This document shows positions 1-38,388 of a stretch of DNA of 38,388 nt, in pieces. Under the pieces are notes generated by a model. That model saw only the letters and a program-made list of their open reading frames with translations, searched no databases and was not told the DNA's origin. Every line of letters starts with the position of its first letter. The stretch's first letter is position 1. The position numbers and the translations under genes were made by a program. Source of the DNA: Tissierellia bacterium (GTDB taxonomy: Bacteria; Bacillota; Clostridia; Tissierellales; Peptoniphilaceae); contig JAAYQA010000019.1 in assembly GCA_012519495.1 (NCBI GenBank), forward strand, positions 1 through 38,388. Reading direction: 5' to 3'.

Positions 1-208
1 TCAGCGCGTTGAAGATCTCTCCCCGAAACAGCGACCGGTAATGTTCGGTGGTGAATTCCGAGCCGAATATGCTCAGGGCATTGGTCCCCCAGATCTCCGA
101 TTCGGGTTTGAAGGAGGTGATTAAAACCCAGATAAACGGAAAAATGATGATCAGCAGATACAAAAGGATGATGATCGTCAGCAGGCGTTCGGTTTTTACA
201 TTTTTCAT
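1..208 (-). CDS. Sugar ABC transporter permease, MalG-like (N-terminal part only)
   Basis: This is the first 69 codons of a gene that runs off the left edge. The protein starts MKNVKTERLL, continues into a strongly hydrophobic first membrane segment at about residues 9-31, and then reads SFKPESEIW. A short basic N-terminus, one helix and an SFKP-type motif are typical of the second inner-membrane permease (MalG/UgpE type) of carbohydrate ABC importers. The start ATG at 208-206 overlaps the stop codon of the upstream MalF-like permease gene in an ATGA arrangement, so the two are translationally coupled. The substrate cannot be read from this fragment, and the ATPase and the rest of the permease lie outside the window. 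Confidence 0.85.
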   Translation of the reverse strand, partial: MKNVKTERLLTIIILLYLLIIIFPFIWVLITSFKPESEIWGTNALSIFGSEFTTEHYRSLFRGEIFNAL

Positions 209-1461
209 GCGGAATCCTCCGATCCGACGAGTTTTACATTAAGCGCTTTGATATAAATGAGCGTGATGATCCCGACAACCAGGGCCATGACGAGCACGAC
301 CGCCGAGCCGTAGCCAAAGCGCGTTTGGGCAAACATGATTTTGTAGGCGTAGATGGAGATGGATTCGGTGGAGCCGCCGGGTCCGCCGCCTGTAAGCACA
401 TAGATCAGGTCAAAGACGCGGAAGGCGTCCAGCGTGCGAAACAGAAGCGCCACAAAGATGGACGGTTTTAAAAGCGGCAGGGTAATATGCCGGAACTGCT
501 GCCACCGTTTGGCGCCTTCCAGCGAGGACGATTCGTACAGTTCCTCGGGGATCGTCTGCAGACCGGCCAGCAAGAGCAGCGCCATATAGGGCGTGGTTTT
601 CCAGACATCGGCAAAAACAATGCCCCAGAACGCCCCGCCGGATGTCGTCAGGAGTCGGGCCGGCGATTCGATCAGCTGCATGACGGAAAACAAATGCGCC
701 ATAATCCCGCTGGACCCGTTGTACAGATAACTCCAGATGAGCGCGGCCACCGATGTCGGAATGGCCCAGGGAATGAGCGATACCGTGCGGATCAGCCCGC
801 GGCCTTTCATGGCCCGGTTCATGACCATGGCGAGCGCCAGGCCCAAAATGAGCTCAAAAAAGACGGAAAACGCGGTAAAGGCCAGTGTAAACCACATGGT
901 GCTGCGCACGCGCGGGTCCTGCAGCACCCGGGTGAAATTGTCCGCGCCGGTGAAATTGGATGTGATAATGGTTTTGTCGTAGTCGGCCGCCACGGCAAAG
1001 GCGTCGTCTTTTGAATAGAAGCTGTCTTCGATCTTGTACAGCTCATCCAAAGAGGCCTGTATGCCCGCCTGCATACCGACGATCCGTTCCATGGTATTCG
1101 CATCCACAGAGGCCACCTGCACACCCGCCGGCGCCGTGACCTCCTGTTTCAGATAGTCGTCGAAGGCCTGCACCTGCATGCGTACGGCTTCGATTTTTTC
1201 TAAGCTTTCCGGCTTTTGTGCCACCGATTCTTCCACATCCATAAAATACAGAAGATACCGATTGTTCTCCTCGTTCAGCGGGAGATTGACGGATTCTTCG
1301 GTGTAGATGGCATTGCGGGAACGGTCGTTCAGCTGCAGATCATAAAAGGCGTAGCGCATGGATCCCGCGATCGGCAGGATGGAAAACAAGAAGATGAACA
1401 ACACAGCCGGGAAGATGAGAATGTAGGGGGTTGCCCGGTCCAGCCGGCTTGAAATTTTCAT
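205..1461 (-). CDS. Sugar ABC transporter permease, MalF-like, with large extracytoplasmic insertion
   Basis: Inner-membrane permease of a carbohydrate ABC importer, 418 residues. I start it at the ATG at 1461, which has GGGAGGG just upstream. An in-frame start 18 codons earlier has no ribosome binding site and lies inside a hairpin. The first membrane segment is at about residues 10-32. A hydrophilic, Glu-rich stretch of about 150 residues follows, and then the usual five-helix core. The cytoplasmic EAA loop is recognisable as EGAKRWQQFRHITLP. Most permeases of this family have about 290-310 residues. The long loop between helices 1 and 2 recalls the P2 loop of E. coli MalF, which contacts the binding protein, though no sequence relation is claimed. 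It is downstream of the binding-protein gene and overlaps the next permease by four bases. Confidence 0.9.
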   Translation of the reverse strand: MKISSRLDRATPYILIFPAVLFIFLFSILPIAGSMRYAFYDLQLNDRSRNAIYTEESVNLPLNEENNRYLLYFMDVEESVAQKPESLEKIEAVRMQVQAFDDYLKQEVTAPAGVQVASVDANTMERIVGMQAGIQASLDELYKIEDSFYSKDDAFAVAADYDKTIITSNFTGADNFTRVLQDPRVRSTMWFTLAFTAFSVFFELILGLALAMVMNRAMKGRGLIRTVSLIPWAIPTSVAALIWSYLYNGSSGIMAHLFSVMQLIESPARLLTTSGGAFWGIVFADVWKTTPYMALLLLAGLQTIPEELYESSSLEGAKRWQQFRHITLPLLKPSIFVALLFRTLDAFRVFDLIYVLTGGGPGGSTESISIYAYKIMFAQTRFGYGSAVVLVMALVVGIITLIYIKALNVKLVGSEDSA

Positions 1462-1480
1462 AAGTCCCTCCCTGATAAGC

Positions 1481-1508
1481 AAAAGCTTCAGCCGGAGCTG
1501 AAGCTTTT
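1481..1508 (-). terminator. Perfect 12-bp hairpin with UCCG tetraloop in front of the permease gene
   Basis: AAAAGCTTCAGC at 1481-1492 pairs perfectly with GCTGAAGCTTTT at 1497-1508. Read on the transcribed minus strand, the loop is C(UCCG)G, a member of the very stable UNCG tetraloop class. Only four U residues end the stem and then a G follows, so termination may be partial. The hairpin lies between the binding-protein gene and the permease ribosome binding site. This is a suitable place to reduce permease expression relative to the binding protein or to protect the upstream mRNA from 3' decay. Confidence 0.7.
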
Positions 1509-1517
1509 CAGTCATAA

Positions 1518-1542
1518 CAGAGTCGGTACGCAGCCGACTCTG
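1518..1542 (-). other. Second intergenic hairpin after the binding-protein gene
   Basis: CAGAGTCGG at 1518-1526 and CCGACTCTG at 1534-1542 form a perfect 9-bp stem with a 7-base loop. It starts 26 bases after the binding-protein stop codon and precedes the UCCG hairpin by nine bases. There is no U-tract, so on its own it is more like an mRNA-stabilising structure than a terminator. Confidence 0.6.
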
Positions 1543-1568
1543 CTATTGACGCAAGATGCGTATTTACG

Positions 1569-2891
1569 CTATGGCAATACGCCTTCGATCTGGCTGACTG
1601 CTTCATCCAGTTCGCCGTTGCCGGACAGATACTGATGTGCGTTGATCTGAATGGTGTCGGATACTTCGGAATAGTTTGCCACAACCGGACGGGCTATGGT
1701 TGCCTGCAGTGCGTTTTGGAATCCTTCGTCTTCCAGTAGCGTGTTGGCAGCCAGTACTTCCGCATCTTCCAGGAGTCCGTTGTAGCCCGGCAGATACGAA
1801 CCGACCGTTGCGTTGATCTTCTGGCCTTCGGGTCCTGCGAGGAAGGTGATGAATTCGATAGCGCCTTCTTTGTTCTGGGAGCTCGCGTTTACCCCGACCA
1901 GCCATCCGCCGACCGAACCGCCTTCAGGCAGCGGTGCATAGCCGACCTGGTCGATTTTCACATTGTGTTCGTCCGAGGCGATCATGCCGTTCATATAGGG
2001 CCAGTTTCTGGCAAAGACCGCTTCGCCGTTGACAAAGGCATTGGCGGTTTCGCCTTCGGTGTAGCTCAGAATGTCTTCCGGTGCAGAGGCGGAGTCAACA
2101 AAAGCTTTCATTTGCTCCAGCCCGCCGGACAGGTCGCCCCAATTGGCCGAGAATTCGTTCAGATTAACGGTGAGTCCTTCGTATTGCATCGCCTGGAATA
2201 CATAACCGTACGGCGTATCGCCTTCGGCATAGTTTTCCGCCATGGCCAACAGATCGGCCCAGGTGTAGTCGCCGCTGACAAGCGTTGCCTGGTCTTCTTC
2301 GGATACGATGTCTTTACGGAAGAACAAAAAGCCCAAATCCGGGAAGTACGGCAGCGCATAACTCTTGCCGGAGTATTTTCCGGAGTCCATGGAGCCCTGG
2401 TTGAAGTCGGTGGGGAGCCATTGATTGTCCATGAGGATTTCGTCTACCGTTTCCAGATAGCCCGCCGCTGCAAATTCCCCTACCCACACAACGTCCATGG
2501 AGATAACGTCATATTCGCCGCTTTGCGACGACAGCGAGTTGAGGAGCTGGTCGTGCATCTGACCGGAGTCGTTGGTCATGATTGTGGTTTCTACCGTGTA
2601 ATTTTCACTTTGTTCGTTAAATGCGGCCACCAGTTGGTTCAGTGCGTCGGTGGAATCGGCCTGTACGGCAAACTTAACAACCTGCTTGTCGCCGGTCGGC
2701 TCGGCAGCGTCTTCTTCCGTTTCCTCTTCCGCGTCGGGTTCCGCTGTTTGTTCCGCTTCGGTTACCGGCGCTCCCGCGTCTTCCAATTCGGTTACGTCCG
2801 GTTCCGTGGTTTCATCTGCCGCCTGGCATCCGTATAATACGAGGGAGAATACCAAAAGCATCAGAATCGCCAATAGATGTTTTCTTTTCAT
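1569..2891 (-). CDS. Carbohydrate ABC transporter substrate-binding lipoprotein
   Basis: Extracellular solute-binding protein family 1, 440 residues, anchored to the outer face of the membrane. It has a basic start MKRKH, a hydrophobic segment and the lipobox LYGC with the lipidated Cys at residue 22. A linker of about 45 residues very rich in Thr and Glu follows, and the mature binding domain begins near residue 70. Later motifs such as FARNWPYMNGM and GGWLVGVNASSQNKEGAIEFITFL are typical of maltose/trehalose/multi-sugar binding proteins. The ribosome binding site GGAGAGG is six bases or so before the ATG. As first gene of the operon it is followed by two hairpins and then the permease genes. 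The sugar itself cannot be inferred. Confidence 0.92.
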   Translation of the reverse strand: MKRKHLLAILMLLVFSLVLYGCQAADETTEPDVTELEDAGAPVTEAEQTAEPDAEEETEEDAAEPTGDKQVVKFAVQADSTDALNQLVAAFNEQSENYTVETTIMTNDSGQMHDQLLNSLSSQSGEYDVISMDVVWVGEFAAAGYLETVDEILMDNQWLPTDFNQGSMDSGKYSGKSYALPYFPDLGFLFFRKDIVSEEDQATLVSGDYTWADLLAMAENYAEGDTPYGYVFQAMQYEGLTVNLNEFSANWGDLSGGLEQMKAFVDSASAPEDILSYTEGETANAFVNGEAVFARNWPYMNGMIASDEHNVKIDQVGYAPLPEGGSVGGWLVGVNASSQNKEGAIEFITFLAGPEGQKINATVGSYLPGYNGLLEDAEVLAANTLLEDEGFQNALQATIARPVVANYSEVSDTIQINAHQYLSGNGELDEAVSQIEGVLP

Positions 2892-2948
2892 AAGCCTCTC
2901 CTTTACAATTTCGGGACATAGTGCCCGTTATATTTCCTTGGCGCCAAA

Positions 2949-3004
2949 GTTCACAAGGCGTCACAAATATTATATACCCCATTGTGAACCATATGCAAAC
3001 GTTT
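2949..3004 (-). promoter_or_regulatory. Promoter and operator-like repeats of the sugar transporter operon
   Basis: On the minus strand TTGCAT (2998-2993) and TATAAT (2974-2969) are 18 bases apart, a good sigma-A promoter. Two symmetric elements overlap it. GCAAACGTTTTG (about 2995-3006) has the central AAACGTTT palindrome typical of LacI/GalR-family operators and covers the -35 region. GTTCACAA (2949-2956) and TTGTGAAC (2982-2989) form a perfect 8-bp inverted repeat around the -10 box, with a third TCACAA copy at 2961. Repression by a LacI-type regulator or a CcpA-like protein is an inference. No regulator gene is visible next to it. Confidence 0.65.
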
Positions 3005-3040
3005 TGTTTTAACAATTGTAGGCCGTTCAAGTAGAGATTA

Positions 3041-3118
3041 TGCGTTCGTAGGAGAGGGCAATCGAACGCAGGGTGCGTTCCGGTCCGTTCGGCGATCTAC
3101 AAATCGCCGCTACGAAAT
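3041..3118. repeat. Intergenic palindromic element (TTCGTAG...CTACGAA)
   Basis: This part of the 300-base gap between the sugar operon and ftsH contains nested inverted repeats and no open frame that I can support. TTCGTAG at 3045-3051 is complementary to CTACGAA at 3110-3116. TGCGTTCG at 3041-3048 is complementary to CGAACGCA at 3063-3070. GGCGAT at 3091-3096 pairs with ATCGCC at 3103-3108. It looks like a small non-coding palindromic repeat (MITE-like), but no second copy exists in this window. Confidence 0.4.
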
Positions 3119-3163
3119 AGGATCTTTCCGCTTCATTGAACCGCAGGTGCCTGGTGGTATGGA

Positions 3164-3190
3164 AAATGGCCGACGCGGAGTCGGCCATTT
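3164..3190 (-). terminator. Hairpin terminator after ftsH
   Basis: AAATGGCCGAC and GTCGGCCATTT form a perfect 11-bp stem with a 5-base loop, directly after the ftsH stop codon at 3192. The U-run is short (four bases, partly in the stem). The hairpin is symmetric and could also act on the other strand. Confidence 0.75.
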
Positions 3191-3191
3191 G

Positions 3192-5075
3192 CTATATTGT
3201 TTCATTTTCTGTTTCACTGCGTTCGGGTTCGATGATGTCCATGAACTCTTTGCCGGTGATGGTTTCTTTTTCGAGCAGGTATTCGGCGAGGCGGTCCAGG
3301 AGCGGACGGTGTTCGGCCAAGATGCCGTAGGCGGTGTCGTAGGCTTTTTGCACGAGGGCTTTTACCTGGTCGTCGACATCTTTAAGCGTTTCCTGGGAGG
3401 CGTTGGTTACGGTGCCGCCCTGCAGATACGGATTGGTTTGCTCTTCGATCGCCATCATGCCGAAGTCGTCGCTCATGCCGTATTGGGTGATCATGGCGCG
3501 GGCAACGCGGGTCATCTGCTGGATATCGTTGGCGGCGCCGGTGGTGATGTCCCCGAACACGAGGGCTTCTGCGGCGCGGCCGCCGGCGTAGGTAGCCAGC
3601 TTTCGGAATGCGTCGTTTTTGGATACGAGGCTTTTTTCTTCTTCATCTACCTGCATGGTGTAGCCGAGCGCGCCCGATGTGCGGGGCACGATGGTGATTT
3701 TATGCACGGGGGCCGATCCGGTTTGTTTGGCCGCCACCAGTGCATGGCCGATCTCATGATAGGCGATGATGCGCTTTTCTTCGTCGGACAAAATGGCGTT
3801 TTTGCGCTGCTGGCCGGCGATGACGACTTCGATGGATTCTTCCAGGTCGGCCTGGCTTACTTTGTTGCGGTTCATGCGGACGGCGCGCAGGGCGCCTTCG
3901 TTGACAATATTGGCAATGTCGGCACCGGATGCGCCGGCAGTGGCGCGGCCCAGCAGATCGTAGTCGATTCCTTCTTCCATCTGATAGCCTTTGGCGTGAA
4001 CGCGAAAGATCGCGACGCGGCCGTTTAGGTCGGGCAGTTCCACGGGCACCTGGCGGTCAAAACGACCGGGGCGCAATAAAGCCGGGTCGAGAGTTTCGGG
4101 CCGGTTGGTAGCTGCTAAGATCACAACGCCGTTATTGGCTTCGAATCCGTCCATTTCAGCCAAAAGCTGGTTCAGCGTTTGTTCGCGTTCGTCGTTTCCG
4201 ATCACGCCGCCGTCCCGTTTTTTCCCGATGGTGTCGATCTCGTCGATAAAGACGATACACGGCGCTTTTTTATTGGCCTGGTCGAACAGTTCACGCACGC
4301 GCGCGGCACCGCGGCCCACAAACATTTCCACAAATTCCGAGCCGGAGATGGAGAAAAACGGTACATGCGCCTCGCCTGCAACGGCTTTGGCCAGAAGGGT
4401 CTTTCCGGTTCCGGGCGGTCCGACGAGCAGTATGCCTTTGGGACAACGCGCGCCCACGGCTTCATAGCGCTGCGGCCGCGCCAGATAGTCGACAATTTCC
4501 AATAGCGATTCCTTAGCTTCGTCCTGTCCGGCAACATCGGCAAAACTCTTTTTGTCGGAATCGTCGGGCACATACATTTTGCCGGTCTGTCCGCCGCCGA
4601 AGGAGAGTCCGCCGCCGCCCATCTTCCCGGCCATATTACGGGCAATCATCCGCCCGATGATGATGAAAAACAGAATCGGGATCCCGTATGACAACAGCAG
4701 GGTCAAAAACACATTCGGCGTTTCCTGGATTTCCGCCGCAAAGGGAATGTCCGCTTGCTGCAGTCGCTCGGCCAGTCCCGGGTCTTCTACGACACCGGTT
4801 TTGTACAGGCGGGTTTCTTCGCCTTCGCCGATACGGTACACGATCTGATTGGGCTGCAGGTCGACCGCCGCTACTTCTCCTTTTTCCACATGGGAAAGAA
4901 ATTCCGAGTAGGAGGTGAGTTCGACCGGCGGTTCAAACATGCGGGGAAACACAAACCAGTTCAGCAGCAAGACCACCAAAAGTGCCAGTCCGTAATAATA
5001 GATAAAGTTTCTGCGGTCCTGCGGGTCGCGCGGATTGGACGGGCCCTTTCTGTTTTTGTCTTTATCGGGGGGCAT
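3192..5075 (-). CDS. ftsH: ATP-dependent zinc metalloprotease FtsH
   Basis: Membrane-bound AAA+ protease, 627 residues, close to the usual length. Membrane helices are at about 24-44 and 122-146, flanking an extracytoplasmic domain. The AAA module has Walker A GPPGTGKT at 219-226, Walker B VFIDEID at 275-281 and the arginine-finger region RPGRFDR at about 335-341. The peptidase domain has the zinc motif HEIGH at 440-444 and the third ligand Asp in AAND near 517. The segment after the second helix is very Gly-rich. The pore-loop region reads FVGRGA, where FVGVGA is common. The gene starts inside the 3' end of the MarR-family gene (14-base overlap), so it is translationally coupled to that regulator. 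It degrades misfolded or regulatory membrane and cytosolic proteins. Confidence 0.97.
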   Translation of the reverse strand: MPPDKDKNRKGPSNPRDPQDRRNFIYYYGLALLVVLLLNWFVFPRMFEPPVELTSYSEFLSHVEKGEVAAVDLQPNQIVYRIGEGEETRLYKTGVVEDPGLAERLQQADIPFAAEIQETPNVFLTLLLSYGIPILFFIIIGRMIARNMAGKMGGGGLSFGGGQTGKMYVPDDSDKKSFADVAGQDEAKESLLEIVDYLARPQRYEAVGARCPKGILLVGPPGTGKTLLAKAVAGEAHVPFFSISGSEFVEMFVGRGAARVRELFDQANKKAPCIVFIDEIDTIGKKRDGGVIGNDEREQTLNQLLAEMDGFEANNGVVILAATNRPETLDPALLRPGRFDRQVPVELPDLNGRVAIFRVHAKGYQMEEGIDYDLLGRATAGASGADIANIVNEGALRAVRMNRNKVSQADLEESIEVVIAGQQRKNAILSDEEKRIIAYHEIGHALVAAKQTGSAPVHKITIVPRTSGALGYTMQVDEEEKSLVSKNDAFRKLATYAGGRAAEALVFGDITTGAANDIQQMTRVARAMITQYGMSDDFGMMAIEEQTNPYLQGGTVTNASQETLKDVDDQVKALVQKAYDTAYGILAEHRPLLDRLAEYLLEKETITGKEFMDIIEPERSETENETI

Positions 5076-5523
5076 TTTCTATCGTTCTTTCTAATTTCTT
5101 TGAAAATTCAATAAACATTTCCATTCCATCACACATGGTCTGGATCTGTTTGTCGGTCATCTGATTCAGATGCGGTTCCAGTGCGCGTTTTGCGTTATTT
5201 GTAATACCGTTGGCCAGTTTTTGGCCTTCGTCGGACAGACGCACCTCCAGCGCGCGGCGGTCTTTCGCCGAACGGTCGCGCTGAATGAGATTGCGGTCTT
5301 CCAGTATGCGGCACATGCGGCTCAGGTTTCCGACATCCAGTCCCAGGGTTTCGGCTATTTCTGTCTGGCTGGCCCCTTTCATTTCGTCAATCTGCAGAAG
5401 CAGGCGCACCAGGGGCAATGAAAGGTCGACGGTTTCTTTTAATTTGCGGATCAGCACATCGCGATCCAGTTGAATGGAGTGAAAAATCTCCCAAACTTCA
5501 ATGACTCTTTTACCGGTATTCAT
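5062..5523 (-). CDS. MarR-family transcriptional regulator, coupled to ftsH
   Basis: Protein of 153 residues with the winged-helix arrangement of MarR dimers: N-terminal helices, a helix-turn-helix around residues 52-75 (SQTEIAETLGLDVGNLSRM), and a wing around 80-100 with DRRALEVRLSDEG, which matches the family DxRxxxxxLT motif. The C-terminal helices would complete the dimer interface. The ribosome binding site is GGTGAAG. Its stop codon lies within ftsH, so both are made from one mRNA. The upstream promoter carries a palindrome over the -10 box, which suggests that the protein represses its own operon and therefore ftsH. The inducing ligand is unknown. Confidence 0.88.
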   Translation of the reverse strand: MNTGKRVIEVWEIFHSIQLDRDVLIRKLKETVDLSLPLVRLLLQIDEMKGASQTEIAETLGLDVGNLSRMCRILEDRNLIQRDRSAKDRRALEVRLSDEGQKLANGITNNAKRALEPHLNQMTDKQIQTMCDGMEMFIEFSKKLERTIENAPR

Positions 5524-5557
5524 ATCTTCTTCACCTCTATTTTTCTATATATCCGTA

Positions 5558-5586
5558 ATTGTAAAGTACAATGGTGTGAATGTCAA
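5558..5586 (-). promoter_or_regulatory. Consensus promoter with palindromic operator for marR-ftsH
   Basis: On the minus strand TTGACA (5586-5581) and TACAAT (5563-5558) are separated by exactly 17 bases. The -10 box is one half of the 15-base palindrome ATTGTACTTTACAAT (5572-5558). Its size and AT-rich symmetric form fit a MarR-family operator, so binding would block RNA polymerase directly. Confidence 0.75.
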
Positions 5587-5633
5587 TCTTTTTTCAATTA
5601 TGTTTTTATTGTGTAGAATCACAGGATTGCCGC

Positions 5634-5665
5634 AAAAAAAGAGAAAGGCGCAAACGACGTTGCGC
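5634..5665 (-). terminator. Intrinsic terminator after the tandem C26 hydrolase genes
   Basis: On the minus strand GCGCAA and TTGCGC (5665-5648) form a short stem with a 6-base loop, followed by a pyrimidine-rich tail ending in seven T residues (5640-5634). It lies between the hydrolase stop codon at 5721 and the marR promoter. The remaining bases between 5524 and 5720 hold no gene that I can see. Confidence 0.65.
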
Positions 5666-5720
5666 TGGAGACGATAGATTGGAACCGAACGTTCAGAGGC
5701 CCTCCGATTGCACCTTGTGT

Positions 5721-6401
5721 TTACAATTCGTCTACAAACCGCTGATAGATTTTCATGGTATCGGCCTGGATGTCTTCCATCTCGGGGTGAAACTGTATGG
5801 CAAAGATTCCTTCGCCTTCTACGGCTTCGGGGAGGCCGTCGTAGGTTTCGGCGGTGACGGTCAGTTCTTCGGCTACGTCTCTTATCCCCTGATGATGAAA
5901 GGAGTTGACGATGAGTCCGTCGGGATACAGTTCTTTCATGCGTCCGCCGGTGGTCCGCACGCGGTGAAAAGGAAAACGGCGGGGATAGTCGCCCCCGTGG
6001 GTTACCTGTGTGCTCCAGTCCGGCAGATGCTGATGCAGGGTTCCGCCTAAGACGACATTGATCAGATGCATGCCGCGGCAGATGCCCAGCACGGGTTTTT
6101 TGGCTTTTCGCGCTGCATGAAACAGCGCGATCTCCGATGCGTCGCGCTTGAAATGAAAGCGTTCGGATTCCTTGTGCGGGTCCTCGTCGTACAAAAAGCT
6201 GGATACATCGGCGCCGCCCATTAAAAGCAGCCCGTCCATCTGTTCGACATAGGGGGTGAGATCGGCTCCGCGGTCCCGAATCGGCACCAAAAAGGGAACC
6301 GCACCTGCGCGGGCGATATGCACGGCAAACATTTCGTTGATTTCATGGACCGGTCGCTCCAGCCGGATATCCGGCCAGCAGGCAATGGCTACACGTTTCA
6401 T
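5721..6401 (-). CDS. Class-I glutamine amidotransferase-like hydrolase (peptidase C26), copy 1
   Basis: Cytosolic protein of 226 residues in the gamma-glutamyl-GABA hydrolase (PuuD/YvdE) family, which cleaves gamma-glutamyl amide bonds. The nucleophile is Cys108 in GICRGMH. The rest of the triad is His205 and Glu207 in FHPE. The MGGADVSSFLY segment near residue 62 is the family oxyanion region. There is no synthetase partner domain, so it is a free-standing hydrolase. Its start overlaps the stop of the next upstream hydrolase gene by four bases, making a tandem pair of paralogues. The true substrate is not clear, since no polyamine genes are nearby. Confidence 0.87.
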   Translation of the reverse strand: MKRVAIACWPDIRLERPVHEINEMFAVHIARAGAVPFLVPIRDRGADLTPYVEQMDGLLLMGGADVSSFLYDEDPHKESERFHFKRDASEIALFHAARKAKKPVLGICRGMHLINVVLGGTLHQHLPDWSTQVTHGGDYPRRFPFHRVRTTGGRMKELYPDGLIVNSFHHQGIRDVAEELTVTAETYDGLPEAVEGEGIFAIQFHPEMEDIQADTMKIYQRFVDEL

Positions 6402-7099
6402 AGTGCCTCCAGAAAGTTTTCAAAATACGGGCGGTAATACGGTTGATCCGACAGGCGTTCAATATGAAACTGCGTGCCCCAGAGCTTGGCGCCGTGACGG
6501 CCTTCTATGGCTTCAATCAGTCCGTCCTGGCTTTTGGCCGTGTCGATCAGGGTGGGTGCCAGCTCTTTGATTGCCTGATGATGCAATGAGTTCACGACAA
6601 ACTGCGCACCCAGACAGGCGTGTATAAATGAGCCGGGCCGCGTGTACACATAGTGCAGGATGCCGTCGGGATCGCCTTTGCGATCGTGGGGGCCGGCACC
6701 TTCTACCTGCAGCGCCAGGTCCTGCCACAGACTGCCGCCTTCCAGCACATTCATAATCTGCATGCCGCGGCACACGCCTAAAATCGGCAGATTGCGCTTT
6801 CTGGCGGCCCGGTACAGGGCAATGTCCATATCGTCGGACCGCCCGGGTGCCATGTTTGTTTCGGCCAGCGGATTTTCCCCGAACAAAAAGGGCGACACAT
6901 CTTCTCCGCCCGGCAGGATCAGTGCGTCCATGCCGTCCAGATAGGCATCCGCCCAGTGCGTTTCAGCAATATTGGGAATGAGAAACGGAGTCGCACCGGC
7001 ACGGGTCACCATATTGATATAGGCATGGTCGATATAATTCAAAGAAGCCACATCGGTATCCAAAGCCGCTGTGGCGATTGCAATCTTTTTGTTTGCCAT
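6398..7099 (-). CDS. Class-I glutamine amidotransferase-like hydrolase (peptidase C26), copy 2
   Basis: Paralogue of the preceding hydrolase, 233 residues from the ATG at 7099 (MANKKIAIATA). A TTG five codons earlier is possible, but the ATG fits the start of the family better. The nucleophile is Cys110 in GVCRGMQ. The histidine and acid are His212 and Glu214, but the usual FHPE reads FHIE, so the proline between them is lost while both catalytic residues stay. The segment LPGGEDVSPFLFGE near residue 62 corresponds to the oxyanion region. The two copies differ enough that different gamma-glutamyl substrates are likely. The unknown 170-aa gene ends 21 bases upstream. Confidence 0.85.
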   Translation of the reverse strand: MANKKIAIATAALDTDVASLNYIDHAYINMVTRAGATPFLIPNIAETHWADAYLDGMDALILPGGEDVSPFLFGENPLAETNMAPGRSDDMDIALYRAARKRNLPILGVCRGMQIMNVLEGGSLWQDLALQVEGAGPHDRKGDPDGILHYVYTRPGSFIHACLGAQFVVNSLHHQAIKELAPTLIDTAKSQDGLIEAIEGRHGAKLWGTQFHIERLSDQPYYRPYFENFLEAL

Positions 7100-7120
7100 C
7101 GGTTCTGCTCGCAAGACGCC

Positions 7121-7633
7121 TTACATCGCGTTCAGTTCGTCTGCGACAAAGTCTTTGATGGACTTTTCGTCGATGGTGGGTTCTTTGGTGTCATCCCAGA
7201 TATCGGCGCGGATCTTGAAGAAGTTCACATACAGCGTATCGCCTTTTGCGAACGAGGTTTCTGTGGTGCCGGGATAAAAGACGACGTTTTTATCGCCTTC
7301 TGTTTGTACGGCTTGTTCGAGTTCGCGTGCCGACAGGCGTTTCACCGGTCCCAGCATGCTGTCGGGGATGAGCTTGTCTTCCATCATCCACATATTGTTG
7401 TTCCAGAAGCGGGATTCTTTTTTCGTGGGATTGTTCATGCGCTCGCGATTGCAGATGGCGGACAGGACTTTTCGTACCGATTCGGCATTGAAATCGTCGT
7501 CATACTGCGCGGTCATGGCGGGGCTGGTGGCAAGCTCGGTCAGAAAGGTGTCGCCGATCTTTTCCTTGTCCGACAAGCACGCCCAGATATAAAGCATGCT
7601 CTCCAAAACATTGGTGTCAATACTGATTTTCAT
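7121..7633 (-). CDS. Conserved protein of unknown function
   Basis: Soluble protein of 170 residues, starting MKISIDTNVLES after a good AAGGA site. It has no signal peptide or membrane helix. It is acidic, rich in Asp and Asn in the middle (YDDDFN, WNNNMWMMEDK), and has a hydrophobic-aromatic C-terminal half including VVFYPGTTETSFAKGD. The opening words resemble a PIN-type start (IDTNVL), but the spaced acidic residues of a PIN nuclease are not evident. It may match a small clostridial/spirochaete family of uncharacterised proteins, but I recall this only vaguely. It lies between the VanY-type peptidase and the hydrolase pair. I do not assign a function. Confidence 0.7.
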   Translation of the reverse strand: MKISIDTNVLESMLYIWACLSDKEKIGDTFLTELATSPAMTAQYDDDFNAESVRKVLSAICNRERMNNPTKKESRFWNNNMWMMEDKLIPDSMLGPVKRLSARELEQAVQTEGDKNVVFYPGTTETSFAKGDTLYVNFFKIRADIWDDTKEPTIDEKSIKDFVADELNAM

Positions 7634-7715
7634 GCAGATTCCTTCTTTCTTTTTATGGTTTCACAAAGTCTGTATACCCTGCCGTACCTGTAAAAAAGCG
7701 CTTCACGCCGTATGC

Positions 7716-8759
7716 TTATGGCAGGTCAAAATATTCTTCCAGCGTTTGTCCGGAATTGTATATGCGGGCGGCCATTTCTTCGCCTACATAGCGAAAATGC
7801 CAGGGTTCGTACATATAGCCCGTGCTGTCTTCTTTTCCTTCGGGATAGCGCAGAATAAAGCCGAAGCGGTAGGAATTGTCCGCCAGCCAGATGCCTTCTT
7901 CGGTATCCTTGAAGCTTTCCACAATATTGTGTGCGGGATTGTCGTTGATGATGTCGATTGCAAGGCCGGTCTGGTGTTCGGAATGCCCGGCGGGCGCCAC
8001 GCTCCGGCGGGTTTCTTCTTCCCCGTAGGCTTCGATATTGCGTTCGATCACGCCCAGCTGATAGTCGTAGCTGCGATAACCCGAACCGATGTCCACAAAC
8101 ATGCCTTCGGCTTCCATGACATCTTTCATGCGTTCAAACTGGATCATCACCTCGGTTTTGATACCGGGGTCGTACGTTTCGGGCAGGCCGTATTCCTTGT
8201 TGGCAATCAGTATGCCTTCCACCACTTTAAACTGATCGTCGACGGAGGCATCTTCCAGTATATGCGCCGGCAAATAGCCCATGACCTCGCCAAAGCTGAC
8301 CTTGGTGAACCCGCCGGCTGTGCCGTAGGTTTCCACATAGTCGCCGATGCGCACCTGTTTGATTTCCTCGTCGGAACCCGGTTCCGGTGCGATCTGTGTC
8401 GTCTCTGTCAGGCGCGAAAAGCCCTGCAGCTTCGTTTCAAAGGCGGTTTCGTCGGGCAGATTGGCCGCGGCATCTTCGGTTGCATCTTCTGTGTCTTCGG
8501 TTTCTGTCTGTTCAGATGCTTCGGTTTCGTCGTCCGCCGGTTCGGTTTTATCTTCCGTGGATTCCGCGGATTCGTCTGTTGCGGGTCCCTCCTCTGTCAT
8601 CGCGGGTTCTGTAACCGCGGTGGGTGAATTGCGTAGGATCTGCCGCAGTGAACAGGCCCCCAACCCGATCACTAACAGCAATAGAATCACCAGGAGGCGT
8701 TTACTGCCCCGCTGCTTTTTTACCTGTCGCCGACGTTCCCGGCGCTGTCTGCTTTCCAT
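7716..8759 (-). CDS. D-alanyl-D-alanine carboxypeptidase, VanY/M15B family, putative lipoprotein
   Basis: Cell-wall peptidase of 347 residues that trims the terminal D-Ala of peptidoglycan stem peptides. The start is the ATG following AGAGGA. An upstream in-frame GTG would add 12 residues of leader. The N-terminus is extremely Arg/Lys-rich, followed by a hydrophobic stretch and GLGAC, a plausible lipobox with Cys36. Residues 45-100 are a Glu/Thr/Asp-rich linker. An SH3-like segment follows at about 135-170 (RIGDYVETYG...GEVMGYLPA). The M15 domain has SEHQTGLAID at 260-269 (zinc ligands His262 and Asp269) and EPWH at 318-321 (catalytic Glu318, zinc ligand His321). The ApbE gene ends 16 bases upstream, so the two lipoproteins are co-transcribed. 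Confidence 0.87.
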   Translation of the reverse strand: MESRQRRERRRQVKKQRGSKRLLVILLLLVIGLGACSLRQILRNSPTAVTEPAMTEEGPATDESAESTEDKTEPADDETEASEQTETEDTEDATEDAAANLPDETAFETKLQGFSRLTETTQIAPEPGSDEEIKQVRIGDYVETYGTAGGFTKVSFGEVMGYLPAHILEDASVDDQFKVVEGILIANKEYGLPETYDPGIKTEVMIQFERMKDVMEAEGMFVDIGSGYRSYDYQLGVIERNIEAYGEEETRRSVAPAGHSEHQTGLAIDIINDNPAHNIVESFKDTEEGIWLADNSYRFGFILRYPEGKEDSTGYMYEPWHFRYVGEEMAARIYNSGQTLEEYFDLP

Positions 8760-8775
8760 TTTTTCCTCTTTCCCC

Positions 8776-9855
8776 TTAGTCCGTTGCGTCTGCACCTTTA
8801 CTATAGCTCATGTCTTCCATACCGGCTGTATACTGCAGACTGCCGTCTTTCAGAATCCACAGGGCTTCTGTGCCCTCGATGGATTCCACCAAAGCTCTCC
8901 CCTCTTCATATTCCAGTAAAAAGACCGCGGTCGACAAAAAGTCTGCCAGACCGGAGTCTTCTGTCACAATACTCACCGCCCGAAAACGGTCGGCGGGATA
9001 CCGGGTATCCGGGTCGATCAGATGATGATAGACCTGTCCGTCCACGGTATAAAAACGCTGATAGTCACCGGATGTGACCACGCTTTGATCCGCCACAAAA
9101 ACGACTTCGGCGTTTTCTTCCGATGATTTTCCCATCAGATAGTCCGGATTCTGTATGCCGATGCCCCAGCGGTCTCTTTCATCGGCAGGTTTTCCGATCG
9201 TGCGCACATTGCCGCCGGAGTTGATAATGCCTGCGGTTAAGCCGGCTTCTTTCAGCGCCTGCGCTCCCATTTCGGTTGCGTAGCCCTTGGCGACGGCGCC
9301 CAGGTCCAGGCGGATGTCTTTGTCGTCGATATAGACCGTACCTGCGGCTTTGTCCACGATAATGTGTTCCATCCCGCTGTGTGCGGCCGCTGCCTGCAGT
9401 TCTTCGTCGGACGGCACCTGCGGGTTTTCCGTGTCCTCCCGGTACAGATGCCATACTTCATACAATGCGCCGTTGGATATGTCGGTTTTGGCAGAGATCG
9501 TCTCGTAGCGTTCTTTTGTGCGTTCGATCAGGTCGATAATGGACGGATTGACCGTAACCGGGGCTACGCCAGCATTTTCATTGATCGTATATACATTGTT
9601 TACGCCTTCGTAGGCATGGTATTTGTCAAAATCCTGATGCAGCGCGGTGAACTGCTCTTTCAGCATCTGAAGATAGGTGTTGAATTCTTCTTCGGTTTCG
9701 GTATAGGCCACCAATTGTACGACGGTGTCAAAGGTGTCATAGAAGGTGCCGGTATACCGGGTTTGTTCTTCGGGTGCCTGTGTATCTCCCTGCGGTTGTG
9801 TGCACGCGCTTAAAAGCAATAGGAGCACAAGGCCGAATACCCATTTTTTTCTCAC
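8776..9855 (-). CDS. apbE: FAD:protein FMN transferase ApbE, lipoprotein
   Basis: Transfers FMN from FAD to a Thr of target flavoproteins outside the membrane (for example NqrB/RnfG-type subunits). It has 359 residues and starts with GTG after AAGGGG. The signal ends in LLSAC, with lipidated Cys18. Family motifs include FYDTFDTVVQLVAY near residue 38, LGAVAKGYATE near 185, the NSGGNVRTIG motif near 212 and the metal-binding DSGLADFLSTAVFLL near 305. The flavinylation target is not in this window. The DUF445 gene ends 11 bases upstream, and the VanY-like lipoprotein is directly downstream. Confidence 0.92.
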   Translation of the reverse strand: MRKKWVFGLVLLLLLSACTQPQGDTQAPEEQTRYTGTFYDTFDTVVQLVAYTETEEEFNTYLQMLKEQFTALHQDFDKYHAYEGVNNVYTINENAGVAPVTVNPSIIDLIERTKERYETISAKTDISNGALYEVWHLYREDTENPQVPSDEELQAAAAHSGMEHIIVDKAAGTVYIDDKDIRLDLGAVAKGYATEMGAQALKEAGLTAGIINSGGNVRTIGKPADERDRWGIGIQNPDYLMGKSSEENAEVVFVADQSVVTSGDYQRFYTVDGQVYHHLIDPDTRYPADRFRAVSIVTEDSGLADFLSTAVFLLEYEEGRALVESIEGTEALWILKDGSLQYTAGMEDMSYSKGADATD

Positions 9856-9866
9856 TCGTTTTCCCC

Positions 9867-11300
9867 TTATAATAACCGCTGTAAAAGCGGCTGTATCAGT
9901 CCCATGATGGCGCCTAAAAGCGCGCCTAAATTCGTAATGGCCTTCAGTTCCCGATCGGCCACATCGACGATGACTTCTTCCAGCATTTTTACATCAAAAC
10001 GCTTGATCTGTTCTTCCACCAGTTTGTCAACCCCGAAGCGCGCCACGCCGTCTTTTACCATGCCCGGCAGTGCTTTTCGCAACAGATCGGCCGCCTTTTG
10101 GGCAAGCCGTTGTGGCGCATCGTCTCCGAAGGATTTTAACACGTCTGCGGTCTTTGTTTCAAATAATAATTGCAGCAGGGGTTCTGTCATGGCTGCGGCC
10201 TGCGCTTCGGTGCGTTTTTGCAGGCTGTCCGCCAGCATCCCGGAGACCAGCCCGGCCGCTGTATCCGACAGGGTGTCTGCGTGTGTATGCAGCACCTTGC
10301 AAAGCCTGTCGTTTACCCCCTCTTTGTGAATCAGAAGTACCAGGCCTTCCAGTCCTTCTCTGGCCCACGCGGCGGTTTTTTCTTTGGTGACCGGCCTGAG
10401 CAGATCCGTAACATTTGTGTGCAGCAGGGTATCCACTGCACCGCGCAGGTTTTCTTTCAGCAAAACTGTGCTTTCCTCGGACTCCAGATACGCGATATAG
10501 GCTTCCGCGACCCGGCTTCCGATCCCTTCCGGGCGCAAAAAGACGCGCAGCGGGCGGGCCATGTGCTGTTCGGCCGTATCCTGTGCGGCAGCCCGGACGG
10601 TCGCTGTCATGCGGGCGGAGAGCAGCAGGCGTTTTAGCTGGACAACCAGTTCTTCTTCTCTTTCATTATACTGCGCAAGCAGGCCGAGTAAAAGCGGTTC
10701 GGGCAAGGCTTCTTCCAGCGTTTGCCCTTCTTTTTCGGCAAAAAGCGCAAGCAAAGCGTCCGCGGCCGTTGTATCCAGCGTACCCTCGGCCACGGTGCGG
10801 GTAAACAACGCCTTCAGCCGGTCGATCACAGGCTCTGCCCAGCGTTCGTTATGCATTTTGCCGGCCAGATACGTTTCTACCCGGCTTTTCGCCGTTTGGG
10901 CATCCGCCCAGCCGAACCAGCGGTTTTTCACCAGAAAGCGGCCCAGCAAAGGGGCTACAGAGGCCGGTGTGATTTCCAGACGCTGTGCCAATACCTCGCC
11001 GATGGCGGTGTCTTTGTCTGCTTCGCGTGTCAGAAAATTCCGTATGGCCGTTTCCATGCGGCCCGGTACATTGGAGCTTTCCAGATGCGTAAGCACGGCT
11101 TCTTCTGTCAGCAGATACGCCTTTACCGCCTGTCCCGTACGCGCTGCCAGCCGGTCTCTCTCCTTGGGGATCAGCCCGGGCGTAAAGGGCAGCGGTTTGC
11201 CGAACAGGTATTTGGTTTCCAGCGGCCGAAACAGCATCCGTATGGCTAAATAATTGGTAATATATCCGATCACGGCCCCCACGAGGACCGGTACAAGCAA
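9867..11300 (-). CDS. DUF445 family membrane protein (YheB-like)
   Basis: About 477 residues. The N-terminal hydrophobic segment ends in VGAVIGYITNYLAIRMLFRP, the signature of the DUF445/YheB family, followed by FTPGLIPKERDRLA. The middle is long, helical and rich in Ala, Leu and Glu, and a second hydrophobic helix closes the C-terminus. The start is uncertain: no ATG is available. A GGGGAGG site at about 11316-11322 precedes an ATT (11306) and a TTG (11300). I give the TTG, which fits the family start, although its spacing is long and the ATT is possible. No biochemical role is established for the family. In B. subtilis YheB has been linked to spores. Confidence 0.78.
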   Translation of the reverse strand: MLVPVLVGAVIGYITNYLAIRMLFRPLETKYLFGKPLPFTPGLIPKERDRLAARTGQAVKAYLLTEEAVLTHLESSNVPGRMETAIRNFLTREADKDTAIGEVLAQRLEITPASVAPLLGRFLVKNRWFGWADAQTAKSRVETYLAGKMHNERWAEPVIDRLKALFTRTVAEGTLDTTAADALLALFAEKEGQTLEEALPEPLLLGLLAQYNEREEELVVQLKRLLLSARMTATVRAAAQDTAEQHMARPLRVFLRPEGIGSRVAEAYIAYLESEESTVLLKENLRGAVDTLLHTNVTDLLRPVTKEKTAAWAREGLEGLVLLIHKEGVNDRLCKVLHTHADTLSDTAAGLVSGMLADSLQKRTEAQAAAMTEPLLQLLFETKTADVLKSFGDDAPQRLAQKAADLLRKALPGMVKDGVARFGVDKLVEEQIKRFDVKMLEEVIVDVADRELKAITNLGALLGAIMGLIQPLLQRLL

Positions 11301-11376
11301 AGTAATCGTAGTGTTTCCTCCCCTGTATTGTGATTGTACAGAATCTCCCACCGCATTTTCCGGGCGCCTAACCCGC

Positions 11377-11394
11377 AAAAAGAGCCGGCGACTC
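11377..11394 (-). terminator. Weak terminator after ispF
   Basis: Just after the ispF stop the minus strand has GAGTC-GCC-GGCTC (5-bp stem with one G-U pair) followed by five T residues. The stem is short, so read-through into the DUF445-apbE genes is likely. Confidence 0.45.
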
Positions 11395-11396
11395 CC

Positions 11397-11876
11397 CTAC
11401 TTTTTCGCGATGCAAAGGGTGGCTACCGCCTGTGCGGCGATGCCTTCTTTTCTGCCCGTAAAGCCGAGCCATTCGGTTGTGGTCGCCTTAATCCCGATCT
11501 GCTCCGGCCCTATTTTCAGCGTTCGGGCGATATTCTCCCGCATAGCGGGGATATGCGGCAGCATTTTAGGTGCCTGTGCAATAATCACGCTGTCGATATT
11601 TCCGATTTCCATTTGTCTTTCTTCTATTATATTCGCAACCCGCGCCAGGAGGGTCAGGCTGCTGATGTCTTTGTATGCCGGATCCGTGTCGGGAAAAAAG
11701 GTCCCGATATCCGCTTCTCCGGCTGCCCCTAAAAGCGCATCCATGATCGCATGCACGAGTACATCGGCATCGGAATGGCCCAGGAGACCTTTGTCATGCG
11801 GAATATCCACTCCGCCGATGATCAGTTTTCGCTGGTCTGTCAGTGCATGCACATCGTATCCGATCCCGATTCTCAC
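11397..11876 (-). CDS. ispF: 2-C-methyl-D-erythritol 2,4-cyclodiphosphate synthase
   Basis: Fifth enzyme of the MEP isoprenoid pathway, 159 residues. It cyclises CDP-ME-2-phosphate with release of CMP. The start is the GTG at 11876 giving (M)[11 protein letters not shown]. The GTG overlaps the TGA of ispD by four bases. The zinc ligands Asp8, His10 and His42 match E. coli numbering, and FPDTDPAYK and [12 protein letters not shown] complete the active site. The order ispD-ispF with coupled translation is the classic arrangement, and the two enzymes catalyse steps 3 and 5. Confidence 0.97.
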
Positions 11877-12571
11877 GCTTCTTCCTCCCCGGCAATGCCT
11901 TCGCCAAAGCGCAGATCGGCTCTGGTGGTTATTTTGATATTGGTTTCCGAGCCCGGCAAAAGCTGTACCCGCACGCCTTGTTTTTCTACTATCGAACAAT
12001 CGTCGGTACCGGCGATGCCCTCTTTTTCCGCTTTTTCATAGGCGTGCAAGAGCACCCTCGTCTGAAACCCCTGCGGGGTCTGTACGCGGTACAGGGAGCT
12101 GCGGTCGGGTGTGGTCAGGACAGACAGGTCTTCTCTTACAATTTTCACCGTGTCTGTCATCGGTACGGCTACGGCGGCAGCGGGATGTATAAGCACGGCT
12201 TCCGCGACCCGGCGGATTTCCTCCGGTCTTACAAAGGGCCGTGCACCGTCGTGGGTGAGCACGATATCGGATGCGGCAGACAGGGCCGCCAGACCGTTTT
12301 TTACCGAATGATGCCTTTGTGCGCCGCCGTACACGAAATGCACCGGATATGAAAACCCGATCTGTGTGACCAGCGCCTGTGCGAAGGCTTCTTCTGCCGG
12401 ACGTACCACAAGAATCAGTTCATCCACCCAGGACAAACCGGAAAATTTGCGCAGCGTGCGCGAAAGCACCGCTTCCCCTGCAATTTCTAAATGCAGTTTT
12501 CCTTCTGTCCCCATCCGCGTACCCGATCCCGCCGCGGAAATAATCACAGAAACAAATTTGTCTTGTATCAT
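11873..12571 (-). CDS. ispD: 2-C-methyl-D-erythritol 4-phosphate cytidylyltransferase
   Basis: Third step of the MEP pathway, joining CTP and methylerythritol phosphate. It has 232 residues, the normal length. The nucleotide-binding loop reads [10 protein letters not shown] near residue 12. HDGARPF near residue 106 and the RVQTPQGF segment near 160 are family signatures, and the C-terminal part has TDDCSIVE. The ribosome binding site is TGAGGAC. It follows the terminator of the PIN-domain gene by only 20 bases, so its transcription must come from read-through or from a promoter inside that gene. Confidence 0.97.
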
Positions 12572-12590
12572 AAAATGTCCTCATTGCATG

Positions 12591-12614
12591 AAAAAGGGGC
12601 GCTTGCCCCTTTTT
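12591..12614 (-). terminator. Intrinsic terminator after the PIN-domain gene
   Basis: AAAAAGGGGC and GCCCCTTTTT form a perfect 10-bp stem around a 4-base loop. On the minus strand it follows the PIN-domain stop codon at 12620 and ends in a T-run. The structure is symmetric and could work in both directions. Confidence 0.8.
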
Positions 12615-12619
12615 TATGC

Positions 12620-13705
12620 TTATTTCGGTTTTGCAAAGATCATTTTTCCGGCCGATGTCTGCAGGATCGAAGTAACCAGTACCTCGATCGTATTGCCGAT
12701 ATGCCTTTTTCCGTTTTCCACTACAATCATGGTGCCGTCATCCAGATAGGCCAGACCCTGATTATGTTCCTTGCCGTCTTTGATTACGGTGATCGTCATT
12801 TCCTCTCCGGGGATCACCACCGGTTTCATGGCATTTGCCAATTCGTTTATGTTCAGCACCCGGATACCCTGGACGCTGGCCAGCTTATTCAGATTGTAGT
12901 CCGTTGTAACCACGGAACCGCCGGTTTCTTTTGCCATGCGAATCAGCTTGCTGTCGACTTCTGTCACATCGTCGTAGTCCAGATCGGATATGGAAAAGTG
13001 AATGCGCTCATTCTGCTTGATCTGATTGATGATATCCAGCCCGCGGCGGCCTTTCTGGCGCCTGAGCGTATCCGATGAGTCGGCAATATGCTGCAGTTCC
13101 ACCAATACGAATACCGGAACGACAATTTCTCCTTCGATAAAGCCCGCATCAAAGATCTCCGCGATCCGCCCGTCGATAATCACTGAAGTATCCAGAATTT
13201 TCGGCACGCTATCTGTTTTGTGCCTTCTGTCTTTGTTTGATGGCAGACGCAGGCGCTGCATTGTACCCTGCAGTTCGTCGCGCTTGGTGGTGGCCAAAGC
13301 CACGCCCAGATACGCCAGCAGCAGATAGACCGCGGCGGTCAGCACCAATTTCAATATACTGCCCACTACGGGTACCCCTTCGAGCACCAGCCCGATCGGC
13401 TGAGTGATCAGTGACGCCAGGATCAGGCCGATAATCAGGCCCAGTCCGCTTAAAAGAATCTGCGTTGTGGGCACCGCCTGCAGTTCGCGTTCCACCGCCT
13501 GCACAATACGGGTCAGCGTTCGCATGATCGGCTCCGATAAAATAAAAAATATAATTCCGAATAAAATGAAGCTGCCGATATATGCCGCTACTTCCGCTGC
13601 GCCGGTGATGGAAATCAGGTGAAACTGGCTTGCCATATACACGACGAGTATGCCCAATGTGCTACCGATCAGTGTGATGGCGTATTTCATTATTTTTCGC
13701 ACCAT
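12620..13705 (-). CDS. yacL: PIN and TRAM domain membrane protein (YacL-like)
   Basis: Membrane protein of 361 residues. The ATG at 13705 is preceded by GGGAGTGG, which decides the start. Four hydrophobic segments lie in residues 1-150. A PIN nuclease domain follows from about residue 170: KILDTSVIIDGRI with the first Asp, an acidic Glu in LVELQHIAD, then DLDYDDVTEVDSKLI and TTDYNLNK. The C-terminus is a TRAM domain (GEEMTITVIKDGKEHNQGLAYLDDGTMIVV) that would bind RNA. This architecture is the YacL family of Firmicutes, which usually sits between radA/disA and ispD, as here. The RNA substrate is not known. Confidence 0.93.
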   Translation of the reverse strand: MVRKIMKYAITLIGSTLGILVVYMASQFHLISITGAAEVAAYIGSFILFGIIFFILSEPIMRTLTRIVQAVERELQAVPTTQILLSGLGLIIGLILASLITQPIGLVLEGVPVVGSILKLVLTAAVYLLLAYLGVALATTKRDELQGTMQRLRLPSNKDRRHKTDSVPKILDTSVIIDGRIAEIFDAGFIEGEIVVPVFVLVELQHIADSSDTLRRQKGRRGLDIINQIKQNERIHFSISDLDYDDVTEVDSKLIRMAKETGGSVVTTDYNLNKLASVQGIRVLNINELANAMKPVVIPGEEMTITVIKDGKEHNQGLAYLDDGTMIVVENGKRHIGNTIEVLVTSILQTSAGKMIFAKPK

Positions 13706-13752
13706 AGAATCCACTCCCAACTAAGTAAATTAATTAATCTACCCGGTCTGCC

Positions 13753-13776
13753 GACAAAGCCGGTTCACGCTTTGTC
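13753..13776 (-). other. Hairpin in the carD-yacL intergenic region
   Basis: GACAAAGC at 13753-13760 and GCTTTGTC at 13769-13776 form a perfect 8-bp stem with an 8-base loop. No T-run follows on the minus strand. It sits in the leader of the PIN-domain gene, about 45 bases before its start. Confidence 0.5.
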
Positions 13777-13807
13777 TGCAAACTGAATCGATCCGTTTCT
13801 ATCATAC

Positions 13808-13849
13808 GAGGCAATTGTCAGCCAATTATGTGCTGACAATGGTTGCCTC
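13808..13849 (-). other. Long hairpin spanning the carD stop codon
   Basis: GAGGCAA plus TTGTCAGC (13808-13822) pairs with GCTGACAA plus TTGCCTC (13832-13849), giving a 15-bp stem with a 3-base bulge. The carD TAA at 13828-13826 is in the loop. No U-tract follows, so it is not a standard terminator. It could protect the 3' end or be resolved by ribosomes finishing carD. Confidence 0.6.
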
Positions 13850-14308
13850 AATTTTTTGGTCAATCGCATCGGAATCGGTGTCTTTTACGATGACCATTTC
13901 CGATATGAGTATGTTTTTTGCATTGGTGAGCATTTTCTTCTCACCCATGGACAGCCCCTTCTCGCGATTCAGGAGGGTTAAGTCCCGTACCACATTGGCT
14001 ACCTCAAAAATATCGCCGCTTTTTAAGCGCTCCAGATTGGAACGGTACCGCTGATTCCAGTTGGACGGCATCTCTTCCATCTCGCCGCTTAGGAGCTCCA
14101 GCACCTTGTCGGTGTCGGCGCCGGTACAAACGGCGCGCATGCCGACTTCCGTGGCTTTGGCCCGCGGGATGGCAATGCGCAGACTCCCGATGGGAATCCG
14201 CAATATTAAAAATTCCTGTTCCTCACCTAAAAAATCTTTCTTTTCAATGGCGACAATCACGCCCGCACCATGCATCGGATATACGATTTTGTCTCCTACG
14301 TTAAACAT
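13826..14308 (-). CDS. carD: CarD family transcriptional regulator
   Basis: RNA-polymerase-binding regulator of 160 residues, starting MFNVGDKIVYPMHGAG after AGGAGG. The N-terminal Tudor-like domain (residues 1-55), which contacts the RNA polymerase beta subunit, has VGDKIVYPMHGAGVI. The helical C-terminal part has the conserved WNQRYRSNLERLKSGDIFEVANVVRDL stretch, including the Trp that contacts the upstream edge of the promoter bubble. CarD proteins stabilise the open complex at rRNA and other promoters. The gene takes the place that disA often has between radA and yacL. Two strong promoters lie in front of it, so it is expected to be highly expressed. Confidence 0.94.
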   Translation of the reverse strand: MFNVGDKIVYPMHGAGVIVAIEKKDFLGEEQEFLILRIPIGSLRIAIPRAKATEVGMRAVCTGADTDKVLELLSGEMEEMPSNWNQRYRSNLERLKSGDIFEVANVVRDLTLLNREKGLSMGEKKMLTNAKNILISEMVIVKDTDSDAIDQKIEATIVST

Positions 14309-14334
14309 GACAGCCTCCTTCTGCAACTCCTATT

Positions 14335-14363
14335 ATTATACACCAGAAAGAGGCCATTGGCAA
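14335..14363 (-). promoter_or_regulatory. carD promoter P2 (proximal)
   Basis: On the minus strand TTGCCA (14363-14358) and TATAAT (14340-14335) are separated by exactly 17 bases. The -10 box is only about 26 bases before the start codon, leaving a short leader containing the AGGAGG site. Confidence 0.65.
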
Positions 14364-14371
14364 AACAAAAC

Positions 14372-14400
14372 ATTATATCAGCGGGATAGACGACTGTCAA
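14372..14400 (-). promoter_or_regulatory. carD promoter P1 (distal), full consensus
   Basis: On the minus strand TTGACA (14400-14395) and TATAAT (14377-14372) are separated by 17 bases: both hexamers and the spacing are consensus. It lies 34 bases after the radA stop codon and 37 bases upstream of P2, making a tandem arrangement. Confidence 0.8.
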
Positions 14401-14434
14401 GAATTATTGCAACAGATTTACGACCGCTGGGTAT

Positions 14435-15784
14435 TTATCGATTCCGGCCCCAAACAGACTGCATCACCTGTTTGAGGGTCGCATGACCTGTGTCTGCGGT
14501 CAGGATGGTTTTATAGCCCAGCCGGTGGAGTTCGTTTACGCGTTGTTTGGCATGCGAGACGCGTTTCAGCTCGCCGGTCAAACCGACTTCCGCCACAAAG
14601 GCCGTGTCGGTGGCGAGGGGCTTTTTTTGCACCGACGAGGCCACACTCATCATGACGGCCAGATCGCTGGCGGATTCGGTAAGGCGGATATTGCCCGTGG
14701 TGCGCACGATGACGTTTTTGTCGCCCAGGGGGATGCCCGCCCGCTCTTCCAAAACAGAAAGAAGGGTGTTGAGTCTGTCGCGCGGCATATTTTCCGATAT
14801 GCGCATCGGATACGGCGTGAATGATTTGGACACGAGCGATTCGATCTCGATTACGAGCATGCGCGTGCCTTCCCGCAGGATGCATTTCGCCGAGCCGATG
14901 ATCCCTTTGTCCTTTCTGTCTGTCGTGAAATACGAAGACGGGTCTTTTACTTCCATCAGCCCGTTTTGTTTCATTTCAAACAGCCCGATTTCTCCGGTGG
15001 CGCCGAAGCGGTTTTTTGTGCTGCGCAGGATACGCAGTTCTTCGGACGGGTCGCCTTCCAAAAGGAGCACGGTATCCACCATATGTTCCAGCGTGCGAAG
15101 CCCCGCCATTTCGTCGGCTTTGGTCATATGCCCCACCAGGAGCGCGGCGCGTTTTTTAACCGGGTTTTTGCACAGGTCCATGATTTTTTCCGTGCAGGCC
15201 ACGGTCTGCACGGGGCTGCCGGCCCGTTGCGGATGTTCCGGCAGGCGAAAGGTCTGTATGCTGTCGATGACGATAATGTCCGCATCGACCGCATGCGCCT
15301 GTGCTTCCACTTCATCCATATCCTGCGAAGCCAAAAGCCAGATATGATCATGTATCGCGGTAAACAGGCGATCTGCCCGCGCCCGGATCTGCGAGCCGCT
15401 CTCTTCTCCTGTTGCGTACAGTACCTTCAGCCCTTTTTGCGCGTATTCCTGCGCCAGTTGCAAAAGAAGCGTCGACTTGCCCGCACCGGGCCGTGCGGTC
15501 AGTATGGTGACCGAGTCTTTCACAAGCCCCTCTCCGAGAACCGTGTCCCAGCCGGGAAACGACGAACGCACCCGCTCAGAATCCTGCGCAGACACGTTTT
15601 TTAACTGCCTGGGTGTTTTGGTCGCCACCGGAACCGCGCGCGCTGCGCCTAAGCCGCCCGCCGCTTTTCGTACGACGGTCTCTTCCAGACTGTCCCACGC
15701 GCCGCAGCGCGAACAGCGCCCCTCCCATGTCGGGTGCGGCGCACCACATTCTTTGCATGTATAAGTCGTTTTTATTTTCGCCAT
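14435..15784 (-). CDS. radA: DNA repair protein RadA
   Basis: RecA-related helicase that processes recombination intermediates, 449 residues. The start is the ATG at 15784 after AGGGGA. An in-frame ATG ten codons upstream lacks a site. The N-terminal zinc finger has CKECG and CSRCG within the first 30 residues. The Walker A motif reads ARPGAGKST near residue 95, where GDPGIGKST is more usual, so the Asp/Ile variant positions are changed. The RadA-specific [11 protein letters not shown] follows near residue 250, and the C-terminal third is the Lon-like domain ([10 protein letters not shown]...[12 protein letters not shown]). Its position between clpC and carD/yacL is the standard Firmicutes neighbourhood. 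Confidence 0.96.
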
Positions 15785-15812
15785 AGAATCCCCTTGGTCT
15801 TTCTTTTCTTTC

Positions 15813-15841
15813 ATTATACCGTATGCATCGCCGGGCGACAG
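15813..15841 (-). promoter_or_regulatory. Probable radA promoter
   Basis: On the minus strand TATAAT (15818-15813) lies about 30 bases before the radA start. The hexamer 17 bases upstream is CTGTCG (15841-15836), a weak -35. It points away from the plus-strand promoter at 15852-15880, so the two genes are divergently transcribed from a shared region of about 70 bases. Confidence 0.5.
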
Positions 15842-15851
15842 TTCCCTTTAT

Positions 15852-15880
15852 TTGGTTTTCTTTCGTTCTCCCGATATAAT
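15852..15880 (+). promoter_or_regulatory. Sigma-A-type promoter of the RpoN-box gene
   Basis: TTGGTT (15852-15857) and TATAAT (15875-15880) on the plus strand are 17 bases apart. Transcription would begin near 15887, giving a leader of about 40 bases that contains the -24/-12-like element and a GGAG ribosome binding site. Confidence 0.65.
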
Positions 15881-15891
15881 AAAGAGAAGTA

Positions 15892-15909
15892 TTGGCATGC
15901 TTTTTGCTT
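15892..15909 (+). promoter_or_regulatory. Sigma-54-type -24/-12 element in front of the RpoN-box gene
   Basis: The sequence TTGGCATGCTTTTTGCTT matches the sigma-54 consensus TGGCAC-N5-TTGCW at ten of eleven defined positions. The invariant GG (15894-15895) and GC (15906-15907) are exactly ten bases apart. As a true sigma-54 promoter it would start transcription only a few bases before the ATG at 15926. Since the gene product is itself the domain that reads the -24 element, the site may instead be an operator just downstream of the sigma-A start site. Confidence 0.6.
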
Positions 15910-15925
15910 GGAACCCGGAGATGCA

Positions 15926-16090
15926 ATGATGCGAAATCGGATGGAAGTCACAAAGAAAAAGCCGCTCAGTGATGCAAAAATCACCGAGCAGCTCGTTTCT
16001 GAAGGTTTCGCCATCTCCCGCCGCACCGTTGCCAAATACCGGGAAGCCATCGGCATCCCGAAATCGTCGGTCAGGAAGGCGTTTCGATAG
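15926..16090 (+). CDS. Stand-alone RpoN-box (sigma-54 C-terminal DNA-binding domain) protein
   Basis: A 54-residue basic protein on the strand opposite to its neighbours. Residues 12-54 match the extreme C-terminus of sigma-54: [13 protein letters not shown], then the RpoN box as [15 protein letters not shown], then SSVRKAF. In full-length sigma-54 this end recognises the -24 promoter element. The activator-interacting region, core-binding domain and other helix-turn-helix are all absent, and no remnant of them precedes the ATG. The unit looks complete: sigma-A-type promoter, GGAG site five bases or so before ATGATG, a single TAG stop and an intrinsic terminator. It may bind DNA as a repressor or sigma-54 competitor. 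Alternatively it is a captured 3' end of an rpoN gene. I know of no described protein of this form. Confidence 0.82.
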
Positions 16091-16103
16091 ATGCGTTTAT
16101 TGC

Positions 16104-16130
16104 AGCCGGGAGCAACCCGGCTTTTGTTTG
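16104..16130 (+). terminator. Intrinsic terminator of the RpoN-box gene
   Basis: AGCCGGG and CCCGGCT form a perfect 7-bp GC-rich stem with the loop AGCAA, followed on the plus strand by TTTTGTTTGCTTT. The tail is on the plus-strand side, so it serves the small plus-strand gene and not clpC. Confidence 0.8.
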
Positions 16131-16132
16131 CT

Positions 16133-18553
16133 TTATTTTTTGCTGAAGGTGACTTTGTCGTCTTCGTAGTCGATGACGATGGCGTCGTCTCGTTCGATGG
16201 TGCCCTTCAGGATTTCTTCGGATAGTTCGTTTTCGATCATGTTTTGCAGGGTGCGCTCCAGGGGACGTGCGCCGAAGACTTTGTCGAAGCCTTTTTCGCC
16301 GATATAGTCGGCGGCGCGATCGGTGATTTCGATGTCGATCTCCAGTCCTTTCAGGCGGTGCACCAGATCTTTGACCATGATATCCACAATTTTGCGGATA
16401 TTTTCCGGCTCCAGATGTGCAAAGACAATGATGTCGTCGACGCGGTTCAGGAATTCGGGCCGGAAGGTCTGCTTGAGTTCTTCTTCGATAATCTCCCGCA
16501 TGCGCTCGTATTCCTGCTTCTGCTCGTCGGTGTCGTGGGCAAAACCGATGGTGTTTCTTTTGTCGAGCCGGGTGGCGCCTACATTGGAGGTCATGATGAT
16601 GACGGCGTTTTTGAAGTTGACGGTTTTTCCTTTGCCGTCGGTCAGGCGTCCGTCGTCGAGCACCTGCAGCAGCATATTGAATACGTCCGGATGCGCCTTT
16701 TCAATCTCGTCAAACAAGATGACGGAATAGGGTTTTCTGCGGACGGCTTCGGTAAGCTGGCCGCCTTCGTCGTAGCCGACATAGCCCGGAGGCGAACCGA
16801 CCAGACGCGACACGGAGTGCTTTTCCATGTATTCGGACATGTCGATCCGGATCATGGCATCGTCGGACCCGAAGAGTGCTTTGGCCAGCGACTTGGCCAG
16901 ATAGGTTTTTCCGACACCGGTGGGTCCTACAAAGATAAAGCTGCCGACGGGCTTTTTCGGGTCTTTCAGGCCGACGCGCGCACGGCGGATCGCATGGGCG
17001 ATGGAGTCGACTGCATTGTCCTGCCCGATGACTGTCTTTTTCAGCTCCGCATCCAGATGCAGATAGCGCTGGCTTTCTTCTTCGTTCAGCTTGGTTACGG
17101 GCACATGGCTCCAGTCGGAAACGATCTTGGCGATCTCGTCGAAACCGACTTCCATTTTGCTGGTGGTGCGCTTGCGCTCCCACTCCTGTTCGCTTTCTTT
17201 TATGGTTTGTTTCAGTTCTTTGACTTCGTCGCGCAATTGGGCGGCTTTTTCAAAGTCCTGCGTGGCAACGGCCTTGTCTTTCTGTCCGGTCAGCTCTTCA
17301 AGCCGGGTTTCCAGTTCTTTCAGATTATTGGGCGCCACATAGTTTTTCACGCGGATCATGGACGCCGCTTCATCGATCAGGTCGATCGCCTTGTCCGGCA
17401 GGAAACGGTCCGTCAGATACCGGTGGGACAGTTCTACGGCGGCTTCCACAGCTTCGTCGGTGATGGTTACATTATGATGCGCTTCGTATTTGTCGCGGAT
17501 ACCGTGCAGAATCCTGATGGAGTCTTCCACGGTGGGTTCTTCCACGACGATCGGCTGCAGTCTGCGTTCCAGTGCGGCGTCTTTTTCGATATGCTTGCGG
17601 TATTCGTCGATCGTTGTGGCGCCGATGATCTGCAGTTCGCCCCGCGCCAGTACCGGTTTCAAGATATTGGCGGCATCCAAGGCCCCTTCCGCTCCGCCTG
17701 CGCCTACAATGGTGTGCATTTCGTCGATAAACAAAATGACGTTTTCTGTTTCGACGAGTTCTTCGATCGCTTTTTTGACGCGTTCTTCAAATTCGCCGCG
17801 GTATTTGGTGCCCGCCAGCATGCCGGGCAGGTCCAGACTGACAATGCGTTTGCCTTTCATGATCTCGGGCACATCGCCTTCGGTGATTTTTTGTGCGAGC
17901 CCTTCTGCGATCGCGGTTTTCCCTACGCCGGGTTCCCCGATCAGCACGGGATTGTTTTTAGTGCGGCGCGAAAGCACCTGGATGATGCGTTCGATTTCTG
18001 TCTGCCGGCCGATCACCGGATCTACTTTTCCGTCTTCCGCCATTTTGTTCAAATCGCGGCTGTATTTTTCGATGACGGATTCTTTTTTCTCGGCACCCGG
18101 GGTTTGTTTCATTTCCGGTCCCTGTTCCTTTCGTTCGCCCAGGCCGTTTAATATATAGTTGCGCACGGCGTTTCTATCTACGTCGTTGGCTTTCATCATC
18201 ATGCTGGAGAAGCTGTCGTCTTCGCGCAGCAACGCCAAAAGGACATGTTCCACGCTGACAAAGCGATGCCCCAGCTGACGGCCTTCGTTTTCCGCCTGCT
18301 GCAGTACGCGTTTCACGCGGGGCGTAAAGCCGGTAGGCGGCGCCTGCGCGCTGCCGTCTCCGATGAGTTTTTTTACGGTGTTTGCGAATTGTTCGTAGTC
18401 GGCGCCCAGGGCGGTCAGTGCTTCTTCCGCCAGGCTTTCCTGATTGAACATGGCCAGAAGCAAATGTTCCGTGCCAATATAGTCGTGCTTCATCCCCCAT
18501 GCTTCCATGGAGGCGTCACGAAGCAATTGATTGATATCGTTACCGTTTGCCAT
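16133..18553 (-). CDS. clpC: ATP-dependent chaperone/unfoldase ClpC
   Basis: Hsp100 protein of 806 residues, the unfoldase that feeds ClpP and, with McsB, degrades phosphoarginine-marked proteins. The ATG at 18553 follows AGGAGG. The N-domain repeats cover residues 1-140. The first AAA domain has GEPGVGKT near 200, the UVR-containing middle domain is around 415-450 (QDFEKAAQLRDEVKELK), and the second AAA domain has GPTGVGKT near 540 with Walker B ILFDEIEKAH. It is the last gene of the ctsR operon, and its start lies within the end of mcsB (14-base overlap). Adaptor binding through the N- and middle domains is known for the family. Confidence 0.97.
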   Translation of the reverse strand: MANGNDINQLLRDASMEAWGMKHDYIGTEHLLLAMFNQESLAEEALTALGADYEQFANTVKKLIGDGSAQAPPTGFTPRVKRVLQQAENEGRQLGHRFVSVEHVLLALLREDDSFSSMMMKANDVDRNAVRNYILNGLGERKEQGPEMKQTPGAEKKESVIEKYSRDLNKMAEDGKVDPVIGRQTEIERIIQVLSRRTKNNPVLIGEPGVGKTAIAEGLAQKITEGDVPEIMKGKRIVSLDLPGMLAGTKYRGEFEERVKKAIEELVETENVILFIDEMHTIVGAGGAEGALDAANILKPVLARGELQIIGATTIDEYRKHIEKDAALERRLQPIVVEEPTVEDSIRILHGIRDKYEAHHNVTITDEAVEAAVELSHRYLTDRFLPDKAIDLIDEAASMIRVKNYVAPNNLKELETRLEELTGQKDKAVATQDFEKAAQLRDEVKELKQTIKESEQEWERKRTTSKMEVGFDEIAKIVSDWSHVPVTKLNEEESQRYLHLDAELKKTVIGQDNAVDSIAHAIRRARVGLKDPKKPVGSFIFVGPTGVGKTYLAKSLAKALFGSDDAMIRIDMSEYMEKHSVSRLVGSPPGYVGYDEGGQLTEAVRRKPYSVILFDEIEKAHPDVFNMLLQVLDDGRLTDGKGKTVNFKNAVIIMTSNVGATRLDKRNTIGFAHDTDEQKQEYERMREIIEEELKQTFRPEFLNRVDDIIVFAHLEPENIRKIVDIMVKDLVHRLKGLEIDIEITDRAADYIGEKGFDKVFGARPLERTLQNMIENELSEEILKGTIERDDAIVIDYEDDKVTFSKK

Positions 18554-19580
18554 AACTTTCCTCCTTATTAAAATACTCCCGTATATATTGCGCGCGTACT
18601 TCGTCTTCGGTTTCTTTTTGTTTGGTGTCGTGTTTGTACGCGAGCATCGTATATTTTTGTACATGCAGCATTAAATCATCCAGTTTGCGAATGTCCGCCT
18701 CGGGGAAGAGTTCCATGCAGATACCGACCCGCACATGGGACAGATGCTGCAACGCCTCTTTGGCAGAGATCACCCGCGCGTAGCGGAGAATCCCCAGGCT
18801 GCGGAACACGCCGTCCAAAACCATGGTCGGGGTGTGGGTAATCAGTGCGTTTCGCGTGTTTCGTTCCTGTTCGATAATGCTGTTGGTGATTTTTTCCAGT
18901 TTGTCGATCGCTTCGGTTTCGGTAAAGCCGAGGGTGCGCTGATTGGAGATCTGAAACATATCGCCCAGGGCTTCCGATCCTTCGCCGTAGATCCCCCGGA
19001 CCACCAGGCCTACTTTACCGAGTGAATCGAAGGTGCCTTTTAGCTGCTGCGAATATTTCAGCGCAGGCAGATGCACCATCACAGAAGCCCGGAGGCCCGT
19101 GCCGGTGTTGGTGGGGCAGGCCGTTAAATAGCCAAATTCCATATGCCAGGCAAAGGGGACCGTTTCTTCGATTTTCTTTTCCATCTCCATGACCTGTAAA
19201 AAGGATTCCCGTAGCTGCATACCCGGAAGCAGGCATTGCATACGCAGATGATCCTCTTCATTAACCATGAGCGTCATCTGTTCGTCGTCGCGCAGATAGT
19301 ATTCCGATACGGCCCGGTTTTTGATCAGGTCCGGGCTGATCAGATGCTGTTCCATCAGCACGCGGCGCTTGATACGGTCTACATCGCGCACCAAAAAGCG
19401 GCGGTAGTGGTCTTCTTTGTCCTGCATGGCGCCGTATATTTGTTCTGCCACCGAAAACGCCTCATCTTCCTCGGCGCGATTGGGAAAGCGGTGGTCTTTT
19501 ACATTTCTTGCCAGCCGTACGCGCGAGCTTACGACCACATCTTCTTCACGCGTTTCGCCGTGCATCAGCCATTTGGGCAT
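18540..19580 (-). CDS. mcsB: Protein arginine kinase McsB
   Basis: Phosphorylates Arg residues of CtsR and misfolded proteins, marking them for ClpCP. It has 346 residues with the ATG at 19580 after AGGGGA. The phosphagen-kinase-like ATP-guanido domain begins with VVSSRVRLARN near residue 17. It continues with LGYLTACPTNTGTGLRASVMVHLPAL-type active-site words around 165, where the Cys loop is CPTN. The C-terminal dimerisation/pArg-binding part has the DIRKLDDLMLHVQK helix. The start shares one base with the mcsA stop (TAATG). YwlE, the opposing phosphatase, is encoded 5 kb away in this same window. Confidence 0.96.
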   Translation of the reverse strand: MPKWLMHGETREEDVVVSSRVRLARNVKDHRFPNRAEEDEAFSVAEQIYGAMQDKEDHYRRFLVRDVDRIKRRVLMEQHLISPDLIKNRAVSEYYLRDDEQMTLMVNEEDHLRMQCLLPGMQLRESFLQVMEMEKKIEETVPFAWHMEFGYLTACPTNTGTGLRASVMVHLPALKYSQQLKGTFDSLGKVGLVVRGIYGEGSEALGDMFQISNQRTLGFTETEAIDKLEKITNSIIEQERNTRNALITHTPTMVLDGVFRSLGILRYARVISAKEALQHLSHVRVGICMELFPEADIRKLDDLMLHVQKYTMLAYKHDTKQKETEDEVRAQYIREYFNKEESYGKR

Positions 19581-20116
19581 TATTGCGTTCCCCTTTCCAA
19601 GGCATTGCACAGTTCTTTGACCTCATCGCGCAGGATGGCTGCCGTTTCGTAGTCTTCCAGCAGAATGAGCTCCTGCAGCTTTTCTTTTTTTCGCTGGATC
19701 TCGTCCTGGATCTGTTTGATCTCCCGGAAGTCTTCGGGGACATCGCCTGTGTGGGCCGTGGCGCCCTGTGTCATGCGCAGGGACTCTTTCGCCTGCTCAT
19801 AGAATTCGGTATAGCAGTGGTCGCAGCCGAAGCGGCCCGTTTTTGTGATATCGGAAAAGCTGGATCCGCAGAAGCTGCATTTTTTCTGATCGTCTGGGCT
19901 TTCGGTCCGCGTTTGCGGCTCGTTAAAGAAGACCCCGACCAGCTTTTTCAGATGATCCTGAAAGTACTGGTATTCTTCGTTGTCTTCGTTGGAAAAATTC
20001 TGAAACATCATGTTTTGGGCGCAGGTTTCGCAAAGATTGATGGTTTGCGGGTCTTCGCCGTTTTCTATAATGTGGATCTGAATGGTGGCTTCGTTATCGC
20101 ATCGGTCGCATCTCAT
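19580..20116 (-). CDS. mcsA: McsA, zinc-finger activator of McsB
   Basis: Protein of 178 residues that binds and activates McsB. The ATG at 20116, after AAAGGAGG, gives MRCDRCDNEA. Two zinc-binding halves are visible: CDRC with CETC in the first 35 residues, and CSFC with CDHC around residues 90-112. The C-terminal third is helical and carries the UVR-like motif LEDYETAAILRDEVKEL, similar to the one in ClpC. The gene overlaps the ctsR stop by four bases and the mcsB start by one, so all proteins are made stoichiometrically from the operon. Confidence 0.94.
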   Translation of the reverse strand: MRCDRCDNEATIQIHIIENGEDPQTINLCETCAQNMMFQNFSNEDNEEYQYFQDHLKKLVGVFFNEPQTRTESPDDQKKCSFCGSSFSDITKTGRFGCDHCYTEFYEQAKESLRMTQGATAHTGDVPEDFREIKQIQDEIQRKKEKLQELILLEDYETAAILRDEVKELCNALERGTQ

Positions 20117-20586
20117 GGGGTCGCCTCCTTTCGGAAAAAGACCATCAGCATATTGCGCAGCATGTCCGCGCGTACGCTGTTCCGGTCGTCTTTGACCCGC
20201 CCCAGGCTGGTGTCTTCCAACGCCTGCAGCATGATCATCGCTTCGTTTTTGGTGCATATTTTGTCCTTCACAAGCCGGTTGATAATGTGAAGGGCTCTGT
20301 CTTTTGTGATTTGGTCGCCGATGGTGTTCTGGACAATATCTTTCAGGATGTCTTCCGAATCCATGGTTACTTTTACAATTCGGATATAGCCTGCGCCGCC
20401 GCGACGACTTTCTATTGTATACCCTTTGTAGGGTGTGAATCGTGTGGTCAGTACATAGTTGATCTGGGAAGGAGCGCAGCCAAAATGCTGGGCAAGCTCA
20501 TTGCGCCCGATTTCCACAATGCCGTTTTCTGTTTCTCGGAGCAGCTGGTGGATCCAGCGTTCAATCTCATTGGTTAGTCCTGCCAT
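20113..20586 (-). CDS. ctsR: Transcriptional repressor CtsR
   Basis: Class III heat-shock repressor, 157 residues. The N-terminal winged helix has FGCAPSQINYVLTTRFTPYKGYTIESRRGGAGYIRI. The wing with the Arg-rich, Gly-rich tip (RRGGAGY) contains the glycine loop that senses temperature and the Arg that McsB phosphorylates. The C-terminal half forms the dimer four-helix bundle. The start follows GGAGGTGAAGG. It heads the ctsR-mcsA-mcsB-clpC operon. The canonical direct-repeat operator (RGTCAAANANRGTCAAA) was looked for and not found upstream. Confidence 0.96.
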   Translation of the reverse strand: MAGLTNEIERWIHQLLRETENGIVEIGRNELAQHFGCAPSQINYVLTTRFTPYKGYTIESRRGGAGYIRIVKVTMDSEDILKDIVQNTIGDQITKDRALHIINRLVKDKICTKNEAMIMLQALEDTSLGRVKDDRNSVRADMLRNMLMVFFRKEATP

Positions 20587-20638
20587 TCCTTCACCTCCGT
20601 TGACTTAGACTTTCTTTTACTAAACTCGGGATAAGAAA

Positions 20639-20658
20639 GGCTGACGCTCCGTCAGCCC
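20639..20658 (-). terminator. Hairpin between the Nudix gene and ctsR
   Basis: GGCTGAC and GTCAGCC form a 7-bp stem with a 5-base loop, flanked by A/T runs on both sides (AAAAGG...CCTTTCTT on the minus strand). It can terminate the Nudix transcript. It also lies just downstream of the predicted ctsR start site, so it would fold in the ctsR leader. Confidence 0.65.
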
Positions 20659-20672
20659 TTTTATCTGTCTAT

Positions 20673-20702
20673 AGTATACCAAACGCATCACATTATTGTC
20701 AA
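20673..20702 (-). promoter_or_regulatory. Probable ctsR operon promoter
   Basis: On the minus strand TTGACA (20702-20697) and TATACT (20678-20673) are separated by 18 bases. The -35 box overlaps the stop codon of the Nudix gene. The transcript would start near 20666 and run almost at once into the hairpin at 20658-20639. Confidence 0.65.
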
Positions 20703-21205
20703 TCTGAAGCGATTCTCTCTGCCCAGGCAAAAAAGTCCGCATAATACGGCAAAGATATAAAACGGCCTTCGTCGATCATCTGAAAGATGACCTCGTCGGT
20801 AGCCAGATCCACCGCCGCCACTTCCATCGGCTCCAGGACGAGCGCTTCTGTATCCACCTCCTGCAAAAACAGATACACATGAAAATGGATGCCGTCGTCT
20901 GTAATGCGCTGATAAAAATGCGCCTTTTGGGGTTGCAGATGAAAGCCCAGCTCTTCTTTTGCTTCGCGGAGGGCGGTGTCCATAGGGCTCTCCCCCGCAT
21001 TTTGCGAACCGGATACGGTGCAGTACCACATGAGGGGATAATAGTGCTTATTGGCGGACCTTTGTTGAATGAGATACCTGCCATCCGGGGTTCTGACCCA
21101 CAGTTCCGTTATGCGGCGGTATTCGTCCGGTGACAGCGGCGTCTTTTTTGTCGCCGTACGACCGGTCGGCCGATCCTCACGGTCAAACACATCAATTTGT
21201 TCCAT
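20699..21205 (-). CDS. Nudix hydrolase, isopentenyl-diphosphate isomerase-like subfamily
   Basis: Cytosolic hydrolase of 168 residues. The Nudix box is exact: G, five residues, E, seven residues, then REAKEELGF, in the segment SGSQNAGESPMDTALREAKEELGF at about 65-90 (quoted in parts by position). The N-terminus MEQIDVFDREDRPTGRT and the LIQQRSANKHYYPLMWYCTVSGS stretch are characteristic of the Idi-like group of Firmicutes Nudix proteins (YfcD type). Two in-frame ATGs (21211 and 21205) follow AAGGGG repeats, and I use the second. The substrate is unknown. The EF-G-like gene upstream ends before a strong terminator, so this is a separate transcript. Confidence 0.86.
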   Translation of the reverse strand: MEQIDVFDREDRPTGRTATKKTPLSPDEYRRITELWVRTPDGRYLIQQRSANKHYYPLMWYCTVSGSQNAGESPMDTALREAKEELGFHLQPQKAHFYQRITDDGIHFHVYLFLQEVDTEALVLEPMEVAAVDLATDEVIFQMIDEGRFISLPYYADFFAWAERIASD

Positions 21206-21235
21206 GCCCATCTCCCCTTTCCCCCTTATTGTATC

Positions 21236-21270
21236 AAAAAGCCGGAACAAGAGGCTGTTCCGGCTTTTTT
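21236..21270 (-). terminator. Intrinsic terminator after the EF-G-like gene
   Basis: GCCGGAACA (21241-21249) and TGTTCCGGC (21256-21264) form a perfect 9-bp stem, extended by A/T pairs to 14 bp, with a T-run on the minus strand. It lies directly after the stop codon at 21275. Confidence 0.88.
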
Positions 21271-21274
21271 GCAT

Positions 21275-23338
21275 TTAGTCTTCTTTATTGGCTTCGGCAA
21301 TGATTTTTTCGGCAATATTGCCGGGGACTTCTTCGTAGCGGGCAAATTCCATTTTGAAACTGCCGCGCGCCTGCGTCATGGAACGCAGATCGATCGCGTA
21401 TTCAAACAGTTCCGCATGCGGTGCTTCGGCAATAATCAGCTGGCTGCCGTCTTCCTGCGGTTCCATCCCGAGGATGCGGCCGCGGCGCTTGTTCATATCG
21501 CCCATAACATCGCCCATGTAGTCTTCGGGTACGAGGACTTCGACCTTGTTGATGGGTTCCAGCAGAATCGGATTGGCTTCTTCCATACCTTTTCTGAACG
21601 CAAGCTGTGCCGCCAGTTTGAAGGCCATTTCGTTGGAGTCGACCGCGTGATACGATCCGTCGAACAATACGGCTTTCAGATTTACAACCGGATAGCCTGC
21701 CAGCGGTCCTTTTTCCAAGGCTTCGCGTATGCCTTTTTCTACCGCCGGGAAGAAGTTGCGGGGTACTGCGCCGCCGAAGACTTCTTCTTCAAATACGAAT
21801 TCTTCTTCGGTGGGTTCAAAACGCATGTGAACATCGCCGTACTGCCCTGCTCCACCGGATTGCTTCTTGTGGCGTCCCTGTACGGACGAACTTCCCTTGA
21901 TGGTTTCGCGGTATGCGATACGCAACGGGATCTGTTCCACTTCCACGCCGAACTGGTTTTTCAGTTTTTCCAGAATGACGGCGATCTGTACATTGCCCTG
22001 CCCGGAGATGACCAGCTGCTTCGTTTCCGGATTTCTCTGGATGCTGAAGCTCGGGTCTTCTTCAATCAGACGTTGCAGGGAGGTGCCGATCTTTTCTTCG
22101 TCGCCTTTTGCCTTGGGTTCAACGGCGATGGACAAAGTGGGTTCGGGATATTTGATGCGCTTATACAAAACCGGATGGTCTTTGTCGGACAGGGTGTCGG
22201 CGGTTTGCGTATGTTGCAGGCGGGACAGCACGCCGATGTCGCCGGCTACGACTTCCGGCACTTCGATCTGCTGTTTGCCGCGCAGCATCAGGAGATTGCC
22301 GGCTTTTTCTGTCACATCTTTGCTGACATTGTAGATGTCGTCGCCCTTTTTCAGGCTGCCGGACATCGCTTTAAACATGGAGAGTTTTCCTACGAAGGGG
22401 TCTGTCAGGGTTTTGAACACCACAGCCGAGAACGGTTCATCCACCGATACGGCGGCGCGCTCTTCCCCGGATTCGTAGCGGAAGCCCGCATGGGCACGCG
22501 GATCATTCGGGGCCGGCATATAGTTGCCGATCACGCGGAGCAGCAGGTCGATCCCGATGCTCTTTTCTGCCGAGCCGACCAGAAGCGGCACTGCACGGCC
22601 TTCCAAAACGGCGGCACTCACCCCGCGCAGCAATTCTTCGCGCGTGTATTTTTCGCCTTCGAAGTATTTTTCCATCAACGCTTCGTCGGATTCCGCCACA
22701 ACTTCGGCGATCACTTCAAACAGGCGCTCGGTGGCCAGCTGCTGATCGTGGCTCAACTCTGCCGGCGACGGACGGCCGTTTTCGTAATGATAGCCTTTTT
22801 GGAAAATCACGTCGGTGACCCCTTTGAACTCGGTTCCTTCGCCGATCGGAATCGTAAAGGGAATGACCTTCTGGCCAAAGCGTTCTTTTATTTCTTCGAC
22901 AACCTTTTTGAATGATACGTGTTCGTCGTCGATTTTATTGACAAAGATAATGCGCGGAAGATCAATCTGTTCGCAGTATTTCCAGGTTTTTTCGGTACCG
23001 ACTTCGATACCGGATGTCGCGTCCACGACCAAAAGCGCGGATTCCGCCGCACGCAATGCTCCGTTTATTTCTCCGACAAAGTCGAAATAGCCGGGGGTGT
23101 CGATCAGATTGAATTTGCGGTCACGCCACTCGATGGGAATCAGCGATGTGGATATGGAGTTTCCGTGCTCCATTTCTTCTTTGGTGAAGTCGGAAACCGT
23201 GTTTTTGTCGGATACTTTGCCCTGGCGTTTCGTGACGCCGGTTACATAGAGCATGGCTTCCGTTAAATTGGTTTTTCCGCTCCCCGAGTGGCCGATTAGC
23301 GCGAGGTTTCGAATGTCTTCTGTTTTGTATGCCTTCAT
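21275..23338 (-). CDS. Elongation factor G-like GTPase (EF-G paralogue)
   Basis: Translational GTPase of 687 residues. The G domain has GHSGSGKT near residue 16, the DTPGYFDFVGE switch near 80 and NKID near 135. Domains II-V follow, with RGRILGM in domain V. The GHxGxGKT loop and the VSDFTKEEMEHGNSIS stretch place it in the EF-G2-like group common in Clostridia and Thermotogae, not the main translocase: classical fusA sits beside rpsL/rpsG and has AHIDAGKT. Its role may be in translocation under particular conditions, ribosome recycling or rescue. A good AGGAGG site precedes the ATG. It has its own extended -10 promoter. Confidence 0.9.
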   Translation of the reverse strand: MKAYKTEDIRNLALIGHSGSGKTNLTEAMLYVTGVTKRQGKVSDKNTVSDFTKEEMEHGNSISTSLIPIEWRDRKFNLIDTPGYFDFVGEINGALRAAESALLVVDATSGIEVGTEKTWKYCEQIDLPRIIFVNKIDDEHVSFKKVVEEIKERFGQKVIPFTIPIGEGTEFKGVTDVIFQKGYHYENGRPSPAELSHDQQLATERLFEVIAEVVAESDEALMEKYFEGEKYTREELLRGVSAAVLEGRAVPLLVGSAEKSIGIDLLLRVIGNYMPAPNDPRAHAGFRYESGEERAAVSVDEPFSAVVFKTLTDPFVGKLSMFKAMSGSLKKGDDIYNVSKDVTEKAGNLLMLRGKQQIEVPEVVAGDIGVLSRLQHTQTADTLSDKDHPVLYKRIKYPEPTLSIAVEPKAKGDEEKIGTSLQRLIEEDPSFSIQRNPETKQLVISGQGNVQIAVILEKLKNQFGVEVEQIPLRIAYRETIKGSSSVQGRHKKQSGGAGQYGDVHMRFEPTEEEFVFEEEVFGGAVPRNFFPAVEKGIREALEKGPLAGYPVVNLKAVLFDGSYHAVDSNEMAFKLAAQLAFRKGMEEANPILLEPINKVEVLVPEDYMGDVMGDMNKRRGRILGMEPQEDGSQLIIAEAPHAELFEYAIDLRSMTQARGSFKMEFARYEEVPGNIAEKIIAEANKED

Positions 23339-23371
23339 GCATGGTCCTCCTGACTTGCCTTAGATAGTTCT

Positions 23372-23380
23372 ATTATAGCA
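23372..23380 (-). promoter_or_regulatory. Extended -10 promoter of the EF-G-like gene
   Basis: On the minus strand TGCTATAAT (23380-23372) is a perfect extended -10 box (TGn plus TATAAT), about 34 bases before the start codon. No good -35 hexamer is present. No clear terminator separates it from the upstream upp gene. Confidence 0.55.
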
Positions 23381-23422
23381 CAGAGCAAACGATTCGCGCT
23401 CGGGGCTACAAAGAACGAAAAA

Positions 23423-24490
<1,068 letters not shown>

Positions 24491-24494
<4 letters not shown>

Positions 24495-24886
24495 ACCTGT
24501 ATCCTCCTTATGCATGCTGTGATCTGCTGTAGTGTTTTTTTGTATTCATCCAGTGAACCGCCGAACGGATCGGAAACGGCGTTTTCACACAGGGTTTGTA
24601 CGGCCGCGGCGGGATCCATCTGGAGCACCTTTTCTTTCTGATAGGCGTCCATGGTATAAACCCGGTCTGCCCAGGCGAGCAAGGCAAGGGTGAGTTGTGT
24701 GGCGCTGTGATCCAGAAGGATGCCTTCATCGGACAAAGCCAGATGTGCATGGATGGCAGGTCCCTGGCCTTCTGCGGCAAAAAGCCCCGCACTTTTTACG
24801 TCCCAGTCCGGATGCATTTTCTTTGCAACGGCCATCGCCATGGGGCTGCGGCAGGTGTTTCCCGTGCAGACAAACAAGACTCTCAT
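24491..24886 (-). CDS. ywlE: Protein arginine phosphatase YwlE (low-molecular-weight PTP family)
   Basis: Removes phosphate from phosphoarginine and opposes McsB. It has 131 residues, somewhat shorter than usual. The P-loop reads CTGNTCRSPMA with nucleophile Cys7 and Arg13. Thr11 sits where YwlE has the Thr that favours phosphoarginine over phosphotyrosine, where tyrosine phosphatases usually carry Ile. The general acid Asp is in SDPFGGS near residue 107. It overlaps the fused transporter-Sua5 gene upstream and rpiB downstream by four bases each, the normal Firmicutes order. Confidence 0.92.
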
Positions 24887-26793
24887 ACTCTGCTCCTGGC
24901 TTTTTCCAGCCGGTTCATAATGGCAAGCCCCCAGCCTTTTGCCGGCACGACCGGTGCATAAATACGGTCGGCCTGCGCTTCGTCCGCCCGGCGCAAATGC
25001 CGGAAAAGCGCATGCGCCATGCCCGACAGATCGGCGCGGCTGCCCAGGGTGTAGTCCCCCTGTACCGCATCCTCTTCAAAGGCCAATACGACGACCTGCT
25101 TTCCCTTCTCCCGCAAGGCTTTCACTTCTTTTCGCATGGCGGGCAGTTCTTCATATAGTATCAGCTCTGCTTCCGGCGCATAATGGCGATACTTCTGTCC
25201 CGGTGAGCGGGGTGCCGTTGTATCGTCCGCTGCGGGCTTTTCCGCCCGGATCGGCCCGATGACGCCTTCTATATCTTCCGGTGTGACAAAGCCCGGCCGC
25301 AAGAGTGCCGGCGGCTGTACCGTAATATCCAGGACGGTCGACTCGAGTCCGATGCCCGTTTCCCCGCCGTCAACAATCAGCGGGATACGCCCGGCCAGGT
25401 CGGAAAACACGGCCCGCGCATCGGTCGGGGAGGGTGCTCCGGATGTATTGGCCGAGGGGGCAGCGATCGGGCGGTCGGCTCGCCGGATGATCTCCTGTGC
25501 AATCGGATGCGACGGCATGCGTACCGCCACGGTATCCCCGCCGCCGGTTACCACGGCAGGGATCTCTTCTGTCGCGGGAAAAATCAGCGTTAAGGGGCCC
25601 GGCCAGAAGGCGTCCATCAGCTTTTCGGCCACGTCCGGTACGGAGGCAGCCAGTGCATGCAGCTGTTCTTTTTCGGCAATATGCAGGATCAGGGGATTGT
25701 CTTTCGGGCGGTTTTTTGCAGCAAAAATCTCCGCTACGGCCGTTTCATCCAATCCGTTGGCCCCCAGGCCGTAGACGGTTTCTGTGGGAAAGGCAACCAG
25801 CTTTCCTTCCTGCAAAAGCCGGGCCGCTTCGTTCAGCGCGTCCTCGCCTTTTTGTATTTTGGTTTCCATTTTATATTCGTAATTGGGGTCCATATGAATC
25901 ACCAGTTCTACATGGGTTTTTTCGCGGACGCGGTTTTCCAATGCGTCGATCTCGTCATGAATCTCTACAATCCCGATATTGCGCGGGATCTCTACGTGTA
26001 CCGATGCCAGTAGTTTCCCCCGGCCGTAGTCGTGTACAATCAGATCGTGATAGCCCTTTACGTATTTGCCGTCCAGAAGGAGGGTTTCGATCTGTTGTAC
26101 GAGGGCATCGTCCGGTTCCTGCCCGAGCAGATTGTTGGTGGTATCCCGCATGAGATCCCAGCCGGCTTTCAAAACGATCACGGCGATGACAAGCCCTGCG
26201 GGTCCGTCCAGATTTCTGTCGGCAAACGCATAGATCAGCAAGCTGACAAGCACGCCGCCGGTCGCCAGTATATCGTTGAAGGAATCCTTTGCAATCCCCT
26301 CGTTCAGGGTCGACTGAATAGTTTTGTCGATGTATTTATTGTAAACGACCATCCACGCTTTGACGAGGATCGACAAAAGCATGGCAAAAACGGCCACCGG
26401 TGACACTTCCATCGGCTGCGGCGCGCGGGTCAGCGCAATGCCCCGTCTGAACAGTTCCACCCCGACATACATAATAAAAAAGGAGATGATAAAGCTCGCC
26501 AGATATTCGTAGCGGCCGTGTCCGAACGGATGCTCCTCATCTTCGGGGCGGGCGCTCAAGTACGAGCCCAGTGCTGCCACGACCGCGCCCGCACTGTCCA
26601 TCAAATTGTTGATTCCGTCGGAAATAACCGCCAGAGATCCCACCCAGGTGCCGATGAGAATTTTGATGCCCACAAGCAAAATATTCAAAACAATCCCCAA
26701 TACCGACGAGAAGAAAATCAGCCGCTGTTGGACGGCGGGATCGTCGGTTTGGGGATATCCTTTCACAAATCGTTTTGCCAGGCTTTGGAACAT
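24883..26793 (-). CDS. Fusion protein: cation diffusion facilitator transporter plus threonylcarbamoyl-AMP synthase (Sua5/YwlC)
   Basis: A 636-residue protein made of two normally separate proteins. Residues 1 to about 305 are a cation efflux transporter: six hydrophobic segments, DGINNLMD in helix 2 (59-66), HPFGHGRYEY at 88-97, KDSFNDILAT in helix 5 (169-178) and a C-terminal metallochaperone-like domain ending at HMDPNYEYK. Asn/Asp in place of His in the helix-2 site resembles Mn-type members. Residues about 313-636 are a full Sua5/YwlC enzyme making threonylcarbamoyl-AMP for the tRNA t6A modification: FPTETVYGLGANG, KNRPKDNPL, APSANTSG, the SPGQKYRHYAP linker and the C-terminal Sua5 domain. 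The internal ATG (Met309, at 25869) has no ribosome binding site, so separate translation of the second half is unlikely. It lies between a PAP2-like gene and ywlE. Confidence 0.88.
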   Translation of the reverse strand: MFQSLAKRFVKGYPQTDDPAVQQRLIFFSSVLGIVLNILLVGIKILIGTWVGSLAVISDGINNLMDSAGAVVAALGSYLSARPEDEEHPFGHGRYEYLASFIISFFIMYVGVELFRRGIALTRAPQPMEVSPVAVFAMLLSILVKAWMVVYNKYIDKTIQSTLNEGIAKDSFNDILATGGVLVSLLIYAFADRNLDGPAGLVIAVIVLKAGWDLMRDTTNNLLGQEPDDALVQQIETLLLDGKYVKGYHDLIVHDYGRGKLLASVHVEIPRNIGIVEIHDEIDALENRVREKTHVELVIHMDPNYEYKMETKIQKGEDALNEAARLLQEGKLVAFPTETVYGLGANGLDETAVAEIFAAKNRPKDNPLILHIAEKEQLHALAASVPDVAEKLMDAFWPGPLTLIFPATEEIPAVVTGGGDTVAVRMPSHPIAQEIIRRADRPIAAPSANTSGAPSPTDARAVFSDLAGRIPLIVDGGETGIGLESTVLDITVQPPALLRPGFVTPEDIEGVIGPIRAEKPAADDTTAPRSPGQKYRHYAPEAELILYEELPAMRKEVKALREKGKQVVVLAFEEDAVQGDYTLGSRADLSGMAHALFRHLRRADEAQADRIYAPVVPAKGWGLAIMNRLEKARSRV

Positions 26794-26801
26794 GGGTCCT
26801 C

Positions 26802-27230
26802 CTAATAAAAGTTTGCGTGGCCCAGATAGCCCACGACAATACCCAGTATAATACCCGCAAAAACCTGTACGGGCGTATGACCGAGAATCTCTTTCACCCG
26901 GTTGACGTCCACTTCTCGTTGTTCATTGTATTGGTCCACCAGAAGATTGATCATGCGCGCCTGCAAACCCACGGCGTGCCGGACTCCGGCCGCATCATAC
27001 ATCACGATAAGGCAGAAACAGGTGGCCAGAGCAAAGTATGTGGAGCCGAACCCTTCCACCAGGCCCACCTGTGTTGCCATGGACACCACAAAAGAAGTGT
27101 GGGAACTCGGCATGCCGCCGGAAGCGAACATCGCGTACAAGTTCAGTTTTTTGGTTCGCACCCATTCCAGCAGCAGCTTGATCAGCTGCGCCATGGCCCA
27201 GGCGATCCCCGAGACCAGTACAATCTTCAT
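26802..27230 (-). CDS. Divergent PAP2 family membrane protein (DUF212, YuiD-like)
   Basis: Small integral membrane protein of 142 residues with several hydrophobic segments. Diagnostic words are SGGMPSSHTSFV near residue 37, YDAAGVRHAVGLQA near 78 and LGHTPVQVFAGIILG near 115. They correspond to the phosphatase motifs of acid phosphatase/vanadium haloperoxidase-related proteins in divergent form. The substrate is not known, but a lipid phosphate is a reasonable guess. It is inserted between prfA (9-base gap) and the fused transporter gene (8-base gap) in the operon. Confidence 0.88.
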   Translation of the reverse strand: MKIVLVSGIAWAMAQLIKLLLEWVRTKKLNLYAMFASGGMPSSHTSFVVSMATQVGLVEGFGSTYFALATCFCLIVMYDAAGVRHAVGLQARMINLLVDQYNEQREVDVNRVKEILGHTPVQVFAGIILGIVVGYLGHANFY

Positions 27231-27239
27231 GTCGGCTCC

Positions 27240-28307
27240 TTATTCTACCTGTGCCAGCTTCATGGTGCGGTCGCTGGTGGTTAATGCGTCGATCATTTCT
27301 TCCAGATTGCCGTCCAGAAAATCTTCCAGCTGATGCACGGTGCGGTTGATCCGGTGATCTGTCACGCGGCCCTGCGGAAAATTGTAGGTGCGGATGCGTT
27401 CGGAACGGTCGCCCGTGCCTACCTGCGCCCGCCGGTCGGCCGATATTTCCTTGTTCTGTTCAGCCAGCATCTCGTCGTACAGACGCGACTGCAGAATCTT
27501 CATGGCTTTGTCTTTGTTTTTGTGCTGCGACTTTTCATCCTGGCAGGTTACCACCATGCCCGTGGGCAGATAGGTGATGCGCACCGCGGAGTCGGTTGTG
27601 TTGACCGACTGCCCGCCATGCCCCGAACTGCGATATACATCGACCCGGATGTCGTTGGGATTGATGTCGATGTCGACATCTTCCGCTTCCGGCAAGACGG
27701 CGACCGTGGCTGTAGAGGTATGGATCCGACCGGAGGATTCCGTTTGCGGAACCCGTTGCACACGGTGCACGCCCGATTCGTATTTCAGTTTGGAATAGGC
27801 GCCTTTTCCCTGTACCATAAAAATGGCTTCCTTTACCCCGCCGATGCCCTGTTCGCTCATGCTCATGACGTCGATATTCCAGTTGTGGCGTTCCGCATAG
27901 CGGACGTACATGCGGTACAGATCGCCCGCAAAAAGACCGGCTTCGTCGCCGCCGGCTCCGGCCCGGATTTCCACGATAACGTTTTTATGATCGTTGGGAT
28001 CGGTCGGCAGAAGGAGCATTTTCATTTCTTCTTCCTGTGCTGCGATCGTCTCTTCCCGCGACTGAATTTCCGCGCGCATGAGTTCGCTCATTTCGTCGTC
28101 TTCGGATATTTCGAGCATTTCTTTATCTTCGTCCAGAATTTTCTGGTTTTGCAGCATGGAACGGTACAATTCTACGATCGGGGTCAGGTCGGCGTGCTCT
28201 TTGGCAATCCGCTGATACGCTTCGATATCGGAGGTTACATTGGGATCCATCAGTTTTTGTTCCAGATCCAGAAAGTTTTTTTCGATTCCTTTTAGTTTTT
28301 CCAGCAT
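27240..28307 (-). CDS. prfA: Peptide chain release factor 1
   Basis: Terminates translation at UAA and UAG. It has 355 residues, the usual length. The GGQ motif is in [18 protein letters not shown] near residue 230. The codon-recognition region of type 1 factors ([12 protein letters not shown], the PxT motif) is near 185. The N-terminal coiled domain and the C-terminal basic end ([18 protein letters not shown]) are intact. Its modifying enzyme PrmC is encoded in the same operon, separated here by two chromate-transporter-like genes, where other Firmicutes usually have prfA and prmC adjacent. Confidence 0.97.
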
Positions 28308-28316
28308 GCTATCATC

Positions 28317-28868
28317 CTACTCGCTTTTCTTTTCCGTTTTGTTCGGTTTCATTTTATCATAGAGCACAGACACCACGCCACCGCCAATCAGAAAGAGAAT
28401 CGGGTTCATGCCGAACCAGCCGACCAGTATGGCCACGCCGATAATCGTCAGCGCTTTGATCAGATTCATTTGCATGCGGCGGGTCATAACAAACACCGCC
28501 GACCCGATCAAACCCGCAACGGCCGGGCGTATGCCCATAAAGAGCTTTTCCGCCACCGGATGATCGCGAAAGTTCATAAAGAAAGTGGCAATGACCGTAA
28601 TAATCAGAAAAGACGGCAAGACCGCCCCCAGGCAACTGACGACTGCGCCGGGAAAGCCCATGAGCCGGTGTCCGATATAGGTGCTCATATTCGCGGCCAA
28701 AACGCCGGGGGAACTCTGGCTGATGGCCAATGCGTCCAGAAACTCTTCCTGGCTCAGCCATTTGTGATTGTCCACCACTTCTTTTTCTATAATGGGGATC
28801 ATGGCCACACCGCCGCCGAAAGTAAAAGCGCCGATTAGAAAAAATGTTTTGAATAATTGCCAAAGCAT
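28317..28868 (-). CDS. chrA: Chromate transporter family protein, half-size (second of pair)
   Basis: Membrane protein of 183 residues forming one ChrA domain. It starts with FKTFFLIGAFTFGGGVAMIPIIEKEVV, the FGGG signature of the family, followed by LAISQSSPGVLAANMSTYIG and further hydrophobic segments, and ends in a charged tail. In many Bacillota ChrA is split into two half-size proteins encoded in tandem, which together form the transporter. The natural substrate may be chromate, sulfate-like or another anion. The partner gene ends three bases upstream. The pair interrupts the prmC-prfA neighbourhood. Confidence 0.88.
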   Translation of the reverse strand: MLWQLFKTFFLIGAFTFGGGVAMIPIIEKEVVDNHKWLSQEEFLDALAISQSSPGVLAANMSTYIGHRLMGFPGAVVSCLGAVLPSFLIITVIATFFMNFRDHPVAEKLFMGIRPAVAGLIGSAVFVMTRRMQMNLIKALTIIGVAILVGWFGMNPILFLIGGGVVSVLYDKMKPNKTEKKSE

Positions 28869-28871
28869 AGC

Positions 28872-29399
28872 CTACCCCCAATACAAAACAAGGCTAAGCA
28901 CCGCGGCAATCACAATAGCCAATACGGGATGGGCCTTCTTATAAGTTACAATATAAAACGTAAAAACCGCGATCAGACCTGCGCGGATGTCCTGCACGGA
29001 ATCAAAAAGAACCGACACAAAACCCGCCGCGATCAAACCGATGACCACCACGCGCAAACCTTTGAAAAAGGTGTCGACCGCCTGATTCTGACGGAAGCGT
29101 TTTACAAAATGATAGAGTATGGATACCACTACAAAAGACGGCAGCACAACGGCAAAGGTTGCCGCCAGGCCGCCTAAGATACCGGCCTGGCCGTGCCCGA
29201 CAAAGGTCGCCGTGTTGACGGCGATCGGTCCCGGTGTCATTTCGGAAATGGCCAGCATGTCGATAAACTGCGTTTCGGTCATCCAGCCGTGCTGTATGGC
29301 CACTTCCTGCCGGATCAAGGGCAGCATGGCGAAACCGCCGCCGAAACTGAACAGCCCGATGGTTAAAAAGGTTTTGAATAGTTCCCAGTAAATCAGCAC
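28872..29399 (-). CDS. chrA: Chromate transporter family protein, half-size (first of pair)
   Basis: Half-size ChrA protein of 175 residues with a GTG start at 29399 after GGAGG. An upstream in-frame start would add a basic stretch that is prmC coding sequence in another frame. It reads WELFKTFLTIGLFSFGGGFAMLPLIRQEV, then SEMTPGPIAVNTATFVGHG, both family signatures, and five or six hydrophobic segments. The sequence differs clearly from the neighbouring half, as expected for a heterodimer with opposite membrane topology. Its start lies seven bases inside the end of prmC, which links its translation to that gene. Confidence 0.88.
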   Translation of the reverse strand: MLIYWELFKTFLTIGLFSFGGGFAMLPLIRQEVAIQHGWMTETQFIDMLAISEMTPGPIAVNTATFVGHGQAGILGGLAATFAVVLPSFVVVSILYHFVKRFRQNQAVDTFFKGLRVVVIGLIAAGFVSVLFDSVQDIRAGLIAVFTFYIVTYKKAHPVLAIVIAAVLSLVLYWG

Positions 29400-30217
29400 G
29401 GTTCGCCTCCTTTTTTTGCGGTGATCATCCGATCGTGTCCTGCCAGGTCTTTTTGTACACACACACAGGAAAAACCGGCCTCTCGGAGCAGACGGCAGAC
29501 TTCTTCCGCCTGGGTTTCGCCGATCTCCAGCAGCAAAAGCCCGGTTTCATGCAAATGCCCGTACGCCTGCGGGATCAGACGGCGGTAGATATCCAGCCCT
29601 TCCGGCCCTGCAAACAGCGCCATCTCGGGTTCAAACGAAAGCTCTTTTTGCATGCGTTCCCTGTCTTTTTGCGACAGATACGGCGGATTGGACAGTATGA
29701 TATCAAACCCTTCTCCTTCCACCGAAGAAAACAGATCGCCTTCCAGAAACCGCACCCGCTCCAAGCCCAGATGCCGGGCGTTTTCTTTGGCAATCTGCAG
29801 CGCGCAGCGGGATATGTCGGTGCCGGTAACATGGGCCGCCGGCAAATGCTTTTGCATGGCTAGGGCGATAGCGCCCGTGCCGAAGCCCACATCCAGTACC
29901 GTAGGGGCGATCCAACCCTGTTCGTGTGCATAGCGAAGGGCGGTATCCACCAGCAGCTCCGTTTCTTTGCGCGGGATCAGCACGCCTTCCTGCACGCGCA
30001 GTTCGATCGTGTAAAAATCCCAGGTGCCCAGAATATACTGCAGGGGATAGCCTTCTTTTCGCAGCGTGATGGCGCGGCGAAACAGTTCTTCCACTTTACG
30101 CGCCACGGGTTCATCGGCATGCGCGTACACATAGCCTCTTGTCTGCATCAAATAATGGGACAGAATATGCACCGACTCCCGTTTGTCCCAGAGTCTGAGC
30201 AAATCGCCGATTACCAT
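29393..30217 (-). CDS. prmC: Release factor glutamine methyltransferase PrmC
   Basis: Methylates the Gln of the GGQ motif in release factors 1 and 2. It has 274 residues with the ATG at 30217 after GAAGG, inside the end of the DUF1385 gene (7-base overlap). The N-terminal helical domain includes YPLQYILGTWDFY. The SAM-binding motif is DVGFGTGAIAL near residue 118, and the catalytic NPPYLS motif, specific for N5-glutamine methylation, is near 185. The target PrfA is encoded downstream in the same operon. Confidence 0.95.
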   Translation of the reverse strand: MVIGDLLRLWDKRESVHILSHYLMQTRGYVYAHADEPVARKVEELFRRAITLRKEGYPLQYILGTWDFYTIELRVQEGVLIPRKETELLVDTALRYAHEQGWIAPTVLDVGFGTGAIALAMQKHLPAAHVTGTDISRCALQIAKENARHLGLERVRFLEGDLFSSVEGEGFDIILSNPPYLSQKDRERMQKELSFEPEMALFAGPEGLDIYRRLIPQAYGHLHETGLLLLEIGETQAEEVCRLLREAGFSCVCVQKDLAGHDRMITAKKGGEPC

Positions 30218-31155
30218 AGATCGCTGCCTTCTTTTTCGGGAATTACCTGCTGCAGGGCAATAATCGCTATTTCGATCTGATCGTCTTCCGGCTCGCGTAC
30301 GGTGGCCGTACCCTGCAGCCACATGCCGGGCATGGATACCAGCTGTGCGATCTTCCCGTCCGAACGGCCGACCGCCCGGTTGACCTCATAGGCCAGTCCC
30401 GCAATGACCGGCAGCGTAAGCAGACGCACGCCCATGCGCAGCCATGGATTGGGCCAGCCGAAAAAGCTCAGTACAATAATCGAGATCAGCATCACATTAA
30501 AAAGAAAGCTGGTTCCGCAGCGCGGGTGCTCGATCGGGTATTGTCTTACATTGGCTACGGTCAGTTCGTCACCGTGTTCATAGCAGTGGATCGTTTTGTG
30601 TTCCGCCCCGTGATAGCCGAAGACGCGGTGAATTTCCGGCATCCGGGCGATCAGGATCACATAGGCAAGAAAAATGCCGATGCGGATCAGCCCTTCGGTC
30701 AGATTCAGTAAAAACGGATGCGTGATAAACCGCCCGATCAGTCCCGTGAGAAGTGTGGGCACCAGAAAAAACAGAACCAGCGCCGCCAAAAGCGAAAACA
30801 GAATGCTGGCCCATTGGTCGATCGTTTTTTGCCGCGCGAGATACCATTTCCGGATCCCTGCGGGCAGATGCTTCTCCAGCCACGTCGGGCCGTCTTCTTC
30901 TTCAAATTCCACAATTTCCGCCGAATACATCAGCGCACTCATGCCCATTTTCATGGACTCTATCAGCGTAACCACGCCGCGAACAATCGGCCAGGTTTGC
31001 CAGGCCGGTTTCTTACCCGTGAAAACGGGTTCGTCTTTTATCTCAATCCCCCGGGGCGTACGACAAACAATGGCCACTTTGTCCGGCCCCCGCATCAGGA
31101 TCCCTTCGATCAGGGCTTGTCCGCCGATGGTTGTTTTTTTGATTTCCTGCTTCAT
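30211..31155 (-). CDS. DUF1385 family membrane protein (YqhQ-like)
   Basis: Membrane protein of 314 residues starting MKQEIKKTTIGGQALIEGILMRGPDK, the conserved opening of the YqhQ/DUF1385 family. Then come VRGVVTLIESMKMGMSALMYSAE, hydrophobic segments at about 135-200, the conserved FGYHGAEHKTIHCYEHGDELTVANVRQYPIEHPRCGTSFL region (given in pieces: YHGAEHK near 205 and EHPRCGTSF near 232) and further helices. Conserved His, Glu and Cys residues suggest a metal site or enzyme, but no activity has been established. In many clostridia it directly precedes prmC and prfA, as here. Confidence 0.9.
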   Translation of the reverse strand: MKQEIKKTTIGGQALIEGILMRGPDKVAIVCRTPRGIEIKDEPVFTGKKPAWQTWPIVRGVVTLIESMKMGMSALMYSAEIVEFEEEDGPTWLEKHLPAGIRKWYLARQKTIDQWASILFSLLAALVLFFLVPTLLTGLIGRFITHPFLLNLTEGLIRIGIFLAYVILIARMPEIHRVFGYHGAEHKTIHCYEHGDELTVANVRQYPIEHPRCGTSFLFNVMLISIIVLSFFGWPNPWLRMGVRLLTLPVIAGLAYEVNRAVGRSDGKIAQLVSMPGMWLQGTATVREPEDDQIEIAIIALQQVIPEKEGSDLW

Positions 31156-31175
31156 TGCTATTTTCTCCCAGAGAA

Positions 31176-31212
31176 TGAAAAAGGCTAAAGCAAACGATTG
31201 TGCTTTAACCTT
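31176..31212 (-). terminator. Intrinsic terminator after rpmE
   Basis: On the minus strand AAGGTTAAAGCA pairs with TGCTTTAGCCTT (one mismatch) around an 8-base loop, followed by a T-run (31180-31176). It follows the rpmE stop at 31218, so rpmE is largely a separate transcript from the DUF1385 operon. Confidence 0.75.
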
Positions 31213-31217
31213 CCACC

Positions 31218-31418
31218 TTAGTCCAGATTGTACTTTTTCTTGAACTTCTCTACGCGTCCGCCGCGTTCCATAAACTTTTGTTTTCCCGTGTAGAAGGGAT
31301 GGCATTCCGAACAAACTTCCACTTTGATTTCGTCTTTTGTGGAGGCCGTCGTAAAGGTGTTCCCGCATGCGCAGGTTACCGTTGCTTCCTTATATTCCGG
31401 ATGAATTTCTTTTTGCAT
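31218..31418 (-). CDS. rpmE: 50S ribosomal protein L31, zinc-binding type
   Basis: Ribosomal protein of 66 residues, starting [16 protein letters not shown] at 31418 after GAGGTGA. It carries the CACG and CSECH cysteine pairs of the zinc-containing (C+) form of L31, then [24 protein letters not shown]. Zinc-limited bacteria often have a second, cysteine-free L31. None is seen here. Its position just after rho is the common Firmicutes order. Confidence 0.97.
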
Positions 31419-31464
31419 CACTTTCACCTCGATTCAAACGATGAGTCTTGCTGTAAACTATTTA

Positions 31465-31493
31465 ATAATACCACGCCTGCGCGTGTTTTTCAA
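31465..31493 (-). promoter_or_regulatory. rpmE promoter
   Basis: On the minus strand TTGAAA (31493-31488) and TATTAT (31470-31465) are separated by 17 bases, about 45 bases before the rpmE start codon. This gives the ribosomal gene a promoter independent of rho. Confidence 0.6.
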
Positions 31494-31540
31494 CACTGCG
31501 CGAAGTGTAACAAAGACCTGTCCTACAAAATCCCGCCCTT

Positions 31541-32962
31541 TTAGGCTCCGTTTCCCTCCCGGATCATCTGCTGAATGAACTGGCTGTTCGTGTCGGAGCG
31601 GCGCAGGGAGTCATACATTTTTTCCAAAAGCGAATTGTCGTTGTCTCTTTGCAGCAATCTTCGGATGAGCACCATGGCGTTGAGCTCGGCATCCGACAAC
31701 AGGCTCTCTTCGCGTCGTGTGCCCGATGCGACAATGTCGATGGCGGGGTAGATCCTGAGATTTGCGAGGTCGCGATCCAGATGCAGCTCCATATTGCCCG
31801 TGCCCTTAAACTCTTCGTAAATGACATCGTCCATGCGCGAGCCGGTATCCACCAGCGCCGTGGCAATAATCGTGAGGCTGCCGCCGTGTTCGATATTTCT
31901 GGCTGCCCCGAAAAAACGCTTCGGCTTATGAAACGCGGACGGGTCGATCCCGCCGGAGAGGATTTTTCCCGACGCCGGCTGCACGAGATTGTAGGCGCGT
32001 GTCAGCCGCGTAATGGAATCCAAAAGAATGACGACATCTTTTCCGTGTTCCACCAGGCGTTTGGCACGTTCTAAAACGATCTCTGATATGCGCACATGAT
32101 TCTGGGGAAGCTCGTCAAAGGTGGAGGCAATTACATCGCCCTGTACCGAACGGCGAATGTCTGTGACCTCTTCCGGGCGCTCGTCGATCAACAAAACAAT
32201 GATTTCAATATCCGGATGATTGACGCTGATGGCGTTGGCGATTTGTTTGAGCAATGTGGTTTTGCCCGCTTTGGGCGGCGATACCAGAAGGCCCCGTTGC
32301 CCTCTGCCGATCGGGGCGATCAGATCCACCAGACGGGAAGCAAGAATATGTTTGTCGTGTTCCAGGGTAATGCGTTTATCGGGATAGATCGGGGTGAAGT
32401 CGTCGAAATCCGGCCGCTGCCGCAGATTTTCCGGCGTATCGCCGTTGACGGTTTTGACATAAATCAGTGCGTTGAATTTCTCGTTTGTTTTTTCGCGGGT
32501 AATTCCTTCGATATAATCTCCGGTTTTTAAACGAAAACGGCGCACCTGCTGCGGCGGCACATACGTATCATTCTCACCGGAATAGTAATGATCGCTGCGC
32601 AAAAAGCCGTAGCCGTCCGGATGCAGATCCAAAACCCCGTGCACATCCACCTTGCCATCGTGCTCGCGCGTGGCTTCCGGACGCCGGTGTTCTTTGCGTT
32701 CACTGCGTTTTTTTGGTTCTTCCGTGTCTCCTGTTTCTTCGGATTGCGGCTCCGTTTCTTCTTCTACTTCCACGGATTCGGTTTCCTTTTCCTCCTCCTG
32801 CACAACGTCCGCAAATTCCACCGCGCTTTCCTGTTCTTTCCGAATCGCTAAAATACGGTCGATCAATGCCTGCTTGCGCAAAGCCGTAAGAGATTTAATG
32901 CCCAGTTCCTTGCCGATTTCTCTCAATTCCGTGAGCTTCATACTTTCCAGTGATTTTGTCAT
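31541..32962 (-). CDS. rho: Transcription termination factor Rho
   Basis: RNA-dependent helicase of 473 residues. The N-terminal Rho-N helices begin [21 protein letters not shown]. An insertion of about 60 residues, very rich in Glu and then Lys/Arg, spans about 45-105. The RNA-binding cold-shock-like domain has [16 protein letters not shown] near 108. The ATPase has PPKAGKT near 225 and [13 protein letters not shown] near 310. The charged insertion is longer than in Bacillus Rho, a feature seen in several clostridial and actinobacterial Rho proteins, where such linkers can bind RNA. It follows AAGGGGACTTT and is monocistronic or linked to rpmE. Confidence 0.97.
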
Positions 32963-33024
32963 AAAGTCCCCTTAAAATGTAGAGTGTAAAAAGTTAGATA
33001 TAAAGAATAATTAGAATCGGAAAT

Positions 33025-33033
33025 ATTATATCA
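33025..33033 (-). promoter_or_regulatory. Extended -10 promoter of rho
   Basis: On the minus strand TGATATAAT (33033-33025) is an extended -10 box, about 65 bases before the rho start codon. No convincing -35 was found. The leader of about 55 bases is AT-rich and shows no clear hairpin. Confidence 0.5.
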
Positions 33034-33060
33034 TACCCTTTGCACAATTGCCCTCTCCAC

Positions 33061-33096
33061 AACAAAAGAGCGCCTTTTTACAGGCGCTCAAAAAAC
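33061..33096 (-). terminator. Intrinsic terminator after the gdhA remnant
   Basis: On the minus strand GAGCGCCT and AGGCGCTC form a perfect 8-bp stem followed by TTTTGTTG. It sits 17 bases after the stop codon of the glutamate dehydrogenase remnant, so it was probably the terminator of the intact gene. Confidence 0.75.
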
Positions 33097-33112
33097 TCTC
33101 ACCATCCTTAGT

Positions 33113-33190
33113 CTACATTCCTTGTGCCAACATAGCATCACCCACTTTTATAAAGCCGGCAATATTTGATCCATCTAACGATACTTTCTT
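33113..33190 (-). pseudogene. 3' remnant of a glutamate dehydrogenase gene (gdhA)
   Basis: The last 19 codons before the TAG at 33115-33113 read GSNIAGFIKVGDAMLAQGM. This is close to the C-terminus of hexameric glutamate dehydrogenases, which end in words like GANIAGFxKVADAMxAQG. Upstream in the same frame (the frame stays open to about 33420) I see no further similarity: the expected Rossmann and catalytic domains are absent. The gene has thus lost nearly all of its coding sequence, although its terminator survives. An exact 15-base repeat (33173-33187 and 33257-33271) begins inside this remnant. Confidence 0.6.
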
Positions 33191-33271
33191 GCGCGGATTC
33201 TCCCATACAACGAGAGCCTCTGTAACGCAATATCGAAGATTGTGTATTCTTATCTTATCTAACGATACTTT
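33173..33271. repeat. Exact 15-bp direct repeat, 84 bp apart
   Basis: ATCTAACGATACTTT occurs at 33173-33187 and again at 33257-33271, with 69 unrelated bases between. The offset of 84 bases is a multiple of three, so both copies read KVSLD in the same minus-strand frame. It could be a scar of the rearrangement that removed the body of gdhA or a target duplication around a short insertion. Confidence 0.55.
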
Positions 33272-33445
33272 TGACGGGAAAAAAGAAGCCAGGAAATAAC
33301 CGCTAATAGTAGAATCCAAAAAAGACCAGCCATACCATCCGTTTTTGCGCCGGCTCGTGCCGTGTCGATGGTAGCTACCAGAATCCGTTCCAGTCCTTTT
33401 TGTACTCGATATTAAATGCAATCACCCGGTCGACCAATGAATAGT

Positions 33446-33738
33446 CCCCTCTGCTTTGTGATCGTGAGTAATCCGTTCGCGGAAAGATGCATGTATCCGA
33501 CGAATTTGGCGTACTATGAAGATCTGATAATTGAGCCCGAGGCCATGTGCCGCGGCGGCACCATCGACCTCTACGGCGAACACATGGCGCACCCCTGTTC
33601 AAGAAGCCCGGTATCCTGAGTGCCGAGATCGGTCTGACGCAGATCGTGCAGTCTAAGTTTGACTGGGATCCGATCGGGCATTACAATCGTTTGTATATTC
33701 TGAAGTCTGAAATTGTTGAACCGGAACATATTAGATAA
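33446..33738 (+). pseudogene. Frameshifted 3' remnant of a nitrilase / carbon-nitrogen hydrolase gene
   Basis: Plus-strand coding remnant of about 95 codons in two frames. The first part reads CFVIVSNPFAERCMYPTNLAYYEDLIIEPEAM, then CRGGTIDLYGEHMAH. Near 33590 the frame breaks and continues in another frame as PLFKKPGILSAEIGLTQIVQSKFDWDPIGHYNR, up to the stop at 33736-33738. The order CRGGT, then a Lys-Pro-Gly-Ile beta strand, then FDWDPIGHYNR fits the C-terminal third of aliphatic/aromatic nitrilases. A missing base in the run CCCC around 33590 explains the shift. The N-terminal two thirds with the catalytic Glu-Lys-Cys are absent. Confidence 0.7.
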
Positions 33739-33831
33739 ACCGAGGGATCTCACTGAAAGGCGACCGGTTTCTTTACGAAACAAGTCGCCTTTCATATGCA
33801 TTGTCATTCATTTCGTTCTTCCGTCTCACTC

Positions 33832-35964
33832 CTATACCGCACAGGGGCTGAAGCCGCACACCTGGCATTCTTCGCAGCCGCCGGAGTGCATCATTTCTCC
33901 GCCGCACATCGGGCAGACATCCGGATTTTCTTCCAGCTCTTCTTCCGCCAGCACTTTGATTTCTTCCTGCAGGCGGTCGATCTTTGTGAGACGGTCTTCT
34001 TTTTTCTGTTTGTCGGTGATAAGGATCCCCGACCGTTCGCAGCCGTCGCGGTAAATGGTGATGCCTTTTAATCCTTTTTTCCAGGCGTAGGTGTATAAGT
34101 CTTCTACTTCGCCAATGGTGAATTCATTGGGCACATTTACAGTCGACGAGATGCTTGCATCGATATGCTGCTGCCAGGCTGCCTGTACGTCGATCCGGTC
34201 TTTGTAGTTCAGATTGGACGTGGTGACAAAGTAATCCGGCAGGTCCTCTTCTTCGTCGATATGATTGACTTCCATATATTCGCGCACGATGGGCGTAAAG
34301 ACTTTGTAGAAGGTTTCGTCCATATGCAGCGATTCAGACTTCCGGGTGTAGGCGATCTGGAACAGGGGTTCCAGGCCGTTGGAGCAGCCGATCAGGGTGG
34401 ATATGGAACCGGTGGGGGCAATCGTCAGCAGCTGGCTGTTTCTGAGGCCGTGTTTTTTCACGAGTTCCAGGGTGTCGGGGTCTGCGTTTTCTATCAGGAA
34501 GGGCGATCGCAATACCGCCTCGGCATCGTAATCCGGGAAGGGACCGTCTTTTTCTGCCAGTCTTGCCGATTCTTTCAGCGCTTCGTTGACCAGAAGATGC
34601 CCGATATAATGGATCAGTTCGACCGATTCATCGGATCCGTAGCGGATGCCCATTTTGATAAACATGTCGGCCGCACCCATGAGACCCAGGCCGATTTGCC
34701 TAAGGCGTTTGGACATATCCCGCTGCTGGGGCAGCGGATGCAGTTTCATATTCTCGTCGAGTATTTCATTCAGATAGACGACGCCTTCTCTCACCATGCG
34801 GCGCAGGCGCTCTTCGTCCAACCTGGCTTCGTCGGTAAAGGGACGCTGCACAAATTCCCCTAAATTGATGGAGCTCAGATTGCAGCTGCCAAAGGCCGGC
34901 AGGGGTTCTTCCGCACAGGGATTGACGCCGGCGTAGGCGAATTTGGGGTCTTCCGACATAAGATGCCAGGCGTTGATTTTGTCCTGGTACAGGATGCCGG
35001 GTTCTGCCATGCGCCAGTTGTTGCGGGCCAGTTTACGGAACAGTTCTTTGGCCCGGACAGGTTTTCTGACTTCTTCGCCGGAGGCTTCTACTTTGAAATA
35101 CAATTCGTATTCTTCGTCGTTTTCCACCGCGCGCATGAATGCATCGTTGATATTCACGGAGATATTTGCATAGGTGACTTTGGACAGATCGGTTTTTACA
35201 TCGACAAATTCTTCAATATCGGGGTGGGATACGTCTAAATTCAGCATCAGGGCGCCGCGTCGGCCACGCATGCCGATCAAGCCCGTTACCAGGGAGAACA
35301 GGTCCATAAAGGATACCGCACCGGTGGTTGTGGCGGCCGCGTTATTGACTCGGGCTCCTTTGGGGCGCAGGCGCGAAAGCGTCAGACCGCAACCGCCGCC
35401 GAAGGAATACGTGCGCGCCAGATACTTGGCCGTGTCGAAGATGTCTTCGATACTGTCTTCCACCTGCGGCATCACATAGCAGTTGGAGAGGGTGATTTTG
35501 CGGCCGATCTTGTCCAGGCCGCGCCCGGCGAGAATCCGTCCCGCGGGCATAAAGCGCTTGTCGCGGATTGCTTTTTTGATATATTCGTTGCCTCCGCTGA
35601 CACGGGTCAGGAATTCATCGAATGTTTCCGCATCGTATTTATACTTTTTCTCGTAGATATCGCGCTGCAGATCGGTCATGTCCCAGCCGTGTTCTCTGAG
35701 CTTGGCGCGTTCCACCCGATACAATATATAGCGCTTGGCCACTTCCGGCGTGTAGCGCATCAGCTGAATTTCTACAAAGTCCTGGATCTCTTCTATGGAT
35801 ACCGTGTCCCGGTCGGAAAAGCGCGCCTCGGCTTCTTCCGCAATTTTCTGCGAGATCTCTTCATCCATGCCGCCCGGCACTTCCGCCATGGCCTTTTCTA
35901 TGGCCTGCTTGATCTTGTCCGCTTCGAAATCGACAAATGCTCCGTTTCGTTTTTCAACTCTCAT
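33832..35964 (-). CDS. nrdJ: Adenosylcobalamin-dependent ribonucleoside-diphosphate reductase (class II)
   Basis: Makes deoxyribonucleotides with a radical generated from adenosylcobalamin and needs no oxygen. It has 710 residues with the ATG at 35964 after GGAGG. An N-terminal ATP-cone regulatory domain covers residues 1-95 (RVEKRNGAFVDFEADKI). The catalytic barrel has SNCYVMPQVEDSIEDIF near 160, FGGGCGLTLSRLRPKG near 190, the active-site stretch NPCAEEPLPAFGSCNLSSIN near 350 (quoted by its ends) and APTGSISTLIGCSNGLEP. The tail has paired cysteines (CPMCGG, CEEC, CGFSPC), typical of NrdJ zinc/redox ends. No NrdB-like subunit gene is adjacent. Paired NrdR-like boxes overlap the promoter. Confidence 0.95.
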   Translation of the reverse strand: MRVEKRNGAFVDFEADKIKQAIEKAMAEVPGGMDEEISQKIAEEAEARFSDRDTVSIEEIQDFVEIQLMRYTPEVAKRYILYRVERAKLREHGWDMTDLQRDIYEKKYKYDAETFDEFLTRVSGGNEYIKKAIRDKRFMPAGRILAGRGLDKIGRKITLSNCYVMPQVEDSIEDIFDTAKYLARTYSFGGGCGLTLSRLRPKGARVNNAAATTTGAVSFMDLFSLVTGLIGMRGRRGALMLNLDVSHPDIEEFVDVKTDLSKVTYANISVNINDAFMRAVENDEEYELYFKVEASGEEVRKPVRAKELFRKLARNNWRMAEPGILYQDKINAWHLMSEDPKFAYAGVNPCAEEPLPAFGSCNLSSINLGEFVQRPFTDEARLDEERLRRMVREGVVYLNEILDENMKLHPLPQQRDMSKRLRQIGLGLMGAADMFIKMGIRYGSDESVELIHYIGHLLVNEALKESARLAEKDGPFPDYDAEAVLRSPFLIENADPDTLELVKKHGLRNSQLLTIAPTGSISTLIGCSNGLEPLFQIAYTRKSESLHMDETFYKVFTPIVREYMEVNHIDEEEDLPDYFVTTSNLNYKDRIDVQAAWQQHIDASISSTVNVPNEFTIGEVEDLYTYAWKKGLKGITIYRDGCERSGILITDKQKKEDRLTKIDRLQEEIKVLAEEELEENPDVCPMCGGEMMHSGGCEECQVCGFSPCAV

Positions 35965-35998
35965 ACAATCCTCCGCAATAATTTTATTGTCGCTATAC

Positions 35999-36045
35999 AT
36001 ACTACATATAGTTGTTTAATGGAATAAAACCACAATATGTATACT
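35999..36045 (-). promoter_or_regulatory. Tandem NrdR-box-like sites in front of nrdJ
   Basis: Two 16-base sites related to the NrdR consensus ACACWATATATWGTGT. One at 36045-36030 reads AGTATACATATTGTGG. The other at 36014-35999 reads CAACTATATGTAGTAT. Each matches about 12 of 16 positions. Their starts are exactly 31 bases apart, three helical turns, which is the known arrangement for NrdR operators. The upstream site lies at the predicted transcription start. Confidence 0.65.
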
Positions 36046-36074
36046 ATCATACGCGGTAGCCGGAGAATATGCAA
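36046..36074 (-). promoter_or_regulatory. nrdJ promoter
   Basis: On the minus strand TTGCAT (36074-36069) and TATGAT (36051-36046) are 17 bases apart. The -10 box directly abuts the first NrdR-like box. The remaining bases from 36075 to the terminator at 36224 show no gene and no cobalamin-riboswitch-like structure. Confidence 0.6.
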
Positions 36075-36223
36075 GCGGGAAAAGCACAGATTTTTGTGCG
36101 CAAAGTACAACAAATGTATGATGTTGCAGTGTTCTATTCGATTTTCGTATAGATCGCGGTAAATTGCGTGCGTTTGTGCCGGGATAAATGCATAAACACA
36201 CCGGAAAAGAATTTTTAGTCAGG

Positions 36224-36268
36224 CAAAAAAACATAAAAAGAGCCCTGCTTAGCAACCAGCGGGCTCTT
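36224..36268 (-). terminator. Intrinsic terminator after the thioredoxin-like lipoprotein gene
   Basis: On the minus strand AAGAGCCC pairs with GGGCTCTT, with an inner GCT/AGC extension, followed by TTTTTATGTTTTTTT. It begins 23 bases after the stop at 36291 and isolates this gene from nrdJ. Confidence 0.85.
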
Positions 36269-36290
36269 GTCGAACGAGGGGTATCTCTGC

Positions 36291-36818
36291 TTATTCCCCG
36301 GCAGCCAGATCGTCCAGATACGTTCGCAATAAATCCTCCGGTATCATACCGACATGGCGCACAACGCGGGTTCCGTCTTCCAGATCGACAAATTCCACGC
36401 CGCTCAGATTCTCCGGTTCATAATAGGCGCCATCCGCGTCGATGAAGATCTGTGTCGGGGTCATGCGGATCAGATATTCCTGGGCGAGGGCTAAATTGGC
36501 ATGCACGTCCACATAGCGAACGATCACGCGGTCGGCGTATTCTTCCTGCACCTGCAAAAGCAGCGGCAGCATTTGTTCGCAGGGCGGGCAGCCGTCCTGG
36601 CTGAACTGCAGCATAACGGGTTTGCCTTCCGCCAGCAGCGCGTCAATATCCACTTCGCCTTTTTCTACTTGCACTTCCGTTTCGCTTGTGTCTTCAGTTG
36701 TTGCTTCCGTAGCGGCTTCGGTTGCGGGCGCGGTCTCTTCTGTGGTTTCCTTTGTTTGATTGCAGGCAGCCAGAAGAAAAATCAATGCCAGCAAACCGAT
36801 GATTCGAATGCTTTTCAT
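36291..36818 (-). CDS. Thioredoxin-like fold lipoprotein
   Basis: Membrane-anchored redox protein of 175 residues facing outside. The signal ends in LLAAC with Cys19 as lipidated residue, followed by a Thr/Glu/Ala-rich linker to about residue 50. The thioredoxin fold then begins, with the active site CPPC (77-80) in FSQDGCPPCEQMLP and the cis-proline in MTPTQIF (Pro121). The CPPC centre is less common than CGPC. The protein may act as an extracytoplasmic thiol reductase or oxidase, for example in cytochrome or lipoprotein maturation, but no CcdA-like partner is nearby. The start has AAAGGAG. The gene is divergent from pepF and shares about 80 bases of intergenic DNA with it. Confidence 0.88.
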   Translation of the reverse strand: MKSIRIIGLLALIFLLAACNQTKETTEETAPATEAATEATTEDTSETEVQVEKGEVDIDALLAEGKPVMLQFSQDGCPPCEQMLPLLLQVQEEYADRVIVRYVDVHANLALAQEYLIRMTPTQIFIDADGAYYEPENLSGVEFVDLEDGTRVVRHVGMIPEDLLRTYLDDLAAGE

Positions 36819-36830
36819 GGGTATATCTCC

Positions 36831-36860
36831 TTTACAGGACTGGTATAATCACAGTATAAC
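36831..36860 (+). promoter_or_regulatory. Probable pepF promoter
   Basis: TTTACA (36831-36836) and TATAAC (36855-36860) are 18 bases apart on the plus strand. A TATAAT at 36844-36849 is a possible alternative -10, and TATACT on the opposite strand (36858-36853) may serve the lipoprotein gene, so the divergent promoters overlap. Confidence 0.45.
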
Positions 36861-36898
36861 ACAAATGCATCGGCGAACCGCCAACAGAAAGGACGACT

Positions 36899-38388
36899 AT
36901 GACACAACACAATTGGGACCTCAGCAAGATCTATGCAAACGATGCCGCACGGCTGGAAGCAAAAGAAAACATTGAATCACAACTGGCCGCACTGCACACG
37001 CTCGCAGGGGGCGGGAAGGATGCGCTGCCGGAGATTCTTCCTGCAGTATTTGATCTGCAACGCCTGTTTTCTTCGTATTACGGCTACACCATGATGAGCC
37101 GGGATGTAAACACAAAAGACCCTTCCGCCCAGCGCATGCAACAGGAGTCCGACGGGATGGAAGCCCGCTTTACTGCCGCTACGGCCTTTGTCCGTCCGCT
37201 GCTATTGTCCTTAACGGAAGAAGAAGTGGAAGAGCTTTTGCAAAAGCCCGACATGGCGCGTTTCCGGATCACGATCGACCGCATTCGCCGGTACAAGGAT
37301 CACACCTTAAGCACCGAAGAAGAGCGGATCCTCTCCTCTTTGGATGAAGTCGGGGGGCAGTTTCAGAACGCCTTTTTCATGCTTTCCTTCGCCGACATGC
37401 GCTTTCCGGACATGGAAGACGGCACGCCGCTTACCCAGTCGAACTATATCTCGCTTTTGGAATCGCAAGACCCGGCCATAAGAAAAGAAGCCTTCACCAA
37501 ATACTACGACACCTACGACAAAGTGAAGAACACCCTGGCGGCCGATATGTACGGCAATGTGGTGGCCAATGTAAGAAAGGCACAGCTCAGAAACTTTTCC
37601 GGCGCGCGTCAGGCAGCGTTGTTTGAAGACGATGTAGATGAACAGGTCTACGATGCACTCGTGGAAGCAGTCAGCGAAAGCCTGCCTGCGCTGCAGGAAT
37701 ACTACCGTATCAAAGGCCGCGCTCAGGGTTTGGATCCGCTGCATATGTACGATGTGTATCTGCCGGTGGATACGGGACAGGATGCCAAAGTAGCCTACGA
37801 AACCGCACAGGGCTGGCTCTTGGAAGCGGTGGCGCCTCTGGGTGAAGAATACAGTAATGTCGTAAAAGAAGCCTTCCGCGACCGCTGGATCGACGTCTAC
37901 CCGAAAGACGGCAAACAGTCCGGCGCCTATTCCGGCGGCAGCTACGATTCGGTGCCGTATATTCTTTTGAACTTTACGGACAATCTGGATTCCGCGTTTA
38001 CCCTGGCGCACGAAATGGGCCACTCCGTGCACAGCAAGTTTGCCCGCGACAATAACACCTTTGAAGACCACGGCTATACCATTTTTGTGGCGGAAGTGGC
38101 CTCCACCTTCAACGAACTGCTCCTGCTGGATTATCTGAAAAAACGCGCCGATTCCGATGCCGAGCGCCTCCGGCTGGTGGACCATCTCTTAAACAGCTTT
38201 AAGTCAACGGTATTTCGTCAGACGATGTTTGCGGAGTTTGAGCATCAGACGCACCGCCGCGTGGAAGACAACGGCACACTGACCGATGAGGAGTTGCGCG
38301 GGATGTATTACGCGCTGAACGAAAAGTATTTTGCGGATTCGGTTGTGCTGGATCAGGAGATCGCGCTGGAATACGCCCGGATCCCCCA
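36899..38388 (+). CDS. pepF: Oligoendopeptidase F (M3B family), C-terminus beyond the window
   Basis: Cytosolic zinc metallopeptidase that cleaves peptides of about 7-17 residues. The first 496 codons are present, of about 600 expected, and the frame is still open at the right edge. It starts MTQHNWDLSKIYANDAA after AGAAAGGA. The N-terminal helical domain includes LFSSYYGYTMMSRDVNTKDPS. The catalytic part has GAYSGGSYDSVPYILLNF, then the zinc motif HEMGH at residues 371-375 in LAHEMGHSVHS. The third ligand Glu lies in the helix VAEVASTFNELLL about 25 residues later. It is the only long plus-strand gene of the window and is divergent from the lipoprotein gene. Confidence 0.95.
   Translation, partial: MTQHNWDLSKIYANDAARLEAKENIESQLAALHTLAGGGKDALPEILPAVFDLQRLFSSYYGYTMMSRDVNTKDPSAQRMQQESDGMEARFTAATAFVRPLLLSLTEEEVEELLQKPDMARFRITIDRIRRYKDHTLSTEEERILSSLDEVGGQFQNAFFMLSFADMRFPDMEDGTPLTQSNYISLLESQDPAIRKEAFTKYYDTYDKVKNTLAADMYGNVVANVRKAQLRNFSGARQAALFEDDVDEQVYDALVEAVSESLPALQEYYRIKGRAQGLDPLHMYDVYLPVDTGQDAKVAYETAQGWLLEAVAPLGEEYSNVVKEAFRDRWIDVYPKDGKQSGAYSGGSYDSVPYILLNFTDNLDSAFTLAHEMGHSVHSKFARDNNTFEDHGYTIFVAEVASTFNELLLLDYLKKRADSDAERLRLVDHLLNSFKSTVFRQTMFAEFEHQTHRRVEDNGTLTDEELRGMYYALNEKYFADSVVLDQEIALEYARIP

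Follow-up and report, generated by a model that had tools for sequence, protein, structure and literature searches.

A free-standing RpoN box between clpC and radA in a Tissierellia bacterium, a possible self-limiting remnant of sigma-54

The DNA described here (the window) is a stretch of 38,388 nucleotides from a Tissierellia bacterium of the family Peptoniphilaceae, and at positions 15926–16090 of its forward strand it contains a free-standing open reading frame (ORF) of 54 amino acids. Two ATG codons, at 15926 and 15929, are candidate starts and lie at a spacing of 5 or 8 from the Shine-Dalgarno sequence GGAG (15917–15920, forward strand). The protein has 53 amino acids if it begins at the second ATG, which is where its rpoN-like residues start, and the frame ends with a TAG stop at 16088–16090. 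The first codons, MRNRMEV (15929–15949), resemble the rpoN N-terminus of the nearest genera and are likely the retained start of the parent gene; they are followed by the RpoN box proper (15950–16087), which corresponds by homology to the final part of full rpoN, and by an intrinsic terminator at 16104–16130 with a 7-bp stem (16104–16122, six G-C pairs) and a T-rich tail, all on the forward strand. A perfect sigma-A -10 hexamer, TATAAT, is predicted upstream of the gene at 15875–15880 on the same strand, with a weak -35. A preliminary description of this DNA had listed a complete set of expression signals, and the Shine-Dalgarno sequence, the stop and the terminator are indeed present; the promoter is reduced to the TATAAT, as a good -35 is absent and a sigma-70 scan reported no promoter for the box gene at its thresholds. 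The location given in the same description, on the opposite strand between clpC and radA, was confirmed. Both neighbors, named by reading their translations, are encoded on the reverse strand, clpC with its stop at 16133 and radA with its start at 15784. The clpC-radA spacer that holds the box gene is 348 bases long, of which 141 bases separate radA from the box gene; the predicted -10 of the divergent radA (TATAAT, reverse strand) is found at 15813–15818. The spacer also contains, on the forward strand, a candidate operator of the sigma-54 -24/-12 type, TTGGCATGCTTTTTGCTT (15892–15909), with an exact match to the pattern at 15893–15908; this site is absent from the preliminary description. 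Third-position GC is 0.64 in the box ORF vs 0.67 in both radA and clpC. A hairpin of 15 pairs with a T tail is present on the reverse strand within the box ORF, at window positions 15959–15994, and could be a stop for transcription coming from clpC toward radA.

Profile searches have borne out the earlier identification of the 54-residue product as the RpoN box of sigma-54. Residues 9–51 match positions 117–159 of the 160 in PF04552 (Sigma54_DBD) with an E-value of 9.4e-15 and 55.1 bits (cut-off 22.8), residues 8–51 match positions 391–434 of the 434 in TIGR02395, and the C-terminal RpoN box of sigma-54 spans residues 9–54. The best solved relatives are the RpoN chains 2mt3, 2o8k, and 2ahq. 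Positions 1–116 of PF04552, including the -12 helix-turn-helix (HTH), have no match in the box protein; besides this HTH, the protein lacks sigma-54 regions I and II and the core-binding domain. Judged by homology, the protein is a C-terminal RpoN box predicted to read the -24 element, and the proposal of a DNA-binding miniprotein is well supported on the same ground. The AlphaFold model (mean pLDDT 70.6) contains the two HTH helices at residues 16–25 and 32–42, with block means of 86 and 85 over residues 21–40, and is poor over residues 1–10 (mean pLDDT 49). A control protein in which the parental residues before the box are kept (P0004) was modeled with a short first helix and with 82 and 81 over residues 21–40, so the parental residues do not improve modeling of the HTH. 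By these models, the box protein has likely lost the helix that opens the RpoN domain. Foldseek searches with the box model returned only sigma-54 chains among the top 16 matches, including 2o8k (titled as bound to the -24 element), at weak E-values of which the best was 7.5e-3 and none reached 0.001.

The genome that contains the window (G000; 1.79 Mb, 97.4% complete, 110 contigs) was also searched for the rest of sigma-54. A PF04552 search of the whole assembly had the window's box as its sole match, and the full rpoN of G017, a genome of one of the nearest genera, used as the query at E ≤ 1 matched the assembly by its residues 412–456 only, at the same box. The search for sigma-54 activators with PF00158 matched only the window's ClpC (C46) and a Clp-type ORF of 863 residues (C58). 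The box product is therefore without a sigma-54 partner in the assembled genome, unless rpoN and an activator both lie in the unassembled part. Competition with sigma-54, one of the roles envisaged at the outset, is impossible in the genome as assembled, in which no full rpoN, no rpoN fragment other than the box, and no enhancer-binding protein were found. Recent duplication of the 3' part of a resident rpoN, which had been named as evidence that would speak against a functional miniprotein, is likewise disfavored because no rpoN was found from which a near-identical copy could stem.

The relatives of the box point to its source. It is 76% identical over 45 residues to residues 412–456 of the 457-residue G017 rpoN and has the same end point, with the stretch RRTVAKYRE identical in both. 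Over 41 core residues the nearest rpoN sequences are those of G017 (80%), G118 (76%), and G029 (71%), and those of the other 17 genomes are at 63% or below; the same three genomes are also nearest in ClpC (62–63% vs 55–57%) among the seven genomes of other genera tested. Residues 2–8, MRNRMEV, resemble the N-termini MRHGVEL, MRQGIEL, and MRQGMQL of the rpoN genes of G017, G118, and G029, and among 918 background N-termini (67 of 985 were left out as rpoN-like) it was equaled by 2 in mean score and by 11 in best score. This resemblance is suggestive of one in-frame internal deletion, and the box gene is likely an rpoN, shared with the nearest genera, that was shortened in frame by about 400 internal codons, with the start, the first codons, the RpoN box, and the stop left in place. 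Insertion of a 3' fragment of rpoN between clpC and radA, with a fortuitous start codon and promoter, appears a less likely origin, and concerns origin only, being compatible with any of the functions considered below. It agrees with the finding that no box separates clpC from the adjacent radA in G118 (89 bases apart), G017 (114 bases), and G029 (220 bases), all with their full rpoN elsewhere; the resemblance of the first codons to the rpoN N-terminus speaks against it. The possibility that rpoN is native to the clpC-radA locus was rejected, as neither clpC nor radA was found beside rpoN in the five family genomes in which its surroundings were examined (G017, G118, G029, G036, and G020). G017 also contains a second PF04552 stretch (L265, G017:C1:311500-314000; match at 312457–312729, profile positions 11–98) with two internal TAA stops, likely a decaying paralogue beside the full rpoN.

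Within the family (f1), an RpoN-box match was found in 29 of 130 genomes and was missing from 101. In the 28 matching genomes other than G000, the box closes an open frame of 432–511 residues; among the 130 family genomes searched, G000 alone has it with no other part of rpoN. Of 249 genomes of the order, 144 matched (115 of the 119 outside the family); at class level, where the sample was limited to genomes with a completeness of 95% or more, the box was matched at E ≤ 1e-4 in 114 of 392. Loss of rpoN or its RpoN box has been repeated and is common in the family. The same-genus genome G001 (76% complete) gave no box match. The clpC-radA junction is rearranged in G001, in which radA adjoins a homologue of window positions 7716–8795 and clpC adjoins an ftsH-like gene, as judged by eye (L067 and L216). 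A second free-standing box was not confirmed in the 130 family, 249 order, and 392 class genomes, and a conserved family of such genes, to which the preliminary description had looked for support, is thus not supported by the genomes searched; as far as confirmed, the box gene is confined to one lineage. Five short frames were followed up and rejected as free-standing boxes: those in G232 and G275 are at contig ends, those in G175 and G220 are broken or frameshifted rpoN genes, and that in G050 at 2157716 is a transposase-like ORF by reading of its sequence. Outside this follow-up were two weak matches in G050 and seven frames of 241–396 amino acids (in G157, G158, G206, G334 as its second match, G402, G441, and G500). 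The rpoN of G220 (L261) is split at one point, with query residues 1–208 in frame 3 and 210–456 in frame 2, presumably by a frameshift or a sequencing error.

Similar results were obtained with named genomes and protein databases. A relative is encoded by 231 stretches; there were 80 loci in named genomes, and of the 40 of these that were read, 38 have frames of at least 407 amino acids, and rpoN-like residues precede the box in the short frames of L159 (206 amino acids) and L169 (98 amino acids). One protein-database search gave 31 short proteins and another was considered for its best 120 of 7927 matches. All of the 39 short proteins examined except P0003 have rpoN-like residues before the box, as judged by reading, or an unplaceable stretch (P0005, from a 544-base contig). 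P0003 is the representative of the 90% cluster of the window protein, which has four member sequences on nine contigs, the longest of 361 kb; it differs from the window protein by one residue, D16N, and at least one other assembly therefore carries the box gene. Most short box proteins are from short contigs, the exceptions being P0018 (1.37 Mb), P0091 (2.9 Mb), P0047 (six contigs, up to 100 kb), P0118 (10 contigs, up to 49 kb), and likewise P0119, P0062, and P0124. P0018, P0047, P0091, and P0118 have 54–59 amino acids and keep rpoN residues ahead of the box; such box-only ORFs on long contigs may be frameshifted rpoN genes or independent box-only cases. A PHROGs search with the box protein gave nothing below an E-value of 0.04, and a plasmid collection gave no box match. 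No description of a natural free-standing RpoN box was found in the open-licence PMC literature, judged by title and start of abstract among the matches listed.

The candidate site TTGGCATGCTTTTTGCTT fits the sigma-54 -24/-12 pattern with the correct spacing. Exact matches to TGGCAYN5TTGCW number five in the 1.79-Mb genome, including that of the window, and at this density the 141-base radA-box spacer would be expected to contain about 4e-4; the other four are all located within mechanical ORFs of 141–402 amino acids. The window's site overlaps a GTG frame of 118 amino acids, which is the upstream extension of the box frame, and two short frames on the reverse strand; these are taken as non-coding spacer. 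The site is situated between the perfect -10 and the ribosome site, ends 16 bases 5' of the start codon, and is about 75 bases from the predicted -10 of radA. By the usual -24/-12 convention, a sigma-54 start would be near 15919, within GGAG; a sigma-54 transcript would therefore be without a ribosome site, and for this reason an operator is the better reading of the site than a promoter. Its position and sequence fit a putative operator for the product of the box gene itself. Sites with up to one mismatch number 126 in the genome vs 106 for a reversed control pattern, and with no clear excess there is no visible regulon. Upstream of 28 family rpoN genes no such site (up to two mismatches) was found within 300 bases of the point used, which for 15 of the 28 was the opening of the frame (start not assigned) and for G127 an internal start. 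Of the repression suggested earlier, the part that has gained is self-repression, for which a concrete candidate site is at hand; repression of other genes is not backed by site enrichment in the genome.

The state of the box itself has been compared with that of real boxes. The search found 115 full-length boxes, of which nine out-of-register ones were dropped. Against the profile of the remaining 106 the window's box scored 111.7, with a leave-one-out median of 108.9 and 53.8% of the real boxes scoring lower. Of the boxes simulated by randomly changing an equal number of amino acids, starting from G017, G118, or G029 (5000 each), none reached 111.7. A score like that of real boxes, never reached in the simulations, suggests that the box has spent little time unconstrained, so that it would be either still in use or the product of a recent truncation. 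Weighing against continued constraint is D16N in P0003, which alters a position occupied by D in every one of the 106 real boxes and appears to be the sole known change placeable after the truncation. The codons of the box differ from those of G017 by 22 synonymous and 8 amino-acid-changing differences. The dN/dS ratio gave no usable value, and silent differences no date for the truncation, as synonymous sites were saturated in nearly all pairs. A regression of box on RadA divergence was weak (r 0.22, 190 pairs) with no sign of acceleration.

Our tentative preference is for a gene that encodes little beyond an RpoN box and whose protein represses its own transcription through the -24/-12 site. 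Polymerase with sigma-A would start near 15887, which would place the candidate site at about +6 to +23; the box protein would likely bind there and block the polymerase, as proposed for the engineered peptide RpoN* (described below) in rpoN-null cells, and its own gene would be turned down. The identity of the RpoN box, its standing as the sole sigma-54 sequence found in the genome, its intactness, and the exact site in the spacer count for such autorepression. Counting against it are the missing regulon, the weak -35, the lack of a confirmed homologue beyond the lineage or of a match in G001, the D16N change, the probable loss of the first helix, and the family rpoN genes without an upstream site. 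Autorepression is closely followed in probability by an inert relic of the same rpoN descent, left by the internal deletion and maybe transcribed, with an idle product and a leftover or chance site. The relic agrees with the common loss of rpoN in the family, with a free-standing form not confirmed outside the window's lineage, with a change at an otherwise invariant position, and with -24/-12 sites without clear genome excess; a recent deletion would in addition account for the intact box, the signals, and the rarity. However, the box cannot be told apart from working boxes and far outscores randomly changed ones, the open frame, ribosome site, and terminator are all present, and an intact remnant is unusual, no other family genome having the box without the rest of rpoN. 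Somewhat less probable than either is the fuller proposal of a natural RpoN*, in which sigma-54 would have been reduced to its DNA-reading tip and would act, by way of sigma-A, as a self-limiting repressor, sigma-54 transcription having been abandoned.

A protein acting in trans on other genes with -24-like elements, such as the radA operon or old sigma-54 targets, is improbable. The box gene is divergent from radA, and the isolated domain is described in PMC5626770 as able to bind the -24 element on its own; against this, sites are not clearly enriched, the other four exact sites fall in mechanical ORFs, and the candidate site lies about 75 bases from the predicted radA -10. An assembly or contig artefact can be practically dismissed, for although the assembly is in 110 contigs, the four cluster sequences on nine contigs, with a representative one residue away, exclude an assembly slip. 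If the autorepressor reading is true, the gene would be a natural equivalent of an inhibitor peptide made by design and would show a sigma factor caught in the act of being pared down to a simple repressor, which would make testable how a regulator outlives the system it served. Should the gene be a relic, the locus still gives a clear anatomy of rpoN loss in a family in which this loss is so frequent.

Known systems resemble the window's gene in part. Compared with sigma-54, the box shares sequence and end point with the rpoN of G017, but it has neither regions I and II nor the core-binding domain nor the -12 HTH, and no activator was found in the genome. Negative autoregulation of rpoN is reported for R. 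leguminosarum (PMC3538637), and contacts to the -24 element are reported for the RpoN box together with two flanking stretches (PMC3162934). A box-like DNA-binding domain outside sigma-54 occurs in L264 (255–3227, reverse strand), an activator with AAA+, PRD, and EIIA domains called LevR-like from its domain order, in which residues 4–53 weakly match the RpoN box (22.0 bits vs PF04552, and 25.3 bits at the same ORF in another search; cut-off 22.8). Similar matches are present in ORFs of about 1000 amino acids in G049, G050, and G052. In L264, however, the domain is fused to an activator of 990 residues, whereas the window's box, at 55.1 bits, is clearly of rpoN descent, and the AAA+ and PRD domains are missing from its gene, in which the 54-residue ORF is followed by the stop and the terminator. 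The closest likeness is to RpoN* (Sci Rep 2017), an engineered 60-residue C-terminal domain of A. aeolicus sigma-54. That paper (PMC5626770) cites a Kd of about 109 nM for binding of the -24 element by the isolated domain from A. aeolicus and reports that RpoN* alters or lowers transcription in a delta-rpoN strain too; RpoN* is proposed to block other sigma factors at the same gene. The box protein shares with RpoN* the form of a C-terminal sigma-54 domain that stands alone, about 60 residues long, with nothing else of sigma-54 attached. RpoN* has an A. aeolicus sequence, is plasmid-borne, and consists of the last 60 residues of RpoN, whereas the gene in the window occurs naturally, is without the parental residues that would precede the box, and is accompanied by a candidate site ahead of its own start. 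A -24 element of the kind that RpoN* is proposed to block would be provided by this site, just after the TATAAT at 15875–15880 with its weak -35.
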